From Flavobacteriales bacterium (lineage in GTDB: Bacteria > Bacteroidota > Bacteroidia > Flavobacteriales_C > GCA-002722245): a DNA stretch of 64,000 nucleotides. Made by a program: the position numbers and the translations under genes. This document shows positions 1 through 64,000 of the stretch, one piece after another; positions within the stretch are counted from its first letter, which is position 1; every line of letters begins with the position of its first letter. The notes below the pieces were generated by a model, which saw only the letters and a program-made list of their open reading frames with translations, did not search any database and had not been told where the DNA came from. The DNA is taken from assembly GCA_947444925.1 (NCBI GenBank), contig CANFBW010000004.1, positions 1 to 64,000 of the forward strand, in the 5' to 3' direction.

Positions 1-1988
1 GCCACTTCACTTTCTTTCAGTTCTTGCTCTTCAACGATCGCATCGATTTTTTTGTCAACGTCGTCGTTTTTCTCTTCTGCACTTTCTTCGCCTGGACGCG
101 TACCGAAAATTGCTTCTAAATCTTCTTTGAAGATCACCTCTTTTTCTAAAAGCAAACGCGCCAATTTACCTAAAGAATCTTTGTGCTCTGTCAAAATATT
201 TTTGGCAACGAGGTATGCTTCTTCAATGATAATGCGCACTTCAGCGTCGATGGTTTCCGCTGTTTTTTCGCTGTAAGGTTTGGTCAACGCATATTCATTA
301 GCGCCTGATGAATCGTAATAACTCACATTGCCAATTTTGTCGTTTAAACCGTACACAACGATCATTGAAGTGGCTTGCTTTGTCACTTTTTCTAAGTCGC
401 TCAAAGCACCTGTGGAAATTTCTCCAAAAACAATTTGTTCAGCTGCTCTGCCACCTAAAGCAGCGCACATTTCGTGAAATATTTGATCTTTTGTTGTGAT
501 TTGTCTTTCTTCAGGAAGATACCAAGCAGCACCCAATGAGCGGCCTCTAGGAACGATGGTAACTTTTAGTAAAGGAGAAGCGTGACGCATAAACCAGCTC
601 ACTGTAGCGTGTCCCGCTTCGTGGTATGCGATGGTTTCTTTTTCTTTTGGAGTAATGATTTTGTTTTTCTTTTCGAGTCCACCAATGATACGGTCAACGG
701 CGTCAAGAAAGTCTTGTTTGCCAACGCTTGTTTTGTTCGTACGGGCAGCGATTAATGCGGCTTCGTTACAAATATTGGCGATATCGGCACCCGAAAAACC
801 AGGTGTTTGTTTGGCTAAAAACTCAACTTCAACAGTACTGTCTGTTTTGATGGGTTTAAGATGCACTTTGAAAATGTCTTTTCTTTCGTTGAGGTCGGGC
901 ATGTCCACGTATATCATACGGTCGAAGCGACCGGCACGCATCAACGCTCTGTCTAAAATGTCAGCTCTATTTGTTGCGGCCAAAACAATGATACCGCTGT
1001 TGGTGCCGAAGCCGTCCATTTCGGTGAGCAATTGGTTGAGTGTATTTTCTCTTTCGTCATTTGCACCTTGCGCAGGATTTTTCCCACGGGCTCTACCAAT
1101 GGCGTCAATTTCGTCTATGAAGATGATACATGGTGCTTTCTCTTTCGCTTGTTTGAACAAGTCGCGCACTCTAGATGCACCAACGCCCACAAACATTTCA
1201 ACGAAGTCAGAACCTGATAAAGAGTAAAAAGGAACTTTTGCTTCTCCAGCAACGGCTTTTGCCAACAAGGTTTTTCCTGTACCTGGAGGTCCTACTAATA
1301 GGGCTCCTTTTGGAATTTTAGCACCGAGTTCGGTGTATTTTTTAGGGTGTTTAAGAAAATCAACAATTTCTTTAATCTCCACTTTAGCTTCTTCCAATCC
1401 GGCAACGTCGGCGAAAGTAATGTCCACTTTAGCGTCTTTGTCGAAAAGCGTTGCGCGTGATTTTCCAATGTTGAATATTTGTCCGCCTGGACCACCGCCA
1501 CCGCCCATGCGGCGCATCATGAAGATCCAAAAAACAGCCATTACGCCAAGCATCAATAAGATGCCAGAAATGCTTTCTAAAAAAGAGTGTTCTCTGTTTT
1601 CGTTGTCTACCAGCACTGCATGGTTTGGTGTTGCTGTGGCATTGTAGGCGTCGATTTCCTTTTGAAAGCTATCGGCCGAAGTAATGTCAAAGGTGTATTG
1701 CGGACCGGTTTTGGCAATTTTTGCATCGGTTTTTACCTCTTTGGTATTTAAAATAGAATCGCTAAGATAGGCTTCAACAAAAAGCTTTTCATCCAATTTT
1801 ACAATTACAATTTTTTTGACTTTCCCTTGTGCCAAAACATCTCTTTTGAATTCAGAACTTCCAATTTCCTTGGGCCCACCTGGCATATCCATAAATTGGT
1901 AAACAAGGATGAGTCCGATCACCAAAAGGAAAATCCATTGAATGGGAAAATTGACTTTTGTTTTCTTAGGTAATTTAGCAGATGACAT
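1..1988 (-). CDS. ftsH: ATP-dependent zinc metalloprotease FtsH (3' part cut by window edge)
   Basis: Membrane-anchored AAA+ protease that unfolds and degrades membrane and soluble proteins. The reading frame is open from an ATG at 1988 to the window edge, giving about 662 codons, so only the last residues are missing. In order I see a first membrane segment near residues 15-32, a periplasmic part, a second membrane segment near 137-157, a Gly-rich linker, Walker A GPPGTGKT, Walker B with IIFIDEIDA, the second region of homology ([10 protein letters not shown]), and the zinc site HEAGH. The acidic tail ([10 protein letters not shown]) is usual for Bacteroidota FtsH. It lies 21 bases downstream of rsfS on the same strand, a conserved pairing in this phylum, so the two are probably co-transcribed. 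Confidence 0.97.
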
Positions 1989-2009
1989 AGGGCGTTGCGG
2001 TTTTTTTAA

Positions 2010-2717
2010 TTAATCTTGGTTTGGAATCACTGTGGTGTCGGCGTCGGCCCAAAGATCTTCTAATTTGTAAAATTCGCGGGTGTGTTGTTGAAACACATGC
2101 GCAATAACGGAAACATAGTCGATCAGAATCCACTCAGAATTGCTGAATCCTTCTCTCTTCCATGGATATTCTCCCGTTGTTTTTTTGACTTCTTTTTCAA
2201 GGCTGCCTGCAATTGCGTCGGCATGTGTACTTGAATTACCACTCGCAATTACAAAGAAATCACAAATGGAGTTTTGAATTTTGCGAAGGTCGATCACCAC
2301 AATGTCTAGTGCTTTCATTTCCTGCATTCCGGCAACGATAAGCTCAGACAATATTTTTGATGGGCCATTGGCAATAGCGTCTTTTTTTGCTGTTTCTTTT
2401 TTAACCACTGCTGTTTTGGCTTTGCCTTTTGCTAAAGGTTTCGCTTTCGCAACTGCTTTTGCAACAGGCTTGGCCTTTGTAGTTCCCGCTTTTGCTTTGG
2501 GTGCTGCTTTCGCCTTCGCCGCTACTTTTGGTTTAATAGTTTTAGCTGCTGCCTTTGCTTTTGGTGCTAATGCTTTCGCTGCAGGTTTTTTGCTTTTTGC
2601 TTTTTCGGCTGGCTTTTCACTTTTTGATGTTGCCGTTTTTTTCGCTACAGTTTTTGGTTTTTTACCGCTTACTTTCGCTTTTTCTTTCTTAGTACTATCT
2701 GAAGCTTTTCCAGCCAT
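2010..2717 (-). CDS. rsfS: Ribosome silencing factor RsfS with a Lys/Ala-rich N-terminal extension
   Basis: RsfS binds ribosomal protein uL14 and blocks subunit joining when nutrients are short. The family domain occupies about residues 118-228 (IVVIDLRKI, CDFFVIASGNSSTHADAIA, WILIDYVSVIAHVF). The usual family length is only 110-130 residues. Here the first 115 residues are a low-complexity tract of Lys, Ala and Pro (KPAAKALAPKAKAAAKT style) resembling histone H1 or AlgP tails, which suggests a nucleic-acid-binding or ribosome-tethering tail. The ATG at 2717 is preceded by a TACTTTTG box at 2743-2750. The gene lies upstream of ftsH in the same direction and is divergent from birA. Confidence 0.93.
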   Translation of the reverse strand: MAGKASDSTKKEKAKVSGKKPKTVAKKTATSKSEKPAEKAKSKKPAAKALAPKAKAAAKTIKPKVAAKAKAAPKAKAGTTKAKPVAKAVAKAKPLAKGKAKTAVVKKETAKKDAIANGPSKILSELIVAGMQEMKALDIVVIDLRKIQNSICDFFVIASGNSSTHADAIAGSLEKEVKKTTGEYPWKREGFSNSEWILIDYVSVIAHVFQQHTREFYKLEDLWADADTTVIPNQD

Positions 2718-2742
2718 TGAAAAATGATTTTATATTTACGTT

Positions 2743-2750
2743 CAAAAGTA
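2743..2750 (-). promoter_or_regulatory. Putative -7 box for rsfS-ftsH
   Basis: TACTTTTG on the minus strand matches the Bacteroidota TAnnTTTG element and sits 25 bases before the rsfS ATG. No clear -33 element is seen. Confidence 0.4.
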
Positions 2751-2808
2751 AGGAAATAATTCTACACTTTTTGTAGGATTTTCCTCCTTTTTAAAATTAA
2801 CATTGTTT

Positions 2809-3564
2809 ATGAGCAACGCTGTATTCACAAGGGTTTTGGAGATAGATGAGCTTGCTTCAACGTCAATGGAGGCGAAACGACTTTGTGCGGAGGTGAGTGG
2901 TCAAAATTTGGCGGTTTGGACTAGAAAGCAAACGCAGGGGCGGGGCCAAGTTGGTGCCACTTGGTACACTGGTGCCAAAAAAGACATTGCATTTAGTTTA
3001 ATTTTTTACCCAGGTAGTTTGTTGGTTCAGCAGCAATTTTTATTGAATATGGTTGTTTGCAATGCATTGTGTGCCTATGTGAAATCTGTTATTACAGACA
3101 AGGAAGTGCATGTGAAATGGCCCAATGATATTTTGATTGGCAATAAAAAGGTGTGCGGGGTATTGATTGAAAATATTGTTCGTGGTCAAGTGATTAATCA
3201 TTCCGTTATTGGCGTTGGATTAAATGTAAATACGATACAATTTCCCAGCGCGCTTCATCAAGCGACTTCTTTGATGTTAGAACAGGCACTTTTTAAAGGA
3301 ACTCAGCGCAGCGAAACACTAAATGTTATTGAACGGGTGGGGGAGGCATTGTCAGTTTTTTATGAGGTGTTGCCCAATGCGAAGGCAATTGAAGAAGATT
3401 ATCTTTCGAATTTATTTGGGATGATGGAAGAGCGCACTTACATCAAAGATGGACAATCATTTAAAGCAACAATTACCGGGGTTGACGATTCAGGCAAGCT
3501 GAAAATGCTGGTGCAGGGAAATGAAGAGTTGTTCGGGTTTAAAGAGATTTCCTTTGTTTACTGA
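2809..3564 (+). CDS. birA: Biotin--[acetyl-CoA-carboxylase] ligase (short BirA, no HTH)
   Basis: Attaches biotin to the carrier domain of biotin-dependent carboxylases via biotinyl-5'-AMP. The sequence carries the catalytic-core motifs: the GRGQVGATWY loop (biotin/AMP binding, GRGR-type), KWPNDI, and KVCGVLIEN followed by VIGVGLNVN. At 251 residues it lacks the N-terminal DNA-binding domain of E. coli BirA, so it is a monofunctional (group I) ligase. I chose the ATG at 2809 over a TTG two codons earlier; a TAACATTG box ends three bases before this ATG. Its 3' end overlaps the convergent SRPBCC gene by 7 bases. Confidence 0.93.
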   Translation: MSNAVFTRVLEIDELASTSMEAKRLCAEVSGQNLAVWTRKQTQGRGQVGATWYTGAKKDIAFSLIFYPGSLLVQQQFLLNMVVCNALCAYVKSVITDKEVHVKWPNDILIGNKKVCGVLIENIVRGQVINHSVIGVGLNVNTIQFPSALHQATSLMLEQALFKGTQRSETLNVIERVGEALSVFYEVLPNAKAIEEDYLSNLFGMMEERTYIKDGQSFKATITGVDDSGKLKMLVQGNEELFGFKEISFVY

Positions 3565-3962
3565 TGTATCTCTTGAAGCTTGTGCATGTTGTAATTGAAA
3601 AACTGCGTCAAAGGTCCTTTGACAACCATTTCCATGAACATGTTGATGTCGCCTTCAAAATCCATATAAGTCTCACAAGTGCTGTCAGTGAGTGGTGTGA
3701 TGACACACTTTAAGTCAAATTTAATAGGAGATACTGATGTGGATACCAAGTGTACCAATGATGGCGCACTTTGGTCTTGTAGTTTTAAGCCTATTGCCGC
3801 CATCTTTTTAATGCTGAAAGAGCATTCTGTTTCAGAGCTTACCCATTTCTCTACTTTGTCCTGCGGCAAAAGCTGATTGAAATTGTTGAGGTTTACCAAA
3901 AAAGCGAACACCTTAGCGGCGGGTGCGTTGATGATTTTTTTATCGGTTTGTAAGGATGTCAT
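3558..3962 (-). CDS. SRPBCC superfamily (START/CoxG-like) protein
   Basis: A 134-residue protein with the helix-grip pattern of the SRPBCC fold: an N-terminal strand (IINAPAAKVFAFLVNLNNF), a middle beta-sheet, and a long C-terminal amphipathic helix (FFNYNMHKLQEIHQ). Such proteins bind hydrophobic ligands, but nothing shows the ligand here. The start overlaps the end of pyrE by 23 bases, so it is translated as part of the pyrE operon. The order NUDIX, pyrE, SRPBCC, birA, rsfS, ftsH recurs in Bacteroidota as I know them. The function is unknown; a role in pyrimidine metabolism is suggested only by position. Confidence 0.8.
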   Translation of the reverse strand: MTSLQTDKKIINAPAAKVFAFLVNLNNFNQLLPQDKVEKWVSSETECSFSIKKMAAIGLKLQDQSAPSLVHLVSTSVSPIKFDLKCVITPLTDSTCETYMDFEGDINMFMEMVVKGPLTQFFNYNMHKLQEIHQ

Positions 3963-4611
3963 TGCTTGTCAGTTTACCCCAGTTTGCGGGATCCATGCGC
4001 CAAGTTTTAATTAAATCTTGTTGCGCTTCTGTTATATATCCTGATTTTACGGCTTGCTGAATTAGCGTGTCGTAGGCAGAAAGGGTAATCAAATCACATT
4101 TTTCGTTTTGAAAACTTTTGTTGGCTACTTCAAAGTCGTAAGTGAAAATAGCCGCCATTCCTAAAACGGTAGCTCCTGCGGAGCGAAGAGATTCAACAGC
4201 TTTTAAACTGCTTTTTCCGGTTGAAATCAAATCTTCAACCACCACTACCGATTGTCCAGAATTCACAACACCTTCAATAATATTGCCCAAGCCGTGTTCT
4301 TTTGGTGCTGAGCGAACGTAAGCAAATGCAACGCCCAAGTCTTGAGCTACAAGCGCTCCCAAGGCGATGGCGCCAGTGGCAACACCAACAATTACATCGG
4401 GTTTGCCATATGTTTCCACAATTGCGCTAGCCATTTGCTGGCGAACGTAGGTTCTTATTTTTGGATATGACAAGGTCACTCTATTGTCGCAATAGATTGG
4501 CGATTTCCATCCCGATGCCCAAGTGAATGGATCGTTCGGTTGAAGCTTTATCGCTTTGACTTGTAATAGATATTCCGCAACTTTGGAAGCTGCATCTTTA
4601 TTAAACACCAT
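3940..4611 (-). CDS. pyrE: Orotate phosphoribosyltransferase
   Basis: Converts orotate and PRPP to orotidine 5'-phosphate in de novo UMP synthesis. The PRPP-binding motif VVVVEDLISTGKSS is present, together with the upstream IYCDNR and VGVATGAIALGALVAQ segments typical of PyrE. The frame is open for 51 codons upstream, but the family N-terminus (MVFNKDAASKVAEYLLQ) begins at the ATG at 4611, giving 223 residues, and a TACATTTG promoter box ends four bases before it. It is head-to-head with the NUDIX gene, with only 7 bases between the two start codons, and is followed by the overlapping SRPBCC gene. Confidence 0.95.
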   Translation of the reverse strand: MVFNKDAASKVAEYLLQVKAIKLQPNDPFTWASGWKSPIYCDNRVTLSYPKIRTYVRQQMASAIVETYGKPDVIVGVATGAIALGALVAQDLGVAFAYVRSAPKEHGLGNIIEGVVNSGQSVVVVEDLISTGKSSLKAVESLRSAGATVLGMAAIFTYDFEVANKSFQNEKCDLITLSAYDTLIQQAVKSGYITEAQQDLIKTWRMDPANWGKLTSNDILTNR

Positions 4612-4621
4612 TTGGCAAATG
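4609..4621. promoter_or_regulatory. Palindrome containing both divergent start codons (pyrE/NUDIX)
   Basis: CATTTG-G-CAAATG is a perfect inverted repeat centred on 4615. The outer three bases on each side are the start codons of pyrE (minus) and the NUDIX gene (plus). TTTG of the -7 box on each strand lies inside it. It could be an operator or simply the by-product of two overlapping leaderless promoters. Confidence 0.5.
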
Positions 4622-4623
4622 TA
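4616..4623 (-). promoter_or_regulatory. Putative -7 box of pyrE, leaderless spacing
   Basis: TACATTTG on the minus strand is followed by CCAA and the pyrE ATG at 4611. With this spacing transcription would start at or next to the A of ATG. The box overlaps the first codons of the NUDIX gene. Confidence 0.55.
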
Positions 4624-5227
4624 TAAAGTTTTTGTTAACGGTAAACCTTTGATTTTTTCGACACAAAGGTTTTCAACATTGAATTTGTTGGAATTCAAGG
4701 GAGAAGAATCAAAAAAAAAGTTACTAACCGTCATTGAACGCCTCGAAGACGACCCTCTTTTCAATGGTGTTGAGATCGTAGCGCGCCATTTGGAGAAAGT
4801 GTGGGCAGACTTCTGTTCCTTCTACAAACTCATTGAAGCAGCCGGTGGAATCGTTAAAAACGACGATAAGATTTTGGTGATCTACCGTTTGGGAAAATGG
4901 GATTTGCCAAAAGGAAAAATGGAAACTGAGGAATCGCAAAGCGAGGCTGCTTTGCGTGAGGTGGAAGAAGAATGTGGTGTTAGTGGTTTAAAAATTGTTG
5001 ATAAACTTCCTGAAGTGATGCATACTTATGTGCTAGACAACGAGCGAATTTTAAAAATTACCTATTGGTTTGACATGCGGACGAGTTATAAGGGAGTTCT
5101 GCATCCACAAATTGAAGAAGACATTTCTGAGGTCAAGTGGGTGTCGAAAGACGAAATGCAAGAAGTTTTGGGCAATACGTATTCTTCTATTAAAGAGTTG
5201 CTGCAATTGTATTTACTGCAAGATTAG
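4619..5227 (+). CDS. NUDIX hydrolase
   Basis: Hydrolyses a nucleoside diphosphate linked to another group; the substrate cannot be read from the sequence. The Nudix box is near residues 99-121 (GKMETEESQSEAALREVEEE, matching G-x5-E-x7-REVxEE). The N-terminal 60 residues (MYKVFVNGKPLIF and onward) form the extra domain seen in Bacteroidota homologues next to pyrE. The ATG at 4619 fits this conserved N-terminus better than an upstream in-frame start, which would lie inside pyrE. It is divergent from pyrE, and its own upstream region is entirely pyrE coding sequence. Confidence 0.9.
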   Translation: MYKVFVNGKPLIFSTQRFSTLNLLEFKGEESKKKLLTVIERLEDDPLFNGVEIVARHLEKVWADFCSFYKLIEAAGGIVKNDDKILVIYRLGKWDLPKGKMETEESQSEAALREVEEECGVSGLKIVDKLPEVMHTYVLDNERILKITYWFDMRTSYKGVLHPQIEEDISEVKWVSKDEMQEVLGNTYSSIKELLQLYLLQD

Positions 5228-5333
5228 GACGATGTATCATCGGACTGTTATGGAAAGAACATGCATGGTTTTAAACGAAGTCACTAAATGTGCGCGGCGT
5301 AGTATCAACAAAGAGTGTTTTGAAATGCGTGTT

Positions 5334-6740
5334 TTAGCCTTCGATAAGGCGTTTCAATTGGTTTTCAAATCCCTGAGAAGGACTCTTGGCGGGGTAATAC
5401 ACGATTTTGCCTTCAGGGCTGATTAAGATCCATTGGGTCATTTGGTTGCGTTCGTAGTTCTCAACGCGTATGTCTTCAATACGGTAATTCATCAGTAAAT
5501 CTTCGTTTTTCTGGTAGTTTAAAATAGGCCAGGTGTATTGATTTTGCTGCATGAATTGTTGAAATAGTTCAGTGTCGTAGTCGGTGGAGATGCTTACCAC
5601 CTCTAGGTTTTTGGCGTAATGTGTTTGCAGGTAACTCAAGGTCTTCATTTCTTCTTCATAGGTTTTGTCCCACACTTTGAAGAAACTCAAGTAGATGTAT
5701 TTTCCTTGGTGCTGGCTGAGTTTGAACTCTTCGTTTTTGCTGTTGAGTAGCACAATCTCAGGCGCCATGGTACCTGTTTGTAAATGAAAAATGATTCCCT
5801 TGACGTGGGCGGCCATGCTTCTGATTTTTGAATTTTGTGTCGTAGTAATTACCGAATCAAGCAGGGCGCTCATGGCTTTGGTGTTGTATTCAGGATTGTT
5901 TTGCAACTCTAAAAAACCATTGATAAGAATCAGCGAGGATAAGTCTTCGTTGAAGGGTATTCCAGGCGAAACTTTCTGCAGCAATTCACTGTATTTTTTG
6001 GCATTGATGAGATAGGTGAAATTGCTTTTATCTTCGTTCGCCAGCTCAAATTTTAAGTAGCCCCGGTAAATGTTTTGAAACATACCAATGTATTGTATGT
6101 TGTTGAGATCGAGTGGTTGAGCGCTGAAATATTTTTTTCTGATTTTATCGGGGTGGTTTTTTAACAACAAAGCGTCGAAAGTACCAATGGTGTATTTGAG
6201 GTATTGTTTGAAATAAGGATTGTCGTATTGATCGAGTTTTTCGAGTTGTTTGATGAAGTTTAAAATCAGTTTAGGTCCATTGGAATAGTAAAGGTTTTGT
6301 TGATTTTTACTAATAAACTCGCTGACTTCACGGTCCACTTTGTCGATAAGAAAATTGAGTTCCGTACTGTCAGAATTCAGCATGCGGAAAGGTTGAATGT
6401 CTTTAGCCAAATAGCCAACCTCTTTAATTAGACGAGGGTTCAGTGGTGGTGCAAAAACGGTGTATGTCTTTGCTGGTTCAGCGAACAACGTGCGCTTTGA
6501 TTTTCCCAGTACCACGAAAATCATTTGTACTTCTTGTATGTCGAAAGTGGCAGTAAAACTTCCGTTCTCATCGGTAGTTCCCGCGTATACAGCTGCTTTG
6601 TGCTGTGTTAAAAAATCGCTTACAATTTCAACGTGGTAGCTTTGATTGATAAAGGTGGATTTATTGCATAAAACTGTTACATCGCCCGCCAATAAACGAA
6701 GGTTCAAAAGTAGAAACAATATAAGACTGCATTTATACAT
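5334..6740 (-). CDS. TlpA-like thioredoxin-fold protein lacking the CxxC motif
   Basis: Secreted protein of about 468 residues. It has a signal peptide (MYKCSLILFLLLNLRLLAG), an N-terminal beta-rich region with the Bacteroidota YTVFAPP-like segment, a long helical middle (about residues 130-300), and a C-terminal thioredoxin/peroxiredoxin-like domain (APEIVLLNSKNEEFKLSQHQ, then YIYLSFFKVWDKTYEEEMKT). The place where TlpA-type proteins carry WCxxC reads VWDKTYEEE, so there is no redox cysteine pair and thiol-disulfide activity is unlikely. It starts inside the end of coaD (8-base overlap) and is probably translated with it. An ATG five codons upstream is also possible. The function is unknown. 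Confidence 0.75.
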   Translation of the reverse strand: MYKCSLILFLLLNLRLLAGDVTVLCNKSTFINQSYHVEIVSDFLTQHKAAVYAGTTDENGSFTATFDIQEVQMIFVVLGKSKRTLFAEPAKTYTVFAPPLNPRLIKEVGYLAKDIQPFRMLNSDSTELNFLIDKVDREVSEFISKNQQNLYYSNGPKLILNFIKQLEKLDQYDNPYFKQYLKYTIGTFDALLLKNHPDKIRKKYFSAQPLDLNNIQYIGMFQNIYRGYLKFELANEDKSNFTYLINAKKYSELLQKVSPGIPFNEDLSSLILINGFLELQNNPEYNTKAMSALLDSVITTTQNSKIRSMAAHVKGIIFHLQTGTMAPEIVLLNSKNEEFKLSQHQGKYIYLSFFKVWDKTYEEEMKTLSYLQTHYAKNLEVVSISTDYDTELFQQFMQQNQYTWPILNYQKNEDLLMNYRIEDIRVENYERNQMTQWILISPEGKIVYYPAKSPSQGFENQLKRLIEG

Positions 6741-7203
6741 CTGCGTTGACCTCATTAGGTAGAAACTGACTGGCGTCTCCGCCGTGTTTCAAGATATCAC
6801 GAATGATGATTGAATTTATTGCTGAAAATTGAGGTTCGGTCACCAGATATACTGTTTCAATGTCTTTGGCAATAGCATGATTCATCATGCCTAAACTGCG
6901 CTCGTATTCAAAATCTTTGCCGTCGCGCAAGCCTCTCAAAATAAAACCTGCATGCACTGTTTTGCAAAAGTCGATGGTCAAGCCTTCGTAAGTGTGAACA
7001 GTAATGTTGGGGGTATTGTGAAATATTTTTTTTATCCAATTCAAGCGTTGTTCTAAAGGAAAATAGCCTTCTTTATTGGAGTTTTTGCCAATGCCAATGA
7101 TGATTTCATCAAATAGTGACAAACCGCGCTCAATCACGCTTATGTGTCCTAAGGTGATGGGGTCGAAAGTTCCCGCAAAAACAGCTATTCTTTTAGTTGA
7201 CAT
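6733..7203 (-). CDS. coaD: Pantetheine-phosphate adenylyltransferase
   Basis: Transfers AMP from ATP to 4'-phosphopantetheine, the penultimate step of coenzyme A synthesis. It has the nucleotidyltransferase motif GTFDPITLGH near residue 10, the RGLRDGKDFEYE segment near 90-101 and a C-terminal INSIIIRDI element (the family's ISST-type motif, slightly altered). The length of 156 residues is normal. A TATATTTG box ends four bases before the ATG, predicting a leaderless message. The next gene downstream overlaps it. Confidence 0.96.
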   Translation of the reverse strand: MSTKRIAVFAGTFDPITLGHISVIERGLSLFDEIIIGIGKNSNKEGYFPLEQRLNWIKKIFHNTPNITVHTYEGLTIDFCKTVHAGFILRGLRDGKDFEYERSLGMMNHAIAKDIETVYLVTEPQFSAINSIIIRDILKHGGDASQFLPNEVNADV

Positions 7204-7207
7204 GGAT

Positions 7208-7215
7208 CAAATATA
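7208..7215 (-). promoter_or_regulatory. Putative -7 box of coaD, leaderless spacing
   Basis: TATATTTG on the minus strand, then ATCC, then the coaD ATG at 7203. It is a perfect TAnnTTTG match at the same 4-base distance as at pyrE. Confidence 0.55.
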
Positions 7216-7301
7216 CAAAATCATATTAATTGTGTGAACCTTGATGTATTTGTGAAGCTGCAATACATCTACAAGTTGAACGCACTGATCATGAACTTGA
7301 A

Positions 7302-7583
7302 TTAATCGCGGTATATTTTAATGTAGCAATCGGTGATTTGATATTCTCCGTTTGGCGCTTGCATGCTAAGTATTTCTTCTGCAATGAATTCAATGATTCT
7401 TTGTTTTTCTGATACTTTGGTTTGGGTGTCGTGCTCCCAGTCTGCATCTTCGGGCACGGTGATAAGCGCCAAAATAGCGTCGTCGCCATATTCGTAATGC
7501 AGTTTAAAAGTGGTTTTCTCGCTGCTATACTCAACATACTGTTTCTTTTTTACGCTTTTGAAAACTACTTTTTGTTCTGACAT
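7302..7583 (-). CDS. Conserved-looking hypothetical protein (93 aa)
   Basis: A small, acidic, soluble protein (MSEQKVVFKSVKKKQYVEYS, then FAEEILSMQAPNGEYQITDCYIKIYRD-like alternating strands at the C-terminus). No signal peptide, membrane segment or known motif is seen. It begins 10 bases after uvrA ends on the same strand, so it is probably the second gene of that operon. Codon use looks like its neighbours. I do not recognise the family. An overlapping reading frame on the same strand appears to be a shadow. Confidence 0.7.
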   Translation of the reverse strand: MSEQKVVFKSVKKKQYVEYSSEKTTFKLHYEYGDDAILALITVPEDADWEHDTQTKVSEKQRIIEFIAEEILSMQAPNGEYQITDCYIKIYRD

Positions 7584-7593
7584 GAGTTATATA

Positions 7594-10407
7594 TTAAATA
7601 CTTTGTTTTAAAAATCCAGAAGTGTATGTTTTACCCTTCTTCACCATTTCTTCGGGCGTGCCCTGAAAAACAATTTGTCCGCCGTCTTCACCGCCTTCCG
7701 GACCAACGTCAATGATCCAATCGGCACATTTGATTACTTCCATGTTGTGTTCGATCAGCCACAAGGAGTTGCCGTTGTTGATGAGTTGTTCAAATGCGAG
7801 GAGCAAGTTACGAATATCATGGATATGTAATCCTGTTGTTGGTTCGTCAAAGATAAAAAGTGTTGACGATGCTGCGGCTCCCTTGGCTAAAAATGAGGCG
7901 AGCTTAATGCGCTGCGCTTCGCCACCACTCAAGGTGCTGGAGGATTGGCCAAGAGTGATGTAACCCAAGCCTATTTCTTGTAAGGGCTGTAGTTTATTGA
8001 CAATGCGCTGATCAGCGTTGCTTTTGCCGGCTTTCAAGGCCGTGCCTTTAAAGAATTCAAGCGCATCATCAACGGTAAGGTTTAAAATATCGTTTACATT
8101 TTTGTCGTGGTATTTCACCTCTAAAATTTCTTCTTTGAAGCGCTTTCCATTGCATTCGTCGCATAGCAAACTTACGTCGGCCATGAATTGCATTGAAATA
8201 GTGACGCTGCCTTCTCCTTCGCATTTTTCGCAGCGTCCGCCATCAACGTTAAATGAAAAATGCGATGGTTTGTACCCTCGTGCTTTGCACAAAGGGAGTT
8301 CAGAAAAAATATTTCGGATGTCGTCGTAGGCCTTTAAAAAAGTAACTGGATTAGAACGGGAGCTCTTTCCAATGGGGTTTTGATCAATGAATTCCACCGC
8401 TTTAAGTCGGTGGATGTCGCCCGATACCTGTCCGTTTTTACCTCCCGCTACTTTGTTGATTTGATTAAGTATTTCCTTGTAGGCAATGTCTTGGATCAAA
8501 GTGGATTTTCCTGATCCGCTCACCCCAGTGATGACAGTGAGCACTTCTAAGGGCAGGTCCACACTCACTTTTTGGAGGTTGTGCATTGTGGCGTCGTGTA
8601 GCCCAACTTTGTATTTCCACTTTCTTCTTTGCGATGGAGTGGGTATCGACAGTTTGCCGCTGAGGTACTGAGTGGTTAAACTTTTTTTAGTCGACAGTAA
8701 TTCTTTGTGTGTACCAGCGAAAACAATTTCGCCGCCGTGTGTGCCTGCCATCGGACCGATGTCGATGAGGTAATCGGCTTCCTTCATAATATCAGGATCG
8801 TGCTCCACAACGATGACGGTGTTGCCTAGATTGCGGAGTGATTTCAGTACTTTTAGCAAGCGCTGCGTGTCACGCGAATGCAGTCCGATACTTGGTTCAT
8901 CGAGTACATACATAGAGCCTACTAATGATGAGCCCAGTGAGGTAGCCAAATGAATTCTTTGCGATTCGCCACCCGATAAAGTGTGGGAAGGACGTGATAA
9001 GTTCAAGTAGCCTAGGCCTACATCCATGAGGTATTGCAGACGGCTGTTGATTTCTTCGAGCAAACGTTTTGCTATGGTTTGATCGTTTTTGCTGAGTTTG
9101 ATTTGCGTAAAAAACGTTTGCAGTTCGTGGATGGGTGCTGTGGTTAAATCCAAAATATTTTTGTTGTGCACCTTCACCCATGATGCTTCTTTGCGCAACT
9201 TGCTACCGTGGCAATCCATGCAATTTGTACGTCCGCGGTAGCGCGCGAGCATTACGCGGTATTGAATTTTATAAAGTTTGCTTTCTACATATTCAAAAAA
9301 ACCGTAAATGCCTTTGAAGTGTTTGCAGCCCTTCCACAATAGAGATTTTTCTTTCTCGTTGAGCTCATTGTAGGGGCGGTGAACGGGGAAATCGGCTTTT
9401 TCGGCGTTGTTGATCAGTTTGGTTTTCCATTCGCTCATTTTATCGCCTTTCCAGCAGGCAACAGCGTCTTCATAAACAGAGAGGTTGGGGTTGGGAATGA
9501 CGAGGTCTTCAGAGATGCCGAGAACTTGTCCGAATCCTTCGCAGGTAGGGCAAGCGCCGAGAGGACTATTGGGGTTAAAAAAATGAGGATTGGGTTCAGT
9601 GAATTTAATGCCGTCGGCTTCAAATACGTTCGAAAAAGTTTCACTTCGCACTTTGTCTTTGCTGTGGATTTCAATTTCACAATACCCATTTCCCACTTGA
9701 AAGGCGGTTTGAATGGAATCCTCAATTTGCGACAAAAAATCGTCCTCGTTAGAAACGCTAAAGCGATCGATCACCACGGCAATTATTGTGGTGCCTACTT
9801 TTTTGAGCAAGGCTTTGTCTATGAGTGCTGCATCGGTTTTAAGTATTTCGCTTTCGATTTTAACGCGCTCGAAACCTTCTTTAATGAGGTTTTGTAAAAA
9901 TTCTTCTGCGCTGTAATCTCCTGCATTAACAGGCGCTAAAAGCAATCCGCGTTGTGCAGGATGTTTTTTCAGAAAATCAACGACATCTTGCACATTGTGT
10001 TTTTTCACTTCTTTTCCTGATTCGGGAGAAAAGGTTTTGCCTATGCGCGCAAAGAGAATTCGCAAATATTCGCCAATTTCAGTGCTCGATCCAACAGAAG
10101 ACCGCGAGTTTTTGGTACTAACTTTTTGTTCAATGGCGATGCTCGGCGAAAGGCCTTTGATGTAATCTACGTCAGGTTTGTTTATCCGTCCAAGAAATTG
10201 GCGGGCGTACGAAGACAAACTTTCTACGTAACGACGCTGTCCTTCAGCATATATGGTGTCAAAAGCCAATGACGATTTGCCTGATCCTGATAAGCCAGTG
10301 ATGACTACTAATTTGTTGCGCGGAATAACAACATCAATATTTTTGAGGTTGTGCACGCGTGCACCTTTGATAATGATGAATTTTTTAGGGTCGTGGTTTT
10401 CGGGCAT
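7594..10407 (-). CDS. uvrA: Excinuclease ABC subunit A
   Basis: DNA damage sensor of nucleotide excision repair, a dimeric ABC-type ATPase that loads UvrB. It has two ATPase modules: Walker [10 protein letters not shown] near residue 35 and GVSGSGKST near 640, each with an ABC signature (LSGGESQRI and LSGGEAQRI), and zinc-binding cysteine clusters ([34 protein letters not shown]). About 937 residues is the normal family length. I start at the ATG at 10407; a TTG two codons earlier overlaps a TATCTTTG promoter box. uvrB is in the same window (29267-31288); uvrC is not seen. Confidence 0.97.
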
Positions 10408-10410
10408 GGA

Positions 10411-10418
10411 CAAAGATA
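10411..10418 (-). promoter_or_regulatory. Putative -7 box of uvrA, leaderless spacing
   Basis: TATCTTTG on the minus strand followed by TCC and the uvrA ATG at 10407. It supports that ATG over the TTG start two codons upstream. Confidence 0.5.
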
Positions 10419-10426
10419 CTCAGTAA

Positions 10427-11248
10427 TTAGCTTGGAAAAATAACATCTTGCGTTGTGCTGACATTCTCGATTTTCAGGGTCAACACTGGTTGCTTTCTTT
10501 TGGCGACGATATCTTCGCTCACGCTTCCAAAAAGCAGGTGTGATAAGGCACTGCGCCCATGGGTTTCAATCATCAAGAGTTCGGGTGTGGCTTCATTGCA
10601 GTAATAGTCAATGCCTTCTTCTACTGATGCGGCATTGATAACTTTACAGGTGCAGCCTTTCAAGTTGTTGTAGTTTGCGAAGTCTCGCATCAATTGTAAG
10701 CTGTAAGCAGTAGTTTCAAAATGATCGGGCGTGATGACTTTGAGTAAATGTATTTCGGGATGGTAAAGTTCAATAAAAGACTTTGCTCTTTTGAAGGAAA
10801 GGTTGGCTTCATTAAAAAAGTTGGAGCAAAACACGAGGGTGTTGAGTTCGAAATGTGGAGTGCTTTCCTTTACGATCAGCAATGGTAATGAATTGCTCTT
10901 CATTACCTTGTCGGTGTTGCTGCCGTATATTTCGTCGCGCGTGGTGCGTTCGCCATGACTGCCCATCACGATGAGGTCAATGTTGTTTTTATTGCTATAG
11001 TCGTCAATGGCTTGTGCGATAGACGGATTTACTTTTACTGCATCAATCAGTTTTAGGCTTGCTAAGCTTTTCAGTTGAAAGAGTTCCAAAAATTTCTTGT
11101 TGATTTCGGCATTGCTTTCTGCGTCAGGGGACGCTGTGATGTGCAACATGTGTATTTCTGCATTTGCTTTTTGAGCAATGTTGGCCGCCACACTCAAGGC
11201 GTTGTAGGAGAAAGAGGAGAAATCTACCGGCACTAAAATTTTTTGCAT
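10427..11248 (-). CDS. Universal stress protein, tandem UspA domains
   Basis: Cytoplasmic protein of about 273 residues with two UspA folds. The first begins MQKILVPVDFSSFSYNAL and contains IDLIVMGSHGERT. The second half ends with ELLMIETHGRSALSHLLFGSVSEDIV, close to the G-x2-G-x9-G(S/T) ATP-binding motif. Two-domain Usp proteins are common in Bacteroidota and are linked to stress survival; the ligand cannot be read from sequence. An ATG three codons upstream (11257) is equally possible. It is transcribed toward uvrA. Confidence 0.88.
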   Translation of the reverse strand: MQKILVPVDFSSFSYNALSVAANIAQKANAEIHMLHITASPDAESNAEINKKFLELFQLKSLASLKLIDAVKVNPSIAQAIDDYSNKNNIDLIVMGSHGERTTRDEIYGSNTDKVMKSNSLPLLIVKESTPHFELNTLVFCSNFFNEANLSFKRAKSFIELYHPEIHLLKVITPDHFETTAYSLQLMRDFANYNNLKGCTCKVINAASVEEGIDYYCNEATPELLMIETHGRSALSHLLFGSVSEDIVAKRKQPVLTLKIENVSTTQDVIFPS

Positions 11249-11460
11249 GTTTTGCATTTTTTTATTGAAATTTCAACTGTCAGATCATGAGGGTCAAGAT
11301 GTAAAAATAATCAATTTGTAGCGGAAAGGAGAAGGCTTTTCTGAAAAAAGAATATGGTCTCAAAAACCTTCTTAAATGAATTTGGTTTAATTTGTTTTGA
11401 TCGCAAATGGGGTTTTGAGCTAACACGCATGGGTTTTTGATTGAAATGGAGTTGATGCGT

Positions 11461-11570
11461 TACTTTTGAAAGCAGTATTGAAGAATTGCAAGCCTTTGAG
11501 AACAAATAAATAATATAAAATTAATGCAGTATTAACAGCGGTTCCCTGAGACTTGGGGACGGTTTTTTTA
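11461..11570 (+). ncRNA. Candidate small RNA or leader upstream of the dapA operon
   Basis: A TACTTTTG box at 11461-11468 has TTTTTG 21 bases upstream, which fits the Bacteroidota -33/-7 promoter pattern. About 75 bases later comes a hairpin (GTTCCC at 11541, GGGGAC at 11555, one wobble pair) followed by GG and seven T. No open frame fits in between. A second box (11611-11618) drives the next gene, so this may be a separate RNA of roughly 95 nt ending near 11569. It matches no RNA family I recognise. The 377-base gap between genes holds nothing else I can name. Confidence 0.3.
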
Positions 11571-11610
11571 TGTTTTGTGTTGTGGACTGATTTTTTTTGT
11601 CTTGATTGCT

Positions 11611-11618
11611 TACATTTG
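11611..11618 (+). promoter_or_regulatory. Putative -7 box of the DUF6913-like/dapA operon
   Basis: TACATTTG lies 16 bases before the ATG at 11635. The same 16-base distance is seen at the desaturase and OmpA genes. Confidence 0.45.
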
Positions 11619-11634
11619 CTTACTGTTTTTAGCA

Positions 11635-12180
11635 ATGGGATTTTTAGACGACATAAGACTAAAGTTGGCTGAACGGATGCGTAAATCATCCGCTTCAACT
11701 GAGCGTCAGCAGGTTCCGGTGGGGCTGAATGATGCTAAGACCTGTGCTATTCTGTACCGTGCTGATGATGCGGAGCAAGATGAACTGGTAAAAAAATACG
11801 TGAAGTATTTGCGTGATTATAAGCTCACAGTGAAAGCTTTGGGTTATTTTGATCTGCCTAAAATGCCCGATGGTGTGAATCCGAAGCTGGAGTATGATTA
11901 TTTCACAAAAAAGGATTTAAATTTGCTGCTGCAGCCAGGCGGAAAAATTGTCGCTAATTTTATTGAAGAACCTTACGATATATTGATTGATACAAGCATT
12001 ACTGCTTTTTTTCCTTTCAAACACATCGTGAGTCTTTCGCAAGCGAAATTTAAAGTGGGCCGCAAGGAATTGGATTACAGTGACTGTTTTGATCTTATGA
12101 TCAAGGTGGAAGAAGGAAAAGATTTGCGTTATTTGTTGCGGAACATCGATCATTATTTGAACATTATTAATAAAGGATAA
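11635..12180 (+). CDS. DUF6913-like protein of unknown function
   Basis: A 181-residue soluble protein starting MGFLDDIRLKLAERMRKSSA. The central part (CAILYRADDAEQDELVKKYV, LTVKALGYFD) and the C-terminal part (YDILIDTSITAFFPFKHIVS, AKFKVGRKELDY, LRYLLRNIDHYL) resemble a Bacteroidota family annotated DUF6913 that is often found next to dapA; that family link is from memory. An upstream in-frame hydrophobic stretch is open but lies inside the promoter region, so I use the ATG at 11635. One base separates it from dapA, so they are co-transcribed. Confidence 0.82.
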   Translation: MGFLDDIRLKLAERMRKSSASTERQQVPVGLNDAKTCAILYRADDAEQDELVKKYVKYLRDYKLTVKALGYFDLPKMPDGVNPKLEYDYFTKKDLNLLLQPGGKIVANFIEEPYDILIDTSITAFFPFKHIVSLSQAKFKVGRKELDYSDCFDLMIKVEEGKDLRYLLRNIDHYLNIINKG

Positions 12181-12181
12181 T

Positions 12182-13051
12182 ATGTCTATTGACTTGAAAG
12201 GAACAGGAGTGGCGCTAGTAACACCATTTACCAAAAATAATGAGGTGGATTACGTAGCATTGGAAAAATTGGTTCAACACGTGATCAGCGGTGGCGTAAA
12301 TTACCTTGTGGTATTAGGTACCACAGGTGAATCTGTTACATTGTCAAAAGAAGAAAAGAAAAAGGTAGTAGCCAAGGTAATCGCTGTGAATGCAGGGGGA
12401 CTGCCGGTGGTGCTCGGACTCGGTGGGAATCATACTGCAGAGTTATTGAGTGAACTAAAGCATACTGATTTAACTGGAATTGACGCGCTGCTTAGCGTTT
12501 CACCAGCCTATAACCGTCCATCTCAAGAAGGTATTTACCAACATTATGCAGCATTGGCGCAAAAATCACCTTTGCCTATTTTGTTGTACAACGTTCCAAC
12601 ACGAACTGGCGCCACAGTAGAAGTTGAAACCACTTTGCGCTTGGCCAAAGAATTTAAAAATATAGTAGCGATGAAAGATGCGTCGGCGGGGGTTCAGCAA
12701 TGCATGGACATGTTGTATGGCGCTCCGGAAGGCTTTGTGGTAACGTCGGGTGACGATAGTTTGGCTTTGCCAATGATGGCTTTGGGTGCGCAAGGATTAA
12801 TTTCTGTGATTGCGAATGCCTACCCAGCCGAAACAGCCGCTATTGTAAATGCGGCGCTCAAAGGAGATTTTGCTACTGCGCGTGCAATGCATTATAAATT
12901 GATGCCGGTGATGAAAGTGATTTTTGAAGACGGCAATCCAGCTGGTGTAAAATATTTCTTGCACAAATTGGGACTAATGGAAAACGTATTGCGTTTGCCT
13001 TTGGTTTCTGTTAAAAAAGAAACCGCAGCGAAAATTGACAAAATGTTTTAG
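12182..13051 (+). CDS. dapA: 4-hydroxy-tetrahydrodipicolinate synthase
   Basis: Condenses pyruvate and aspartate semialdehyde, the first committed step of diaminopimelate/lysine synthesis. A TIM-barrel aldolase of 289 residues. Visible motifs are GTTGES near residues 44-49 (pyruvate binding), YNVPTRTG with the catalytic Tyr near 134-141, and the Schiff-base lysine in MKDASAG near 161-163. It is the second gene of an operon with the DUF6913-like gene one base upstream. Confidence 0.96.
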   Translation: MSIDLKGTGVALVTPFTKNNEVDYVALEKLVQHVISGGVNYLVVLGTTGESVTLSKEEKKKVVAKVIAVNAGGLPVVLGLGGNHTAELLSELKHTDLTGIDALLSVSPAYNRPSQEGIYQHYAALAQKSPLPILLYNVPTRTGATVEVETTLRLAKEFKNIVAMKDASAGVQQCMDMLYGAPEGFVVTSGDDSLALPMMALGAQGLISVIANAYPAETAAIVNAALKGDFATARAMHYKLMPVMKVIFEDGNPAGVKYFLHKLGLMENVLRLPLVSVKKETAAKIDKMF

Positions 13052-13092
13052 AGAATACATCTCTGCAATTACCATTTTACAGCGAGTGAGAT

Positions 13093-14478
13093 ATGAGTGA
13101 GCACTCTGAAAATAACGATTACCTTTCTCTACATCAATTGTCGTTGCACATTAAAGATGCCATAGAAGGTAATTTTATGCAACAAATATGGGTGGTTGCT
13201 GAGATTGCGGCGATGAGCGTCAATCAGGGGAGTGGTCATTGTTATCTTGAATTGGTAGAAAAGAACGAAAGAACACTTTTGGCAAAAATGAGGGCGAACA
13301 TTTGGTCCTTCAAGTTGCAAAATATTCTCGGTAAATTTTTTCAGGTAACAGGAAGTCCGCTGCAGCAGGGGATGAAAACATTGCTATTGGTTGAGGTGCA
13401 ATATCATGCCGTGTACGGAACGAGTTTGAATATTGTGGGGGTTGATCCGAGTTATTCTTTGGGAGAGTTGGCCCGACGCAAGCGCGAGATTATTGATCGC
13501 CTAGAAGTAGAGGGCTTAATCGAGCAAAATAAAAAATTGAATTTTCCTTTGGTGCCGCAGCGCATCGCTCTCATTTCCTCGGAAACGGCTGCGGGCTTTG
13601 AAGATTTTGTAAATCAACTCAGTAATAATCCATACGGCTATCACCTCGAATTAAAAATTTTTCCAGCTGTGATGCAGGGTGACAAAACGGAGTCGTCGGT
13701 ATTGCAGGCCTTGTCAAAAATAGCGGCAAAGAAAGAAGCTTTCGATGTCGTTGTGATCACGCGTGGCGGAGGTTCTTCGGTGGAGTTGAGCGCTTTTGAT
13801 AGTTATGAATTGGGTAAAGCCATTGCACTTTTCCCCTTACCAGTATTGACGGGCATAGGTCATGAACGCGACGAAAGTGTTGCTGATTTGGTGGCTTATA
13901 AAAAGCTAAAAACGCCTACGGCTGTAGCTGAATTCCTTATTTCTGCCTATATCACTTTTGAAGAAATGCTGATAGACGCCAAGCAAAGAGTGAAGGAGTT
14001 GATGCAAACGCAATTGCTAAAGGAGCAAGTTCGTGTCAAAGATGCGTCGAATGTCATCACACGAAAGTCGCAAGCATATATAGCCAAGCGCCGATTACAA
14101 CTCAGTAAAGTATCGCGTGATCTTCAAGAGGGTGCGGTGAAATACACTGTGGTAAAACAAAGAGCGTTGGATCAACGCAAAATGAAGGTGTCGGTGGAAA
14201 CTTCGCGTTTGCTCAAACAAAGAGAGTATCAAATAAAAACAGTGCAGCAAGCTGTGTTGGTCAACAGCGCCGCTTTTGTTCAGAAAAAGCAACACAACAT
14301 CGCTTTGTTGGCTGCAAAGGTTGCATTGCTTGATCCTGCAAAAGTTGTGGCGCGCGGATATACATTGACTTACATTAGGGGAAAAGTGTTGACGTCGACC
14401 CAAGATTTAAAACTTGGCGATCTTTTGGTGACGCAATTTAAAGACGGAAAGGTAGAAAGTAAAATAACAGAGCTATGA
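13093..14478 (+). CDS. xseA: Exodeoxyribonuclease VII large subunit
   Basis: Catalytic subunit of the single-strand exonuclease that degrades DNA to short oligonucleotides. It has an N-terminal OB fold (IWVVAEIAAMSVNQGSGHCY), the XseA core with FPLVPQRIALISSETAAGFED and VITRGGGSSVELSAFDSYEL, PVLTGIGHERDESVADLVA, then a long coiled-coil region (about residues 290-410) and the C-terminal VARGYTLTY motif. 461 residues is normal. It overlaps xseB by 4 bases (ATGA), which points to translational coupling. Confidence 0.96.
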   Translation: MSEHSENNDYLSLHQLSLHIKDAIEGNFMQQIWVVAEIAAMSVNQGSGHCYLELVEKNERTLLAKMRANIWSFKLQNILGKFFQVTGSPLQQGMKTLLLVEVQYHAVYGTSLNIVGVDPSYSLGELARRKREIIDRLEVEGLIEQNKKLNFPLVPQRIALISSETAAGFEDFVNQLSNNPYGYHLELKIFPAVMQGDKTESSVLQALSKIAAKKEAFDVVVITRGGGSSVELSAFDSYELGKAIALFPLPVLTGIGHERDESVADLVAYKKLKTPTAVAEFLISAYITFEEMLIDAKQRVKELMQTQLLKEQVRVKDASNVITRKSQAYIAKRRLQLSKVSRDLQEGAVKYTVVKQRALDQRKMKVSVETSRLLKQREYQIKTVQQAVLVNSAAFVQKKQHNIALLAAKVALLDPAKVVARGYTLTYIRGKVLTSTQDLKLGDLLVTQFKDGKVESKITEL

Positions 14479-14675
14479 CAAAAAAGAAAACAGGATATGC
14501 CGCAGCTATAGATGAGTTGGAGGCTATTGTATTGAAAATTGAAGGGGAAGAAGTGGATGTAGATGAGTTGGCAGAAAATGTCAAACGAGCCTTAGAACTG
14601 ATCAAAACCTGTAACCTTAAATTGAAAAACACCGAAGAAGAGGTAAGTCGCATACTCAAGGAAATTGGGGAGTAA
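14475..14675 (+). CDS. xseB: Exodeoxyribonuclease VII small subunit
   Basis: A 66-residue helical subunit that binds along the XseA coiled coil in multiple copies. It has the family pattern YAAAIDELEAIVLKIEGEEV followed by DELAENVKRALELIKTCNLKL and EEVSRILKE. It starts within the xseA stop codon (ATGA). Confidence 0.94.
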   Translation: MTKKKTGYAAAIDELEAIVLKIEGEEVDVDELAENVKRALELIKTCNLKLKNTEEEVSRILKEIGE

Positions 14676-14716
14676 TGATTTAATGATAATTTTACACTAA
14701 AGCCTTTTATTCTTAG

Positions 14717-14724
14717 TAAATTCG
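14717..14724 (+). promoter_or_regulatory. Putative -7 box of the antiporter gene, leaderless spacing
   Basis: TAAATTCG (TAnnTTCG variant) followed by CAGC and the GTG at 14729. It supports the GTG start over the ATG at 14738. Confidence 0.45.
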
Positions 14725-14728
14725 CAGC

Positions 14729-16999
14729 GTGAATGGAATGAAAAACATATTGTTTTATGTCATCGTAACGGGGGTGTTTCTTTTTGCGATGTATTCCATC
14801 GTCGGTCAAGGGGAGGCTTTTGAACTGACAAAGATTACCACAGAGGCGAAGTTCAATTCAATCGATGGATTTGATCAAGCGAAAAGTACTTTGATTGAAA
14901 ATCTCTCGCATCCCTTGGCGATTTTATTGCTGCAAATCATTACGATTATTGTTGTTGCGCGCATATTTTCCTTTCTTTTTCGAAAAATTGGACAGCCCAC
15001 GGTTATTGGTGAGATTTTGGCGGGAATCTTTTTGGGGCCGTCCTTTGTGGGATGGTATTTTCCTGAGTTTTCGTCGTTTTTATTTCCGCTGCGGTCTATC
15101 CCTAATTTGCAGTTTTTGAGTCAAGTAGGACTCATCCTTTTTATGTTTATTGTTGGAATGGAACTGGATTTGAAAGTCTTGCGAAAGAAGGCTTCAGAAG
15201 CAGTGATCATTAGTCATGCAAGTATTATTTTCCCTTTTGCATTGGGCATGGGCTTGTCTTACTTTATGTATGAGTCATTCGCTCCGGCAAATGTTAAGTT
15301 TTTATCTTTTTCACTCTTCATTGGTATTGCGATGAGCATCACCGCTTTTCCTGTTTTGGCGCGTATCGTGCAGGAAAGGCAATTGTCGAAAACAAAGCTG
15401 GGCGCATTGGTCATCACTTGTGCGGCAGCAGATGACATCACGGCTTGGTGTATTTTGGCAGCGGTAATCGCAATTGTTAAAGCAGGGTCGGTAGTGAGTT
15501 CAATTTACATTATCGCAATGGCTGTGGCTTATGTGGTATTGATGTTGAAAGTGATTCAGCCTTTTTTGAAACGAATTGGCGATGTCAACGCAAAACAAGA
15601 TACGTTGAGCAAGCCTGTGGTAGCCATTTTTTTTGCCATTCTCTTGTTGTCGTCATACGTTACTGAAGTAATAGGTATTCACGCATTGTTTGGCGCTTTT
15701 ATGGCGGGAGTGATTATGCCTCCCAATTTGCACTTTCGCAATATCTTTGTGGAAAAAGTGGAAGATGTGTCCTTGGTGCTCTTGCTGCCTTTGTTCTTTG
15801 TGGTGACCGGTTTGAAAACGCAAATTGGTTTGCTGAACGATATTCACTTGTGGGAAATTTGCGGTGTCATCATTACTGTTGCGGTTACTGGTAAGTTCTT
15901 GGGGAGTGCTCTTGCAGCGCGCTACGTGGGGCAGTCGTGGAAGGAAAGTTTGACCATAGGAGCGTTTATGAATACGCGTGGTTTGATGGAGTTGGTGGTG
16001 CTCAATATTGGTTTCGACTTGGGTGTTTTGTCGCCTCAAATTTTTGCGATGATGGTGATTATGGCACTGGTAACGACCTTTATGACTGGGCCAGCACTCG
16101 ACTTGATTAACTTTTTATTTAAAGAAAAAAATCTCGAACTGTTGGAGGAAGAAGGTCCGCGCAAATACAAAATTTTGTTTTCTTTTGGTGATCCTGAGCG
16201 CGGAAAAAGCATGGTGCATTTGGCCAATAGTTTGGTGCACAAGTATCAAAATGAATCAACGGTGTCGGCTATGCATTTGCGACTGAGTAATGAGTTGCAC
16301 CAATACAATATGTTGGAGTTTGAGCGTGTGAATTTTCGCCCTATTAAAAGAGAAGCTGCAAAGTTGAATCTGCCTATTCAAACCTTGTTCAAACCAACGC
16401 TCGATATTGATAAGGAGATTGTGGAGACGGCGAATGAAGGTGGCTATGATTTGCTTATTATTGGTATGGGGCCCTCTATTTTTGAGGGGTCTTTTCTGGG
16501 TAAGATGATAGGTATTACCTCTAAAATCATCAATCCTGAAAAATTTTACAATACTATTACGGGTAAGGATTCAAATGTGGAGGGTACTACTTTTAACTCT
16601 CGTATCAATAACATTATAAAAACTACTAAAGGTTCGCTGGGTATATTTATAGACAAGGGTCTGACTAAGATTGAAATCGTTTTTATTCCAATCTTGTCGT
16701 TGGGCGATGCTTTTATACTCGATTATGCTTACCGTATGATACAAAACAATGGCGCGCGAATTAAAATCGTAGATCCATTGGGTGTGATTCAAAATAATAT
16801 TGCTTTTCAAAATATTATTAATTCAATTGAACAGCAATATCCAATGCACTTGTCTTTCCTTGGAGAAAGTGCCATTGATAAAGATTATCTAGCTACTATG
16901 GATATGATGGTGGTGAGTATGGATAGTTGGAAACGCTTGATGGACGGGCGTAGTGAGTGGTTGGTCAACGCTCCGTCAGTGTTGGTGGTGAAACCCTAA
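14729..16999 (+). CDS. Cation:proton antiporter (CPA2) with C-terminal Usp-like domain
   Basis: Inner-membrane monovalent cation/proton exchanger. After a first membrane segment (residues 6-26) and a short periplasmic stretch come about 12 more membrane helices (about residues 55-455) with CPA2 landmarks: GQPTVIGEILAGIFLGPS, FMFIVGMELD and the ion-site region CAAADDITAWC, plus FMAGVIMP and FFVVTGLKTQIG. The last 290 residues are cytoplasmic and resemble universal stress protein modules (YDLLIIGMGPSIFEGSF), as in other Bacteroidota KefB/NapA-like proteins. The start is a GTG. Substrate ion (Na+ or K+) is not determinable. Confidence 0.9.
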   Translation: MNGMKNILFYVIVTGVFLFAMYSIVGQGEAFELTKITTEAKFNSIDGFDQAKSTLIENLSHPLAILLLQIITIIVVARIFSFLFRKIGQPTVIGEILAGIFLGPSFVGWYFPEFSSFLFPLRSIPNLQFLSQVGLILFMFIVGMELDLKVLRKKASEAVIISHASIIFPFALGMGLSYFMYESFAPANVKFLSFSLFIGIAMSITAFPVLARIVQERQLSKTKLGALVITCAAADDITAWCILAAVIAIVKAGSVVSSIYIIAMAVAYVVLMLKVIQPFLKRIGDVNAKQDTLSKPVVAIFFAILLLSSYVTEVIGIHALFGAFMAGVIMPPNLHFRNIFVEKVEDVSLVLLLPLFFVVTGLKTQIGLLNDIHLWEICGVIITVAVTGKFLGSALAARYVGQSWKESLTIGAFMNTRGLMELVVLNIGFDLGVLSPQIFAMMVIMALVTTFMTGPALDLINFLFKEKNLELLEEEGPRKYKILFSFGDPERGKSMVHLANSLVHKYQNESTVSAMHLRLSNELHQYNMLEFERVNFRPIKREAAKLNLPIQTLFKPTLDIDKEIVETANEGGYDLLIIGMGPSIFEGSFLGKMIGITSKIINPEKFYNTITGKDSNVEGTTFNSRINNIIKTTKGSLGIFIDKGLTKIEIVFIPILSLGDAFILDYAYRMIQNNGARIKIVDPLGVIQNNIAFQNIINSIEQQYPMHLSFLGESAIDKDYLATMDMMVVSMDSWKRLMDGRSEWLVNAPSVLVVKP

Positions 17000-17103
17000 A
17001 AGGCACAATCTTTGTTTTTGTAGCTTGAGCAATTAACAAATCAATGTTCATTTTTATTGTTATCATATGCGAACTACTTGTGGACAAGCTTGTAGAAGCA
17101 GCA

Positions 17104-17111
17104 TATATTTG
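17104..17111 (+). promoter_or_regulatory. Putative -7 box of the response-regulator gene
   Basis: TATATTTG, perfect TAnnTTTG, 22 bases before the ATG at 17134. It lies inside an upstream in-frame extension, which argues against the longer start. Confidence 0.45.
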
Positions 17112-17133
17112 CAGTAATTCAAAGGAAACGTTT

Positions 17134-17652
17134 ATGAGTTCAAACATTAGTTCAACACCACGCCAAATACAAGAGCAAATTGAGTTGTATCAAAAGAAAT
17201 TCAATCAAAAGAGTACAGTGTTGGTAATGGACGATGATGAAATGTGTTTGAAATTGGTGAAGCATCAATTGGAGCATCATTTTAAATCCTTAGTTGATGT
17301 GGAGTGCTGCGCTTCATACGATGAATTTTTGCAAAGTGGTAAAAAGGTTGATATTGCTGTAGTTGATTATTTTTTTGAAGATCAACAATCACAGCATGAT
17401 GGACTAGCGGTGCTCACGAAGTTGAAAGCACTTAATCCGGCAACAACAGTATACATGATGACAGGTCACAAGCAAATTAATTTGGCGGTGCAAGCAATGA
17501 AAATAGGTGCTGCCGATTATATCATCAAAGGTGATGCTGGAATTGCGCGCCTCAATGAAAATATTTTGGAATTGATTCGTCGCAAAAACACCTACAACAA
17601 AAGGGTATCTTTGCTATCCATGTTTCAAAAGCGAAGCGGACTTTTTCTCTAA
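17134..17652 (+). CDS. Single-domain response regulator (REC only)
   Basis: A 172-residue protein with a 25-residue helical lead (RQIQEQIELYQKKFNQ) and one receiver domain: acidic triad DDD at 33-35, phosphoacceptor Asp78 in IAVVDYFF, Thr in MMTGHK, and Lys in DYIIKGDAG. The conserved Lys is followed by Gly instead of the usual Pro, a trait shared with the REC protein at 26560. There is no output domain, so it likely works in a phosphorelay with the hybrid kinase that follows 60 bases downstream. Confidence 0.88.
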   Translation: MSSNISSTPRQIQEQIELYQKKFNQKSTVLVMDDDEMCLKLVKHQLEHHFKSLVDVECCASYDEFLQSGKKVDIAVVDYFFEDQQSQHDGLAVLTKLKALNPATTVYMMTGHKQINLAVQAMKIGAADYIIKGDAGIARLNENILELIRRKNTYNKRVSLLSMFQKRSGLFL

Positions 17653-17712
17653 ACTTATTTCCTGTATATTTAGCGTAAGCTGGCGTTGAAAATACGTCTT
17701 GAATAGGGAAAA

Positions 17713-20001
17713 ATGAACCAAAGTATTAAAATTTTGTACGTTGAAAGCAACGAGCAAGATGCGCGTAATTTTCAACGTGAGTTGGGGAAGACATCGCTGA
17801 AGGCAGTTTTTTTCACAGTGCGCAGCAGCAGCGAAGCATCGCTGATGTCTGACAATCAGTCTTTCGATATTGTTTTTTTGGATTACCATTTGCCTGGTGA
17901 AAACGGATTGGCATTGCTCAAGGTTTTACGGAACAAAGTAGTTCCTGTTCCTGTTGTCGTAGTGACCAACTATGCAGATCCAAAGATCGCTGTACAAATG
18001 ATGCAAGCGGGAGCGAGCGATTATATTCCCAAAAGTTTATTGAATGCGGTTGGACTCGAGCAGTGTGTTCGCAATTCTTTGCGCTACTCCGAATTGGAGC
18101 AGGTGCGCGATCAAGTTGAGCTGAGTTTAAAGTCTGCCGAAGAGAAACTATCGACGATTGTATCCAATACACCTGTGATATTGTTTTCGGTAAATCCAAA
18201 AGGGGAATTTACTTTTGCGAAAGGTCGTAATCTCGGTGTCTTTATGCCAGAAGGAGCTGATTTAGTTGGCGAGTCTGTATTTGATGTTTTCGATGGCTAT
18301 GATGAATTTATTCACCAAATGAAAATTGCGCTCACAGGAAATGAGGTGACGCAGTCCCTTAAATTTGGTGATATGGTGTATCAAATTTCCTGTACCCCCC
18401 GATTTAATAAAAGAGGAAGGCTTGAAGAAATAGTAGGTATCGCGTATGATGTAACCAAAAGGGCTGAGGCTGAAGAATCCTTGATGAAAGCGAAGCTTTT
18501 GGCTGAGCAAACTAGCAAGGCAAAGCAAGATTTCATTGCAAATATGAGCCATGAGATTCGCACGCCAATGAATGCTATTGTAGGCTTTGCCAATTTGTTG
18601 CAAGACACAAAGTTGAGCGATGTTCAGAAGGATTATCTGCAAACGATTCAATTGTCGGGAGACAACCTGTTGAATTTGATCAACGACATATTGGATTTTT
18701 CAAAGATAGAGGCGGGTAAACTCATTATAGAGAAAGAGCCCTTTGTTTTGGGTGAAACGCTGTTGTCGCTTGAACGCGTTTTGAAAGGAAAGTCTGATGA
18801 AAAGAAAGTAAAACTGAATCTCCAAGTTGATGCTGATGTACCTTCTCAACTGATAGGTGATGCCAATCGCTTGTATCAAGTTTTAATGAATTTAGTGAGC
18901 AACGCGATCAAGTTTACAGACAAAGGCTCAGTGACTGTGCGGGTGCAAAAAGTGAGTGAACAAGAAAATAAAGTGAAGTTAAAATTCACGGTCACCGATA
19001 CCGGTATTGGTATTCCCGCTGATAAATTCGACGCTATTTTCGATGGTTTTTCCCAAGTTAGTTCAGGTACTACGCGCAAATATGGAGGAACTGGACTGGG
19101 TTTGGCCATTGTTCGTCGCTTAATTCATTTACAAAAGGGGACCATCAAAGTGACAAGTGAATTGCGCAAGGGTTCAACTTTTGAATTTGAATTGAAATAC
19201 GCTTTGGGTGTTGAAAAGGAAGTTGCTTTGCCCGCAGCGATCATTAGCAATATCGATGCAAAGATTTTTGCTGGTAAAAAAATATTACTAGCTGAAGACA
19301 ATAGAATGAATCAAAAACTGATTCAAAATCTTTTGGCTCCATTGTCGGTGCAGTTGACTTTGGTTGACAATGGCCAAGCTGCCGTTGATATTATGGAGAA
19401 TTCAGACTTTGATTTGTTGCTGCTAGATATTCAAATGCCCATATTGGATGGTTTTGAAGTGGCAACACATATTCGAAAGGAAGTAAATGGCATCAACGCT
19501 GAGATGCCTATTCTTGCGATGACGGCACATGCTTTTAAAGAAGAAAAAGAGGCTTGTTACAAAGCTGGAATGAATGCGCATATTTCGAAACCCATTCAAA
19601 AACAAGAATTGCTGAAGGTAATGCAAGATCTTTTAAATTTATCGAATAGTTCAGAAGCTGATGTTTTGGATTTGTCATATCTAAAATCTTTGTCCGAAGG
19701 CAATGATGCTTTTGTGCGTGAAATGCTGACCATCTTCTCTGAAGATATCCCTCAGTTGATGGCACAACTGAAAGTTTCTATGGACGCTGAAGATTTGAAG
19801 CGCGTAGGTCAATTGGCCCACAAATATCGTTCGCCCTTGTCTTTACTGAAATTAACCCGACTCGAAGAAATAATGAAAACGATGGAGCACAAGGTTGGCG
19901 AAAAAGTACAACTTGAGGAGATGAAGAAATTATTTGAACAAGCTTGTTCGTTAACTTCAATGGCTTTAGAATCTGTTCAGCGAGAGATCGAAAATCATTA
20001 G
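17713..20001 (+). CDS. Hybrid histidine kinase: REC-PAS-HisKA-HATPase-REC-Hpt
   Basis: A 762-residue soluble sensor kinase with six modules. REC1 has phosphosite Asp57 (VFLDYHLPGENG). The PAS domain spans about 135-255 (STIVSNTPVILFSVNPKGEF). HisKA carries His280 in NMSHEIRTPMN. HATPase_c shows N-box NAIKFTDKG, G1 DTGIGIP, G2 GGTGLGLAI. REC2 has Asp572 (LLLDIQMPILDGFEV, then LAMTAHAF). The C-terminal Hpt domain has probable His703 in LAHKYRSP, where the usual K-G after His-x-x is R-S. No membrane segment is seen, so the signal is cytoplasmic. It probably phosphorylates the adjacent single-domain regulator. Confidence 0.93.
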   Translation: MNQSIKILYVESNEQDARNFQRELGKTSLKAVFFTVRSSSEASLMSDNQSFDIVFLDYHLPGENGLALLKVLRNKVVPVPVVVVTNYADPKIAVQMMQAGASDYIPKSLLNAVGLEQCVRNSLRYSELEQVRDQVELSLKSAEEKLSTIVSNTPVILFSVNPKGEFTFAKGRNLGVFMPEGADLVGESVFDVFDGYDEFIHQMKIALTGNEVTQSLKFGDMVYQISCTPRFNKRGRLEEIVGIAYDVTKRAEAEESLMKAKLLAEQTSKAKQDFIANMSHEIRTPMNAIVGFANLLQDTKLSDVQKDYLQTIQLSGDNLLNLINDILDFSKIEAGKLIIEKEPFVLGETLLSLERVLKGKSDEKKVKLNLQVDADVPSQLIGDANRLYQVLMNLVSNAIKFTDKGSVTVRVQKVSEQENKVKLKFTVTDTGIGIPADKFDAIFDGFSQVSSGTTRKYGGTGLGLAIVRRLIHLQKGTIKVTSELRKGSTFEFELKYALGVEKEVALPAAIISNIDAKIFAGKKILLAEDNRMNQKLIQNLLAPLSVQLTLVDNGQAAVDIMENSDFDLLLLDIQMPILDGFEVATHIRKEVNGINAEMPILAMTAHAFKEEKEACYKAGMNAHISKPIQKQELLKVMQDLLNLSNSSEADVLDLSYLKSLSEGNDAFVREMLTIFSEDIPQLMAQLKVSMDAEDLKRVGQLAHKYRSPLSLLKLTRLEEIMKTMEHKVGEKVQLEEMKKLFEQACSLTSMALESVQREIENH

Positions 20002-20100
20002 TTTGCCTTGTTATTTATTGTTTCACAGAGCGATAACGTATTTTAAAAGATTTTAAATATTTCTTTTGATTTTTATGTAGCGTTTCTCTAATTGAATTCT

Positions 20101-20198
20101 TAGATTTGCTGTGTTAAAGTTTATTTGCTAGGAATAGCAAATAGTTTTTTCATAGTTGTTTTGGGGTGCCCGGAAATTCGTTTCCGGGCTTTTTTTTG
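20101..20198 (+). ncRNA. Candidate small RNA with two hairpins
   Basis: A TAGATTTG box at 20101-20108 is followed by a perfect 9-bp hairpin TATTTGCTA-GGAA-TAGCAAATA (20122-20143, GNRA-type loop) and, 25 bases later, the strong terminator at 20168-20198. The transcript would be about 85 nt with no open reading frame. It could equally be just the 3' end of the upstream kinase mRNA carrying two terminators in tandem. No known RNA family is recognised. Confidence 0.3.
20168..20198 (+). terminator. Intrinsic terminator with UUCG loop
   Basis: GCCCGGAAA-TTCG-TTTCCGGGC is a perfect 9-bp stem with a UUCG tetraloop followed by eight or nine T. It is the strongest terminator in the window and ends transcription from the hybrid kinase side. 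Confidence 0.9.
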
Positions 20199-20217
20199 TT
20201 TTAAGGTGTAGAAACAC

Positions 20218-20889
20218 CTAAAAAGTCAAACGGAAAGACATGCCCATCGCCGATGAAGAACTCATTCCTGCGCTTAAAATACTGGGTTGAATGTGAAAAG
20301 AGAGGTCGTCGTCAATGTTGTAGTTGTACAAGTGCCCGTCAACAGTGGCGTCTAGGATGTTGCACAGATATAGAATCCCAACAAAAAAATACGACAAGTC
20401 TCTGTTTCGCTGATAGTAATCGTTTTGAATTTGAAAAGTGGATTCGCTCATTTTGGATATATCGTTCGATGAAAGGTTTGTTGCGATTGACTTATAGGGT
20501 CTTTTTTCGGCATAATTGAACAAGTCAGCACTGGTGTGGTAGGGGTAATTGGCAATGATCAAGGCCCCATGGAAAAAGGAATAGTAGGCTGTGTTGAGAT
20601 AAGCCAAATAGCCAACGCCGCCAAGTGCTCCCCAAACAATGGGTGCTTTCCAGTATTTGTGATTGTACATTTGCCCCAGTCCAGGCAATATCGCTGATAA
20701 CATGCCCGCTTTTTTGGGCGAGTGATTGATATCTTTAATGACTAGTGATTTTGTGGGGCTATTTGTGCCTGAGCTGTCGCTTACAACTACAGTGCTGTCT
20801 GCACGGGGAGCTGTATTTAATGCGTCCTGGGCGATGGATGTGCGCGCAAAACCAAATACAAAGCATATCAGCAGTAGTGTAGTGCGCAC
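20218..20889 (-). CDS. DUF5683-like membrane protein
   Basis: A 223-residue protein with a signal peptide (MRTTLLLICFVFGFARTSIA) and the segment KKAGMLSAILPGLGQMYNHK typical of the Bacteroidota DUF5683 family. This is followed by a membrane helix (PIVWGALGGVGYLAYLNTA), a second hydrophobic helix (YFFVGILYLCNILDATVDGH) and a short strand-rich end. The family usually lies after parB, as here with a 3-base gap, so it is the third gene of a parA-parB operon. Its biochemical role is unknown. Confidence 0.85.
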   Translation of the reverse strand: MRTTLLLICFVFGFARTSIAQDALNTAPRADSTVVVSDSSGTNSPTKSLVIKDINHSPKKAGMLSAILPGLGQMYNHKYWKAPIVWGALGGVGYLAYLNTAYYSFFHGALIIANYPYHTSADLFNYAEKRPYKSIATNLSSNDISKMSESTFQIQNDYYQRNRDLSYFFVGILYLCNILDATVDGHLYNYNIDDDLSFHIQPSILSAGMSSSSAMGMSFRLTF

Positions 20890-20892
20890 AAT

Positions 20893-21795
20893 TTAAAGAT
20901 CCAGAAGTTCTTTGATTCTTTGCAAATCTTTTTCTGATTTGAAGGGGATTACAATGCTTCCCTTTCCTTTGGGGTTTTTTATTACTTTCACTTTGGCGCT
21001 AAAGAGCGCTGATAAATCTTCCTTTAATTTTTGCTCGTCAAAGGACAGTTCTTCTACTTTCTTTTTGCTTGCCGTGTTGGGGTTAGGTTGTTCTTCGCTG
21101 TGACGGGCAAGTTCTTCTACTGTTCGCACGCTTAGTCCTTCAGGTACAATTCTGCGGAAAACGTACAACAGCACATCTTCATCATCTATGGCAAGCAGTG
21201 CGCGGGCATGGCCCATGGATATTTCTTGATTTTTCAGCGAAGCCTGTATTTGCGCAGGTAATTTGAGTAAGCGCAGGTAGTTGGCGGTAGTAGATCGGTT
21301 TTTACCAACTCTTTCGCCAAGTTCTTCTTGAGTCAATTGGCATTCGTCAATTAAGCGTTTGTAGCTTACTGCAACTTCAATAGGGTTGAGATCTTGGCGT
21401 TGAATGTTTTCAACCAAAGCCATTTCCAGCATTGCTTGGTCATTGGCAATTCTGATGTAGGCAGGCACCTCTGTGAGTCCTGCAATTTGCGAAGCGCGAA
21501 ATCTGCGCTCTCCTGAAATGATTTGAAATTTATCGTAACCCAACTTTCTAACGGTCAATGGTTGGATGATGCCGAGTTCTTTGATGGATTGAGCCAATTC
21601 AAGTAGCGCTTCTTTTTCGAAATCGCTGCGCGGTTGAAAAGGATTGGCTTCAATGTGTTCAATGCGAATGAAGGCTATGCTGCCTACGTTTTGATTTGCC
21701 TTGTCTGCTGGGAAGCTCGACGTGATGTCGGTTCCAGAGTTTTCTAACAAGGCGCTTAAACCTCTTCCGAGTACAATTTTTTTATTAGAGCTCAT
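20893..21795 (-). CDS. parB: Chromosome partitioning protein ParB
   Basis: CTP-dependent clamp that loads at parS and acts with ParA in chromosome segregation. The N-terminal ParB/Sulfiredoxin fold (IEANPFQPRSDFEKEALLEL, then ISGERRFRAS, with the CTP-binding GERR motif) is followed by the HTH domain (LTQEELGERVGKNRSTTANY) and a C-terminal dimerisation domain. 300 residues is normal. It overlaps parA by 11 bases. I found no canonical parS site in the window. Confidence 0.95.
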   Translation of the reverse strand: MSSNKKIVLGRGLSALLENSGTDITSSFPADKANQNVGSIAFIRIEHIEANPFQPRSDFEKEALLELAQSIKELGIIQPLTVRKLGYDKFQIISGERRFRASQIAGLTEVPAYIRIANDQAMLEMALVENIQRQDLNPIEVAVSYKRLIDECQLTQEELGERVGKNRSTTANYLRLLKLPAQIQASLKNQEISMGHARALLAIDDEDVLLYVFRRIVPEGLSVRTVEELARHSEEQPNPNTASKKKVEELSFDEQKLKEDLSALFSAKVKVIKNPKGKGSIVIPFKSEKDLQRIKELLDL

Positions 21796-22600
21796 CTTCT
21801 AAATCTATCACTTTTTCTTCCTGGTTGATGCGGGTCATGTTGTTTTTTTGCAACACTTCTCTAGCTAAGTTAAGGTAATTTACAGAACCTTTGCAACTTG
21901 CGTCATGGGTAAGAATAGATTGTCCGAAGCTAGGCGCCTCGCCCAGCTTGGTATTGCGCTGAATGATGGTGTCAAAAACCATGTCTTGAAAATGTGTCTT
22001 AACTTCATCTACTACTTGATTTGACAAGCGTAAACGTGTGTCATACATTGTTAACAAGATGCCTTCAATGCGCAACTCTGGATTCAGGCGCGATTGAACT
22101 ATTTTGATGGTATTGAGTAATTTGCCCAAACCTTCCAAAGCAAAATACTCGCATTGTACTGGCACAATCACTGAATCAGAAGCGCTTAACGCATTAATGG
22201 TGATTAGCCCCAGTGAAGGAGAACAATCAATGATAATGAAATCATAGTCGTCTTGCACTTTTTGCAAGGCGAGCTTCATCATTTTCTCCCTGTTTGGTAA
22301 GTTGATGATTTCTATTTCAGCGCCCACCAAATCAATATTTGCAGGGATGATGTCAACATTTGGTGTGTCGGTGTGTAAGATAATGTCTTTAGGCTCAGCT
22401 TCATTGATGATGCACTCGTAGGTGCCCATTTTGATGTTTTTAGGATCAAAGCCTAAGCCTGAAGTTGAATTGGCCTGAGGATCCGCATCAACCAACAATA
22501 CTCTCTTCTCTAAAACACCTAAGCAGGCTGCCAAGTTAATGGCTGTAGTAGTTTTTCCAACGCCACCTTTCTGATTGGTAATCGAAATTATCTTGCCCAT
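21785..22600 (-). CDS. parA: Chromosome partitioning ATPase ParA
   Basis: Deviant Walker-type ATPase that moves the ParB-parS complex. Motifs: KGGVGKTTTAINLAA (deviant Walker A) near residue 11, LLVDADPQANSTSGLG, and DYDFIIIDCSPSLGL. 271 residues is the size of chromosomal Soj-type ParA. It is first in an operon with parB and the DUF5683-like gene. A TAATTTTTG sequence, one base longer than the usual box, ends four bases before the ATG. Confidence 0.95.
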   Translation of the reverse strand: MGKIISITNQKGGVGKTTTAINLAACLGVLEKRVLLVDADPQANSTSGLGFDPKNIKMGTYECIINEAEPKDIILHTDTPNVDIIPANIDLVGAEIEIINLPNREKMMKLALQKVQDDYDFIIIDCSPSLGLITINALSASDSVIVPVQCEYFALEGLGKLLNTIKIVQSRLNPELRIEGILLTMYDTRLRLSNQVVDEVKTHFQDMVFDTIIQRNTKLGEAPSFGQSILTHDASCKGSVNYLNLAREVLQKNNMTRINQEEKVIDLEDEL

Positions 22601-22638
22601 CGCACAAAAATTAAAAATTAAATAAAAAGGGATTTTCT

Positions 22639-22646
22639 ATCTTTGA
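22639..22646 (+). promoter_or_regulatory. Putative -7 box of the FMN reductase gene
   Basis: TATCTTTG lies 23 bases before an ATG at 22670 and 77 before the preferred ATG at 22724. It covers a TTG start at 22643, making that start unlikely. Confidence 0.4.
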
Positions 22647-22723
22647 AAACCCCAGTAAAGGTAGGTGATATGAACCAACAATTCAGGGTGATTTTTAAAC
22701 AAAATTTTGTTGATAACGGCATT

Positions 22724-23242
22724 ATGGTAACAGTGATTTCTGGTACGAATAGAAAGGGAAGCATGACCCTTCAAGTTGCGCTTTTGTGTGCGAAAATATT
22801 GAAAGAGAAGGGGGAAGAGGTCAAAGTTCTTGATCTTTTTGACTTGCCACATGATTTTGTGTTTTCGGCCTTGTATGGCAATAAAAATGCAGCTTTCGAT
22901 AGTATTCTTGATGAATACATTTATGCGGCCGATAAGTTAGTGGTGCTCTCTCCTGAATACAATGGTGGATTTAGTGGGGTGCTGAAAGCGTTTATTGATG
23001 GCTGGAATCCGAGGATGCTGCGCAATCAAAAGATTGCATTGGTAGGTGTTGCTTCAGGTCGTTCAGGTAATTTAAGGGGCTTGGACTATATGACCAATGT
23101 TTTTCACTATTTGCGTTTGCATGTGTATCCTGATAAAGTGCCTGTGTCAGCTGTGCATACATTGGGCAGCGATGAAGGCATTCATGATGCATCGACTAAA
23201 AAGGTGCTAGACAATATGCTCAGCGGGTTCGTTGCGTATTAA
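22724..23242 (+). CDS. NADPH-dependent FMN reductase family protein
   Basis: Flavodoxin-like flavoprotein of 172 residues. It begins MVTVISGTNRKGSMT, the FMN phosphate-binding loop that opens members of this family. LSPEYNGGFSGVLKAFIDG is the second FMN-contacting motif. I chose the ATG at 22724 for that reason; an in-frame ATG at 22670, preceded by AGGTGAT, would add 18 residues without family resemblance. The physiological substrate (quinone, FMN, metal) is unknown. It is divergent from parA and convergent with recQ. Confidence 0.85.
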   Translation: MVTVISGTNRKGSMTLQVALLCAKILKEKGEEVKVLDLFDLPHDFVFSALYGNKNAAFDSILDEYIYAADKLVVLSPEYNGGFSGVLKAFIDGWNPRMLRNQKIALVGVASGRSGNLRGLDYMTNVFHYLRLHVYPDKVPVSAVHTLGSDEGIHDASTKKVLDNMLSGFVAY

Positions 23243-23261
23243 TGGACTTGATGATTGGGTT

Positions 23262-25139
23262 TTAGCTCAAGGTGTAAAATCCATCCTTATCTACTTTGAC
23301 TTTATTCAATTCAATCAATTCTCGCAGTGCACTCACAACATCATCCATGACGTAGGGAGCGTTGTGAATTAATTCTTCAAGCGTTTTTTTGAAACCCAAT
23401 GTTTCTAAAATGAATTGTTTGCTGTCTTTGTGGCTGCTGGAATTTAGGCAATTGTCGCATTGCATGCAGCGCGCTGCATCTTCGTTGAAGTAGTTGCAAA
23501 TGAGTTGTGATCGGCATTGCAGCTTGTTTTCACTAAAAGCAATCATATAGTTTGCTTGCTGCTCTTTAACTTTTCGACGTTCTTCTAATAATTCACGAGG
23601 TATCACTAAATAGCGGGATTCAATTCTGTTTTGCGAAAACAATATTTTCGGCAAGAACGACAGCAATTGATACTGTACTATTTCTTTTTGTTCAAGACGT
23701 TGCAAGGTGTTGATGACCTCATGACGTGATAATTCGCAGCGCTCAGCGATGGTTGATTCACTGAATTCAACTGCTTCATTGTGCAGTCCTGAATAGGACC
23801 GAAGTAAAACGCCCATTACTTTGCCTTCAAGTGTATCGTGATTGATCAGTGCATTCAGCGCCTGTTTATTGGCGATCACTTGTATTTTTGAACTTTTTTG
23901 CACGTCTTCTGTTTGAAAAAGATAGGCGCATTTTTGTAGTATTTCAATGGCATAAAAAGTGTTTTTGGCGGGTACATTGAATTTGCTGCAAAAGTCTGCA
24001 AGATCAAATGAAAAGCCAATATCGGCTCCTGCGCCGAGCGCAATTTTTTTGTAGTTGAACAAGCTGTCGTAAACCTTTTTAATGAGGTCTCGCTCAGGAA
24101 AGGCCCATTCAATGTTGAGTTTTAAAAAATTGGCGTCGTCTTCATTGTACAAAATCACTGATTTTGCCTTTGCGCCGTCTCTTCCTGCTCGGCCACTTTC
24201 TTGATAATATTCCTCCATGGCGCTAGGAATATGGTAATGAACGATGCTGCGTACATTGCCTTTGTCAATGCCCATGCCAAACGCAGAGGTGGCGATCATC
24301 CATTTGCTGTCACTTTGTAACCAATTTTTGGCTGCTTTTTCTTTGTCTTTGGCGGGCAATCCAGCGTGGTATATTTCATGTGGAATGTCATGCTGCTCAA
24401 GAGTTTTTCCCAATTGCTCACTGAGTTTTCTCTTGTTGACATAAATGATACCTGGCGCAGCCATGCGTTGCACGATGTTCAGAAGATCTCTCGATTTATT
24501 TTCGCTTTTTTTCACGTAATACGAAAGCTGCGCACGCAAATATGAACCTTGAAAAACGGTTGCCTTTGGAATTTTCAGGAGTTCTAAAATGTCTTTTTGC
24601 ACGGCAGGGGTGCATGTGGCTGTAAGTGCCAAGCAAGGTGAGTTGGGATGCCACTCGCGCAATACCTGAATATTGAGATAGGCAGGGCGAAAATCGTGAC
24701 CCCATTGTGAAACGCAATGCGCTTCATCAATCACAAACAACGACACTTCCATTTGTTCAATTCTCGTTTTCAATAAAAAGGAGTTCAGGCGCTCGGGTGA
24801 CAGAAATAAAAATTTTACACCACCATATTTGCAGTTGTCGAGGGCAATATCAATTTGGTCGGAACGCATATTTCCGAAGATGCCTGCGACTTTGATATTG
24901 CGTTTTTGCAGACCTTTCATTTGGTCGCTCATTAATGCGATAAGTGGACTCACAACGATCGTCACTCCAGGCAGCATTAAGCCCGGAATCTGGTAGCAAA
25001 GTGATTTTCCTGCGCCAGTAGGCAAAATGCCCAAGCTGTGTTTTCCACTCAAAACCGAGTAAATAATTTCTTCTTGGTAGGGTCGGAATTTCTGGTGCTG
25101 AAATACTTCTTGTAATATGTCGATAGGCGTGCTAGCCAT
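23262..25139 (-). CDS. recQ: RecQ-family ATP-dependent DNA helicase
   Basis: 3'-5' DNA helicase in recombination and repair. Superfamily II motifs are clear: motif 0 FRPYQEEII, Walker A LPTGAGKS, DEAHCVSQWGHDFR (DEAH plus aromatic-rich loop), ALTATCTP, and motif VI QESGRAGRDG. The RQC zinc cluster is present (CRSQLICNYFNEDAARCMQC, then CDNC). At 625 residues there is no clear HRDC domain. The ending (FYTLS) is a winged-helix-like region of its own. The start overlaps the end of the AAA gene by 8 bases, so both are in one operon. Confidence 0.94.
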   Translation of the reverse strand: MASTPIDILQEVFQHQKFRPYQEEIIYSVLSGKHSLGILPTGAGKSLCYQIPGLMLPGVTIVVSPLIALMSDQMKGLQKRNIKVAGIFGNMRSDQIDIALDNCKYGGVKFLFLSPERLNSFLLKTRIEQMEVSLFVIDEAHCVSQWGHDFRPAYLNIQVLREWHPNSPCLALTATCTPAVQKDILELLKIPKATVFQGSYLRAQLSYYVKKSENKSRDLLNIVQRMAAPGIIYVNKRKLSEQLGKTLEQHDIPHEIYHAGLPAKDKEKAAKNWLQSDSKWMIATSAFGMGIDKGNVRSIVHYHIPSAMEEYYQESGRAGRDGAKAKSVILYNEDDANFLKLNIEWAFPERDLIKKVYDSLFNYKKIALGAGADIGFSFDLADFCSKFNVPAKNTFYAIEILQKCAYLFQTEDVQKSSKIQVIANKQALNALINHDTLEGKVMGVLLRSYSGLHNEAVEFSESTIAERCELSRHEVINTLQRLEQKEIVQYQLLSFLPKILFSQNRIESRYLVIPRELLEERRKVKEQQANYMIAFSENKLQCRSQLICNYFNEDAARCMQCDNCLNSSSHKDSKQFILETLGFKKTLEELIHNAPYVMDDVVSALRELIELNKVKVDKDGFYTLS

Positions 25140-25659
25140 GAATGTTTTGCAATATAAATTGAACGCGGTCTGCCACTTTAAGCGTCGGCACTTCAGTAAC
25201 GTCGTAATTGAAATGTTGGTAGGTTTGCATCAATTGAGCATGAATAGTGCAGGCCTTTTCGTAAGTTTCTTGGCGTTCGTTGTCGGTGTTGTAGATTTCT
25301 GGCCAAGGAGGCGTAATAAATACTTTGCTGTTATAGCGGTGTTGCATAATGGCGCGCTGCAACGCTGCGAAAACGACTTGCTGTCCATGCACTTGGTAGG
25401 CCGCAATGTCGGGAATTGCTCTGTCGTAAAAATTGATTCCAGGTAAAGCTTTGCTGTGATTGAAGATTTGCAGAGGTAAAACTTTTTTACTGAATGCGTC
25501 AAGGTTTTTCCATGGCAGTACATCGCTGCCCGCAAGCAGTTCTTCTTTAATGACTTGGCGAGCTACCTCTTCGAAAGTATTAAAACCGAGCTCTTGAAGG
25601 TGCTCAAGAATACTGGTTTTGCCAAATCCAGGTCCGCCTGTTAGGATGAATCTTTGCAT
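25132..25659 (-). CDS. AAA_28-type P-loop ATPase
   Basis: A 175-residue nucleotide-binding protein with Walker A GGPGFGKTS at residues 8-16, then FYDRAIPDIAAY and KVFITPPWPEIYNTDNERQE. These fit the family of small P-loop kinase-like proteins annotated AAA_28/NadR-like in Bacteroidota. Substrate unknown. It is the first gene of an operon with recQ (8-base overlap). A TAACTTG sequence ends four bases before the ATG. Confidence 0.82.
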   Translation of the reverse strand: MQRFILTGGPGFGKTSILEHLQELGFNTFEEVARQVIKEELLAGSDVLPWKNLDAFSKKVLPLQIFNHSKALPGINFYDRAIPDIAAYQVHGQQVVFAALQRAIMQHRYNSKVFITPPWPEIYNTDNERQETYEKACTIHAQLMQTYQHFNYDVTEVPTLKVADRVQFILQNIHG

Positions 25660-25741
25660 AAGGCAAGTTAAACGTTAAAAAGGAAAAGGCAAACAAAAGC
25701 GACTTTGATTTTCAGCGCATGGTGTAATTGTTTTGCATTGC

Positions 25742-26410
25742 TTATAAAACATTGATTTTTGCGAGGAGTTCCTTTTTTTTGTTTTCGCTAATTTTTAATT
25801 CATTGTCGTTGATGAAAACATAGTTGCCATGAATGTTGGAGATGTGGTCGAGGTTCACAATATGGGAGCGGTGAATACGCATAAAGTTCGTTTTTGGTAA
25901 TATGCTTTGGATACTGTTGAGTGAGGTGTTGACGAGGTATTTGCTTATTTTGGTGAAAATCTCAATATAGTCGACAGCGCCTTTTACGTAGTTGATATCG
26001 TTGTGTGCGATTTTGTGAATTTTACCATTCGATTTCACAAAAAGATAGTTGCTGTTGATTTCTGTATTTGCTGTGGCTTTGTGAACAGCTTTTACCAAAT
26101 CCGAAAATACAATTGGTTTGAGTAAATAGCTGCTGACCTTGAAATTGAAAACATCGTAAGCGTAGTTTTTGCTGGCGGTAGTGATGATCACAGGACACGT
26201 CAATTGCATTGTGTTTAAAAAATCAACACCTGTCATCTTTGGTGTTTCAATGTCTAAAAATATCAAATCAAAAGAGTGATTTTTATATACTGCAAGGTAG
26301 TCCATGGGGTTGTCAAATTCGCCTTCGACTTTGATGTCACACATACTTTCAAGCAAGCCTTTAAGTTGCGCCCGTTGCAGCAGATCGTCTTCAATTATGA
26401 TACATTTCAT
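25742..26410 (-). CDS. LytTR-family response regulator
   Basis: Two-domain transcription factor of 222 residues. The REC domain has IIIEDD, phosphosite Asp53 (LIFLDIETPKMTG) and the conserved LKPI. The LytTR DNA-binding domain starts near residue 130 (YLFVKSNGKIHKIAHNDINY) and includes NFMRIHRSHIVNLDHI. The frame is open 27 codons further upstream, but the REC fold begins at the ATG at 26410. No LytS-type kinase is adjacent. It diverges from the REC-Hpt gene pair, which may act with it. Confidence 0.92.
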   Translation of the reverse strand: MKCIIIEDDLLQRAQLKGLLESMCDIKVEGEFDNPMDYLAVYKNHSFDLIFLDIETPKMTGVDFLNTMQLTCPVIITTASKNYAYDVFNFKVSSYLLKPIVFSDLVKAVHKATANTEINSNYLFVKSNGKIHKIAHNDINYVKGAVDYIEIFTKISKYLVNTSLNSIQSILPKTNFMRIHRSHIVNLDHISNIHGNYVFINDNELKISENKKKELLAKINVL

Positions 26411-26559
26411 ATATATTTTTGTTTGACTACTACAAAAGTGTACCAACTCCCAGTTCACAGATAGCGCACTTTGCTTCGCAGAATATTGCAAGAGTAAAAG
26501 AAAAGTAATTGTAATTTAAGTTTGAGAAAGCCCCGCATCGTTCAATTTTTATTAATGCG

Positions 26560-27087
26560 ATGGTAATAAAAGATAGTAGTAAAACTGAACGGAACGAGAT
26601 TGTTTCGTTCCGTGATGGCTTTGTATTTGTAGTTGATGACAATCCTGTTTTTTTAGTTGTTTTGGAAGAGGAATTGAAAAGCATGCTTCCGGAGGCAAGA
26701 GTAATGACTTTCAGGACGGGTGAAGAATGCTTGAGCAACATCTACCTGGCACCATTTTTAATTGTACTTGATTACGATTTGTCAGCTGGTGATAAATATG
26801 GATTCAATGGCATAAAGGTTTTGCGCGAAATTAAAAAGAAAGTACCTGCAGCTGAAGTGGTGATGCTGTCGGGGCTCAATGACTTGAAAATCGTTGTTCG
26901 TTCTATGCAATGTGGTGCCTTTGACTATGTGCTTAAGGGAGAAGGTGCGTTGGGAAATATGCGTAGCAAAGTTGGGCATGTCTTGCGCAAATTAAGAAAG
27001 AAAGAAGCGTATGGGGGATCCAAAGAATTAAAATGGTTTTTTAAATGGTTAAGTATTTCTTTATTTCTGTTCGAAACAGGTCTTTAA
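26560..27087 (+). CDS. Single-domain response regulator with hydrophobic C-terminus
   Basis: A 175-residue protein with one receiver domain: VVDDN acidic pair at 25-26, phosphosite Asp71 (LIVLDYDLSAGDKYG), VMLSG, and the conserved Lys in DYVLKGEGA, again followed by Gly not Pro. After the REC domain a short basic stretch leads into an aromatic, hydrophobic tail (KWFFKWLSISLFLFETGL) that could bind the membrane. It resembles the protein at 17134. It is followed 34 bases later by an Hpt protein, probably in one transcript. Confidence 0.85.
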   Translation: MVIKDSSKTERNEIVSFRDGFVFVVDDNPVFLVVLEEELKSMLPEARVMTFRTGEECLSNIYLAPFLIVLDYDLSAGDKYGFNGIKVLREIKKKVPAAEVVMLSGLNDLKIVVRSMQCGAFDYVLKGEGALGNMRSKVGHVLRKLRKKEAYGGSKELKWFFKWLSISLFLFETGL

Positions 27088-27121
27088 CGTTGACTGCATT
27101 TTAATAAATACTGGTCTTGAA

Positions 27122-27472
27122 ATGAAAGAGGAGTCTCTATTTAATTACAACACATTGATGTTGTATGTTAATGGTAATAATGTGTTGGGTGAAAGAATCA
27201 AGAGGATGATTGTAGCCGAAATCCCAAAGGATTTGGCTAAAATGGAGGCGGCCTTGCACAAGGAGGATTGGGGTTTTGTTGGCGCGATGGCACATAAAAT
27301 AAAACCTATCATTCAAATGTGCGGCAACAAAAAGCTTTACGATTGTGTGGAGTCTATTGAGAAGGACGGGAAGCAGCATTTAGCGCTGCATACAATGGAT
27401 TCGCGTTTACGTAATTTAAAATTGCAGATTGCACTATTGCTGACGGAAATTGAGCATCACACGCAATATTGA
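27122..27472 (+). CDS. Stand-alone Hpt phosphotransfer protein
   Basis: A 116-residue helical protein. The motif GAMAHKIKPIIQMCGNKKLY, with His58 as the probable phosphoacceptor, matches Hpt domains (AHxLK form). The rest is helix. It likely relays phosphate between a hybrid kinase and receiver proteins such as its upstream neighbour. It converges on the GT39-like gene with a 9-base gap. Confidence 0.8.
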   Translation: MKEESLFNYNTLMLYVNGNNVLGERIKRMIVAEIPKDLAKMEAALHKEDWGFVGAMAHKIKPIIQMCGNKKLYDCVESIEKDGKQHLALHTMDSRLRNLKLQIALLLTEIEHHTQY

Positions 27473-27481
27473 AAAGGATAT

Positions 27482-29005
27482 TTAAGGTTGTAAACGGAAG
27501 AGTAGTAAGTTTTTTTGAGCTCCCATTTTATGTTTGCTGAATTTAGAAATTTTGAAATTCTCATCTTTGAATACGATATATTCAGCGCCATTGATGATGG
27601 CTTTTTGAATGACATTTTGACTTTCTTCAGAAGTGTCTGGAACGCTCCATCCCTGTCGTTGAAGAAAATAGAGGCCGCCATTAGGGGTCTGGTCGCCCAC
27701 CACAATGAATTTGGCCTTACTTGAAATGTTCAGCTTGTCTACACTGTTTTTTGCTCCTGCGAGCACTGAGCCAATTTCTGCAATGTCTTCTTTGTTTTCG
27801 TAGCGCGCCTTCAATTTGCTTGCCCCATAATTTAAACTAAGCATACAAATGGTGCCTAAAACGAGTTTTGTAACTATGCTTTTGAAAATGACAGGCCATT
27901 TGTTTTGACAGGCGATAAAACCATTGGTGGCAATGAAAATTAGAGCTGGAATTAGAGCGATAAAATAGTAATCATGGTATTTGAATTGTGCGAAAAACAG
28001 AAAAAAATAACATAGACTACCTAATGTTAAATACAAAGTGGTTATTGAGAAAAAAAGATTCAGTTTTTTATAGCAGAAAAGGCTTCCCATTGCCAATAAA
28101 GCAAATAGGTGAAAAGTGCTTTGATAGTAATATTTGTTATACCAGTAATAGTGCATATGGTCCCAAACAATGTCAATTTCAGTTTGTGTCATGTCCCAAA
28201 TTGGCAGCGCGTGCACCAAGAAGACGGAGTTGTTGTTTGTCAAGTTGTAGTCGTACACGTAGATGTTCCATGCAAGCACGAGCATAAGACTTAGTGCAAA
28301 GAGCGTAAATCCTGTTGCGTTATTTTTTATGCTCTTTAGTGGTTTTTTTTGAACGGCAAAATCTGCTGTAAATAGCGCAAGTACAGCAGCTATGGGATGG
28401 ATAAAGAAGGTCACTTTTAATAATGCAGCCAAAGTAAAAAAGGTAAAACCTGCAACAAGTTTTTTGTTGCTTTGCACTGCTCTGTATGCGAAGAAGTAGT
28501 ACCACGCCATAAGCGTAAATCCGATGGCGCTGGCATCAGGCAAAAAATTATTGGAGTAGTACAACAGCACTGTGGAAGAAAAAAATAGAAAGCAAAAAAC
28601 AATGGCGTAAAAAATGTCTTTTAGCAGTAGGATGAGTAATTTGAACAGGAAGAAGAAACCGAATGAAACAATGCTCAGCGTGAGTAATCTTAACATAAAT
28701 TCATGTTCGCCAAAGAGAAGGTAGCTTAGTGCCGTCAGGTAGTATAGAATAGGAAATTCAGAAGCTGCTTTTCCATCGGTACTTTGCAAATTGAAAACTT
28801 GTGGTTCAAAAAAATGGAAGCCGTTTTTGTAGTAGTTGGAGACGAATGACAGTCCGTCGGTTTGGCGAATGAAGTGAATGCCTTGGGGTCGCAAAAATAA
28901 GATGTGATGGAAATCTAAAATAAAGTACAAGCTGCCCAGCAGCAAGCAAAACAAAATGACGGGGTGTTTTTCGAAATATTGAAAAAAACGATTCGGTATT
29001 TTCAT
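27482..29005 (-). CDS. GT39-like membrane glycosyltransferase
   Basis: A 507-residue polytopic membrane protein with about 11 helices. The first periplasmic loop contains RPQGIHFIRQTDGLSFVSNY, which fits the GxHxWRQTD signature of the Bacteroidota ArnT/GT39-like (PMT-fold) family, where the Asp is the presumed catalytic base. The C-terminal 100 residues are periplasmic (IVVGDQTPNGGLYFLQRQGW). It probably transfers a sugar from a polyprenyl-phosphate donor; acceptor unknown. Confidence 0.72.
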   Translation of the reverse strand: MKIPNRFFQYFEKHPVILFCLLLGSLYFILDFHHILFLRPQGIHFIRQTDGLSFVSNYYKNGFHFFEPQVFNLQSTDGKAASEFPILYYLTALSYLLFGEHEFMLRLLTLSIVSFGFFFLFKLLILLLKDIFYAIVFCFLFFSSTVLLYYSNNFLPDASAIGFTLMAWYYFFAYRAVQSNKKLVAGFTFFTLAALLKVTFFIHPIAAVLALFTADFAVQKKPLKSIKNNATGFTLFALSLMLVLAWNIYVYDYNLTNNNSVFLVHALPIWDMTQTEIDIVWDHMHYYWYNKYYYQSTFHLFALLAMGSLFCYKKLNLFFSITTLYLTLGSLCYFFLFFAQFKYHDYYFIALIPALIFIATNGFIACQNKWPVIFKSIVTKLVLGTICMLSLNYGASKLKARYENKEDIAEIGSVLAGAKNSVDKLNISSKAKFIVVGDQTPNGGLYFLQRQGWSVPDTSEESQNVIQKAIINGAEYIVFKDENFKISKFSKHKMGAQKNLLLFRLQP

Positions 29006-29068
29006 TTTACGGCTATTGAGGAAGAGGTAAAAGTAGGTGTAAATTTTGCTTTTCAGAGTGGTTCTTTT

Positions 29069-29263
29069 TCAATTGTGGGCTTTTTCTTTTAAGCCTTTTC
29101 TGCAACTGTAAATTCCTAATCCTATCAGTGCGAAGCTAAGGGTGAATCCCAAAAAACCGAAATTGTCCTTTTCCTTTAATGCGTAAATAGTAATGCCAAC
29201 ACTTATCGCTATGCCGAGCGTGATTAAGAGTATTCCAGCAAAACACATTGTGATTTTATACAT
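29069..29263 (-). CDS. Small two-helix membrane protein
   Basis: 64 residues with two membrane helices (FAGILLITLGIAISVGITIY and FGFLGFTLSFALIGLGIYSC) and a basic C-terminus (RKGLKEKAHN), so the tail is probably cytoplasmic. It starts 3 bases after uvrB ends, on the same strand, so it is likely in the same transcript. Family unrecognised. Confidence 0.65.
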   Translation of the reverse strand: MYKITMCFAGILLITLGIAISVGITIYALKEKDNFGFLGFTLSFALIGLGIYSCRKGLKEKAHN

Positions 29264-29266
29264 TGC

Positions 29267-31288
29267 TTATTTTGTTTTTTCTTTCATCTTGTCCTTCATT
29301 GCAAATAACTCATCTCGGTATTTTGCGGCAGCCATGAAGTCCAATTCCTTGGCGGCTTTTTCCATTGCTTTTTGAGTTTGTGCAATTGCTTTTTCTAGTT
29401 GAGCAGCGGTCATGAATGCAATGATAGGATCGGCAGCCAATGCTGGTTTGGCTGGTTCAGTGTACACTTTTTTGTTTTGGAAATTGAGTACGGATTTGTG
29501 CTCCATAATTTCTTCGCGGGTTTTGCTCATGCCGGTAGGTGTGATGCCGTGTTTTTCATTGTAAGCAAGTTGTATGGCGCGACGGCGATTGGTTTCGTTG
29601 ATGGTTTTTTCCATCGATTCAGTGATTTTGTCGGCATACATGATCACACGTCCGTTCACATTTCGCGCCGCCCTGCCAACGGTTTGTGTAAGCGATCGTT
29701 CAGAACGTAAAAAGCCTTCCTTGTCGGCATCTAAAATGGCAACGAAAGAAACTTCAGGCAAGTCTAAGCCTTCTCTCAGTAAGTTAACACCCACCAGCAC
29801 GTGGATATCGCCCATACGCAGTTGGCGCAGGATTTCAACGCGCTCCATTGTGTCAACATCGGAATGGATGTAGCGACAGGCGATGTTGAGGTTGGCGATA
29901 TATTTGGTGAGTTCTTCGGCCATTCTTTTGGTAAGTGTGGTGACCAAAATGCGTTCTCCTTTTTTTACAGTTTCGTCAATTTCTTCGAGCAGATCGTCAA
30001 CTTGATTCAGGCTGGGACGCACGGTAATCAATGGATCAAGCAGGCCGGTAGGACGAATGATTTGCTCTACAATAACGCCTTCTGATTTTTCAAGTTCGTA
30101 GTCGGCAGGTGTTGCGCTGACATATATGGTGTTGTTGAGTAGCGTTTCGAATTCTTCGTATTTCAACGGACGGTTGTCAAGAGCGGCTGGTAGCCGAAAG
30201 CCATATTCAACCAGATTCGTTTTTCGTGAACGGTCACCGCCATACATCGCCCGAATTTGTGGAAGTGTGACGTGGCTCTCGTCGATGATCATTAAAAAAT
30301 CTTTTGGAAAATAATCCATCAAACAGAAAGGGCGTGAATTGGCCACGCGTCCGTCCATATAACGTGAATAATTCTCTATACCTGAGCAGTAGCCCAATTC
30401 GCGCATCATCTCCAAGTCATATTCTACGCGTTCTTTGATGCGCTCCGCTTCAATAAATTTGCCTTCCGATTTAAAAAATTCGTACTGCTTCATCATGTCG
30501 TCTTGAATCTCATACAGCGCACCATTCATTCGTTCTTTATTGGTTACAAAGATGGTAGCAGGGTAGAGGGTGAGTTGTTCAACAACTTCTATTTTGTGTC
30601 CGCTAATGGGGTCGAAAGCATAGATTTCTTCAATTTCATCTCCCCAAAAACTGAAGCGATAGGCGTGGTCTAAGTAAGCTGGAAAAATATCAATGGTATC
30701 GCCGCGCACTTTGAAATTACCTCTTTCAATAGGCATTTCGGTGCGTGAGTATAAACTGTCGACAAACTTTCGCAGTAATTTATTGCGCGCAATGACTTCT
30801 CCTTTTTTAATGGTGAAAGTATTTTCAGTGAAGTCGGCTGGGTTTCCCATTCCGTAAATGCACGATACAGAGCAAACCACAATTACGTCACGTCTTCCCG
30901 ATAATAAAATGGAAGAGGTTGCTAAGCGCAGTTTTTCAATTTCTTTATTGATCGACAGGTCTTTTTCAATGTAGGTTCCTGTTACAGGAAGATAAGCTTC
31001 GGGTTGATAGTAGTCGTAGTACGATACAAAATATTCAACGGCATTGTTGGGGAAAAACTGTTTGAATTCTCCGTACAGTTGCGCTGCCAAAGTTTTGTTG
31101 TGACTTAAAATTAAAGTAGGGCGCTGCAATTGTTGTATCACGTTGGCCATTGTGAATGTTTTTCCTGACCCAGTAACGCCTTGCAATGTTTGAAACTCAA
31201 CATCATTGCGAATGCCTTCGACCAATTGGCGAATGGCTTCGGGCTGATCACCCGTTGGCTGGTATTCTGAGGTGAGTTCGAAATCCAC
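29267..31288 (-). CDS. uvrB: Excinuclease ABC subunit B
   Basis: Helicase-like damage-verification subunit of nucleotide excision repair. Motifs: GVTGSGKTFTMANV (Walker A), the beta-hairpin region YYDYYQPEAYLP, DESHVT, and motif VI RAARNVNGRVIMYAD. A C-terminal UVR domain follows (LEKAIAQTQKAMEKAAKELD) for UvrC contact. 673 residues is normal. It lies 2 bases after serA, on the same strand, giving a serC-serA-uvrB-small protein cluster. Confidence 0.97.
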   Translation of the reverse strand: MDFELTSEYQPTGDQPEAIRQLVEGIRNDVEFQTLQGVTGSGKTFTMANVIQQLQRPTLILSHNKTLAAQLYGEFKQFFPNNAVEYFVSYYDYYQPEAYLPVTGTYIEKDLSINKEIEKLRLATSSILLSGRRDVIVVCSVSCIYGMGNPADFTENTFTIKKGEVIARNKLLRKFVDSLYSRTEMPIERGNFKVRGDTIDIFPAYLDHAYRFSFWGDEIEEIYAFDPISGHKIEVVEQLTLYPATIFVTNKERMNGALYEIQDDMMKQYEFFKSEGKFIEAERIKERVEYDLEMMRELGYCSGIENYSRYMDGRVANSRPFCLMDYFPKDFLMIIDESHVTLPQIRAMYGGDRSRKTNLVEYGFRLPAALDNRPLKYEEFETLLNNTIYVSATPADYELEKSEGVIVEQIIRPTGLLDPLITVRPSLNQVDDLLEEIDETVKKGERILVTTLTKRMAEELTKYIANLNIACRYIHSDVDTMERVEILRQLRMGDIHVLVGVNLLREGLDLPEVSFVAILDADKEGFLRSERSLTQTVGRAARNVNGRVIMYADKITESMEKTINETNRRRAIQLAYNEKHGITPTGMSKTREEIMEHKSVLNFQNKKVYTEPAKPALAADPIIAFMTAAQLEKAIAQTQKAMEKAAKELDFMAAAKYRDELFAMKDKMKEKTK

Positions 31289-31290
31289 TT

Positions 31291-32238
31291 TTATTTTTTA
31301 CTTAAGGCGATGATTTTTCGCGCCAATTCATTGGCTATTTTTTCTTGAGCTTCGATGGTCGACGCGCCCAAGTGCGGCGTGATGGATGTATCAGGGTGTT
31401 GCAATAATTTCGCGTCAATATCAGTGCTAAACACGTCCAACGCAGCATGCGCCACCTGCCCCGACTGCAGCGCGGCTAAAAGTGCTGCTTCGTCAATATT
31501 TCCACTGCGTGAGGTATTGACGAAGGTGACACCTTTTTTCATTTGGGCAAAAATTTCGGCGGTGACTACTGGTTGATCGTTTAACGGAAGGTGCAGCGAA
31601 ATAATATCGCATTGCGCCAAGAAATCATTCAACGGAGAAATAGGTATTTTGATGTCGAGTGCTGTGTCAAAAAATTCCAAGGTGAATTCCACCTCTGTTT
31701 TGCTGGGGTGGTAGGCCAGTACTTCCATGCCAAAGGACAGCGCCAATTTCATTACTTCACAGCCAATGCGGCCACAGCCCCAAACGCCAATGGTTTTTCC
31801 TTTGAGTTCGCGACCCTGCGACAGTTCTTTTTTTAGTTCCTTGATTTGTTCGGGATGCTCATTTATGCGCACGTTACTGGTGCTTACAAAACGGTAAGTC
31901 GACAGCAAGTGAGCGAACACCAGTTCGGCAACAGCTGTGGTAGATGCGCCGGGGGTGTTGAAAGTCAAAATGCCTAGTTCATCGGCTGCTTTTTCGTCGA
32001 TGTTGTCCATGCCCACACCGCCACGGCCCACCATTTTTAATGAAGAACATCCTTCCATTACTTCTCGTGTCACCTGTGTGGCGCTTCGCACAAGCAATAC
32101 GTTGATGTTGTTTTGTTGTATGAAAGCGATCAAGTCTTGCTCTTTGTACGCTCCTACATACAGCGTGAATCCGGCGGCTTTCAGTAAAGAAATTCCGACG
32201 GGGTGAAAGTCGTCGTTGATCAGTATATTGAATTTCAT
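31291..32238 (-). CDS. serA: D-3-phosphoglycerate dehydrogenase (short form)
   Basis: NAD-dependent oxidation of 3-phosphoglycerate, first step of serine synthesis. It is a D-isomer-specific 2-hydroxyacid dehydrogenase: dinucleotide motif GVWGCGRIGCEVMKL, then the catalytic Arg (VNTSRSGNIDEAAL), Glu and His (SITPHLGASTIEAQEKI). At 315 residues it has no ACT domain, so the usual serine feedback site is missing. The ATG at 32238 shares one base with the serC stop (TGATG); the enzyme order matches the pathway partners. Confidence 0.93.
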   Translation of the reverse strand: MKFNILINDDFHPVGISLLKAAGFTLYVGAYKEQDLIAFIQQNNINVLLVRSATQVTREVMEGCSSLKMVGRGGVGMDNIDEKAADELGILTFNTPGASTTAVAELVFAHLLSTYRFVSTSNVRINEHPEQIKELKKELSQGRELKGKTIGVWGCGRIGCEVMKLALSFGMEVLAYHPSKTEVEFTLEFFDTALDIKIPISPLNDFLAQCDIISLHLPLNDQPVVTAEIFAQMKKGVTFVNTSRSGNIDEAALLAALQSGQVAHAALDVFSTDIDAKLLQHPDTSITPHLGASTIEAQEKIANELARKIIALSKK

Positions 32239-33314
32239 CAAGCGTGTTTTTTAGCCATGTCACGCATTGCGTCCACCAAAGCCTGAACGCTTTCAATAGG
32301 CATTGCATTATAGATGGAAGCTCTGTAACCGCCCACACTGCGGTGACCTTCTATGCCGCTGAGATTTCGTTCTTTTGCCATTTGTGAAAATTCAGGTTCC
32401 AGTGATGGATCTTTCATTACAAAAGTGACGTTCATCAAAGATCGGTCTTCTTTGGCAGCGGTTCCCAAGAAAAGTGGATTGCTATCGATTTCATCGTATA
32501 GGAGTTTGCCTTTCTTTTCATTGATGGCTTCCATTGCAGCAATACCGCCTAAATTTTTCAGCCATTCCATGGTCAACATACAGGTGTATATTGAAAAGCA
32601 AGGAGGGGTATTGAACATGGATTCATTGTCAATATGCGTGGTGTAATCCAGCATTGTTGGTATTTTACGTCCACTTTTGCCGAAGATTCCTTTTTTTGAA
32701 ATCACCAGAGTAACTCCCGCTGGCCCCATGTTTTTTTGTGCTCCAGCGTATATTAAATCGAATTTACTAACGTCGATTACCTTGCTCATCAGGTCTGAAG
32801 ACATGTCGCAAACCAATGGCACTGAAGTCTCCGGAAAAGATTTCAATTGCGTTCCGTAAATGGTATTGTTTGAGGTAAGGTGCAAGTAGCTTAAATCAGA
32901 AGGAATGCTATAGTCCTTTGGCACATAAGAGAAGTTTTTGTCTTTTGAAGAAGCAACTTGAATAGTTTCGCCATAGAATTCAGCTTCTTTCACAGCCTTG
33001 CTTGCCCAAACACCGGTGTTGAGGTAGCCCACTTTTCCGCCAACAGGCAAAAGGTTTTGCGGCAACATAGTGAATTGCAAACTTGCGCCTCCCTGCAAGA
33101 AGGAAATATCGTAGTTGTCGGGAACATTTAGCAATTCGCGCACTAGGGCAAAAGATTTGTCCATTACCGCCACAAAATCTTTGCTGCGGTGCGACATCTC
33201 AATGATGGATAGGCCGCTGTTGTTGTATTCTATCACTGCCTCGGCAGCTTTTTGCATTACTTCCTTGGGCAAGATGCAGGGGCCTGCACTGAAATTGTGA
33301 ACGTATTTTTTCAT
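32238..33314 (-). CDS. serC: Phosphoserine aminotransferase
   Basis: PLP-dependent transamination of 3-phosphohydroxypyruvate to phosphoserine, second step of serine synthesis. It carries the PLP lysine in YAGAQKNMGPAGVTLVI and the family N-terminus NFSAGPCILPKEVM, FLQGGASLQF, and C-terminal GIEGHRSVGGYRASIYNAMP. 358 residues. It is translationally coupled to serA and divergent from the aldo/keto reductase gene. Confidence 0.97.
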   Translation of the reverse strand: MKKYVHNFSAGPCILPKEVMQKAAEAVIEYNNSGLSIIEMSHRSKDFVAVMDKSFALVRELLNVPDNYDISFLQGGASLQFTMLPQNLLPVGGKVGYLNTGVWASKAVKEAEFYGETIQVASSKDKNFSYVPKDYSIPSDLSYLHLTSNNTIYGTQLKSFPETSVPLVCDMSSDLMSKVIDVSKFDLIYAGAQKNMGPAGVTLVISKKGIFGKSGRKIPTMLDYTTHIDNESMFNTPPCFSIYTCMLTMEWLKNLGGIAAMEAINEKKGKLLYDEIDSNPLFLGTAAKEDRSLMNVTFVMKDPSLEPEFSQMAKERNLSGIEGHRSVGGYRASIYNAMPIESVQALVDAMRDMAKKHA

Positions 33315-33397
33315 AATAATATATTGTGGGGTGAAATTACTGCATTGCTATGGAAAGACAAAGGCTTTTTCTGCTACTTTTACGAAAAATAAATATT

Positions 33398-34375
33398 ATG
33401 TTATATAGGAAATTTGGAAAATTAGACTGGAAGATAAGTGAAGTAGGTTATGGAATGTGGGGAATGGCTGGATGGACTGAGTCAGACGATAAAGAAACTG
33501 CAATTGCTTTAGATAGATCAGTAGAATTGGGATGCAATTTTTTTGATACGGCATGGGCCTATGCTTCTGGAAAAAGCGAAAGAATTTTGGCTGATTTAAT
33601 AAAAAGACAAGCACATAAAAAATTATACACGGCGACTAAAATACCTCCCAAAAATTTGAAATGGCCCACCATCAAAGGATCTTCGATTGATGAGGTGTAT
33701 CCGGTAAGTCACATTGTGGAGTACACAGAGAAAAGCTTGAAAAATCTGGGTGTTGAATGCATCGACTTGCAGCAATTTCACGTTTGGGAAGATGCTTGGG
33801 CGCAACGCGACGAGTGGCAGTCAGCTGTGGCTAAATTAAAAAAGGAAGGAAAAGTACAGTCCTTTGGTATAAGCGTTAACCGCTGGGAGCCTACGAATTG
33901 CTTGCAAACCTTGGATACAGGGTTGATCGACGCTATTCAGGTGATCTATAATATTTTTGATCAATCACCAGAAGATGAGTTGTTTCCTTATTGTCAACAA
34001 AACAACATCGCTATCATCGCTCGTGTGCCTTTTGACGAAGGGTCATTGACGGGTACTCTTACCAAAGAATCAAAGTGGGATAATGGTGATTTTAGAAACA
34101 CTTATTTTTGTGCAGAGAATTTAAATCCTACGATTGATAGGGTAGAGGCGCTGCGAGCTGCTTTGCCAGTAGGAACGTCACTGCCCGAAGTGGCATTAAA
34201 GTTTATTCAGCACCACCCTGCTGTGAGTACCATGATTCCCGGTATGAGGAAGATCAGAAATGTGGAAAACAACATGCGTATCGGCGCAGCCGACAGCCTT
34301 CGTTTGTCTCCTGAAATGCTTGCTCTATTGAGAAATCACCGATGGGATCGCCAACCTTCAGTTTGGTCGTGCTAG
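33398..34375 (+). CDS. Aldo/keto reductase
   Basis: NADPH-dependent carbonyl reductase, TIM-barrel fold, 325 residues. The catalytic tetrad is visible: Asp and Tyr in FFDTAWAYASG, Lys in YTATKIP, His in DLQQFHVWED. The C-terminal MIPGMRKIRNVENN is the NADP phosphate-binding loop. The ATG at 33398 begins MLYRKFGKLDWKISEVGYGM, the normal family start; an upstream in-frame start adds 16 unlikely residues. A TACTTTTA sequence lies upstream. Substrate unknown. Confidence 0.9.
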   Translation: MLYRKFGKLDWKISEVGYGMWGMAGWTESDDKETAIALDRSVELGCNFFDTAWAYASGKSERILADLIKRQAHKKLYTATKIPPKNLKWPTIKGSSIDEVYPVSHIVEYTEKSLKNLGVECIDLQQFHVWEDAWAQRDEWQSAVAKLKKEGKVQSFGISVNRWEPTNCLQTLDTGLIDAIQVIYNIFDQSPEDELFPYCQQNNIAIIARVPFDEGSLTGTLTKESKWDNGDFRNTYFCAENLNPTIDRVEALRAALPVGTSLPEVALKFIQHHPAVSTMIPGMRKIRNVENNMRIGAADSLRLSPEMLALLRNHRWDRQPSVWSC

Positions 34376-34461
34376 TGTTTTTGCACTAATTAATGCAGTG
34401 TTGTTTACCGTAGAGTTAGTAACTAAATGTTGTGGCTTCTTGCCAAGCAAATCAAATTGCG

Positions 34462-34469
34462 TATATTTG
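34462..34469 (+). promoter_or_regulatory. Putative -7 box of the desaturase gene
   Basis: TATATTTG, 16 bases before the ATG at 34486. It lies inside an upstream in-frame extension starting with GTG, which it makes improbable. Confidence 0.45.
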
Positions 34470-34485
34470 CGTTCAAATTAGTAGC

Positions 34486-35565
34486 ATGGCAAAAGTTAAA
34501 TTTAACAACAAAGACGCTGTATTTTTTTCCGCATTGCGCAAGAAAGTTGATGCTTACTTTGATAATAATAACATTGCACCAACGGGTAATTTCACGCTTT
34601 TCTCTAAAACGTTCATTTTAGTGGTGAGTCTTGTATTTATTTATACAGCGCTGATAACGCAGCTTTTTCCATACGGATGGGTAAATGTGTTGCTTTGTAT
34701 GTTGCTGGGCGTTAATGTGGCAGCGATCGGTTTTAATGTAATGCACGATGGTGCTCACGGCAGTTATTCAAAATACAAATGGGTAAATGAGATTATGGGG
34801 CACTCCTTAAATATATTGGGGGGCAGCGTTTTTATGTGGAAGCAAAAGCACAATATTGCGCACCACACTTACACCAACATTGAGGGGCATGATGACGATA
34901 TTGATGCGGGCTCTTTGTTGCGCATGCACAAAGATCAGCCGAAGTTGCCGCTGCATAAATTTCAACACATTTACGGTTTGTTTCTTTATGGATTTATGTA
35001 TGGGTACTGGGTTTTTTACACGGACTACTACAAGTATTTTACGGGCGAAGTGTCTGAAAATGTGCCTTTGCGCAAAATGAAAACACATGAACACATTGTG
35101 TTCTGGGCTTCAAAAATATTGAATTTGTTTTTGTTTGTTGCGCTGCCTATTGCACTTCTTGGTTTTGTGAATTTCTTGATAGGATACCTTATCGTTTTGT
35201 TTACTGGAGGTATCGTTATCTCAGTGGTATTTCAATTGGCGCATATCGTTGAAGATGCGCACTTCTTTTCTCCTGATCCAACAGGATTGACTGTAGTGGA
35301 AGCGGAGTGGGCAGTGTATCAATTGAATACAACTGTGGATTTTGCGCCGAACAGCAAAGTATTGACTTGGCTGTTGGGTGGATTAAATTTTCAAGTGATT
35401 CACCATTTGTTTCCAAAGATCAGCCACGTGCATTATCCTGAGATTCGTAAAATTGTGCAGGAGACTTGCAATGAATACAATATCGCTTACAGAACATTTC
35501 CAACCATGTGGGACGCTTTTAAATCGCACATGAGGTATTTGAAAGCCACTGGAACAGCTGCTTAA
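34486..35565 (+). CDS. Membrane fatty acid desaturase (acyl-lipid/acyl-CoA type)
   Basis: Di-iron membrane enzyme that inserts double bonds in acyl chains, 359 residues. The three histidine boxes are visible: MHDGAHGSYS (HxxxH), KHNIAHHTYTN (HxxHH) and QVIHHLFPKISH (HxxHH), plus four main membrane helices (for example FILVVSLVFIYTALITQLFP and NFLIGYLIVLFTGGIVISVV). It resembles linoleoyl-CoA (Delta-6-like) desaturases of Bacteroidota; regiospecificity cannot be read. A terminator follows. Confidence 0.92.
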   Translation: MAKVKFNNKDAVFFSALRKKVDAYFDNNNIAPTGNFTLFSKTFILVVSLVFIYTALITQLFPYGWVNVLLCMLLGVNVAAIGFNVMHDGAHGSYSKYKWVNEIMGHSLNILGGSVFMWKQKHNIAHHTYTNIEGHDDDIDAGSLLRMHKDQPKLPLHKFQHIYGLFLYGFMYGYWVFYTDYYKYFTGEVSENVPLRKMKTHEHIVFWASKILNLFLFVALPIALLGFVNFLIGYLIVLFTGGIVISVVFQLAHIVEDAHFFSPDPTGLTVVEAEWAVYQLNTTVDFAPNSKVLTWLLGGLNFQVIHHLFPKISHVHYPEIRKIVQETCNEYNIAYRTFPTMWDAFKSHMRYLKATGTAA

Positions 35566-35587
35566 GCGGCACATAATTCATAAAAGA

Positions 35588-35615
35588 AGCCACGTATTTA
35601 TATGTGGCTTTTTTT
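35588..35615 (+). terminator. Intrinsic terminator after the desaturase
   Basis: AGCCAC and GTGGCT form a 6-bp stem around a 10-base AT-rich loop, followed by seven T. Confidence 0.8.
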
Positions 35616-35922
35616 ATGAATTAAAGTTTCCGTTGTTGCCGGTAAAGGTTTTTGAATTTTGATTAATAGGCTTAAGATTGTCCGCCATGACACTATTATT
35701 GTTACGATGGCGAGAGATTCTGCGGAGCATAGAAGGAATGCAAATGCGCCCGATTTTCAAGAAAGTTTTTTGGGAATGATTGTTTTTTGACGCATTTGGA
35801 ATTGCCTATTCTGTTGCATTTGAGTCAATTGTGTGATTGAAGATCGTCTAATTAGTCTGATGTTCTTGTTTTTTTTGCCGCGCTGCTGTTTGAAACTGAA
35901 GCGAGGCCCCCTTGATGTCAAT
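35616..35922. other. Non-coding gap of about 300 bases with a degenerate dispersed repeat
   Basis: No convincing gene. Short frames (a 27-30 codon ATG frame near 35690) are unremarkable. Bases 35706-35740 (GATGGCGA, then CTGCGGAG, then AGGA) resemble the sequence at 63952-63990, suggesting a worn dispersed repeat. The rest is AT-rich without motif. Confidence 0.4.
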
Positions 35923-35956
35923 AAAAAAGCCGTTCCTTGTGGGAACGGCTTTTTTT
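35923..35956. terminator. Bidirectional intrinsic terminator (RRM gene side)
   Basis: Six A, GCCGTTCC, a 5-base loop, GGAACGGC and seven T. The A-tract and T-tract on either side let it work on both strands; it ends the RRM gene on the minus strand. Confidence 0.88.
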
Positions 35957-35976
35957 ATATTTGATTAATCCTAAGA

Positions 35977-36372
35977 TTAATATCCACCTCTATCATATCC
36001 ACCTCTGTCGCCACGGTCTCTTCCTCCACCGTTGCCACCGCCGTATCCGCCGCCGCCTCTTCTGTCACCGCCGCCGCCGCCGCCTCTGTTGTATCCGCCG
36101 CCGCCGCCACCACGTGGTCTATCACCTTCTGTTTTTGGTTGCGCTTGGTTAACTGTCAACGTTCTTGTTTGAAATTCAGCTTTGTCTAAAGCATCAATTG
36201 CTTGGCTAGCAGCAGATTCTTCTGCCATTTCAACAAAAGCAAAACCTTTAGATCTTCCTGTGAATTTGTCTGTGATAAGTTTCACTGATTTTACTTCTCC
36301 GTATTCTGAAAAGAGATTCGTTAAATCTTGTTCGCTCGCTTGGTAGCTGAGATTTCCAACGTAAATTGTCAT
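35977..36372 (-). CDS. RRM RNA-binding protein with Gly/Arg-rich tail
   Basis: A 131-residue protein with one RRM: RNP2 IYVGNL at residues 3-8 and RNP1 KGFAFVEM near 43-50. Residues 88-131 are a Gly/Arg/Tyr/Asp-rich (RGG-like) tail. Similar single-RRM glycine-rich proteins of bacteria (and cyanobacterial Rbp proteins) bind RNA and are often cold- or stress-responsive. It has a long predicted 5' leader (box at 36444-36451), a terminator directly downstream and no operon partner. Confidence 0.93.
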   Translation of the reverse strand: MTIYVGNLSYQASEQDLTNLFSEYGEVKSVKLITDKFTGRSKGFAFVEMAEESAASQAIDALDKAEFQTRTLTVNQAQPKTEGDRPRGGGGGGYNRGGGGGGDRRGGGGYGGGNGGGRDRGDRGGYDRGGY

Positions 36373-36443
36373 TGTGCTAATTTTTTAGATTAATTAATTT
36401 TATAATTGTAGTAAGTCGATACGCTGAATTATCACAATCTTTA

Positions 36444-36451
36444 CAAATATA
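36444..36451 (-). promoter_or_regulatory. Putative -7 box of the RRM gene
   Basis: TATATTTG on the minus strand with 71 bases to the ATG, the longest leader predicted in the window. TTG occurs 15 bases upstream of the box. A long AT-rich leader is compatible with cold-type regulation, which is inference. Confidence 0.4.
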
Positions 36452-36508
36452 TATATTTTTTTGTAACAACTTGAAAATCAGTTTTCGCATTTTTTAAAAA
36501 AATATAAG

Positions 36509-37060
36509 ATGAAGTTGCGATTTGCATTTATACCCTTGTTTTTACTGATGATTTCAGTGTTTTTTGTTGCGTTTAATAGTCCCAAAAAGGTGGCTATTGT
36601 AGATAAAAAAATTTCTTGGGGCTTTAAACGTGACGCCAATCGAAGTATAGATGCGGTCGTCATTCATTCAACCTATAACGCAAATGGTGTCGATAGCTTT
36701 AGTGTTCAAGGGGTGCTGGAGCAGTTCAAAAGCTATGGCGTTGCTTCTCATTATTTAATTGATAGAAAGGGGGTGATTTACCGTTTGGTCGATGAGCGGA
36801 ATGTTGCTTTTCATGCTGGAGCCAGTACTTTGCCTGATGGACGAGTGAATGTGAATAGCACCTCTATTGGTATTGAAATCATCACTACCTTATATTGTCA
36901 ACCAACGGAAGAACAATATGTTAGTGTCGCCGCTTTGGTGAAAGAGATCAATTCCCGTCACCCACTCAAGTATGTAAAAGGACATTGCGACATTGCCCCT
37001 GGTCGAAAAAGCGATCCGTGGAATTTTGACTGGACCAAGTTTAATCTATTGATACAATAA
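36509..37060 (+). CDS. N-acetylmuramoyl-L-alanine amidase (Amidase_2 fold)
   Basis: Zinc amidase that cuts the bond between muramic acid and the stem peptide, 183 residues. An N-terminal membrane/signal segment (LRFAFIPLFLLMISVFFVAF) precedes the catalytic domain. Zinc ligands: His in VVIHSTYN, His in VKGHCDIAPGRKSDPW, with the final Asp region; HYLIDRKGVIYRLVD, AFHAGAS and SIGIEI are also typical of the family. It is 1 base upstream of the saccharopine-dehydrogenase-like gene, so the two are co-transcribed although unrelated in pathway. Confidence 0.93.
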   Translation: MKLRFAFIPLFLLMISVFFVAFNSPKKVAIVDKKISWGFKRDANRSIDAVVIHSTYNANGVDSFSVQGVLEQFKSYGVASHYLIDRKGVIYRLVDERNVAFHAGASTLPDGRVNVNSTSIGIEIITTLYCQPTEEQYVSVAALVKEINSRHPLKYVKGHCDIAPGRKSDPWNFDWTKFNLLIQ

Positions 37061-37061
37061 T

Positions 37062-38255
37062 ATGCGCATAGGAATCATACGTGAAGAAAAAGTGCCCGCC
37101 GACAAAAGAGTGGCTTTTACTCCCCAACAGTGCAAAATAATTCAGGAAGTTTTTGGTATCGAAGTGCTCGTTCAATCGAGTGCATTGCGCTGTTTTGATG
37201 ATGCCCTTTACCGCGCTCAAGGACTGCAAGTGCTTGATGATGTAAGTGATTGTGACGTATTGTTTGGAGTGAAGGAGGTACCTGTTGCAAAAATTATTGA
37301 AGGCAAATGCTATTTTATCTTTTCCCACACCTTGAAAAAGCAAGCACAAAACAAACAACTACTGCGGTCGCTGCTCGATAAAAAATGTACTTTGGTTGAT
37401 TACGAGTGTCTTACCAATAAAGTGGGAGAGCGTATTCTCGGTTTTGGGCGTTATGCGGGAGTGGTGGGTACCTATAATGCAATGAAGGCTTATGGACTGC
37501 GTTACGGAGCCTTTGCACTAAAGTCGGCTCATCTCTGTGTCGATCGTTCGGAACTTGAACGCGAACTCAAGAAAGTAAAGTTGCCAGCAATTAAAATTGT
37601 GCTCACTGGAGGAGGACGTGTGGCTGGTGGTACCATTGAAATACTAAATACACTCGGCATCAAGAGCGTGAGTCCTGAAGAATTTTTGAGTCTCAGTTTT
37701 GATGAAGCTGTGTATACGCAATTGCATGCCGATCACCATTATCATAGGAGAGACGATGGTCGCTTCGATATGCATGAGTTGATGGAACATCCGGAACGTT
37801 ATCGTGCAGTTTTTGTGCCTTATACCAAGGTTGCCGATGTTTTTATATCCTGTCATTTTTGGGATCCCAAAGCGGAAAAACTTTTTTCTAAAGACGACAT
37901 GAAATCAGGAGATTTTAAGATCAAAGTTATTGCAGATATCACCTGTGATATTGATGGGTCGGTGCCCTCTACTCTTCGCTCTTCAACCATTGAAGCACCC
38001 TTGTACGGTTATCATAAATTCACTGGACTTGAAACAACTCCCTTTGAAGAGGATGCAATTACTGTGATGGCTGTGGATAATCTGCCGTGTGAGTTGCCTC
38101 GTGATGCGTCACTTGATTTTGGGCAAGCGCTAATCGATAAAGTATTGCCATTGCTGTTGGGTAGTGATCCTGACCAAGTGATTGCGCGCGCTACAATTTG
38201 TGCCAATGGCGTTTTGACTGACAAATTCACGTACTTGCAAGATTATGTTTCCTGA
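37062..38255 (+). CDS. Saccharopine dehydrogenase-like (LYS1/AlaDH-PNT type) oxidoreductase
   Basis: A 397-residue NAD(P)-dependent dehydrogenase. The N-terminal AlaDH/PNT domain is clear (MRIGIIREEKVPADKRVAFT; VLFGVKEVP; YFIFSHTLKKQAQNK; LVDYECLTN), followed by a Rossmann segment (IKIVLTGGGRVAGGTIEILN) and a C-terminal domain (VIADITCDIDGSVPSTLRSS). It most resembles saccharopine dehydrogenases (NAD, lysine-forming) of Bacteroidota, whose natural reaction here is uncertain since the DAP pathway gene dapA is also present. It may act in lysine breakdown. Confidence 0.85.
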   Translation: MRIGIIREEKVPADKRVAFTPQQCKIIQEVFGIEVLVQSSALRCFDDALYRAQGLQVLDDVSDCDVLFGVKEVPVAKIIEGKCYFIFSHTLKKQAQNKQLLRSLLDKKCTLVDYECLTNKVGERILGFGRYAGVVGTYNAMKAYGLRYGAFALKSAHLCVDRSELERELKKVKLPAIKIVLTGGGRVAGGTIEILNTLGIKSVSPEEFLSLSFDEAVYTQLHADHHYHRRDDGRFDMHELMEHPERYRAVFVPYTKVADVFISCHFWDPKAEKLFSKDDMKSGDFKIKVIADITCDIDGSVPSTLRSSTIEAPLYGYHKFTGLETTPFEEDAITVMAVDNLPCELPRDASLDFGQALIDKVLPLLLGSDPDQVIARATICANGVLTDKFTYLQDYVS

Positions 38256-38517
38256 TACGCTCTTGTGCAGTAGATTCTCCATGGATTTTAGTGAATTTTG
38301 TATTTACAAGTTTATAGACGGTACTTGTCAAAAAGCACTTGGTGATTAATGTTTAAGTGTTTGGGGAATTTGCACTGTGTTGCTTTCGTTGCCTTTATTT
38401 GCAATTCTGGGGAGTTGCCGGTTCTACTCGTTTTAGAAACCTAATGTGCAATTGGTTTTTTTGTCTCATCGATAGAATAGTATTCTGATTTGCACAAAAA
38501 AAGACGAGGAGAGTTGT
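38256..38517. other. Intergenic, nothing recognised
   Basis: 262 bases between two convergent genes. No tRNA, hairpin with T-run, or open frame of note. A weak T-run near 38456-38462 follows CCTAATGTGCAATTGG without a real stem. Confidence 0.3.
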
Positions 38518-38901
38518 TTATTTTTTTGGAGTTTTTTTGATCACCTTAGCCTGTTTTACTTTAATAGGATTGTTTGTGCTTTTTTCGGGCTGTTTTTTCT
38601 CGTCCAATAAATCGTGTAGTTTGCGCAATAACATTATTTCGTATTTTAAATCAGCAATACGCTGATCTGTGTCTTTTTTCGTGTCCCCAATAGTTGAAAA
38701 GTAAAAAGAACTATAGTAGTAAAGGAAATCGAAGGAAAGCACTTGGCCAATTTTTACAAGCAAACCGCTGTCAACTGTTTGACGGTTGAAAATATGATAT
38801 ACTACCGTACGGCTTTTATTTATTTTTTTTGCAAATGTTGTTACAGACATAGAGTGTGAATTCACCACTTCTTTTATCTTTTTTCCAATATTTATACCCA
38901 T
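38518..38901 (-). CDS. Small HTH DNA-binding protein (XRE-like)
   Basis: A 127-residue protein. Residues 1-60 form an XRE-like helix-turn-helix (IGKKIKEVVNSHSMSVTTFA, then KKINKSRTVVYHIFNRQTVD). The middle (FDFLYYYSSFYF) is aromatic-rich, followed by a coiled-coil-like helix (DLKYEIMLLRKLHDLLDEKK) and a Lys-rich tail. The start at 38901 (MGINIG) fits the usual form of these Bacteroidota HTH proteins; 22 more codons are open upstream. A 12-base palindrome sits 31 bases upstream of the start. Confidence 0.78.
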   Translation of the reverse strand: MGINIGKKIKEVVNSHSMSVTTFAKKINKSRTVVYHIFNRQTVDSGLLVKIGQVLSFDFLYYYSSFYFSTIGDTKKDTDQRIADLKYEIMLLRKLHDLLDEKKQPEKSTNNPIKVKQAKVIKKTPKK

Positions 38902-38932
38902 ACCTATCAAAGGTGCTTGTTTATTCTGATAT

Positions 38933-38944
38933 ATTTCGCGAAAT
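38933..38944. promoter_or_regulatory. Palindrome upstream of the HTH gene (candidate operator)
   Basis: ATTTCGCGAAAT is a perfect 12-base palindrome, 31 bases upstream of the HTH start codon. It is a candidate autoregulatory site; this is inference from position. Confidence 0.35.
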
Positions 38945-39140
38945 CTTGTTTGTAAATTAGAACACATTGTGCTTTTTTTTGGGTTGCTTTCCTTTGGCTT
39001 TTAGTGATTTTTTTTGCAAGATCGCACACCAGGGTTTTGAGTGATTGAATTCATCGATAGTTTTCTTGATGAAGTCTTTTTTTATTGTGCAGTTTTCTCT
39101 GAGCTATGTAGATATTCAGGGAATAGTTTGAATTAGTGTT

Positions 39141-39148
39141 TATCTTTA
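39141..39148 (+). promoter_or_regulatory. Putative -7 box of the Crp/Fnr gene, leaderless spacing
   Basis: TATCTTTA (last base off consensus) followed by GGCT and the ATG at 39153, the same four-base spacing as at coaD and pyrE. Confidence 0.4.
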
Positions 39149-39152
39149 GGCT

Positions 39153-39761
39153 ATGAGCGAAACTCCTTTATTTACTCCTCTTTTAAACAGTGCTTTGCTT
39201 GCTGCAGGGCAAATCAAAAGTTTTCCTGCCGATACGGTGATTATTAATGAAGACAGCTATATCAAAAGCATTCCCATCGTGTTAAAGGGTAGTATTCGCG
39301 TGTTGCGCACCGAGGAAGATGGAAAAGAGATTTTACTTTATTACATCATGCCTGGTGAAAGCTGCATCATGTCATTTTTGGGTGGTATTCATCAAGAAAC
39401 AAGCAAAGTTAAAGCGGTGGCAGAAGAAGATGTGGACATATTGATGATTCCTTTAGAAAAAGCTGGGGAATGGGTAAAGGATTTTCCTGAATGGACCGAC
39501 TATATTTTTAAGCTGTACCACAAGCGTTTTGAAGAATTGCTGGGTGTTGTGAATGCCGTTGCCTTTCAAAAATTAGATCAACGGCTGTTGCAGTTGATGC
39601 AGCAAAAAACAGCGGTGTATCATTCGAAAGAATTGACGATGACCCATCAGCAACTTGCAGAAGAAGTGGGTACCACGCGCGAAGTAGTGTCGCGGGTGCT
39701 AAAACAAATGGAGAATGTTGGTTTGATTGAACTCGGCAGAAATAAAATCACCCTCTTGTAA
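39153..39761 (+). CDS. Crp/Fnr-family transcription regulator
   Basis: A 202-residue regulator: an N-terminal cyclic-nucleotide-binding (cupin-like) domain (IKSIPIVLKGSIRVLRTEED, GKEILLYYIMPGESCIMSFL), a long dimer helix, then an HTH_Crp winged helix (MTHQQLAEEVGTTREVVSRV). The N-terminus has no FNR-type cysteine cluster and the cAMP-binding Arg motif is not evident, so the signal is unknown. It sits 63 bases upstream of DUF6132-rhodanese-OsmC genes, whose promoter carries a GTAAC-N4-GTTAC site, its likely operator. Confidence 0.92.
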   Translation: MSETPLFTPLLNSALLAAGQIKSFPADTVIINEDSYIKSIPIVLKGSIRVLRTEEDGKEILLYYIMPGESCIMSFLGGIHQETSKVKAVAEEDVDILMIPLEKAGEWVKDFPEWTDYIFKLYHKRFEELLGVVNAVAFQKLDQRLLQLMQQKTAVYHSKELTMTHQQLAEEVGTTREVVSRVLKQMENVGLIELGRNKITLL

Positions 39762-39776
39762 AAATATTTTTCTTGT

Positions 39777-39790
39777 GTAACATAGGTTAC
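39777..39790 (+). promoter_or_regulatory. Crp/Fnr-type operator of the sulfur operon
   Basis: GTAAC-ATAG-GTTAC, perfect dyad, centred at 39783.5. If transcription starts at the ATG of 39825 the centre is at -41.5, the class II activator position. No other perfect copy was seen in the window. Confidence 0.6.
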
Positions 39791-39812
39791 TGTGAGGCGC
39801 AACTGCTCGTAG

Positions 39813-39820
39813 TACATTTG
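39813..39820 (+). promoter_or_regulatory. Putative -7 box of the sulfur operon, leaderless spacing
   Basis: TACATTTG followed by TCTT and ATG at 39825. There is no -33 TTG, as expected for a promoter that depends on the bound activator. Confidence 0.55.
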
Positions 39821-39824
39821 TCTT

Positions 39825-40034
39825 ATGAAAACAATGGAAAAACACATAATTCACTTTTTTAAGCGTCAGGGATGGCGGGTATTGGGAATTTTTCTCGGTG
39901 CAATAGGTGGCTACCTGTATTATTTAAAAGTGGGTTGTGCTTCGGGGACTTGTCCCATCACTTCCAATCCATACATATCTGTCGCTTACGGCGGATTGCT
40001 GGGGCTGTTGACTGTTAATATTTTTAAATCTTAA
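39825..40034 (+). CDS. DUF6132-like small membrane protein
   Basis: 69 residues with two predicted membrane helices (WRVLGIFLGAIGGYLYYLKV and ISVAYGGLLGLLTVNIFKS) joined by a loop with two cysteines (GCASGTCPITSNPY). That Cys-containing loop is the mark of a Bacteroidota family annotated DUF6132 and found with rhodanese genes. It may help move sulfur-containing ions or dispose of sulfur species, which is inference. First gene of the operon; an ATG three codons later is possible. Confidence 0.8.
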   Translation: MKTMEKHIIHFFKRQGWRVLGIFLGAIGGYLYYLKVGCASGTCPITSNPYISVAYGGLLGLLTVNIFKS

Positions 40035-40048
40035 AAAAAAACCAAGAC

Positions 40049-40306
40049 ATGAGCACTACTCAAAATTCAAAAAAAGGAAACATTGTCGACGTGCGGTCGG
40101 CAGGAGAATTTCGTGATGGACACGCTGCTGGCGCCATCAATATTCCGCTTAACGAATTGCCAAATCGTTTGGCTGAACTGCAAGGATTAAAAATGCCTTT
40201 GCTGCTTTGCTGCGCTTCTGGAAACCGCAGCGGACAAGCGCATCGCTACTTAACACAACAAGGTGTTGATTGTCTCAACGCGGGACCATGGACGAACTGT
40301 AACTAA
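40049..40306 (+). CDS. Rhodanese-like domain protein (first copy)
   Basis: An 85-residue single-domain sulfurtransferase. It has IVDVRSAGEFRDGHAAGAIN and the active-site loop LLCCASGNRSGQA, with the catalytic Cys in the C-x-S-G-N-R-S loop. Probably transfers sulfane sulfur (persulfide) to an acceptor. 14 bases after the DUF6132 gene, 12 before the next rhodanese. Without a signal peptide it acts in the cytoplasm. Confidence 0.88.
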   Translation: MSTTQNSKKGNIVDVRSAGEFRDGHAAGAINIPLNELPNRLAELQGLKMPLLLCCASGNRSGQAHRYLTQQGVDCLNAGPWTNCN

Positions 40307-40318
40307 AACCATATTAAA

Positions 40319-40633
40319 ATGATAGGAAAAATAAAATCACTGCTCGGACTTGGTCCAAAAGTGAACTACGCTGAACTCGTGAAACAAGGAGCCATTATTG
40401 TTGATGTGCGCAGCAAGGGCGAATATGCTGGCGGACATATTAGTAAGTCGCTTAATATTCCGGTGGATGCACTGGCCAATAATTTGAATCAGTTAAAAGA
40501 CAAAAATAAGGTGATCATTACCTGTTGTGCATCAGGTATGCGCAGTGGTATGGCCAAGAGTATGCTGAAGTCGAAGGGTTATTCTAGCGTACACAATGGC
40601 GGATCATGGAGCAGTTTGAAAAACAAAATTTGA
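40319..40633 (+). CDS. Rhodanese-like domain protein (second copy)
   Basis: 104 residues with IVDVRSKGEYAGGHISKSLN and the active-site loop ITCCASGMRSGMA. It is a paralogue of the preceding gene with the same C-C-A-S-G-x-R-S loop, and longer at the N-terminus (IGKIKSLLGLGPKVNYAELV). The pair may pass sulfur between them or to the OsmC protein. The operon continues into OsmC 50 bases downstream. Confidence 0.88.
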   Translation: MIGKIKSLLGLGPKVNYAELVKQGAIIVDVRSKGEYAGGHISKSLNIPVDALANNLNQLKDKNKVIITCCASGMRSGMAKSMLKSKGYSSVHNGGSWSSLKNKI

Positions 40634-40683
40634 CAATTAACGTAGCACCACAAGTACAGATTAATAAACTTAAAAACGAAATT

Positions 40684-41118
40684 ATGGAAGCGCATTTATA
40701 CAACGTAGATTTAGCATGGACGGGCGATAGAAAAGGAACTTTGACCTCTCCTGAATTGCATTCGGCCATTGAAGTGGCAACTCCGCCACAGTTTCCAAAG
40801 GGAATTGAAGGCGTGTGGTCTCCAGAACATTTTTACACAGCGGCGATCAGCTCTTGTTTGATGACTACTTTTTTGTCGATTGCCGAATTTTCAAAGTTGG
40901 AATTCAAGTCTTTTTCTTGCAAAGCCAGCGGGAAACTGGACCAAGTGGATGGCAAATTTTTGATGACAGAAGTGCACTTGTATCCTACTGTAGTCATTGC
41001 TGATGAAGCGCTAAGAGAAAAAGCAGAAAAGCTTTTACACAAATCGGAGGCCGCCTGTTTGATTTCCAATTCGGTGAAAGCAACAGTATCAATGACAACT
41101 ACGATCGTTGTAGAATAG
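40684..41118 (+). CDS. OsmC-family peroxidase-like protein
   Basis: 144 residues starting MEAHLYNVDLAWTGDRKGTL. Thiol-dependent peroxidase fold with both redox cysteines in family positions: SSCLMTTFLSIAEF and AACLISNSVKAT. OsmC/Ohr proteins reduce organic or lipid peroxides. Within a rhodanese operon it may protect against oxidised or persulfide sulfur. An in-frame ATG inside the upstream rhodanese (40606) is less likely; the family begins at 40684. Followed by a strong terminator. Confidence 0.9.
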   Translation: MEAHLYNVDLAWTGDRKGTLTSPELHSAIEVATPPQFPKGIEGVWSPEHFYTAAISSCLMTTFLSIAEFSKLEFKSFSCKASGKLDQVDGKFLMTEVHLYPTVVIADEALREKAEKLLHKSEAACLISNSVKATVSMTTTIVVE

Positions 41119-41122
41119 CAAT

Positions 41123-41174
41123 AGACATGGGCGATAGCAAGTGAAAATGCGTATCGCCCATGTCTTTATTTTTT
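41123..41174 (+). terminator. Long-stem terminator after the sulfur operon
   Basis: A perfect 14-bp stem (41123-41136 with 41152-41165, AGACATGGGCGATA and its complement) around a 15-base loop, followed by TTATTTTTTTTC. It ends the OsmC operon; its right arm touches the stop codon of the convergent methyltransferase gene. Confidence 0.88.
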
Positions 41175-41963
41175 TTCAATTAAATAATAACCGCAAGTGG
41201 TGAGGTAGTTTTTGATATAGGGCAAAGCACCAATGAATTTAGCTTGTTTGCGCGGTTTTAGTTTGAATTTGTATTTGTATATGGGATTGAACAAGTACAA
41301 TTGTTTGTTCACAATTCTACAATTTTGTTGGGCTACAATTCTTTCAAAGCGCTCCAATGAAATTCCTGTTTCTTTTATAAAAAGCAACTCGTCAACAATT
41401 CCTTGCGGTTCGCCAAACATCTTTAAAATTCCTTTGTACATGAATTTTGGCAGCAAATGGAAATAGGGCACGAGGTGCAAAATTTTGCTGTTGCAAATTT
41501 GCTGGTGACCGCCAAAGGGCATTTGCCAGGGCGGAAATCCAAAAAATATTTTTCCGCCGGGCGCTAAAAACTTCGTCAATTGGCCAATCACTTTTTCTTG
41601 ATTGGGAATGTGTTCAATCACGTCTTTCAACACGATAAGGTCGAATAAAAAAGGGAAATCTTTTTGCGGATCTATGTCGTAAATGTTCTTGTTGATGAGG
41701 TTGAATTGTTCTTGCGGGATTTCAGCTGATAAATAGTGTTGTGCGAGTTCTAAGCGGCTTTGCTGTAGTTCAATGCCCACACCTATTGCGCCTTTTGCGA
41801 GAAAAGAACAGAGTACACCACCTTCGGCACAGCCTACTTCTAATACTTTTAAATTCGAATCAATTTTGACGAATTGCTCCACAAAGGGATGGATAAATTC
41901 GGTAGCATTGTCTTTTTGCTGCAGGTAATACTCGTCTTTATTTTTGTGGAAATCAAAGGCCAT
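41166..41963 (-). CDS. Class I SAM-dependent methyltransferase
   Basis: 265 residues. SAM-binding motif I is LKVLEVGCAEGGVLCSFL, followed by IELQQSRLELAQHYL and LIVLKDVIEHIPNQEKVIGQ, then PGGKIFFGFPPW. It belongs to the UbiE/Methyltransf_11 group; substrate unknown. The C-terminal stretch (YKYKFKLKPRKQAKFIG) is basic and may contact membrane or a polymer. Its ATG at 41963 lies 11 bases inside the end of the kinase-like gene, so they are co-transcribed. Confidence 0.86.
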   Translation of the reverse strand: MAFDFHKNKDEYYLQQKDNATEFIHPFVEQFVKIDSNLKVLEVGCAEGGVLCSFLAKGAIGVGIELQQSRLELAQHYLSAEIPQEQFNLINKNIYDIDPQKDFPFLFDLIVLKDVIEHIPNQEKVIGQLTKFLAPGGKIFFGFPPWQMPFGGHQQICNSKILHLVPYFHLLPKFMYKGILKMFGEPQGIVDELLFIKETGISLERFERIVAQQNCRIVNKQLYLFNPIYKYKFKLKPRKQAKFIGALPYIKNYLTTCGYYLIEKK

Positions 41964-42798
41964 AGTGAAAATCAATTAATTTTTCCATTGGGGTTTGTAG
42001 TATAATACCAAGGGTGCAGTGGTGTTTTTGAGCTGCGTTTTTTAGTTCTTCTGAAAAGTGAAAAGCCACTGATCCTATAAAGTTTATAGGAAGATGCTGA
42101 TAGCCTTCGTATTTTGAAACATGACGCTTGAAGAATTCATCAAATCGTTCAGCAATTAATTTTTGAATTGCTGCATTTTCTTTGTGTTTTGAAATGAATT
42201 TTGAGTAGGTCGCGCAATATGCATTAGGGTGCTTGGTGCTGTATACATCACTCACAAGACTTTTTCGATTGATTTTGTATTCACTTTCAAAAGCTTTTTC
42301 CAAATCTTGAGGCAATTCTTGGTAGAGGTAGTATTTGATCAGTTCTCTTCCCAAATCGGCGCCACTGCCTTCATCGCCCAACAAAAATCCGGCAGAAGTT
42401 ACGTTCGCCACAATTTTTTCTCCGTCGAACAAACAAGTGTTTGCACCGGTTCCTAGAATACAGGCAATGCCCTTTGAGTGGCCGCAAAGTGCTCGCGCTG
42501 AAGCGAGCAAGTCATGCGTAACTTGTAGTTCTGCATTCGGGAAAAATATTTTCAATGCATTTTTGACTATGTTGCATTTTTCTTCGTTGCCGCAGCCTGA
42601 TCCATAAAAATACACGGCTGTAATAGCGTTCCAGTCTATGTTTTTGTCAGCGAATTCTGATTCCAGCAAGAGTTTGATGTCTTCGCTGCTATAGAAATAG
42701 GGATTGAAGCCTTGTGTTTTTAACACACTTACTTTTTTGTCTTTGTCGACAAAACTCCAATCTGTTTTGGTGGATCCCATGTCGGCTACAACGAACAT
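41953..42798 (-). CDS. BadF/BadG/N-acetylglucosamine-kinase-like ATPase
   Basis: 281 residues of the actin/hexokinase ATPase fold: phosphate-1 loop ADMGSTKTDW at residues 5-14, and CILGTGANTCLFDG, SAGFLLGDEGSGADLGRELI with conserved acidic residues. This family includes N-acetylglucosamine kinases used to recover cell-wall amino sugars, which fits the amidase gene at 36.5 kb, though the sugar is not provable. Followed by the methyltransferase in an overlapping arrangement. Confidence 0.87.
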   Translation of the reverse strand: MFVVADMGSTKTDWSFVDKDKKVSVLKTQGFNPYFYSSEDIKLLLESEFADKNIDWNAITAVYFYGSGCGNEEKCNIVKNALKIFFPNAELQVTHDLLASARALCGHSKGIACILGTGANTCLFDGEKIVANVTSAGFLLGDEGSGADLGRELIKYYLYQELPQDLEKAFESEYKINRKSLVSDVYSTKHPNAYCATYSKFISKHKENAAIQKLIAERFDEFFKRHVSKYEGYQHLPINFIGSVAFHFSEELKNAAQKHHCTLGIILQTPMEKLIDFHYGL

Positions 42799-43056
42799 AC
42801 TTTTGTTTTTAGTGGTGGCTAAGATATTAAATGCAAAGGTGATATTGAAATTCAGTGTGCTATTCGTTTGTAGTGTTATTAATGCGTTGAATTTCAGTGT
42901 GATGTTTTTTTTTCATTTTAAGCAACCCTTTTTATATCTTACGACTTATGTTAAATCAATTTTAATTAAATGTTTAATTATCGATCATGACAAAAAAATA
43001 TTTTTTACTACAATATTGAAAATACTCTTACCTATAACTTAACATACCTGTATTTA

Positions 43057-43467
43057 ATGAATTCTCGAAAAATTTTGAATTGCCTGGTTTTTTTATTTGC
43101 ACTGGTGTTGATTTCATGTGAAAAGCCAGCCGGTCAGGGTGGGACATCTAGTATTAAAGGAAAAATATTTGTGAAGGACTTTAACTCTGCTGCCACTGAT
43201 GTGGTTGCTGAGTATTTTGCTGTTGGGGAAAAAGTGTATATCTCTTTTGGTGATAGTAAAACGGTGGGCAACGACGTGAATTCGGGTTCTGATGGTTCCT
43301 TTGAATTTTTATATCTCAATAAAGGGAAATATACCATTTTCGCTGAATCTCGAGATACTAGCATTCATGTTAGTGGGGCAAGCAAAACCATTGCAAAGGA
43401 AATTGAAGTAAATATTACTGAAAATGGTTCTGTGAAAGATGTTGGTGAAATTGTTATTTACAAATAA
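43057..43467 (+). CDS. Predicted lipoprotein with carboxypeptidase-regulatory-like fold
   Basis: 136 residues. Signal peptide ends in a lipobox (LVLISC, Cys21). The mature part (IKGKIFVKDFNSAATDVVAE, VYISFGDSKTVGNDVNSGSD, GSFEFLYLNKGKYTIFAESR) reads like a single beta-sandwich repeat of CarboxypepD_reg/CNA-B type. It opens the T9SS/polyphosphate gene group, 51 bases before the next gene. Function unknown. The 258 bases upstream are AT-rich and hold only a 15-base imperfect direct repeat (42845 and 42887). Confidence 0.78.
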   Translation: MNSRKILNCLVFLFALVLISCEKPAGQGGTSSIKGKIFVKDFNSAATDVVAEYFAVGEKVYISFGDSKTVGNDVNSGSDGSFEFLYLNKGKYTIFAESRDTSIHVSGASKTIAKEIEVNITENGSVKDVGEIVIYK

Positions 43468-43518
43468 GAAATCTTAATTCAGCTGCTTACAATGCAGTTT
43501 TGTGTATAAGCAAACCCT

Positions 43519-45159
43519 ATGAAATCAATAACTCTACTCTTTTTTACTTTCAGTTTTACATTGGGATTTTCTCAATGGTCTACCGATTCAACTCTGAATA
43601 ATGCAATCTGTACAGAGATGTATGATCAGCAGGACTTAAAAATAACAGAAGATGGTAAAGGTGGTGCCATTGTCTCATGGCTGGATTATCGCAATGATCC
43701 TTTATTAAAGGCAGGAGATGTATTTGTGCAAAGAATTGATGCAAACGGTTTTGTTAAATGGATTGCCAATGGCGTTGCTGTTTGCACTAATGCGAGTGAT
43801 CAATACGGTATAGTGATTGAATCAGATGGTGTTGGTGGGGCATATTTAGCGTGGGTTGACAGACGCAGTGGAAATAGGGACATTTATGCTCAGCATCTTG
43901 ATTCAAATGGTGTAGCAAAATGGACTGCTGATGGTATTGCTGTTTGTACCACTGTTCAAACACAGCAAAATGTTCGTATCGTGAGCAATGGAGTTGATGG
44001 GTGTATACTCGTTTGGGAAGATCAAGTAAGTACCTTTGACGTGTTTGTTCAAAAATTAAATGATAAAGGAATAGTACAATGGACAGCTCAAGGTGTTAAT
44101 ATAAGTTCTTCTTTGGGTGATCAAATAAATCCTAAAGCTGTGAGTGACCAAGCGGGTGGCGTAATAGTAACATGGCAAGATAAAAGAAATGGTTCGGACT
44201 ACGACATCTACGCTCAGCGTATTTCAACGGATGGGATTGCACTTTGGACAGCCAATGGAAAAGTGATTTGTAATTATGCAGGAACACAATCGAATCCTAA
44301 AATCGCCAGTGATTTTAATGGTGGAGCTGTGATTGCGTGGCAAGATAAACGAAATGGTTTGGATTACGATATTTACGCTCAGTATATCAAGGGGGATGGC
44401 GCCACTTCTTGGTTGGCAGGTGGTAAAGCAGTGAGCGCCGCAACTGGTTCACAATCGGCAATAGACATGACGTCTGAGCTTGGCTCTGGCGTGGTACTTA
44501 CCTGGAAAGATTCCCGTCAAGGAAATTCAGATATTTATGCTCAAAAAATTAATTTTTCGGGTGCTATTCAATGGTTGGCCAATGGAATGGTGGTGGTGAA
44601 TTCGGTTTTTGATCAAATAAATCCGAATGTCATTTCTGATGATAACGGTGGAGCTATTGTAACATGGCAAGATTCAAGCTCAGGAAGTTGGGATATTCGC
44701 GCACAACATCTTTTGTCGGTAGGTACTTTGGATTGGAATGTTGCTGGTAAATTTGTTTCTGCAGCTACTAACCATCAAGTGTCTCCAAAAAATTGTAGCG
44801 ATGGTAATGGTGGTAGCATTTTTGCTTTTCAGGATTTTAGAAACGGCAGCAACTATGATATTTATGCTTATAAAATTCAAATAGAAAAAAGTAGTGCAGC
44901 GACCTTTGAATATCATCTTGAAATCGTAAGTATTTTTCCTAATCCATCCAATGGTGTAGTGAATTTTGAGGTTTTGACCCCTTCTTCTTCTTCTTCTTAT
45001 CGATTGACGATGTACAATTCTTTGGGAGAGCAATTTTCAACAAGCAATTTCCAGCAGCATTTTAGTACTGGTGATTTAAGCAGTGGAATATATTTTTATA
45101 ACATAAGTGATTCGTTTAGCAATGAATCCGTTACAAGTGGTAAAATCATAGTAGAGTAA
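43519..45159 (+). CDS. T9SS-secreted beta-propeller-like repeat protein
   Basis: 546 residues: signal peptide (LLFFTFSFTLGFSQ), about eight repeats of 52-56 residues, and a C-terminal type IX sorting domain (VSIFPNPSNGVVNFEVL, then SGIYFYNISD, with SGKIIVE at the end). Each repeat has the pattern GG-x-hydrophobic-x-W-x-D-x-R-x-G-x-x-D-I-Y-A-Q followed by G-x-x-W-x-x-x-G. Eight W-D-containing blades suggest a beta-propeller or a calcium-binding repeat array on the cell surface. Function unknown. Gene context links it to the CotH/polyphosphate genes downstream. Confidence 0.86.
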   Translation: MKSITLLFFTFSFTLGFSQWSTDSTLNNAICTEMYDQQDLKITEDGKGGAIVSWLDYRNDPLLKAGDVFVQRIDANGFVKWIANGVAVCTNASDQYGIVIESDGVGGAYLAWVDRRSGNRDIYAQHLDSNGVAKWTADGIAVCTTVQTQQNVRIVSNGVDGCILVWEDQVSTFDVFVQKLNDKGIVQWTAQGVNISSSLGDQINPKAVSDQAGGVIVTWQDKRNGSDYDIYAQRISTDGIALWTANGKVICNYAGTQSNPKIASDFNGGAVIAWQDKRNGLDYDIYAQYIKGDGATSWLAGGKAVSAATGSQSAIDMTSELGSGVVLTWKDSRQGNSDIYAQKINFSGAIQWLANGMVVVNSVFDQINPNVISDDNGGAIVTWQDSSSGSWDIRAQHLLSVGTLDWNVAGKFVSAATNHQVSPKNCSDGNGGSIFAFQDFRNGSNYDIYAYKIQIEKSSAATFEYHLEIVSIFPNPSNGVVNFEVLTPSSSSSYRLTMYNSLGEQFSTSNFQQHFSTGDLSSGIYFYNISDSFSNESVTSGKIIVE

Positions 45160-45166
45160 GTATTGT

Positions 45167-45652
45167 ATGATGAAAAAAGGATTTTTTGCAACCGTTTTAT
45201 TTCTTGTGCTAAGTGTTTTTCAACTTTCTGCACAAAGTAAAAAGGAAATAAAGAAATACAGTATTAAATGCAGTATCTCCACTGTTTATGAGGAAGGTAA
45301 ATATGTTAATGATAAAAAGACAACTTTTGATAAGGAAGGGAATGTAATTGAAGAGATAGAATATGGAAAGGGTGGGGAGATCAAATCAATTAAAAGAACT
45401 AAATATAATTCTGAAGGAGATGAGATAGAGGAGCTAGAGTACAATGGAGTAAGTGAACTCGAGGAAAGAAAAGTGTATAAATACAATTCTTTAGGCGAAA
45501 AGGTAGAAGAAACAATATACGATGGAATGGGGAAAGTGAAAAAGCGACATGTTTATACTTACAATGCGCAAGGGTTGAAATCAGAGAAGAAAACATACGA
45601 TGCTGCAGGTAAATACATTGCCAGTAAAAAATTTCAGTATGAAGTTAAATAA
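45167..45652 (+). CDS. Secreted YD-like repeat protein
   Basis: 161 residues with a signal peptide (MKKGFFATVLFLVLSVFQLS) and about four repeats of about 22 residues of the form Y-N/D-x-x-G-x-x-x-E-E-x-x-Y, such as KYNSEGDEIEELEYNGV, KYNSLGEKVEETIYDGM and TYNAQGLKSEKKTYDAA. This is the RHS/YD beta-strand pattern. Highly charged (Lys/Glu). Overlaps the start of the VTC gene by 14 bases, so they are translated from one message. Function unknown. Confidence 0.75.
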   Translation: MMKKGFFATVLFLVLSVFQLSAQSKKEIKKYSIKCSISTVYEEGKYVNDKKTTFDKEGNVIEEIEYGKGGEIKSIKRTKYNSEGDEIEELEYNGVSELEERKVYKYNSLGEKVEETIYDGMGKVKKRHVYTYNAQGLKSEKKTYDAAGKYIASKKFQYEVK

Positions 45653-46400
45653 TGATGAAAATATGTTGAACATTAATCTTGATTCTTTTGAAGTTATAGG
45701 CTTGAAGGATATGGATCGTGTGAAGCTTATGAATCGTATTGATAGCAAATACACGTTTAGCATCGGACAACTTTCTTCCATCATCGCGCAGTTGCAACCT
45801 TATTATTATGTAGTAGAGATTGCTGCTAAAAATTGGAGTACCTACGAAACTTTGTATTACGACACATCTGATTTTCGATTGTATCACAAACACCAAAATG
45901 GTGCATTGAACAGGTTTAAAATCCGTCATCGAACATATGTAGATAGTCAGTTAGGTTTTTTAGAAGTGAAATTTAAAAACAATAAAGGGCGCACGAACAA
46001 AGAGAGAATTAAGGCAAGTGCTGTTCCATATTCATGGGAAGAAAATCAATTTTGTTTTTTAGAAAAAGAATTGAATTTTGATCCGCAAACTTTACAGCCT
46101 GTTTTATGGATCAATTACAAGCGATTGACTTTGGTTAATAAAGTGAGTGCCGAACGTGTTACTATTGATGTTTCGATGGAGTTTATTAAGGATGGTGTTT
46201 CTCAAACATTAAATAATTTAGTGATTGCTGAAGTAAAGCAAGAGAAAAAACAACATTCTCCCTTTGTGAAAGTTATGAAGGCTTTGCACTTACGTGAAGG
46301 ATCAATTAGTAAATATTGCTTGGGTGTTTGCTATATGCAAACCGATATAAAAAGAAATAATTTCAAAGAAAAACTTAATAATTTAAAATATATTTTGTGA
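45639..46400 (+). CDS. VTC-domain polyphosphate polymerase
   Basis: 253 residues. It has the tunnel-fold motifs of VTC polyphosphate polymerases: RIDSKYTF near residue 32, the tyrosine-rich YETLYYDTSDF, KIRHRTYVD with basic substrate ligands, FLEVKFKNNKGRTNKERI, and VIAEVKQEKK. It should make inorganic polyphosphate from ATP at the inner face of the membrane, possibly coupled to export. Followed without gap by DUF4956 (TGATG, one shared base), the usual partner of bacterial VTC proteins. An ATG 8 codons later is possible. Confidence 0.86.
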   Translation: MKLNNDENMLNINLDSFEVIGLKDMDRVKLMNRIDSKYTFSIGQLSSIIAQLQPYYYVVEIAAKNWSTYETLYYDTSDFRLYHKHQNGALNRFKIRHRTYVDSQLGFLEVKFKNNKGRTNKERIKASAVPYSWEENQFCFLEKELNFDPQTLQPVLWINYKRLTLVNKVSAERVTIDVSMEFIKDGVSQTLNNLVIAEVKQEKKQHSPFVKVMKALHLREGSISKYCLGVCYMQTDIKRNNFKEKLNNLKYIL

Positions 46401-47044
46401 TGGTGCTTTTAGATATAATGACGGATGATACTGCTATACATGGTGTAGATGCTCTTCAAAAAATTTCAGGAAAATTTGCCTGGCGCTTACTCATTGATTT
46501 CGCTTCTGTGTTCATTTTAATACGGTTTATCTATTATAAAATTTACAAAAGCACCGAGCTTTTTTTTACCTTTTTTATTTTCAATTTGGTGATTTTCTTA
46601 ATTGCTTTTATGCTTAATAAAGTGGATTTATCCATGGGGGCTGCTTTTGGTTTGTTTGCTGTTTTTTCAATGCTGCGCTACCGCACCGAAGACATTTCTA
46701 TAAAAGACATGACTTATTTGTTTTTGGTAATTGCATTAGGTTTAATGTCGGCAGTTACTAAAATTAAAGACACCAGTGATGCCTTGGAATATCTTTTTTT
46801 AGGAGGAGTTAACGTCACGATTTTGCTCATCACTTATTTTTTGGAGAGCTCCACTTTAATGAGGAAGGAAGGAACTAAAATTGTAATTTATGATAATGTG
46901 GAACTAATAAAGGAGGGTAGACATAATGAATTAATTGCCGACTTAAGTCTGAAAACAGGCGTTACTGTGCATAGATATACTATTCAAAGAGTTGATTTTT
47001 TAAGAGATAGTGTTCAAATAAAAATTCATTTTTTTGAAAAATAA
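46400..47044 (+). CDS. DUF4956 integral membrane protein
   Basis: 214 residues with about four membrane helices near residues 24-135 (LLIDFASVFILIRFIYYKIY, FTFFIFNLVIFLIAFMLNKV, and others), then a soluble C-terminal domain (IVIYDNVELIKEGRHNELIA, VTVHRYTIQRVDFLRDSVQI). This is the DUF4956 pattern, a family that co-occurs with VTC polymerases and is proposed to work with them in polyphosphate handling; its role is not established. Translationally coupled to the VTC gene. Confidence 0.85.
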   Translation: MVLLDIMTDDTAIHGVDALQKISGKFAWRLLIDFASVFILIRFIYYKIYKSTELFFTFFIFNLVIFLIAFMLNKVDLSMGAAFGLFAVFSMLRYRTEDISIKDMTYLFLVIALGLMSAVTKIKDTSDALEYLFLGGVNVTILLITYFLESSTLMRKEGTKIVIYDNVELIKEGRHNELIADLSLKTGVTVHRYTIQRVDFLRDSVQIKIHFFEK

Positions 47045-47056
47045 ATTTCGTAAATA

Positions 47057-47779
47057 ATGAGCAGTAGTTTCAAAAAGCTAATTTCATTCTTGAGTTGTTT
47101 AATGTTGTTATCCTATTGCTCTGCACAAATTATTTACGCAAACGATGCTCAGTTAAGGACGGATGTTTCGCTAAGTAAAAAATTAAATGATTTTTTTTCT
47201 TTGCAAGTGCAGGAACAGGCGCGATGGTCGAATAACATTTCGTCTTTCGAGCGGGCAAGTACCGATTTGAGTTTTTCATGTGCAATCAATAAAAGATTAA
47301 AAATCACCAGTGGATATGTACATATCTACAAAATGAAAAATGCGATCGATGCAAGCATTCGCCATCGTTTTTATCTGTCGCTAACACTTAAAGCCGACTA
47401 TTATTTATGGAAATTTCAATACCGCTGCCAGCTGCAAAATCAGCTGAATGATCCATTCTTCTCAAAATATGGAACGACCAATTATATTTACAATCGACAT
47501 AAAATAACTGTTAAGTATGAAATTTCTAAAAGGCTTAGTGTTTATTTAGCTGATGAGCTTTATTTGCCTCTAAATAATCCTGGCTTGTTAGGCTTTGATA
47601 GAAATAGATTTTATGTAGGCTGCACTTACAAAATTTCAAAGAAACAAAGTGTTGATGTTTATTTTATGAATCAACGGAAACTGCAATTTAACGACTGGCC
47701 GAAGTACGGTGCTGATTTTTCTGAGAATGGATTTACCTCTGATTATGTTTGTGGATTGTCATATGCTGTTGAATTCTAA
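47057..47779 (+). CDS. DUF2490-like outer-membrane beta-barrel protein
   Basis: 240 residues with a signal peptide (KLISFLSCLMLLSYCSAQ) and repeated aromatic-edged strands (FERASTDLSFSCAINKRLKI, FYLSLTLKADYYLWKFQYRC, RNRFYVGCTYKISKKQSVDV) ending in Phe (YAVEF), as required for outer-membrane insertion by BAM. It resembles DUF2490. Placed in the polyphosphate operon, it may be an outer-membrane exit or anchor; this is inference. Confidence 0.78.
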   Translation: MSSSFKKLISFLSCLMLLSYCSAQIIYANDAQLRTDVSLSKKLNDFFSLQVQEQARWSNNISSFERASTDLSFSCAINKRLKITSGYVHIYKMKNAIDASIRHRFYLSLTLKADYYLWKFQYRCQLQNQLNDPFFSKYGTTNYIYNRHKITVKYEISKRLSVYLADELYLPLNNPGLLGFDRNRFYVGCTYKISKKQSVDVYFMNQRKLQFNDWPKYGADFSENGFTSDYVCGLSYAVEF

Positions 47780-47855
47780 AAGTAGCTTTGTTGCAAAAAA
47801 TAATAATGGAATACCTGTTTTTTTTGCTATTTTAAAGCACCTATACACTCTACTT

Positions 47856-50702
47856 ATGAATAAAAAATTACTGTCGGTGCTGCCGATGATCACATTAAGT
47901 GCGTTTTGCTTAGCTCAAATAGCTGTTCCCCCTAATACAATCAGTACTAACTTCAACAGCGGGTATTATAATGCAACATTTACATTGCAGGTTAATTCAA
48001 CAAAAATCGGTGATACTATTTTGTATACTTTGTATGGGAGTGATCCTCGCATTGCACTTGGTGCGGTTACTAAATACACTCCTTTTACTATCGTTATAGA
48101 TCCGACGTCAACTACTGGCAGAGATAAAACTCCGGCTGTTACCCTTCGCCTCACAAAAAAAACCAACGGACAGTTCACTGTTCCTATCAGTAAAACATAC
48201 ATATTCCTCGATGCTGTTAAAACGCAAGGTAATCCCGCAGGATCCTATTGGCCAGCTCCAAATCCAATCAATGATCAGGTATTGGATTACGATATGGATA
48301 GCAAAGTAGTCAACGATAATTTGTACAAAGATTCTATTGATGATGCATTGTTGCAAATTCCTAGTATTTCTATCATCACCAAACAAACTAATTTAACAGA
48401 TGCAGCTACAGGAATCTATGTTAATCCATCGGGTGAAGGTAAAGCTTGGGAGCGTGAAGCTTCCGTTGAATTAATTAATCCCGACAATAGTCAGGGATTT
48501 CAGGTTGAAGCGGGTTTGCGAATTCGCGGTGGATACAGTAGAAGTACTGATAATCCGAAACATGCGTTTCGATTATTTTTCAGAAATGAATATGGTTATG
48601 GAAAACTGAAATTCCCATTGTTTGGTCAAGAAGGACATGATGAATTTGATAAAATTGATTTGCGTACGAGTCAAAATTACTCGTGGAGCTTCGCTGGTAG
48701 TTCACGAAATACCATTCTTCGTGATATATTTAGTAGGGATCTTCAAGGGGCTATGCTCCAGCCTTATACCAAAGGGCGTTTTTATCATTTGTACTTAAAC
48801 GGAATGTACTGGGGGATTTATCAAACTGATGAAAGGCCATCGGCAGATTTTGGTGAAAGTTATATTGGTGGAAAAGCAGAAGATTATGACGTGATAAAAG
48901 TGGAAACTAATAATGGCTATACCATTGAAGCTACTGATGGTAATTTAAATGCTTGGGAATCTGTATGGAATTTATGTCAGCAAGGTTTTTCATCCAACGA
49001 CAATTATTTTATGTTGCAAGGATTAGATAATGCAGGGAAGAGAGATTCTACATTACCTGTTTTGGTTGATGTCGAAAATCTAATTGACTATATGCTGCTT
49101 ATATTTTATACCGGAAATGTTGATGCTCCAGTTTCTGAATTTTTAGGTAATGCTTCGCCCAATAATTTTTATGCGATCAGAAACAGAAATGGCAAAAAGG
49201 GCTTTAAGTTTATCGCCCACGATAGTGAACATACTTTATTGGTTCAGCCTGGTGATGCCGGATCGGGGATCAATGAAAATCGTGTAAACATTGGCAGCAA
49301 TGGTGAAATGGTGGTGACTGATTTTTCTAAATTTCAGCCGCAGTGGCTCCATTACAAATTGTGTTCTAACGCCAATTACCGTGCACTTTTTGCAGATAAG
49401 GTGTACAAACACTTTTACAATAATGGTGCGATGACCGTTGGAAATATGCAAAAGCTTTTCAGAAAACGCGCTGCCGAAATTCAAACGGCCATCATCGCTG
49501 AGTCGGCGCGTTGGGGCGATGCTCAATCACAATGGTCGGCACACACCAAAGCAAACGACTGGTTGCCCGAAGTGAATAACATCCTGAATAACTTTTTTTC
49601 ACCTCGAAGAGATATCGTTTTGACGCAGCTAATTGATGAAAATTTATTTAGCACGCTTCATGCGCCAATTTTCATTTTTCAAGATGTTGCTTTTGAAAGC
49701 GCCGTGTTGAAAACCACAACTATCAGCAATCTGAAGTTTAACAATGACAACGGAAAAGGAGTCATCTATTATACTTTCGATGGAAGTGACCCACGAAGCA
49801 TTGATGATGTAATTGCTTCTTCAGCTATACAAATGAGCAACAATGGTGTGTTTTCTTTAAATGCAGGAGGAGTTATGAAAGCACGTATTTATTACAACGG
49901 ACAATGGAGTCCCTTGCATCAGTTGACAATATATATTCCAGCTCAACTAGAAAAATTGAAAATAACTGAAATTCATTTCCACCCTAAATCAAATGATATA
50001 GCTACCGCCGCAAAGGATTTAGAATTTATTGAATTGAAAAACACTGGTAACACACCATTGAATTTAAGCGGATTGTCTTTTGCTAGTGGTATTGATTATT
50101 CTTTTCCGGAAGGAACGGTGATACAAGCTGGATCTTTTATAGTATTGGCTGCTCAGGATTCGGTATTTAAAGCCAATTACAAATTCAGTCCCTTTGGTGA
50201 GTACGATCGTAATTTAAGCGATGGAGGTGATGAATTACTTTTGAAACTCGCTAACGGCGATACTTTAATTGATATACAGTATCTCAATATTACTCCATGG
50301 CCAACGCAGGCCAACGGATTTGGGCCTACCATGGTAACAACTTTAATTAATCCTATTGGTAATCAAAACGATGGAACTAAATGGGTGGCGTCTTATGCTG
50401 TAAATGGCTCTCCGGGAGCCGATGAGTCACTTCCAAATAGTGGTGCTCATACACAAAATGTTTACGCTAAAATATATCCTAATCCTTTTAATGATATTGT
50501 TGTGGTTGAGCTTTCCTCGTCATCATCCAATGAATATGAAGTGCTTGTTCAAAATGCATTGGGCGAAAATGTGCAAAGAACCTTGATTTACGGATCAATA
50601 CCTTCTACTATAAAATTCAGTGAATTGCCTGAAGGGCTGTACTTTATGAGCATCAGTAATCCGAATTTCAAACAAACGGTGAAGTTGGTGAAAACAAATT
50701 GA
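47856..50702 (+). CDS. Secreted CotH-kinase / lamin-tail protein with T9SS signal
   Basis: 948 residues. Signal peptide (MNKKLLSVLPMITLSAFCLA), a chitobiase C-terminal-like domain (TLQVNSTKIGDTILYTLYGS), the CotH kinase domain at about residues 150-500 (LRIRGGYSRSTDNPKHAFRL, YLNGMYWGIYQTDERPS, KFIAHDSEHTLL with the catalytic-type Asp), another chitobiase-like strand set (IYYTFDGSDPRS), a lamin-tail domain (KLKITEIHFHPKS, DLEFIELKNTGNTPLNLSGL) and a C-terminal Por sorting domain (KIYPNPFNDIVVVEL). CotH is an atypical kinase fold that phosphorylates spore coat proteins in Bacillus. Here it would act outside the cell. An upstream in-frame ORF extension is spurious. Confidence 0.9.
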   Translation: MNKKLLSVLPMITLSAFCLAQIAVPPNTISTNFNSGYYNATFTLQVNSTKIGDTILYTLYGSDPRIALGAVTKYTPFTIVIDPTSTTGRDKTPAVTLRLTKKTNGQFTVPISKTYIFLDAVKTQGNPAGSYWPAPNPINDQVLDYDMDSKVVNDNLYKDSIDDALLQIPSISIITKQTNLTDAATGIYVNPSGEGKAWEREASVELINPDNSQGFQVEAGLRIRGGYSRSTDNPKHAFRLFFRNEYGYGKLKFPLFGQEGHDEFDKIDLRTSQNYSWSFAGSSRNTILRDIFSRDLQGAMLQPYTKGRFYHLYLNGMYWGIYQTDERPSADFGESYIGGKAEDYDVIKVETNNGYTIEATDGNLNAWESVWNLCQQGFSSNDNYFMLQGLDNAGKRDSTLPVLVDVENLIDYMLLIFYTGNVDAPVSEFLGNASPNNFYAIRNRNGKKGFKFIAHDSEHTLLVQPGDAGSGINENRVNIGSNGEMVVTDFSKFQPQWLHYKLCSNANYRALFADKVYKHFYNNGAMTVGNMQKLFRKRAAEIQTAIIAESARWGDAQSQWSAHTKANDWLPEVNNILNNFFSPRRDIVLTQLIDENLFSTLHAPIFIFQDVAFESAVLKTTTISNLKFNNDNGKGVIYYTFDGSDPRSIDDVIASSAIQMSNNGVFSLNAGGVMKARIYYNGQWSPLHQLTIYIPAQLEKLKITEIHFHPKSNDIATAAKDLEFIELKNTGNTPLNLSGLSFASGIDYSFPEGTVIQAGSFIVLAAQDSVFKANYKFSPFGEYDRNLSDGGDELLLKLANGDTLIDIQYLNITPWPTQANGFGPTMVTTLINPIGNQNDGTKWVASYAVNGSPGADESLPNSGAHTQNVYAKIYPNPFNDIVVVELSSSSSNEYEVLVQNALGENVQRTLIYGSIPSTIKFSELPEGLYFMSISNPNFKQTVKLVKTN

Positions 50703-50732
50703 ACGCAGTATTTCAGGAGTCCGTCATTGGGT

Positions 50733-50824
50733 AATTGTCTGAATCTTGATTCACGTGATGAAAGGATTTAAGTAGGTGTAGTCGAGACAATCTTTTACTT
50801 AAGTGAATCAAGATTCAGACAATT
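50733..50824. repeat. Long imperfect palindrome (22-bp arms)
   Basis: Bases 50733-50754 and 50803-50824 are a perfect 22-bp inverted repeat. Inside, TTAAGTA (50768-50774) pairs with TACTTAA (50796-50802), which abuts the outer right arm, leaving a 13-base bulge on the left. The folded element is 92 bases. No T-run follows on either side, so it is not a standard terminator. A miniature transposable element or a structured RNA is possible. Confidence 0.65.
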
Positions 50825-50867
50825 CGAAAAAATCTTCAGATTAACATTAATTTTATTTTCAACTCTC

Positions 50868-50875
50868 TATATTCG
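50868..50875 (+). promoter_or_regulatory. Putative -7 box of the ctp protease gene
   Basis: TATATTCG, a TAnnTTCG variant, 28 bases before the ATG at 50904. It lies directly after the large palindrome. Confidence 0.4.
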
Positions 50876-50903
50876 TGCTGCAATATTAATTTACTCTTGT
50901 TCT

Positions 50904-53003
50904 ATGTTTATGAAATTGAAATTAGCTCTGCTAGCCTTACTTGTCTTTTGTGGTGTTGTAGGTTTTTATACTTTAAAGAAAGAGGAGAAGCTCACTAAAG
51001 AACAAGTCATCATAGGCTATGTCTTTAAAGTGACCGATGCTTACCACTATCTGCCAATGAAGATAGACGACGCCTATTCTGGAAAAGCCTTTAAACAATA
51101 TTTGAAAGCCCTTGATTACAACAAAAGAATACTCTTGCTTTCTGATGTAAAGCAGTTGAAAAAATACGAAATGAGTATTGATGATGAAATTAACAATGCT
51201 GCACCTTTAGATTTGTTTGAAAATGCACTGGCGCTGATTCAAAAAAGAGAGCAAGAAATACGCCCGTACTACAAAGAGATGTTGTTGTCAGCAATGGATT
51301 TCAATGTTAAAGAAAGCGTTGAGAACGATCCTGACAAAAGAGAATTCCCTAAAAATGAAGGTGAACGTAAAGAATTGTGGCGTAAATTACTGAAGTTACA
51401 AGTGTTGTCGCGGTACTACAATTTAAAGGAAGCGCAAAGTGCCGATAGCATTAAAGTAAAGAAGAGCGATGTTGATCTTGAAAAAGAAGCGCGTGAAAAA
51501 GTATTGAAGAGTTACGAAGAATGGACTAAAAATATTGAGCAGGTTGACCGCATGGAGCGATTTTCCACTTACGTAAACGCACTGCTCAGCGTATACGATC
51601 CGCATACGTCTTACTTCGCGCCGCGCGCCAAACAAGATTTTGATATTTCTATGACTGGGCGTCTTGAAGGTATTGGTGCTACTTTGTCGGTAAAAGACGG
51701 CTATGTAAAAGTCAATGAAATTATTCCGGGCAGTGCCTCAGCACGTCAAGGCGAATTGGAAGCCGGCGATTTGATTTCTGAGGTAGCTCAAGGTGCGGCC
51801 AAAGCAATAGATGTTGTTGACATGCGTCTTGATAAAGTGGTAAGCATGATCCGCGGACCAAAAGGAACTGAGGTTCGATTGACAGTGAAGAAAATTGATG
51901 GCACCACACGCATTATCAAAATCATCAGAGATGTGGTAGTCATTGAAGAAACCTACGCCAAATCGGCTATTTTGCAAAAAAGTGGCGGCGAAGCGCGATA
52001 CGGATACATTGATATTCCGCAGTTTTATGCCGATTTTTCAGGCAAGGGCGGGCGCAATTGTTCCGATGATTTACTCATTGAAGTAGAGCGCTTGTCGAAA
52101 GAAAATACAAAAGGCACTATCATTGACTTGCGCAACAATGGCGGTGGATCCCTGCAAGATTGTGTTAAAATGGTGGGCTTGTTTATTGAGTCGGGACCAG
52201 TAGTTATTGTTGACGACAAAAGTGGCGAAAGTCAAGCCTACACGGATCCTGATCCACGCATCCGCGACGCCAAACCCTTGATTGTTTTAGTAAATGGTTT
52301 TAGTGCCAGTGCTTCTGAAATTTTTGCCGCAGCCATTCAAGATTACCACAGAGGCGTGGTGATGGGTACCGCCTCCACTTTTGGCAAAGGCAGTGTACAG
52401 CGCTTTTTCGAATTAGATGAGTTTATGCCCGATCAGGCAGAATACACCTCTGCGAAGCCTATGGGTGCAGTGAAGCTTACCATGTCAAAATTCTTTAGAA
52501 TCAATGGTGGCGCTACGCAATTGAAAGGCGTGGTGCCTGATATTGTGCTTCCTGATGCTTACTCAAATATGAAGCTGGGCGAAAAAGAGGAGGACTTTGC
52601 CATGCCGTGGACTAAAATAAATCCCGCATCATACCAGTTGTACAAAAGCGAGCCAAACTACAAAGAATTGGGCTCTGCCTTGGTGCAGCGCATTGATACT
52701 ACTGCCTATTTCAAACTACTGAACGCACACTTGGCGCTCATGAAAAAGGAGGAGGAAAATACTTTGCAGAGTTTGAAATACGTTGACTATGCGGCCGAGT
52801 CAAAAGCGATTGAAAGCAGCAGTAATGCATTGAATGGCGTGTCTAAAAGAGCAAACGGTCTCAAAATTGATTTCCTTCACGATGAGCAAGAAGCGATCAA
52901 AACTGATAAAGTGAAAAAAGAAAGATTGGAAAATTTTCACAAAACATTATTGCAAGATGCGTACATCTACCAAGCGTTAATTGCCTTGTCTGAAATGCAT
53001 TAG
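50904..53003 (+). CDS. C-terminal processing (tail-specific) protease, Prc-like
   Basis: 699-residue periplasmic serine protease of the S41A family. N-terminal signal-anchor (LKLALLALLVFCGVVGFYTL), helical N-domain, PDZ domain (GRLEGIGATLSVKDGYVKVN, then ASARQGELEAGDLI), and the catalytic domain: NGFSASASEIFAAAIQDYHR with nucleophile Ser and GTASTFGKGSVQ with general-base Lys. Long C-terminal helical part (DUF3340-like). Size and order match E. coli Prc and Bacteroidota tail-specific proteases that process periplasmic proteins. Convergent with a tiny membrane protein gene (4-base overlap). Confidence 0.94.
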   Translation: MFMKLKLALLALLVFCGVVGFYTLKKEEKLTKEQVIIGYVFKVTDAYHYLPMKIDDAYSGKAFKQYLKALDYNKRILLLSDVKQLKKYEMSIDDEINNAAPLDLFENALALIQKREQEIRPYYKEMLLSAMDFNVKESVENDPDKREFPKNEGERKELWRKLLKLQVLSRYYNLKEAQSADSIKVKKSDVDLEKEAREKVLKSYEEWTKNIEQVDRMERFSTYVNALLSVYDPHTSYFAPRAKQDFDISMTGRLEGIGATLSVKDGYVKVNEIIPGSASARQGELEAGDLISEVAQGAAKAIDVVDMRLDKVVSMIRGPKGTEVRLTVKKIDGTTRIIKIIRDVVVIEETYAKSAILQKSGGEARYGYIDIPQFYADFSGKGGRNCSDDLLIEVERLSKENTKGTIIDLRNNGGGSLQDCVKMVGLFIESGPVVIVDDKSGESQAYTDPDPRIRDAKPLIVLVNGFSASASEIFAAAIQDYHRGVVMGTASTFGKGSVQRFFELDEFMPDQAEYTSAKPMGAVKLTMSKFFRINGGATQLKGVVPDIVLPDAYSNMKLGEKEEDFAMPWTKINPASYQLYKSEPNYKELGSALVQRIDTTAYFKLLNAHLALMKKEEENTLQSLKYVDYAAESKAIESSSNALNGVSKRANGLKIDFLHDEQEAIKTDKVKKERLENFHKTLLQDAYIYQALIALSEMH

Positions 53004-53113
53004 CCCAAATGTAAAAACAAGATGAGGTAGGCGATGGCCAATAGCGGTAAAATGAATAGTATTTTACGTTCTTCAATAATAGAAGTATACAAACGATTAA
53101 AGATAGACTTCAT
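53000..53113 (-). CDS. Very small membrane protein (37 aa)
   Basis: MKSIFNRLYTSIIEERKILF followed by a single hydrophobic helix (ILPLLAIAYLILFLHLG). The orientation (positive residues before the helix) suggests N-in. The frame extends upstream for 28 codons without family support. Such single-helix proteins are common but hard to confirm; I call it because the helix and charge pattern are clean. It overlaps the protease end by 4 bases. Confidence 0.4.
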   Translation of the reverse strand: MKSIFNRLYTSIIEERKILFILPLLAIAYLILFLHLG

Positions 53114-53167
53114 AGCATAGTGTTTAGGGATTGATAAGATAATAAAAATAAATACACTTCCAAAAGT

Positions 53168-53175
53168 TACTTTTG
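53168..53175 (+). promoter_or_regulatory. Putative -7 box of the DUF7935-like/meaB operon
   Basis: TACTTTTG, perfect TAnnTTTG, with 55 bases to the ATG at 53231. Confidence 0.4.
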
Positions 53176-53230
53176 TAGAAATTGGTATTGTAAACAAGAA
53201 TGATGAAATTTAAAAACTCAAATAAATACT

Positions 53231-53752
53231 ATGGAACAATTTGCTGAAATGTTGATGTACACCGTGCCATCGGTAGTTGTGGGCGCCTTGGCGTACTTGT
53301 TGGTACACCGCTTTATTCAAAACGAACAAAATCGTCACATGGTGGAAATAAAGCGCGAAAACATAAAGTATTCGGCACCAATCATTTTACAGGCTCACGA
53401 GCGCTTGATTCTGTTTTTAGAACGCATGCAAATGTCGGGTCTTGTTGCCCGTTTGCACAAACCAGGAATGAGCGCGCGCTTGATGCAAAGTGAGATCATT
53501 ACGACTATTAAAACGGAGTTTGAACACAATATCACACAACAACTGTATGTGTCCAAAAATGCATGGGAATACGTAAAAAAAGCCAAGGAAGAAAGCATGA
53601 AAGTGGTCAGTCTTGGCATGTCTAAACTGCCTGATGGTGCGACTTCTATAGATCTTGCAAGAGAAGTTTTAACGCTCACTGCTGCGCAAGAGCAAGATTG
53701 GGCGCAAAAGGCGATTGACATTTTGAAAACCGACTTGAGAAAAAATTTCTAA
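53231..53752 (+). CDS. DUF7935-like membrane-anchored protein
   Basis: 173 residues. N-terminal membrane helix (LMYTVPSVVVGALAYLLVHRF), then a mostly helical soluble part (KYSAPIILQAHERLILFLER, HNITQQLYVSKNAWEYVKKA). It resembles a Bacteroidota family annotated DUF7935, known only from sequence. Directly abuts meaB (stop codon followed at once by the GTG start), indicating one transcript. No function can be claimed. Confidence 0.8.
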   Translation: MEQFAEMLMYTVPSVVVGALAYLLVHRFIQNEQNRHMVEIKRENIKYSAPIILQAHERLILFLERMQMSGLVARLHKPGMSARLMQSEIITTIKTEFEHNITQQLYVSKNAWEYVKKAKEESMKVVSLGMSKLPDGATSIDLAREVLTLTAAQEQDWAQKAIDILKTDLRKNF

Positions 53753-54775
53753 GTGGAGCTTTCCTCGTTCAATCCAAATTTTGAAAGTAAAGTAGCGCAA
53801 GGCACAGCGCTGCCCCAAGAATGGCTAAATGCCTTGAGGAGTGGTAGTAAACAAGCATTGGCCAAGGCCATTACCCTTACGGAGAGTACTAAAGAAGACG
53901 ATCGGCAATTGGCGCGCACCTTGGTGCAGCATTGTGAGCGAACGGGAAGTAGTTTGCGAATCGGTATCACAGGTGTGCCAGGCGTAGGTAAAAGCACCTT
54001 TATTGATCAACTGGGCACCTTCCTAATTCAACAAAAAAACAAAAAAGTGGCTGTGCTTGCTGTTGATCCAAGCAGCGGACGATCAGGCGGCAGTATTCTC
54101 GGGGATAAAACTCGAATGGCACAACTTGTCCTTAACGATGCTGCGTATATTCGTCCAATTCCTTCGCGAAAGGAGTTGGGTGGTGTTGCGTCGGGGCTCT
54201 CAGAGGCTATTGTACTTAGTGAAGAAGCGGGTTTTGATGTGGTGTTTATTGAGACTGTTGGTGTTGGTCAATCTGAAACGGATGTAACAGAACTCGTTGA
54301 TGTTATCGTGTTTTTGTTATTGCCCAATTCAGGTGACGACCTGCAAGGGATTAAGCGTGGCATCATGGAAGAAGTGCATATTGTTGCGGTGAATAAGAGC
54401 GAAGGTGATCAGTTGATGGCGGCAAAAAAAACAAAAATGTTGTTGGATGCAGTATTACAAATCATGCCTGGACCAATAGAAGTTGAATTGCGTGAAGTGT
54501 TGTTGTGTTCGGCTGAAACGGGGCAAGGTATTGCTGAATTGTGGACGGCTGTTGAGCAATTACAACAACGCCTCAACGACAGTTCGTGCTTGCAGGAAAA
54601 CAGAAAGCAGCAAAAAGTCAAGCGTTTTCATAGGTTGCTTAATCAAATGCTGCAGGATTCTTTTTTCCAAAATCCCACCATCGCTGAGCACTTGGTGCAA
54701 GTAGCTGATGATGTCGCATGCGGAAAAATCGACGCATATCAGGCGGCATTAAATATGTTTCAGCAAAAAAAATAA
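53753..54775 (+). CDS. meaB: Methylmalonyl-CoA mutase-associated GTPase MeaB
   Basis: G3E-family GTPase that protects and loads methylmalonyl-CoA mutase with adenosylcobalamin. 340 residues starting at a GTG that immediately follows the previous stop. Motifs: Walker A GVPGVGKST, AVDPSSGRSGGSILGDKTRM, FIETVGVGQSETDVTELVD (switch region), and NKSEGD as NKxD. No mutase genes are in the window. Its stop is 1 base from the stop of the convergent SGNH hydrolase gene. Confidence 0.93.
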   Translation: MELSSFNPNFESKVAQGTALPQEWLNALRSGSKQALAKAITLTESTKEDDRQLARTLVQHCERTGSSLRIGITGVPGVGKSTFIDQLGTFLIQQKNKKVAVLAVDPSSGRSGGSILGDKTRMAQLVLNDAAYIRPIPSRKELGGVASGLSEAIVLSEEAGFDVVFIETVGVGQSETDVTELVDVIVFLLLPNSGDDLQGIKRGIMEEVHIVAVNKSEGDQLMAAKKTKMLLDAVLQIMPGPIEVELREVLLCSAETGQGIAELWTAVEQLQQRLNDSSCLQENRKQQKVKRFHRLLNQMLQDSFFQNPTIAEHLVQVADDVACGKIDAYQAALNMFQQKK

Positions 54776-54776
54776 A

Positions 54777-55919
54777 TTATTTGTTGTGCTTCGCTGTCTT
54801 TAATTCTGAAGAAATTTCACGGGCAAATATTTCTGCCACCTTTCTTGCGCCGAGTTCTGTAAAATGGCAATCGTCATAAAAAATACTTTCGTCTTGAGGC
54901 AGTTGACTGTAAAGGTCGATGACTTGGATGCCTCTTCCAACTGCAGTTTCTGAAAGCGTTCGATTGAAAAGTTGCATGCTTTCATTCAGTGTTTTAGTAC
55001 TGTAATATTGTCCTCCGTTTTTTTGAAAATCGCCAATTCCGCCACTCCACATCAATTGCTGTTGCGCTATGCTGTTGTTGGTTTTCCACAGTACGGGTTG
55101 GGTGGCAAAAATCAATCGAACCTGTTTTTGTGCGGCGATGTCAATAAGGGTGTTGATGTTTTTTTTGTATCCGTTTAGGGCAGTTGTCCACTGCGGAAGA
55201 CTGTCGATTTTTTGCTTGCATGCAGCCCTAAAGTTTCTGTGTTTGATCAACACTCTGCCGTCTTTATCGAGTACCATTTCTTTTGGTGGATTTGGTATCC
55301 ATTTGCGCTTTAACATGCCAGCAAGACGCCAATAGCCGCTTTGCTGGTACCAAGGAAAATACTTTCGCGGTGCCACGGGGAATATTTTTTTATAGCGCTC
55401 TAAAGAGTCGCCAGCGGTGTATTTGCCGCGTACAAGTTGCAACTGAAGGTCATTCACTCCCATTAAAATTAACACCGTATTGCATTGTGGGAATTGTTGC
55501 AGCAACACTTTCATTTGGTCAATGTGGTGAAAAGAATTGAGTCCGTTTTTTCCGGCATTGCCTATCCAAGTATGGTCTTCGGTTTTGCGTAAATTGTGTT
55601 GTAGTAAAGTTGTCCACATTTCATTTTGGTCGAGCAGCAAATCAATGGTGGTGCTGCCGCCAATAGCTAGTATTTTTAATTTTGCGGAAGGATTAAATTC
55701 ATTGCTGCGTAAACCTTCGCTGTTGATGCTGAATTGCGAAGCGCCGTGTATGCCGCCAATGACGGTAGAGTCTGGTTCGAAAGTGAATTGCATATTCGGC
55801 AACCACATGCGGTATTCGTTTTCTGATGGAAGTGCAAATTGAAGAAATCCTTCGCCTAGCGCTAGTGCGATCAAAATGCTTACAAGCACAATTTTGAAGT
55901 TTTTACTGCGCAAAAACAT
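54777..55919 (-). CDS. SGNH/GDSL-family hydrolase
   Basis: 380 residues with an N-terminal membrane segment (IVLVSILIALALGEGFLQFA) that places the enzyme outside the inner membrane. SGNH blocks: block I ILAIGGSTTIDLLL (Ser), Gly in WIGNAGKNGLNSFH, Asn in LILMGVNDLQL, and the C-terminal DDCHFTELGARKVAE with Asp and His. It is likely an esterase or acyltransferase on a surface polysaccharide; substrate unknown. Last gene of a HAD-thioesterase-SGNH operon. Confidence 0.86.
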   Translation of the reverse strand: MFLRSKNFKIVLVSILIALALGEGFLQFALPSENEYRMWLPNMQFTFEPDSTVIGGIHGASQFSINSEGLRSNEFNPSAKLKILAIGGSTTIDLLLDQNEMWTTLLQHNLRKTEDHTWIGNAGKNGLNSFHHIDQMKVLLQQFPQCNTVLILMGVNDLQLQLVRGKYTAGDSLERYKKIFPVAPRKYFPWYQQSGYWRLAGMLKRKWIPNPPKEMVLDKDGRVLIKHRNFRAACKQKIDSLPQWTTALNGYKKNINTLIDIAAQKQVRLIFATQPVLWKTNNSIAQQQLMWSGGIGDFQKNGGQYYSTKTLNESMQLFNRTLSETAVGRGIQVIDLYSQLPQDESIFYDDCHFTELGARKVAEIFAREISSELKTAKHNK

Positions 55920-55922
55920 TTT

Positions 55923-56417
55923 TTAAGCTCCTTTTAGCGCTGCTTCTAATTCTAAAGCGCGTTCAAAAATATCGGTCAACGGACGCGGTACCAAAACATT
56001 GTTGAGTAAGGTCGACAATTCGTCGTCGTGTGCTTTGGCCTTCATTGTTTTTAAGTCGAGGTGCACAAAGGTGCTGCGCAACACTGCCTTGATGTGCGAT
56101 TGGTCTTTGTCGTACATAATCATTTCTATGGTCAGTGCTTTGTCGGCAACGTGAATGACCTGTGAACTGATGACTACGTTTTCGCGCAAGTTGGCAGGGC
56201 GTCGGTAAACAATTTCGTGTTTTCCTACAAACCAGGCAACTGCTTTTTCGCGCGTCATTTGAAAAATATCAAGGTCGTAAAAATGCACCAGGTGGTCTTC
56301 GCGTGCATTTAAAAAATAGTCTAAATAGCGACCGTTGTTCAAATGGCCAAAGGGGTCACAGTCTTGAAACTGAATTACTTTTTTGCTGGAAGGCGTTTTT
56401 TCTAAATTAGTTTCCAT
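55923..56417 (-). CDS. Hot-dog-fold acyl-CoA thioesterase
   Basis: 164 residues starting METNLEKTPSSKKVIQFQDC. The hotdog domain has the active-site region FQDCDPFGHLNNGRYLDYFL, the 4-hydroxybenzoyl-CoA thioesterase/YbgC pattern with the catalytic Asp, and a helix HLVHFYDLDIF. The substrate is an acyl- or aryl-CoA, not identifiable. Its start overlaps the end of the HAD gene by 11 bases; an ATG two codons upstream is possible. Confidence 0.86.
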   Translation of the reverse strand: METNLEKTPSSKKVIQFQDCDPFGHLNNGRYLDYFLNAREDHLVHFYDLDIFQMTREKAVAWFVGKHEIVYRRPANLRENVVISSQVIHVADKALTIEMIMYDKDQSHIKAVLRSTFVHLDLKTMKAKAHDDELSTLLNNVLVPRPLTDIFERALELEAALKGA

Positions 56418-57072
56418 GTGCATTCAATATTTTTTTAATGTAGCTGTTTGCCTCCAACATATCTCTGATGATGGGCACGTTCATCTTTTGTAAAAGTTTT
56501 ACATGATGTTCTTTTTCGGCGTAGCCAATGGCCGGAAAACCACCTCTGCTGGCGGCAGTGAGTCCTGATACGCTGTCTTCAATTACCAGGCATTCGTCGG
56601 GACGAAAGCCCATTCCTTTGGCGGCATAGAGAAAAACGCCAGGATCGGGTTTCCATTCTTGTATGTCGTAAGCACTGTATATTTTGCCTTCGAAAAAATG
56701 AATCAATTTTGCCAATGTGAGATTGAGTATTATTTTTTCTTTGAGGCTGCTTGATGCCACGCAAAACGGCAGTTTCAGTTCATTGAGTAGCTGGTGAATA
56801 TGGGCAATGGGTGTGACTTCATTTTTGAATGCCTCGAAGGAGCGTGTTCTGAAATTGGGAATGAAGTCTTCCGGTACTTTTATATTGTGCAATTGCTCTA
56901 CATAGGCAATGCAAGCGCCAAGAGATGTGCCTGAAAAATCAATTTGCATTTGAGCGATAGGTGCTTCATAGCCGATGGACTTGAAGCAGTCGCCCAGCAC
57001 TCTGAACGATGTTGTTTCGGTGTCTACCAACACGCCGTCACAGTCGAAAATAATGCATTTCAGTTGGGCCAT
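56407..57072 (-). CDS. HAD-family phosphatase (beta-phosphoglucomutase-like)
   Basis: 221 residues. HAD motif I IIFDCDGVLVDTETTSF (nucleophile Asp and acid Asp), motif II CVASSSLKEK, and motifs III/IV KPDPGVFLYAAKGMGFRPDE then VIEDSVSGLTAASRGGFPAI. It has the C1 cap domain typical of beta-phosphoglucomutase and phosphoglycolate phosphatase types. The frame is open 47 codons further upstream, but the family N-terminus and a promoter box (TACCTTCG, four bases before) fix the ATG at 57072. Confidence 0.92.
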   Translation of the reverse strand: MAQLKCIIFDCDGVLVDTETTSFRVLGDCFKSIGYEAPIAQMQIDFSGTSLGACIAYVEQLHNIKVPEDFIPNFRTRSFEAFKNEVTPIAHIHQLLNELKLPFCVASSSLKEKIILNLTLAKLIHFFEGKIYSAYDIQEWKPDPGVFLYAAKGMGFRPDECLVIEDSVSGLTAASRGGFPAIGYAEKEHHVKLLQKMNVPIIRDMLEANSYIKKILNAHGN

Positions 57073-57076
57073 AGTG

Positions 57077-57084
57077 CGAAGGTA
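57077..57084 (-). promoter_or_regulatory. Putative -7 box of the HAD-thioesterase-SGNH operon, leaderless spacing
   Basis: TACCTTCG on the minus strand followed by CACT and the ATG at 57072, the same four-base spacing as at coaD, pyrE and the antiporter. Confidence 0.5.
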
Positions 57085-57175
57085 AGCAGAAAAACGGAGG
57101 GATGACATTGACTTTTCAACAATGCGCTTTACAATAAGTAAATGCTTTTTTTTTAAGATCGAGCAGAGTCCTTTG

Positions 57176-57183
57176 TATTTTTG
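57176..57183 (+). promoter_or_regulatory. Putative -7 box of the OmpA lipoprotein gene
   Basis: TATTTTTG, perfect TAnnTTTG, 16 bases before the ATG at 57200. Confidence 0.4.
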
Positions 57184-57199
57184 GGTAAAATATTTAGCC

Positions 57200-58072
57200 A
57201 TGAAAAAACTCATTTACTCCGCCCTTTTGCTGACAGCTGTTTCTTGCGCTCCGCATAAAGTATGCGATACCACTGTGAAAGAAGACAGTAAGTATGCGAA
57301 AATGCTGTATACACCACGCTATAAAGAGGCATTGCATGAAAGAGATTCTTTGTGCACACAGTCGAAGGAACTCATGCAAGATACCAGCAGCTTAGGTAAA
57401 ATTCTCCGCAGTGAAAAGCAAAAATTGGCGAAGGAACTGAAGGATCACGCCGACTTAAAAAAGTTGTATGAGAACTTAGAGAAATCTTCTGGAGCTCAGT
57501 TGTCTCAAATGAATGAGGACTTAACTAGAAAGCAAACAGAACTCGAAGAGAAGCAAAAGAAAGTTGATCAGTTGGAAAAATTATTAAGCGAGCACCAAGC
57601 CATGCTTGATAATCTTTTTTCATCGATCAAAAGAGCGTTGGTTGACTTTTCTCCATCTGAATTGACAGTGGAGATGAAGAATGGTAAATTGTATGTGTCG
57701 CTATTGGATAAGTTGTTGTTTAAATCGGGAAGTGCCGACGTGGAAGAGCGCGGTGTTGAGGCGTTGAATAAATTATCTTCGGTGCTCAACGGCCATTCAA
57801 ACTTTGAAATTCTCGTAGAAGGCCATACCGATAATTTGCCTATTAAAACAGCTGTGTATCGCGACAATTGGGACTTGAGCACCTATCGTGCTGCGAGTGT
57901 TGTACGTTTGATGATACAAAGCAAAGTGGAAATTGGTCGATTGACAGCGGCCGGAAAAGGGGAGTTTCATCCCATTGCCGGCAATGATAGTCCTGAAGGC
58001 CGATCTAAAAACAGAAGAACTGAAATTATTTTGGTGCCTGATTTGAGCGCCATTATGAATTTGATTAAGTAA
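57200..58072 (+). CDS. OmpA-family lipoprotein with coiled coil
   Basis: 290 residues. Lipoprotein signal (MKKLIYSALLLTAVSC, Cys16). A long coiled coil about residues 45-145 (LRSEKQKLAKELKDHADLKK, EDLTRKQTELEEKQKKVDQL), then the OmpA C-terminal peptidoglycan-binding domain (LLFKSGSADVEERGVEALNK, ILVEGHTDNLPI, AAGKGEFHPIAGNDSPEGRS, KNRRTEIIL). It should tether the outer membrane to peptidoglycan. A terminator follows. Confidence 0.93.
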   Translation: MKKLIYSALLLTAVSCAPHKVCDTTVKEDSKYAKMLYTPRYKEALHERDSLCTQSKELMQDTSSLGKILRSEKQKLAKELKDHADLKKLYENLEKSSGAQLSQMNEDLTRKQTELEEKQKKVDQLEKLLSEHQAMLDNLFSSIKRALVDFSPSELTVEMKNGKLYVSLLDKLLFKSGSADVEERGVEALNKLSSVLNGHSNFEILVEGHTDNLPIKTAVYRDNWDLSTYRAASVVRLMIQSKVEIGRLTAAGKGEFHPIAGNDSPEGRSKNRRTEIILVPDLSAIMNLIK

Positions 58073-58094
58073 TGTAAATGTTGATCGCAAAAGG

Positions 58095-58121
58095 AAGGAG
58101 GTCTTAGGACCTCCTTTTTTT
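58095..58121 (+). terminator. Intrinsic terminator after the OmpA gene
   Basis: AAGGAGGTC-TTAG-GACCTCCTT forms a 9-bp perfect stem with a 4-base loop followed by more T. Confidence 0.88.
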
Positions 58122-58181
58122 GTGCTCAAATGTTTCCCGTGAATTCAATAGTTTAGTGCTTTATAACTTATTTGACTCCAT

Positions 58182-58649
58182 ATGGCTTTAGAAATAGAAA
58201 GAAAGTTTTTGATTAATAGAAAAGAGTGGGCAATGGTAGAGAAACCTGAGCCAAATTTTTTCAGACAGGGCTACATTTCTATTGATCCCAATAAAACCAT
58301 TCGCGTGCGCACCACCAATGATGCGGCATTTTTAACAATTAAAGGCAAGTCGATAGGCGCAACGCGCAAGGAATTTGAGTATGAAATTCCAAAGTTGGAC
58401 GCGGTTGAGATGCTCGATCATTTTGCGGTTTCAGAGCTGTCAAAGAAAAGATACTGCCTCACTTTTGGTGGAAAAGTTTGGGAAGTAGATGAATTTTTTG
58501 GCGATAATGAAGGTTTGTTGATGGCTGAAATCGAGTTGAATTCCGAAGACGAATATTTTGAAATCCCTATATGGGTAGGCGAAGAAGTGACTGGAGACGA
58601 GCGCTACTACAACTCTAAGTTGACGGTGCATCCTTTTAAAGCTTGGTGA
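58182..58649 (+). CDS. CYTH-domain (triphosphate tunnel) protein
   Basis: 155 residues beginning with the ExExK signature (MALEIERKFLIN, Glu4-Glu6-Lys8). The tunnel strands follow with basic/acidic pairs (TIRVRTTNDAAFLTIKGKS, KEFEYEIP, WEVDEFFGDNEGLLMAEIEL). CYTH enzymes hydrolyse inorganic triphosphate, and related ones make cAMP or thiamine triphosphate; size and context here fit inorganic triphosphatase, by inference. The fold is related to the VTC domain encoded at 45.6 kb. Confidence 0.93.
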   Translation: MALEIERKFLINRKEWAMVEKPEPNFFRQGYISIDPNKTIRVRTTNDAAFLTIKGKSIGATRKEFEYEIPKLDAVEMLDHFAVSELSKKRYCLTFGGKVWEVDEFFGDNEGLLMAEIELNSEDEYFEIPIWVGEEVTGDERYYNSKLTVHPFKAW

Positions 58650-58773
58650 CCGAACATTGAACTTATCAACATCGCTTTTCTCTTCTTGTGAACTTCTGTA
58701 TTTTTAAAGTCCGATTGAAAGAAGGCCAATGCGCAACGTTGGTCTATGAATTTTCAATGTTGAACAGCTGAGC

Positions 58774-61700
58774 ATGTATTTGATTTTTGACACTGAAACT
58801 ACTGGTTTACCCCGCAATTGGAATGCGCCTATCAGCGACACCGACAATTGGCCGCGTTGCGTGCAAATTGCTTGGCAGTTGCACGACGACATGGGGCGCT
58901 TGGTAGAGAGTAAAGATTATTTGATTCAGCCAGAGGGCTACAATATTCCATTTGATGCAGAAAGAATACACGGTATTTCTACTGAATTGGCAGAGGAACA
59001 AGGTGTTGATTTGTCATTTGTTTTGCGTGATTTCAATAGAGCGCTGTCGCTGTGTAAATTTGTGGTGGGTCAAAACCTAGGTTTCGACTTGAATATCATG
59101 GGCTGCGAATTGCATCGCAAAGCGGTCGACTCCAAACTGGCGCAATTGCCAGTTTTAGATACCTGTACAGAAATTACAGCGACACTCTGCCAGCTGCCTG
59201 GTGGCCGTGGTGGTAAGTTCAAATTGCCTACGTTGACGGAGCTCCACTTTCATTTATTCGGTCAAAAATTTGAAGAGGCGCACAACGCCACAGCCGACGT
59301 GGAGGCGACCACGCGTTGTTTCTTTGAGTTGTTGCGTTTGGGGTCATTCACTACCCAGCAATTGCAATCGAACGATGCTTATATTGAAGCATTTCAATCT
59401 TTCAATACACAAAGCATTGCCTTGGCGGGCCTCGTACATGTGAATCTTAAAGAGGCAAGCAACAATATTAAGGTCAAGCAGCAAAAGAGCAAAGAAGGCG
59501 AAAGCAAAATTGTTGAAATTGATACAGAGATACTGATTGACGTTCCGTTTTCACATCTACACAACCATTCTCAATATTCCATTTTACAATCCACCACCGA
59601 GGTAGATGACCTTGTGAAGGCTGCTGCTGACATGAATATGCCAGCTGTAGCACTTACCGATTTGGGCAATATGATGGCCGCTTTCGACTTTGTTACCGCA
59701 CTCAAAAAACACAATGACGGCATTGCCAAACAACAAAAGGAAGCCGAAGAAAAAGGAGAAGTCTTTAGCAAACAAATGCTCAAAGGTATTGTGGGCTGTG
59801 AGTTTCATGTTTGCAAAGACAGAAAAAATAAAAGCGTAAAAGACAATGGCTACCAAATCCCAGTCATTGCTAAAAATAAAAAAGGCTACCACAATTTGGC
59901 AAAGTTATCGTCGGCCGGTTTCATAGAAGGATCTTACTATGTGCCGCGTATCGACAGGGATTTGCTGTTGCATTACAAAGACAACCTTATCGTATTTACG
60001 GGTGGACTCAAGGGCGAGATCGCTGACCTTATTTTAAATGTTGGTGAGCGACAGGCGGAAGAAGCCTTTCTGTGGTGGAAAGAAAATTTCGGCGACGATT
60101 TTTACGCACAGCTCACGCGCCACGGACTTGAAGAAGAGAAGCGTGTCAATGATACATTACTTAAGTTTTGCAAGCTGCACAACGTTAAATATTTTGCAGC
60201 CAACGAAACTTTCTACCTCAAAAAGGAAGATGCCAATGCGCATGATATTTTGTTGTGTGTAAAGGAAGGTGAAAAGAAAAGTACGCCGATCGGCAAGGGT
60301 AGGGGCTTTCGTTATGGCTTCCCCAATGACGAATATTATTTCAAGTCTGGCGATGAAATGAAGGCCTTGTTTCGCGACGTTCCAGAGGCCATTATAACAA
60401 CCAATGAAATTATTGCGAAGGTAGAGTCTTACAAATTGGCCGCAGATGTACTCTTGCCTAAATTTGACATTCCCGATGATTTCAAGGTGGTGGAAGACGA
60501 AGGTGATGGCGGAAAACGCGGTGAAAATGCCTTTTTGCACCACCTGACCATGGAGGGCGCCAAACGCCGATATCCTGAGATGACCCCTGAAATAATGGAG
60601 CGTCTCGACTTTGAGTTGGCTACCATTGGCAAGTCGGGATATCCTGGTTACTTTTTAATTGTTCAAGATTTTATTGCCAAAGCACGCGAAATGGGCGTTT
60701 CGGTGGGGCCCGGACGTGGATCCGCAGCTGGATCTGCCGTGGCTTATTGCACGGGTATCACCAATGTCGATCCCATTAAATACGACTTGCTCTTTGAGCG
60801 TTTCTTGAATCCAGAAAGGGTGTCATTGCCCGATATCGATATTGATTTCGACGATGAAGGTCGTCAGCGTGTGATTGATTATGTGATCAATAAGTATGGG
60901 GCAAGTCAAGTAGCGCAAATTATTACCTACGGTACAATGGCTGCTAAGTCATCGATTCGTGATACTGGTAGGGTTTTAGAATTGCCGCTTTTTGATGCCG
61001 ATCGCATCTCTAAACTCGTGCCGAATATGAAGCTCAACAAGCTTTTTGGCATGGATGAAAAGCAGTTGAAAGACAGTTTGAATGGAGATGAGGTGGAGAT
61101 GGCGAAGCGCCTTCAAGAAATTTACTTGAAAGACGATCTTGAAGGTCAAACGTTGCGTCAGGCGCGTATACTCGAAGGTTCAGTGCGCAACACAGGTATT
61201 CATGCCTGCGGTGTGATCATTACGCCAAGCGACATTCGCGAGCTATTGCCTGTCGCTACTGCCAAAGATTCAGAAATGTGGTGCACGCAGTTTGACAACT
61301 CAGTGGTGGAAAGTGCTGGTTTGTTGAAGATGGACTTTCTTGGTTTGAAAACGCTTACGCTCATTAAAGACGCCATTGTTATCATCAGAGATAGACACAA
61401 CATTCTCATCGATATTGATGAGATACCGCTCGACGATGAAAAAACATACAAGCTTTTTCAAAAGGGGGAAACTGTTGGCATCTTTCAATATGAGTCACCC
61501 GGCATGCAAAAGCACATGAAGGATTTGAAACCTACGGTGTTTGCTGACTTGATCGCGATGAATGCCCTGTATAGACCTGGGCCAATTGAATACATTCCCT
61601 CCTTCATCAAACGAAAACACGGCGTTGAAGAGATTACGTATGACCTCGCCGATATGGAGGAGTACCTCAAAGAAACCTATGGAATTACGGTTTACCAAGA

Positions 61701-63144
61701 GCAGGTGATGTTGTTGTCGCAAAAATTGGCGGGCTTTACCAAAGGCGAAGCCGACGTTTTGCGAAAGGCGATGGGGAAAAAACAAAAGGATGTGCTTGAT
61801 AAAATGCGTCCAAAGTTCATCGAAAAAGGAAAAGCGAAAGGACATGCGGAAGACAAGTTGGCGAAAATTTGGAAAGACTGGGAAGCATTTGCAGCCTATG
61901 CTTTCAATAAATCGCATTCTACTTGCTACGCACTTATTGCTTATCAAACTGCATACTTAAAGGCGCATTATCCTGCCGAATATATGGCTTCGGTGCTGAG
62001 CAACAATATGAGCAATATCTCTGAGGTGACTTTCTTTATGGAAGAGTGCATGCGCATGGGAACGCCGGTATTGGGGCCTGATGTAAATGAATCGGTGTAT
62101 AAATTTACCGTGAATGCATCAGGTGCAATTCGCTTTGGCTTGGGCGCCATTAAAGGAGTTGGCGAAGGAGCGGTAGAGGCAATTGTGGACGAAAGAAAAA
62201 AAGAAGGCAACTACAAAAATATATTTGATTTGACCAAGCGTATCAATCTACGTGCAGCAAATAAAAAGTGCTTGGAAAACCTGGTTTTGGCTGGAGGTTT
62301 CGATTGTTTTAAAGGAACCCATCGCGCTCAATATTTCTTCAAAGCGAATGAAAAAGATTCTACTTTTTTAGAGAAGGCAGTGAAGTATGGCTTACAACTT
62401 CAAAACGATGAAGGATCAAATCAGCAGTCTCTATTTGGTGCTGAAAGTGCTGTTGATTTGCCTGTGCCGCCCATTCCGCGTTGTGAAGAGTGGTCGAATA
62501 TTCAAGCGCTCAACCAAGAAAAGGAGGTAGTAGGGATTTTTATTTCGGGTCATCCACTGAATGACTTCCGCCTTGAAATAGACAATTTCGTTAACAGTAA
62601 TTTCCAACAAGTAAATGAAGATTTGCTGCGTTATAAAAACCGCGATCTGTCTTTTGCTGGTGTGGTCACTGAGGTGTCTGAAAAGGTTAGTAAAAATGGA
62701 AATCATTTTGGTATTCTTGCCATGGAAGATTATACGGCTTCGTACAAGTTTTTTCTTTTTGGTGAAGACTATCTGAAGTACCGTCGCTACTTGGTGATGG
62801 GGTCATTTTTGTACATTAAATCAAAGGTACAGGCGCGCAAGTTCAATGCAGATGAAATGGAGTTGAAGGTCAATAACATAGAATTGCTGTCAGACCTGCG
62901 TGAGAAGTTAGTGAAATCGGTGACCTTAAAACTTGACATAAAAAATCTAACTGAAACGTACTTAGAGGGATTGACACAGCTTGTAGACAAATATCCAGGC
63001 ACTTGTCGGCTCAAAATAAATGTAGTAGATCCACTCGATAAAATCACCATAGAAATGCCGTCCCGCAGTAAAAAAGTCAGCATTAGCAACGAGTTTATGG
63101 AGGAGGCTAAGAAAAAATTTGAGCTCGATGTCAAGATCAATTAG
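58774..63144 (+). CDS. dnaE: DNA polymerase III alpha subunit with fused N-terminal DnaQ-like exonuclease
   Basis: Replicative polymerase of 1456 residues. Residues 1-185 are a DEDDh exonuclease: FDTETTG (Asp6, Glu8), QNLGFDLN (Asp105), and HNATADVEAT (His170, Asp175). Next comes the PHP domain (LHNHSQYS with His263/His265), where the metal-ligand His in the usual TDHGN is Leu297 (TDLGNM). The polymerase core has GPGRGSAAGSAVAYC and the catalytic acidic run PDIDIDFDDEGR (Asp687, Asp689). Then come the finger region, the helix-hairpin-helix (GAIRFGLGAIKGVGEGAVEA) and the C-terminal OB fold (LSFAGVVTEVSEKVSKNGNH). The fused exonuclease presumably replaces a separate epsilon subunit. Confidence 0.95.
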   Translation: MYLIFDTETTGLPRNWNAPISDTDNWPRCVQIAWQLHDDMGRLVESKDYLIQPEGYNIPFDAERIHGISTELAEEQGVDLSFVLRDFNRALSLCKFVVGQNLGFDLNIMGCELHRKAVDSKLAQLPVLDTCTEITATLCQLPGGRGGKFKLPTLTELHFHLFGQKFEEAHNATADVEATTRCFFELLRLGSFTTQQLQSNDAYIEAFQSFNTQSIALAGLVHVNLKEASNNIKVKQQKSKEGESKIVEIDTEILIDVPFSHLHNHSQYSILQSTTEVDDLVKAAADMNMPAVALTDLGNMMAAFDFVTALKKHNDGIAKQQKEAEEKGEVFSKQMLKGIVGCEFHVCKDRKNKSVKDNGYQIPVIAKNKKGYHNLAKLSSAGFIEGSYYVPRIDRDLLLHYKDNLIVFTGGLKGEIADLILNVGERQAEEAFLWWKENFGDDFYAQLTRHGLEEEKRVNDTLLKFCKLHNVKYFAANETFYLKKEDANAHDILLCVKEGEKKSTPIGKGRGFRYGFPNDEYYFKSGDEMKALFRDVPEAIITTNEIIAKVESYKLAADVLLPKFDIPDDFKVVEDEGDGGKRGENAFLHHLTMEGAKRRYPEMTPEIMERLDFELATIGKSGYPGYFLIVQDFIAKAREMGVSVGPGRGSAAGSAVAYCTGITNVDPIKYDLLFERFLNPERVSLPDIDIDFDDEGRQRVIDYVINKYGASQVAQIITYGTMAAKSSIRDTGRVLELPLFDADRISKLVPNMKLNKLFGMDEKQLKDSLNGDEVEMAKRLQEIYLKDDLEGQTLRQARILEGSVRNTGIHACGVIITPSDIRELLPVATAKDSEMWCTQFDNSVVESAGLLKMDFLGLKTLTLIKDAIVIIRDRHNILIDIDEIPLDDEKTYKLFQKGETVGIFQYESPGMQKHMKDLKPTVFADLIAMNALYRPGPIEYIPSFIKRKHGVEEITYDLADMEEYLKETYGITVYQEQVMLLSQKLAGFTKGEADVLRKAMGKKQKDVLDKMRPKFIEKGKAKGHAEDKLAKIWKDWEAFAAYAFNKSHSTCYALIAYQTAYLKAHYPAEYMASVLSNNMSNISEVTFFMEECMRMGTPVLGPDVNESVYKFTVNASGAIRFGLGAIKGVGEGAVEAIVDERKKEGNYKNIFDLTKRINLRAANKKCLENLVLAGGFDCFKGTHRAQYFFKANEKDSTFLEKAVKYGLQLQNDEGSNQQSLFGAESAVDLPVPPIPRCEEWSNIQALNQEKEVVGIFISGHPLNDFRLEIDNFVNSNFQQVNEDLLRYKNRDLSFAGVVTEVSEKVSKNGNHFGILAMEDYTASYKFFLFGEDYLKYRRYLVMGSFLYIKSKVQARKFNADEMELKVNNIELLSDLREKLVKSVTLKLDIKNLTETYLEGLTQLVDKYPGTCRLKINVVDPLDKITIEMPSRSKKVSISNEFMEEAKKKFELDVKIN

Positions 63145-63236
63145 TGTTAGCGTTGCTTTGCATTGACTATAGATTTTGTTTATAAATACTTCACAAAAAT
63201 TGTCCCTACATCTATTTTCTTTCGCATAATTAAACC

Positions 63237-63244
63237 TAATTTTG
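63237..63244 (+). promoter_or_regulatory. Putative -7 box of trxA
   Basis: TAATTTTG, perfect TAnnTTTG, with 24 bases to the ATG at 63269. Confidence 0.4.
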
Positions 63245-63268
63245 GCACAACAATTAAATTATACAACT

Positions 63269-63586
63269 ATGGCAATAGAATTCACAGATGCAAACTTCGA
63301 GGAGTTGGCGCTAAAATCAAATAAACCGGTATTGGTAGACTTTTGGGCAGAATGGTGCGGACCATGTAGAATGGTTGGTCCTATTGTGGAAGAGTTGTCT
63401 AATGAGTACGACGGTCAAGCAATTATTGGAAAAGTAAACGTTGACAATAACCCTGGCATATCTGCAAAATACGGCATCAGAAATATTCCTACTATTCTAT
63501 TCATAAAAAATGGAGAAGTAGTTGACAAGCAAGTTGGCGCCGTGCCTAAAGCGGTGTTGGGCGACAAGTTGAAAGCTTGTTTGTAA
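63269..63586 (+). CDS. trxA: Thioredoxin
   Basis: 105-residue cytoplasmic disulfide reductase with the canonical active site FWAEWCGPCRM, the cis-Pro loop NIPTILFIKNGEVV, and the usual thioredoxin length. The start MAIEFTDANFEELAL fits the family; an upstream in-frame start lies in the promoter region. Single gene with its own promoter box and terminator. Confidence 0.96.
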   Translation: MAIEFTDANFEELALKSNKPVLVDFWAEWCGPCRMVGPIVEELSNEYDGQAIIGKVNVDNNPGISAKYGIRNIPTILFIKNGEVVDKQVGAVPKAVLGDKLKACL

Positions 63587-63606
63587 TACAAAATAATTGA
63601 ATAAGA

Positions 63607-63636
63607 AAAGCCTTCCAAAACTTGGAGGGCTTTTTT
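63607..63636 (+). terminator. Intrinsic terminator after trxA
   Basis: AAAGCCTTCCAA and TTGGAGGGCTTT form a 12-bp stem (one G-T wobble) with a 3-base loop, followed by T. Confidence 0.85.
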
Positions 63637-63813
63637 GTTTGCAGTGTACCGTCTTGAAAGAAGTTGGCACGTAAACAACTTGAAATATGGAAACACAAGA
63701 ATAATAGGGGCAGCGCCGTAGTCAATGAGCTTAAAGTTTAGTCTTTAAATTAATGGTTATTTATGAAGTAGAAAAAGCAAGTATACCGAATGTACCGTTC
63801 TGAAATACATGAT

Positions 63814-64000
63814 TGACCTTCCCCTGAAAACTCTAGTTTAGACTGACTGAACAACAAGGAGGACATCATGATCGCTAAACTTGGAAGCATTGCTTTCTTG
63901 AGATTAGTAGATATCATAGCTTGTTGGTAATGATGGTCGTGAGTTGACGAAGATGGCGATAGGTCCTTCGGAGTACCTCAGGATGACAGGCTACTCTTCT
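63814..64000 (+). mobile_element. Probable IS3-like element remnant at the window edge
   Basis: TGACCTTCCCCTGAAAACTC begins with TGA-C-CT and a C-run, as do IS3-family terminal repeats. It is followed by AACAAGGAGGACATCATG, a strong Shine-Dalgarno (unlike the rest of the window) and an ATG at 63868. The frame closes after 20 codons, so the transposase is broken, absent, or this is only the leading edge. Weak evidence; the opposite end is outside the window. Confidence 0.3.
63952..63990 (+). repeat. Candidate dispersed repeat unit (second copy near 35706)
   Basis: GATGGCGA, then CTTCGGAG, then AGGATGACAGG. It shares the order GATGGCGA-N-AG-CT-CGGAG-AGGA with 35706-35740, with scattered changes. 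Such motifs occur as interspersed repeats in many bacterial genomes. Confidence 0.3.

Follow-up and report, generated by a model that had tools for sequence, protein, structure and literature searches.

Analysis of a 64,000-nucleotide stretch of a Flavobacteriales bacterium genome (GCA_947444925.1, contig CANFBW010000004.1, positions 1 to 64,000; hereafter, the window) revealed a ribosome silencing factor in which the RsfS domain is preceded by a long polycationic tail rich in lysine, alanine, and proline. The protein is a true variant of the well-known RsfS factor, the tail being the addition, and comparable tails occur in several families of Bacteroidia. The chances are about even that a canonical, uL14-docking RsfS is combined here with a tail that clamps rRNA or another polyanion.

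The rsfS coding sequence (2010..2717, minus strand; 235 amino acids [aa] with an ATG start) was delineated by the list of open reading frames, Pfam and NCBIfam matches, and the predicted fold. The Pfam RsfS domain (PF02410, model positions 2-98) covers residues 126-223 (2049..2342, minus strand) with an E value of 6.3e-32 and 110.1 bits, against a cut-off of 21.6, and the NCBIfam model TIGR00090 matched with an E value of 2.9e-30 and a score of 104.3 (cut-off 56.9). An AlphaFold model based on a 10-row alignment has a confident alpha/beta fold for residues 119-231, and Foldseek matched it to solved RsfS (6sj6; TMt 0.89, E value 4.6e-10); the titles of the 20 chains found at E <= 0.001 name RsfS, iojap-like proteins, structural-genomics proteins (which are also sequence matches), and mitoribosome assembly intermediates. 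By curated score and predicted fold, the 235-aa protein is a member of the RsfS family, as the preliminary description had proposed, and its claim of an unusual length was confirmed, as the nine non-mitochondrial PDB chains matched by sequence comprise 105 to 152 aa. Chain G of PDB entry 28ye, entitled "Ribosome silencing factor S", has 152 aa, and its domain starts near residue 34.

RsfS of Staphylococcus aureus (6SJ6) and Escherichia coli (7BL2), which represent the RsfS/RsfA/YbeB/Iojap family, have the same domain, fold, and uL14-contact residues, but lack the 120-residue N-terminal tail. An RsfS domain with additional sequence is likewise present in the mitochondrial homologues MALSU1 and Atp25. 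MALSU1 chains reach up to 234 aa among the PDB sequence matches; the protein is mitochondrial, and its leader includes an import sequence. For Atp25, a targeting sequence and a C-terminal M-domain are described in an excerpt of PMC7560712.

The tail spans residues 1-120 (2358..2717, minus strand) and is thus slightly longer than the Lys/Ala/Pro extension at 2370-2717 that had been noted before. It contains 38 Lys, 33 Ala, 9 Pro, 9 Thr, 7 Ser, 7 Val, and 6 acidic residues, but neither Arg, His, Gln, and Cys nor any aromatic residue, and its net charge of +32 contrasts with -7 in the remainder of the protein. Disorder is predicted, in agreement with the earlier proposal of a disordered basic tail, by low AlphaFold confidence (block means of 45-59 across residues 1-120) and by the absence of secondary structure from residues 1-118 of the model. 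The label "histone-H1-like" holds for the composition but not for homology: no curated H1-like family was matched at E <= 1 in Pfam or NCBIfam, in searches that are weakened by bias filters for such sequences. Other models gave weak low-complexity matches far under their cut-offs (best TolA, E value 0.0034), and the single match of the tail in the PDB (E value 6.4) was judged to be due to chance. In a six-frame scan of the window, the rsfS tail was the sole stretch that met our Lys/Ala rule, and a Lys/Ala tail occupies the same place in all five genomes of the genus that were examined, which argues that it is more than a product of chance.

These five genomes, i.e., the one analyzed here and four others, encode tails of 120, 71, 87, 76, and 68 aa, which together contain 142 Lys, 93 Ala, no Arg, and no aromatic residue among 419 residues. 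Identity over aligned columns is 47-70% in the tail versus 63-93% in the domain; the net charge stays between +21 and +32 in all five while the sequence drifts. Despite length differences of up to 52 codons, the frame is open in every genome, with an ATG at the tail start each time. In the sister genus, by contrast, the tail is absent from rsfS genes with the same ftsH and birA neighbors (five genes in four genomes; no rsfS match was obtained in the fifth genome, which is 91% complete), and translation likely starts at a GTG five codons ahead of the domain. Since the locus is the same and only one of the two genera has the tail, the difference between them is a tail, situated between leader and domain, that was either gained or lost.

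The preliminary description had named standard-length RsfS in close relatives, together with a start codon just before the domain, as evidence that would speak against the tail. The former exists in the shape of the five sister-genus genes; the latter was found in part. Numbered in codons from the first residue of the chosen domain boundary, other possible starts are GTG -17 and TTG +2 in the genome of the window, GTG -33, ATG +3, and TTG +5 in G001, and ATG +1 in G002. G003 has GTG at -61, -54, and -50 and TTG at -49, and G004 has GTG at -55, with no ATG, GTG, or TTG from there onward to +9 in either genome. A start at the domain edge is thus possible in three of the five genomes, but it differs in site and codon and is not conserved. 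That translation begins beside the domain, leaving the tail as an untranslated 5' region, is highly improbable: the candidate starts in three genomes and the domain-proximal start of the sister-genus RsfS would fit, but the candidates lie at differing places, no such codon is present from -48 (G003) or -54 (G004) to +9, and the Lys/Ala-type frame stays open in five of five genomes despite the length differences. A promoter-like box directly upstream of the tail ATG in all five genomes also speaks against it. A miscalled start was therefore judged unlikely from the relatives, an argument that hinges on G003 and G004. A second, short RsfS form may be made beside the long one in some species (the window gene, L031, and L060).

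The box in question, TAnnTTTG (TACTTTTG; 2743..2750, minus strand), which we take to be the Bacteroidota -7 promoter consensus, begins 33 bases upstream of the rsfS ATG. It is found at -32/-33 from the tail ATG in all five genus members and at -37 to -43 in four of five sister-genus rsfS genes, and no further copy occurs on the minus strand below 2743. In the window, the motif has a frequency at chance level (71 found versus 74.5 expected), so that the conserved position is its sole support. Scans for sigma-70 promoters and terminators yielded nothing that exceeded shuffled sequences. Directly downstream of rsfS, after a gap of 21 bases, lies an open reading frame that runs off the window (3..1988, minus strand) and is presumably ftsH, named by recognition; divergent from rsfS is another (2809..3564, plus strand) that we likewise recognize as a presumable birA-like biotin ligase gene. 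Homologues of ftsH and birA were found at at least 52 and at least 49, respectively, of the 59 relative rsfS loci, counts that are lower bounds due to short flanks.

RsfS is widespread in bacteria: it was matched in 58 of 60 genomes of relatives, providing 59 genes that were all read, and in 380 of 395 genomes in a wider search of the class, whereas the matched non-mitochondrial structures are the short forms mentioned above. The proposed search for other RsfS proteins with long basic N-termini was successful. When a tail is defined by a distance of 60 aa or more between the first ATG and the domain and a Lys plus Arg content of 25% or more, 10 of the 59 genes are tailed; they represent six of the 47 family groups (f1, f11, f13, f20, f37, and f41), and the genus of the window supplies five of the ten. 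Three genes have a basic N-terminus of 20-59 aa, one of which (G053) is not of the Lys/Ala type, and the remaining 46, including those of the sister genus, lack a basic extension of at least 20 aa; three of these 46 give a longer reading that is not Lys/Ala-rich. Among the matches listed from the 395 genomes, nine further frames of at least 183 aa comprise seven with and two without a Lys/Ala tail, in a set that was picked for length and hence yields no frequency; the seven belong to f37 (three), f41 (three), and f20 (one), and two of them are identical proteins. One scan supplied 73 named loci, in 72 of which RsfS was recovered as well (L136 is a fragment); their Lys/Ala tails are three that are identical to counted genus members and one in a Chitinophagales genome (nzgw138; 52 aa, with a TTG start by the rule used), the other long-looking N-termini not being of the Lys/Ala type. 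All tabulated tails of at least 60 aa (17, representing 16 distinct proteins) are positive, with net charges of +19 to +63, and their domains are negative (-4 to -13).

A quick tree was calculated from FtsH and RsfS pieces of 60 of 68 loci, the others being short of FtsH sequence; G019 and the Chitinophagales genome with the 52-aa tail are left out. The tail needs at least five state changes on this tree, but the starred branches force only two, which could be read as one gain and one loss, and 29 of the 57 inner branches are weak. In f41, the domain-adjacent stretch is common to all four genomes while the Lys/Ala part is variable: L049, L141, L142, and L144, of which L142 and L144 are identical proteins, have "ANLIANSEKK...KRPKK" between the Lys/Ala part and the RsfS domain, and this shared motif points to a further conserved element adjoining the variable tail. 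In f37, a common domain-adjacent stretch next to a variable Lys/Ala part was found in two of four genomes. L138 (G321; 2105-2384) and L009 (G045) have very long Lys/Ala tails of 248 and 189 aa, respectively, and share LSRNQ.KKSS... between tail and domain. Genome G007 contains two different rsfS genes (L033 and L034) on two contigs, and its contamination is estimated at 5%; the pair reflects a duplication or, alternatively, a mixed bin.

How the domain itself works can be approached via the uL14 interface. In S. aureus, RsfS residues Glu70, Asp81, and Tyr98 form the primary contacts with Arg97, Arg107, and Lys113 of uL14, and the RsfS pocket is lined by bL19 and the rRNA helix H95, according to excerpts of PMC7125091 (see also PMC9503621). 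The three RsfS residues correspond to Glu189, Asp200, and Tyr217 here, which are invariant or at least 90% conserved across the 10 rows of the alignment, and uL14 of the same genome retains Thr96, Arg97, Arg107, and Lys113. As the binding residues are kept on both partners, 50S docking is probably canonical and, judging from the sequence, the domain should silence the 50S subunit in the usual way, i.e., dock on uL14 of the large subunit and so block the joining of the 30S subunit.

The disordered tail would then be a flexible clamp that holds RNA phosphate electrostatically and raises the affinity or the residence time of RsfS on the 50S subunit. Because H95 and bL19 lie beside RsfS in S. aureus, RNA should be within reach of the tail, and the simplest target would be the 23S rRNA around the RsfS site (H95 and its neighbors), or possibly another RNA; since Lys/Ala tails bind many polyanions, the choice of rRNA is a guess. 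The clamp is favored by the charge distribution (+32 on a domain of -7, with the other long tails likewise positive on negative domains) and by the fact that two HU, two HPF, bL19, and uL14 of the same genome carry no Lys/Ala tail. Short N-termini of other Bacteroidia RsfS (at most 20 aa from an ATG, n = 36) have a mean length of 11 aa and 31% Lys plus Arg, and 23 of the 36 contain three or more Lys or Arg residues. As they are often basic, the long tail looks like an enlarged basic N-terminus, and it may have arisen by enlargement of this element that is already common in Bacteroidia. Against the clamp stands the lack of a basic extension of at least 20 aa from the 46 of 59 sampled genes, those of the sister genus among them.

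The same absence would also fit a neutral low-complexity expansion, in which Lys/Ala codon repeats of a tolerant, disordered basic N-terminus change in number by replication slippage and have no selected function. This origin is conceivable since the tail is less conserved than the domain, and slippage is able to make such tails, as the tail DNA of G321 is a tandem array of 36-base units (5.9 copies). The uneven tail length also fits: it ranges from 68 to 120 aa in the genus of the window and reaches 248 aa outside it. The tail DNA of the window, however, is almost devoid of tandem repeats (best score 39), and a fresh expansion is thereby excluded; moreover, the lack of Arg and aromatic residues and the net charge have been kept in all five genus members while the sequence drifts, and similar tails occur in six of 47 family groups. 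Taken together, we consider a neutral origin somewhat unlikely.

Other functions than a clamp at the RsfS site can be conceived by analogy. The tail might bind nucleoid DNA or polyphosphate and thereby store silenced 50S subunits on a polyanion during starvation. Excerpts of PMC9239181 describe a 154-aa KPAA-rich, H1-like disordered region in AlgP of Pseudomonas, the association of AlgP with polyphosphate granules, whose spacing requires it, and the binding of DNA by KPAA peptides in vitro. The Lys-only, Ala/Pro-rich composition is alike, and RsfS, too, acts when cells enter the stationary phase (PMC7125091); nevertheless, the likeness to AlgP/PhaF is one of composition only, and their tail is C-terminal and attached to another domain, whereas that of RsfS is N-terminal, which makes such a tether a decidedly unlikely function. 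Still more doubtful is a condensate switch, in which the tail would phase separate with RNA in starvation and concentrate or activate RsfS. Its model is Rho of Bacteroides thetaiotaomicron, whose intrinsically disordered region (IDR) mediates phase separation in starvation and varies strongly in length and composition between lineages, as outlined in part of a commentary (PMC10284900). Like RsfS, Rho is a conserved factor related to RNA whose disordered segment is specific to certain lineages, and the RsfS tail is predicted to be disordered and polycationic; Rho is a different protein, however, and its E/K- and Q/N-rich IDR is unlike the RsfS tail. In a broader scenario, which we regard as unlikely, RsfS of several Bacteroidia lineages may have gained, perhaps repeatedly, a tail by which silenced 50S subunits are anchored during starvation to a polyanionic store, be it an RNA condensate, polyphosphate, or the nucleoid.

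Two further sources of the tail were considered and rejected. With respect to a fusion with a stand-alone Lys/Ala protein, a protein search of the same genome with the tail as query, which is a weak method for low-complexity sequences, returned only rsfS itself and an out-of-frame match there with five stops. A degenerate Lys/Ala DNA pattern had no matches in this genome, but the pattern also misses the rsfS tail. A genome-wide habit of adding Lys/Ala tails was dismissed as well: none was found on two HU, one HU-like protein, bS16, uL14, two HPF, and bL19, a sample of eight proteins only. The bS16 protein (L150) has a long C-terminal Ala/Glu/Lys tail, the charge of which is unlike that of the RsfS tail. 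The genome also encodes two separate short hibernation factors of the HPF/RaiA type (PF02482; L152 and L153), both untailed.

Among the titles and abstract openings listed for the open PMC literature, no description of a basic RsfS tail was found. A lineage-restricted polycationic tail in several families represents a natural experiment on whether disordered tails tune ribosome silencing, and it may bear on the storage or protection of 50S subunits in some Bacteroidia. If a tether to a store were true, ribosome silencing would depend on localization in addition to steric block; a neutral tail, on the other hand, would provide a useful case of the inflation of a basic N-terminus.

Opposite the tail runs an antisense open frame of 148 aa (2281..2727, plus strand; open reading frame list), which is not a gene by the evidence available here. 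The preliminary description had ascribed this shadow frame to the repetitive codons of the tail, and this explanation stands. In 2000 of 2000 shuffles of the codon order of the tail, the longest antisense frame was as long or longer, and the antisense strand of the tail contains no stops in the shadow register, versus five and seven in the other two. According to the genetic code, a stop codon can occur in the shadow register only where the sense frame encodes Tyr, His, or Gln; these residues are absent from the tail, so that its composition alone suffices to keep the shadow frame open.

Follow-up and report, generated by a model that had tools for sequence, protein, structure and literature searches.

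In streptococci, clostridia and bifidobacteria, pelDEADAFG loci have been described with an accessory group of genes for CotH, a polyphosphate polymerase and DUF4956, optionally with DUF4832 (PMC7112168), and in Streptococcus intermedius the pel-associated genes are SIR_1591-1594 (PMC12345266). Deletion of the DUF4956 and CotH genes in S. intermedius alters aggregation and the amount of Pel, which goes up when SIR_1592 (DUF4956) is deleted and down when CotH is deleted, and no change was reported on deletion of the polyphosphate polymerase gene SIR_1593 (PMC12345266). The authors of that 2025 paper did not find the trio arrangement outside Pel loci (PMC12345266). A related combination is found in NELoc-2 of Clostridium perfringens, where VTC, a protein annotated as tubulin/FtsZ and CotH are encoded (PMC2879425, PMC11677781). 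The eukaryotic VTC complex (Vtc1-4; 3g3q, 7ytj) and the Bacillus spore-coat kinase CotH (5jd9) are described systems with which single proteins of our locus can be compared.

The block described here lies at positions 43057-50702 of a 64,000-nucleotide stretch, hereafter the window, from contig CANFBW010000004.1 of a Flavobacteriales bacterium, and comprises seven co-directional open reading frames on the plus strand, all present in the ORF list (Table 1). Their families had been named in the original prediction, and Pfam matches to REP, VTC, DUF4956, DUF2490 and CotH agree with it. The starts given for VTC and CotH are very likely the correct ones: the VTC reading frame begins upstream, at 45600, and that of CotH at 47709, a start that would overlap DUF2490, whereas translation from the ATG at 47856 includes a signal peptide and yields a protein equal in length to the G002 orthologue (948 aa). 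The last 4 bases of the VTC frame are also the first 4 of DUF4956. A search of the whole genome found one gene each for VTC, DUF4956 and CotH, and that these single copies share an operon is therefore no accident. PPK1 is also present, separate from VTC, and therefore a role for VTC as a stand-in for PPK1 was rejected for this genome; VTC is additional to it. Pfam identified a methyltransferase, a BadF-type protein and Prc among the genes flanking the block.

Table 1. Features of the block and its right-hand border, with positions in the window.
Feature	Position	Strand	Description
LP	43057..43467	+	136 aa, lipoprotein with clean lipobox (LISC); short conserved domain, rich in beta structure
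REP	43519..45159	+	546 aa, secreted; Por_Secre_tail 4e-9; T9SS type A C-terminal signal
YD	45167..45652	+	161 aa, secreted; YD-like repeats; signal peptide by eye
VTC-domain polymerase	45663..46400	+	245 aa; PF09359 1.3e-28; no signal peptide
DUF4956 inner-membrane protein	46397..47044	+	215 aa; GTG start; PF16316 1.2e-46
DUF2490	47057..47779	+	predicted outer-membrane beta-barrel; PF10677 4.8e-28
CotH kinase-fold + lamin tail domain + T9SS signal	47856..50702	+	948 aa; PF08757, PF00932 and PF18962 over cut-offs
Perfect 22-bp inverted repeat, 48-bp loop	50733..50824	.	RNA fold z = -3.8

Like the trio of pel loci, the genes at 45663-50702 encode an adjoining VTC-type polymerase, DUF4956 membrane protein and secreted CotH, but DUF2490 lies between DUF4956 and cotH, the block is not adjacent to pelDEADAFG, and the partners in Bacteroidota are LP, YD, DUF2490 and cargo of the type IX secretion system (T9SS), with a CotH that carries a lamin tail domain (LTD) and T9SS signals. 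NELoc-2 shares the adjoining VTC and CotH genes; it differs in being Gram-positive, in encoding a glycosyltransferase and a polysaccharide deacetylase, and in lacking T9SS partners. With the eukaryotic complex the window shares the VTC catalytic domain and its matching basic and acidic residues, whereas the bacterial VTC lacks SPX and stands alone as a soluble protein; coupling of the polymerase to a membrane part is known for the yeast complex and is presumed for the window VTC, and comparison of DUF4956 with the Vtc membrane domain gave no match in sequence or fold. Bacillus CotH belongs to the same kinase-like family, with the key Asp/Asn/Asp conserved. It acts inside the mother cell and needs no VTC, whereas for the window CotH, which is fused to LTD, export by T9SS is predicted. 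The original prediction was right that VTC, DUF4956 and CotH are known to co-occur, since the trio has been described in pel loci (PMC7112168, PMC12345266), and its view of the block as the most likely undescribed system does not extend to the trio itself. It holds for the pel-free, T9SS-linked form with LP, YD and DUF2490, of which we found no description in the open-licence literature.

To assess conservation of the gene order, DUF4956 was mapped in 60 relatives, most of which stand for one family each within the same class, and stretches of about 9-20 kb around it were searched with profile models built from the window genes; a second set consisted of 80 loci from named genomes. Among 120 loci, a few of which are near duplicates of one genome so that the counts are slightly inflated, LP (about 61), YD (49), DUF2490 (85) and CotH (about 54) recurred next to VTC-DUF4956, and almost all of them lie on its strand. 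In the surroundings of 115 DUF4956 loci, CotH-LP-YD-VTC-DUF4956-DUF2490 was the commonest full order, with DUF2490 directly 3' of DUF4956 in 75 of the 115; the gene immediately 5' of VTC was YD or LP in 68 of 106 (YD in 45). Cultured environmental relatives with cotH-VTC-DUF4956-DUF2490 include Runella zeae DSM 19591, Runella aurantiaca, Flectobacillus longus, Emticicia sp. and Larkinella humicola. These associations far exceed random placement: VTC was adjacent to DUF4956 in 35 of 39 cases (0.11 expected), LP was near VTC in 21 of 33 (0.09 expected), and CotH lay within 6 kb of VTC in 18 of 39 (0.65 expected). Loss of the link between the secreted repeat proteins and VTC/CotH in relatives had been set beforehand as a refutation; this refutation failed, as YD, like LP, DUF2490 and CotH, proved to be strongly and repeatedly linked to VTC-DUF4956, and REP was found at only about 10 of the 120 loci, in a few lineages, and was rejected as a core part. 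We conclude that the gene set is real and conserved and is not a chance neighbourhood, and that the block is almost certainly a real functional system.

No pel-like cluster was among the recurring neighbours of the 120 loci, as judged from neighbour families rather than pel models. The present loci thus contradict the published statement that confines the trio to Pel loci, and the arrangement is common. Two further neighbours, neither of them in the window, hint that phosphate or polymer is handled outside the inner membrane: an HlyD-like adaptor directly beside VTC-DUF4956 in other classes of the phylum, which exceeded the Pfam cut-off in 3 of the 6 cases tested, and an inorganic pyrophosphatase with a lipoprotein signal directly after DUF4956 in a sister genus.

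The same genes also co-occur when they are not adjacent. Of 60 relative genomes, 28 have LP, and each of these 28 also has main-type DUF4956 and CotH; 24 genomes lack main-type DUF4956, and LP was found in none of them. LP-DUF2490 pairs at a distance from VTC often have CotH next to them (L154, L155, L156, L162). CotH was present in 33 of 34 VTC genomes of the class sample, most of which come from different families, and in a phylum sample of 109 genomes it was present in 20 of 20 with VTC compared to 23 of 89 without (Fisher 3e-10, p-values being only indicative because the genomes are related). It was detected as well in 17 of 20 extra genomes picked mainly because no CotH had been seen near VTC-DUF4956, a set that includes a few from outside Bacteroidota; members of the Calditrichota, Kapaibacteria and Myxococcota are among those with CotH. 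The dependence is one-way, in that VTC seldom occurs without CotH and CotH often occurs without VTC. Of the 43 CotH-bearing phylum genomes, 13 lack both VTC and DUF4956 and another 10 carry DUF4956 but no detected VTC, and with 23 of 43 lacking detected VTC we rejected the idea that CotH always needs VTC; CotH can evidently work without it. In one genome without VTC (G048) CotH is itself a predicted lipoprotein, and some genomes (G014, G022) have DUF4956 without VTC or CotH. The one-way pattern fits CotH as a user of the VTC product that is also able to work otherwise; co-occurrence of VTC and CotH could also partly reflect genome lifestyle.

The VTC protein scored 100.6 bits against PF09359 (cut-off 23). 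Across 30 sequences R24, K28, R83, K85, R87, R89, E100, K102, K104, R153, E189, K191, S215 and K216 are invariant, and we take these to be of catalytic type from the roles of the corresponding basic and acidic tunnel-site residues of Vtc4. With this full residue set the active site is intact, and the protein probably makes polyphosphate. The CotH domain likewise scored well above threshold (PF08757, 69.7 bits against a cut-off of 23.8; 4e-19), and the same protein matched LTD (1e-14) and Por_Secre_tail (1e-10; 42.1 bits, cut-off 27), as type A cargo of T9SS does. Single-sequence PDB searches with VTC and with CotH returned nothing relevant, whereas profile searches did match: VTC to solved yeast Vtc4 (3g3q, E 1.6e-8), in an alignment spanning the N-terminal two thirds, and CotH to the CotH structure 5jd9 (E 2.7e-21). 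D423, N437 and D456 of the window protein align with active-site positions of 5jd9, namely the catalytic Asp and the metal-site Asn and Asp, and the WDxD motif has lost its second Asp. B. subtilis CotH, in which the catalytic Asp is D228, is inactivated by D228Q (PMC7821199). By these aligned residues the active site of the window CotH is intact, and kinase activity is predicted.

The AlphaFold model of DUF4956 (pLDDT 82) has a helical membrane part, for which five helices are predicted, followed by a beta-alpha-beta-beta domain at the C-terminus. R94 and R96 are invariant and lie at the junction of helices 3 and 4, which, together with the C-terminal domain, is probably cytosolic by our own reading of the charge distribution. 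No solved structure, transporters included, matched DUF4956 by sequence or fold. At 91 of 108 loci the VTC reading frame overlaps that of DUF4956. A fusion of the two on one MAG contig (L143:4-897) was dropped as proof of physical coupling since a single-base error within the overlap would be enough to produce such a fusion; a long DUF4956 frame in L042 is a high-GC artefact, and an archaeal VTC-DUF4956 contig (L113), which is Bacteroidota-like, comes from a genome without CotH and may be misbinned, was given no weight. DUF2490, predicted as merely similar to its family, scored well above the Pfam cut-off and is therefore a true member, and the expected barrel was recovered in an AlphaFold model (pLDDT 85.5) of eleven antiparallel strands, for which Foldseek found matches to porin-type barrels.

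The predicted locations of these proteins run from the cytoplasm (VTC) and the inner membrane (DUF4956) to an outer-membrane barrel (DUF2490) and the surface (LP, CotH, REP), and the lack of a signal peptide on VTC, its intact active-site residues, the T9SS signal on CotH and, in distant relatives, the HlyD-type adaptors or lipoprotein pyrophosphatase beside VTC-DUF4956 make an inside-to-outside route plausible. The reading we tentatively favor is that the block is a conserved cell-envelope phosphate system in which polyphosphate would pass from VTC through DUF4956 to surface CotH. VTC would polymerise phosphate from ATP in the cytosol; DUF4956, as its membrane partner, would move or gate the chain across the inner membrane, as the eukaryotic VTC complex does through its membrane part; DUF2490 and LP would then help the chain to cross the outer envelope or to stay there; and CotH, acting where no ATP is expected, would phosphorylate surface proteins such as REP, LP, YD or other T9SS cargo by means of polyphosphate or one of its products. 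We would give outward movement of polyphosphate by DUF4956 a little under an even chance, and use of polyphosphate as the donor by CotH is doubtful. The complete scheme, in which VTC-DUF4956 exports polyphosphate and surface CotH phosphorylates T9SS cargo, or attaches polyphosphate to it, without extracellular ATP, is unlikely as a whole; if true, it would amount to a system of ATP-free phosphorylation of proteins at the bacterial surface. What weighs most against the favored account is the missing phenotype of the VTC deletion in Streptococcus (PMC12345266). CotH in genomes without VTC, DUF4956 genes without VTC or CotH, and, for DUF4956, the lack of a transporter match and the ACT-like C-terminal fold also count against it. 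The block bears on the phosphate source of bacterial extracellular kinases and on the roles of bacterial VTC and DUF4956, and it places the latter two in one widespread, pel-free, T9SS-linked set with LP, which had no prior curated model, and DUF2490, a barrel family of unknown function.

The modelled C-terminal domain of DUF4956 resembles the regulatory ACT-like fold, and the S. intermedius homologue SIR_1592 has been described as an MgtC-type transmembrane domain with an intracellular ACT domain (PMC12345266). VTC-DUF4956 might accordingly be a regulatory module in which DUF4956 senses a metabolite or polyphosphate and controls envelope output, CotH using another donor, an account that we consider improbable, if still a serious competitor. 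The opposite shifts in Pel amount on deletion of DUF4956 and CotH (PMC12345266) are consistent with it, as are the 10 of 109 phylum genomes that have DUF4956 and CotH without detected VTC. However, the VTC that adjoins DUF4956 in 35 of 39 cases has a full set of catalytic-type residues, and partners of outer-membrane or export type (DUF2490, HlyD-like) would be unexpected for a purely regulatory pair.

The remaining proteins of the block are secreted and carry no enzyme domain recognised by Pfam or NCBIfam. LP had no family over a curated cut-off in either collection. REP has about eight W/Q-D-x-R repeats and is beta-propeller-like, with a match to the beta_prop_Msarc repeat (6e-13) below that model's cut-off and a Por_Secre_tail score of 37.0 bits (cut-off 27), as for type A T9SS cargo; its relatives, 41-52% identical to the window copy, are found beside LP/VTC or CotH in other lineages. 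YD had been called a YD-repeat protein, and it is a YD-like secreted protein whose repeat match is weak, with TIGR01643 only (20.4 bits, cut-off 15.8) and no Pfam match. Such partners would suit polyphosphate as the surface product itself, in which case LP, REP and DUF2490 would hold it as an anionic matrix or metal-binding polymer and CotH would prime or anchor the polymer by phosphorylating surface proteins or joining chains to them. The association of the trio with Pel exopolysaccharide loci and aggregation in Gram-positives (PMC7112168, PMC12345266) and the lipoprotein pyrophosphatase of the sister genus point in the same direction. We nevertheless regard this possibility as unlikely, as no known polyphosphate-anchor family was recognised and the sole published VTC deletion that we found had no reported change in aggregation (PMC12345266).

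The GC content of the block is 0.364, compared to 0.40-0.42 in the flanks, and its GC3 is 0.28-0.34 compared to 0.38-0.48, so the AT-rich coding style that had been noted is real. In two congeners without any of the block genes (G001, G003) the BadF-like gene adjoins prc, with 114-157 bases between them, and in the window the seven genes of the block sit exactly between these two. G002 has the block at the same site, and in G004 the left border is kept and the right border is different. The empty site in two congeners together with the low GC and GC3 makes horizontal gain, as originally suggested, more likely than loss: the block was more likely gained by the ancestor of the window genome (G000), G002 and G004 than cleanly lost elsewhere. 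An AT-rich island absent from the same site in G001 and G003 would also be expected if the genes were neighbours by shared history only, in a mobile or T9SS-rich island and with no joint work, but this is very improbable and strongly disfavored, as the same genes come together again in many families, with varying order and location, co-occur when not adjacent, and have overlapping VTC and DUF4956 frames. Directly after cotH, close to the right border of the block, is the inverted repeat listed in Table 1, which could be either a terminator or a repeat element.

In the DUF4956-anchored set the operon adjoins porV in 17 of the 121 loci, usually with porU also present, against a chance expectation of about 0.5 porU, and these loci often carry ispF, a porP-family gene and gldJ as well. 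PorU and PorV are the sortase and shuttle of the type IX secretion system (T9SS), and this adjacency is a physical link between the system and T9SS. The position beside porV may be ancient and inherited. Two further T9SS proteins lie upstream of cotH in locus L063, the arylsulfotransferase-like one having relatives in about 13 loci.

Features near the block's right border and in loci from other genomes
Feature	Location	Remarks
Operon beside porV	L042, L048, L050, L052, L053, L062, L091, L093, L112, L115, L116, L135, L136, L142, L145, L149, L152	
Arylsulfotransferase-like (561 aa) and carbohydrate-module-like (335 aa) T9SS proteins	L063:3073-5775	5' of cotH
Inorganic pyrophosphatase, lipoprotein signal	L036:10437-11087	G006, sister genus; directly after VTC-DUF4956
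HlyD-type membrane-fusion-like proteins	L177:4523-5599; L176:4119-5240; L186:7187-8299; also L183, L184, L187	
LP-YD-DUF4956-DUF2490, VTC absent	L055:8830-11081	G036
VTC end joined to DUF4956 in one ORF	L143:4-897	single Chitinophagia MAG contig
Perfect 22-bp inverted repeat, AATTGTCTGAATCTTGATTCAC ... GTGAATCAAGATTCAGACAATT	window 50733-50824	48-bp loop

The lipoprotein pyrophosphatase, which comes from a scan that covered the neighbouring ORFs of G006 alone out of G005, G006 and G008, shares its locus with a 615-aa beta-helix lipoprotein encoded upstream of VTC. The HlyD-type proteins adjoin the divergent VTC-DUF4956 pair in further classes of this phylum, and L175 and L177 hold SdiA-regulated/phytase-like beta-propeller proteins.

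Because L055 lacks VTC, and no VTC match was found in genome G036, the LP-YD-DUF4956-DUF2490 module may be able to outlast loss or replacement of the polymerase. The joined ORF of L143 could be a true fusion or a sequencing error. A Bacteroidota-like VTC-DUF4956 pair occurs in L113, an 8-kb contig from an archaeal genome assembly (Methanoperedens record NZ_FZMP01000233) in which CotH was not found; this contig is possibly misbinned. Between cotH and prc, close to where the probably inserted block ends on its right side, the inverted repeat is possibly a repeat element or a terminator.
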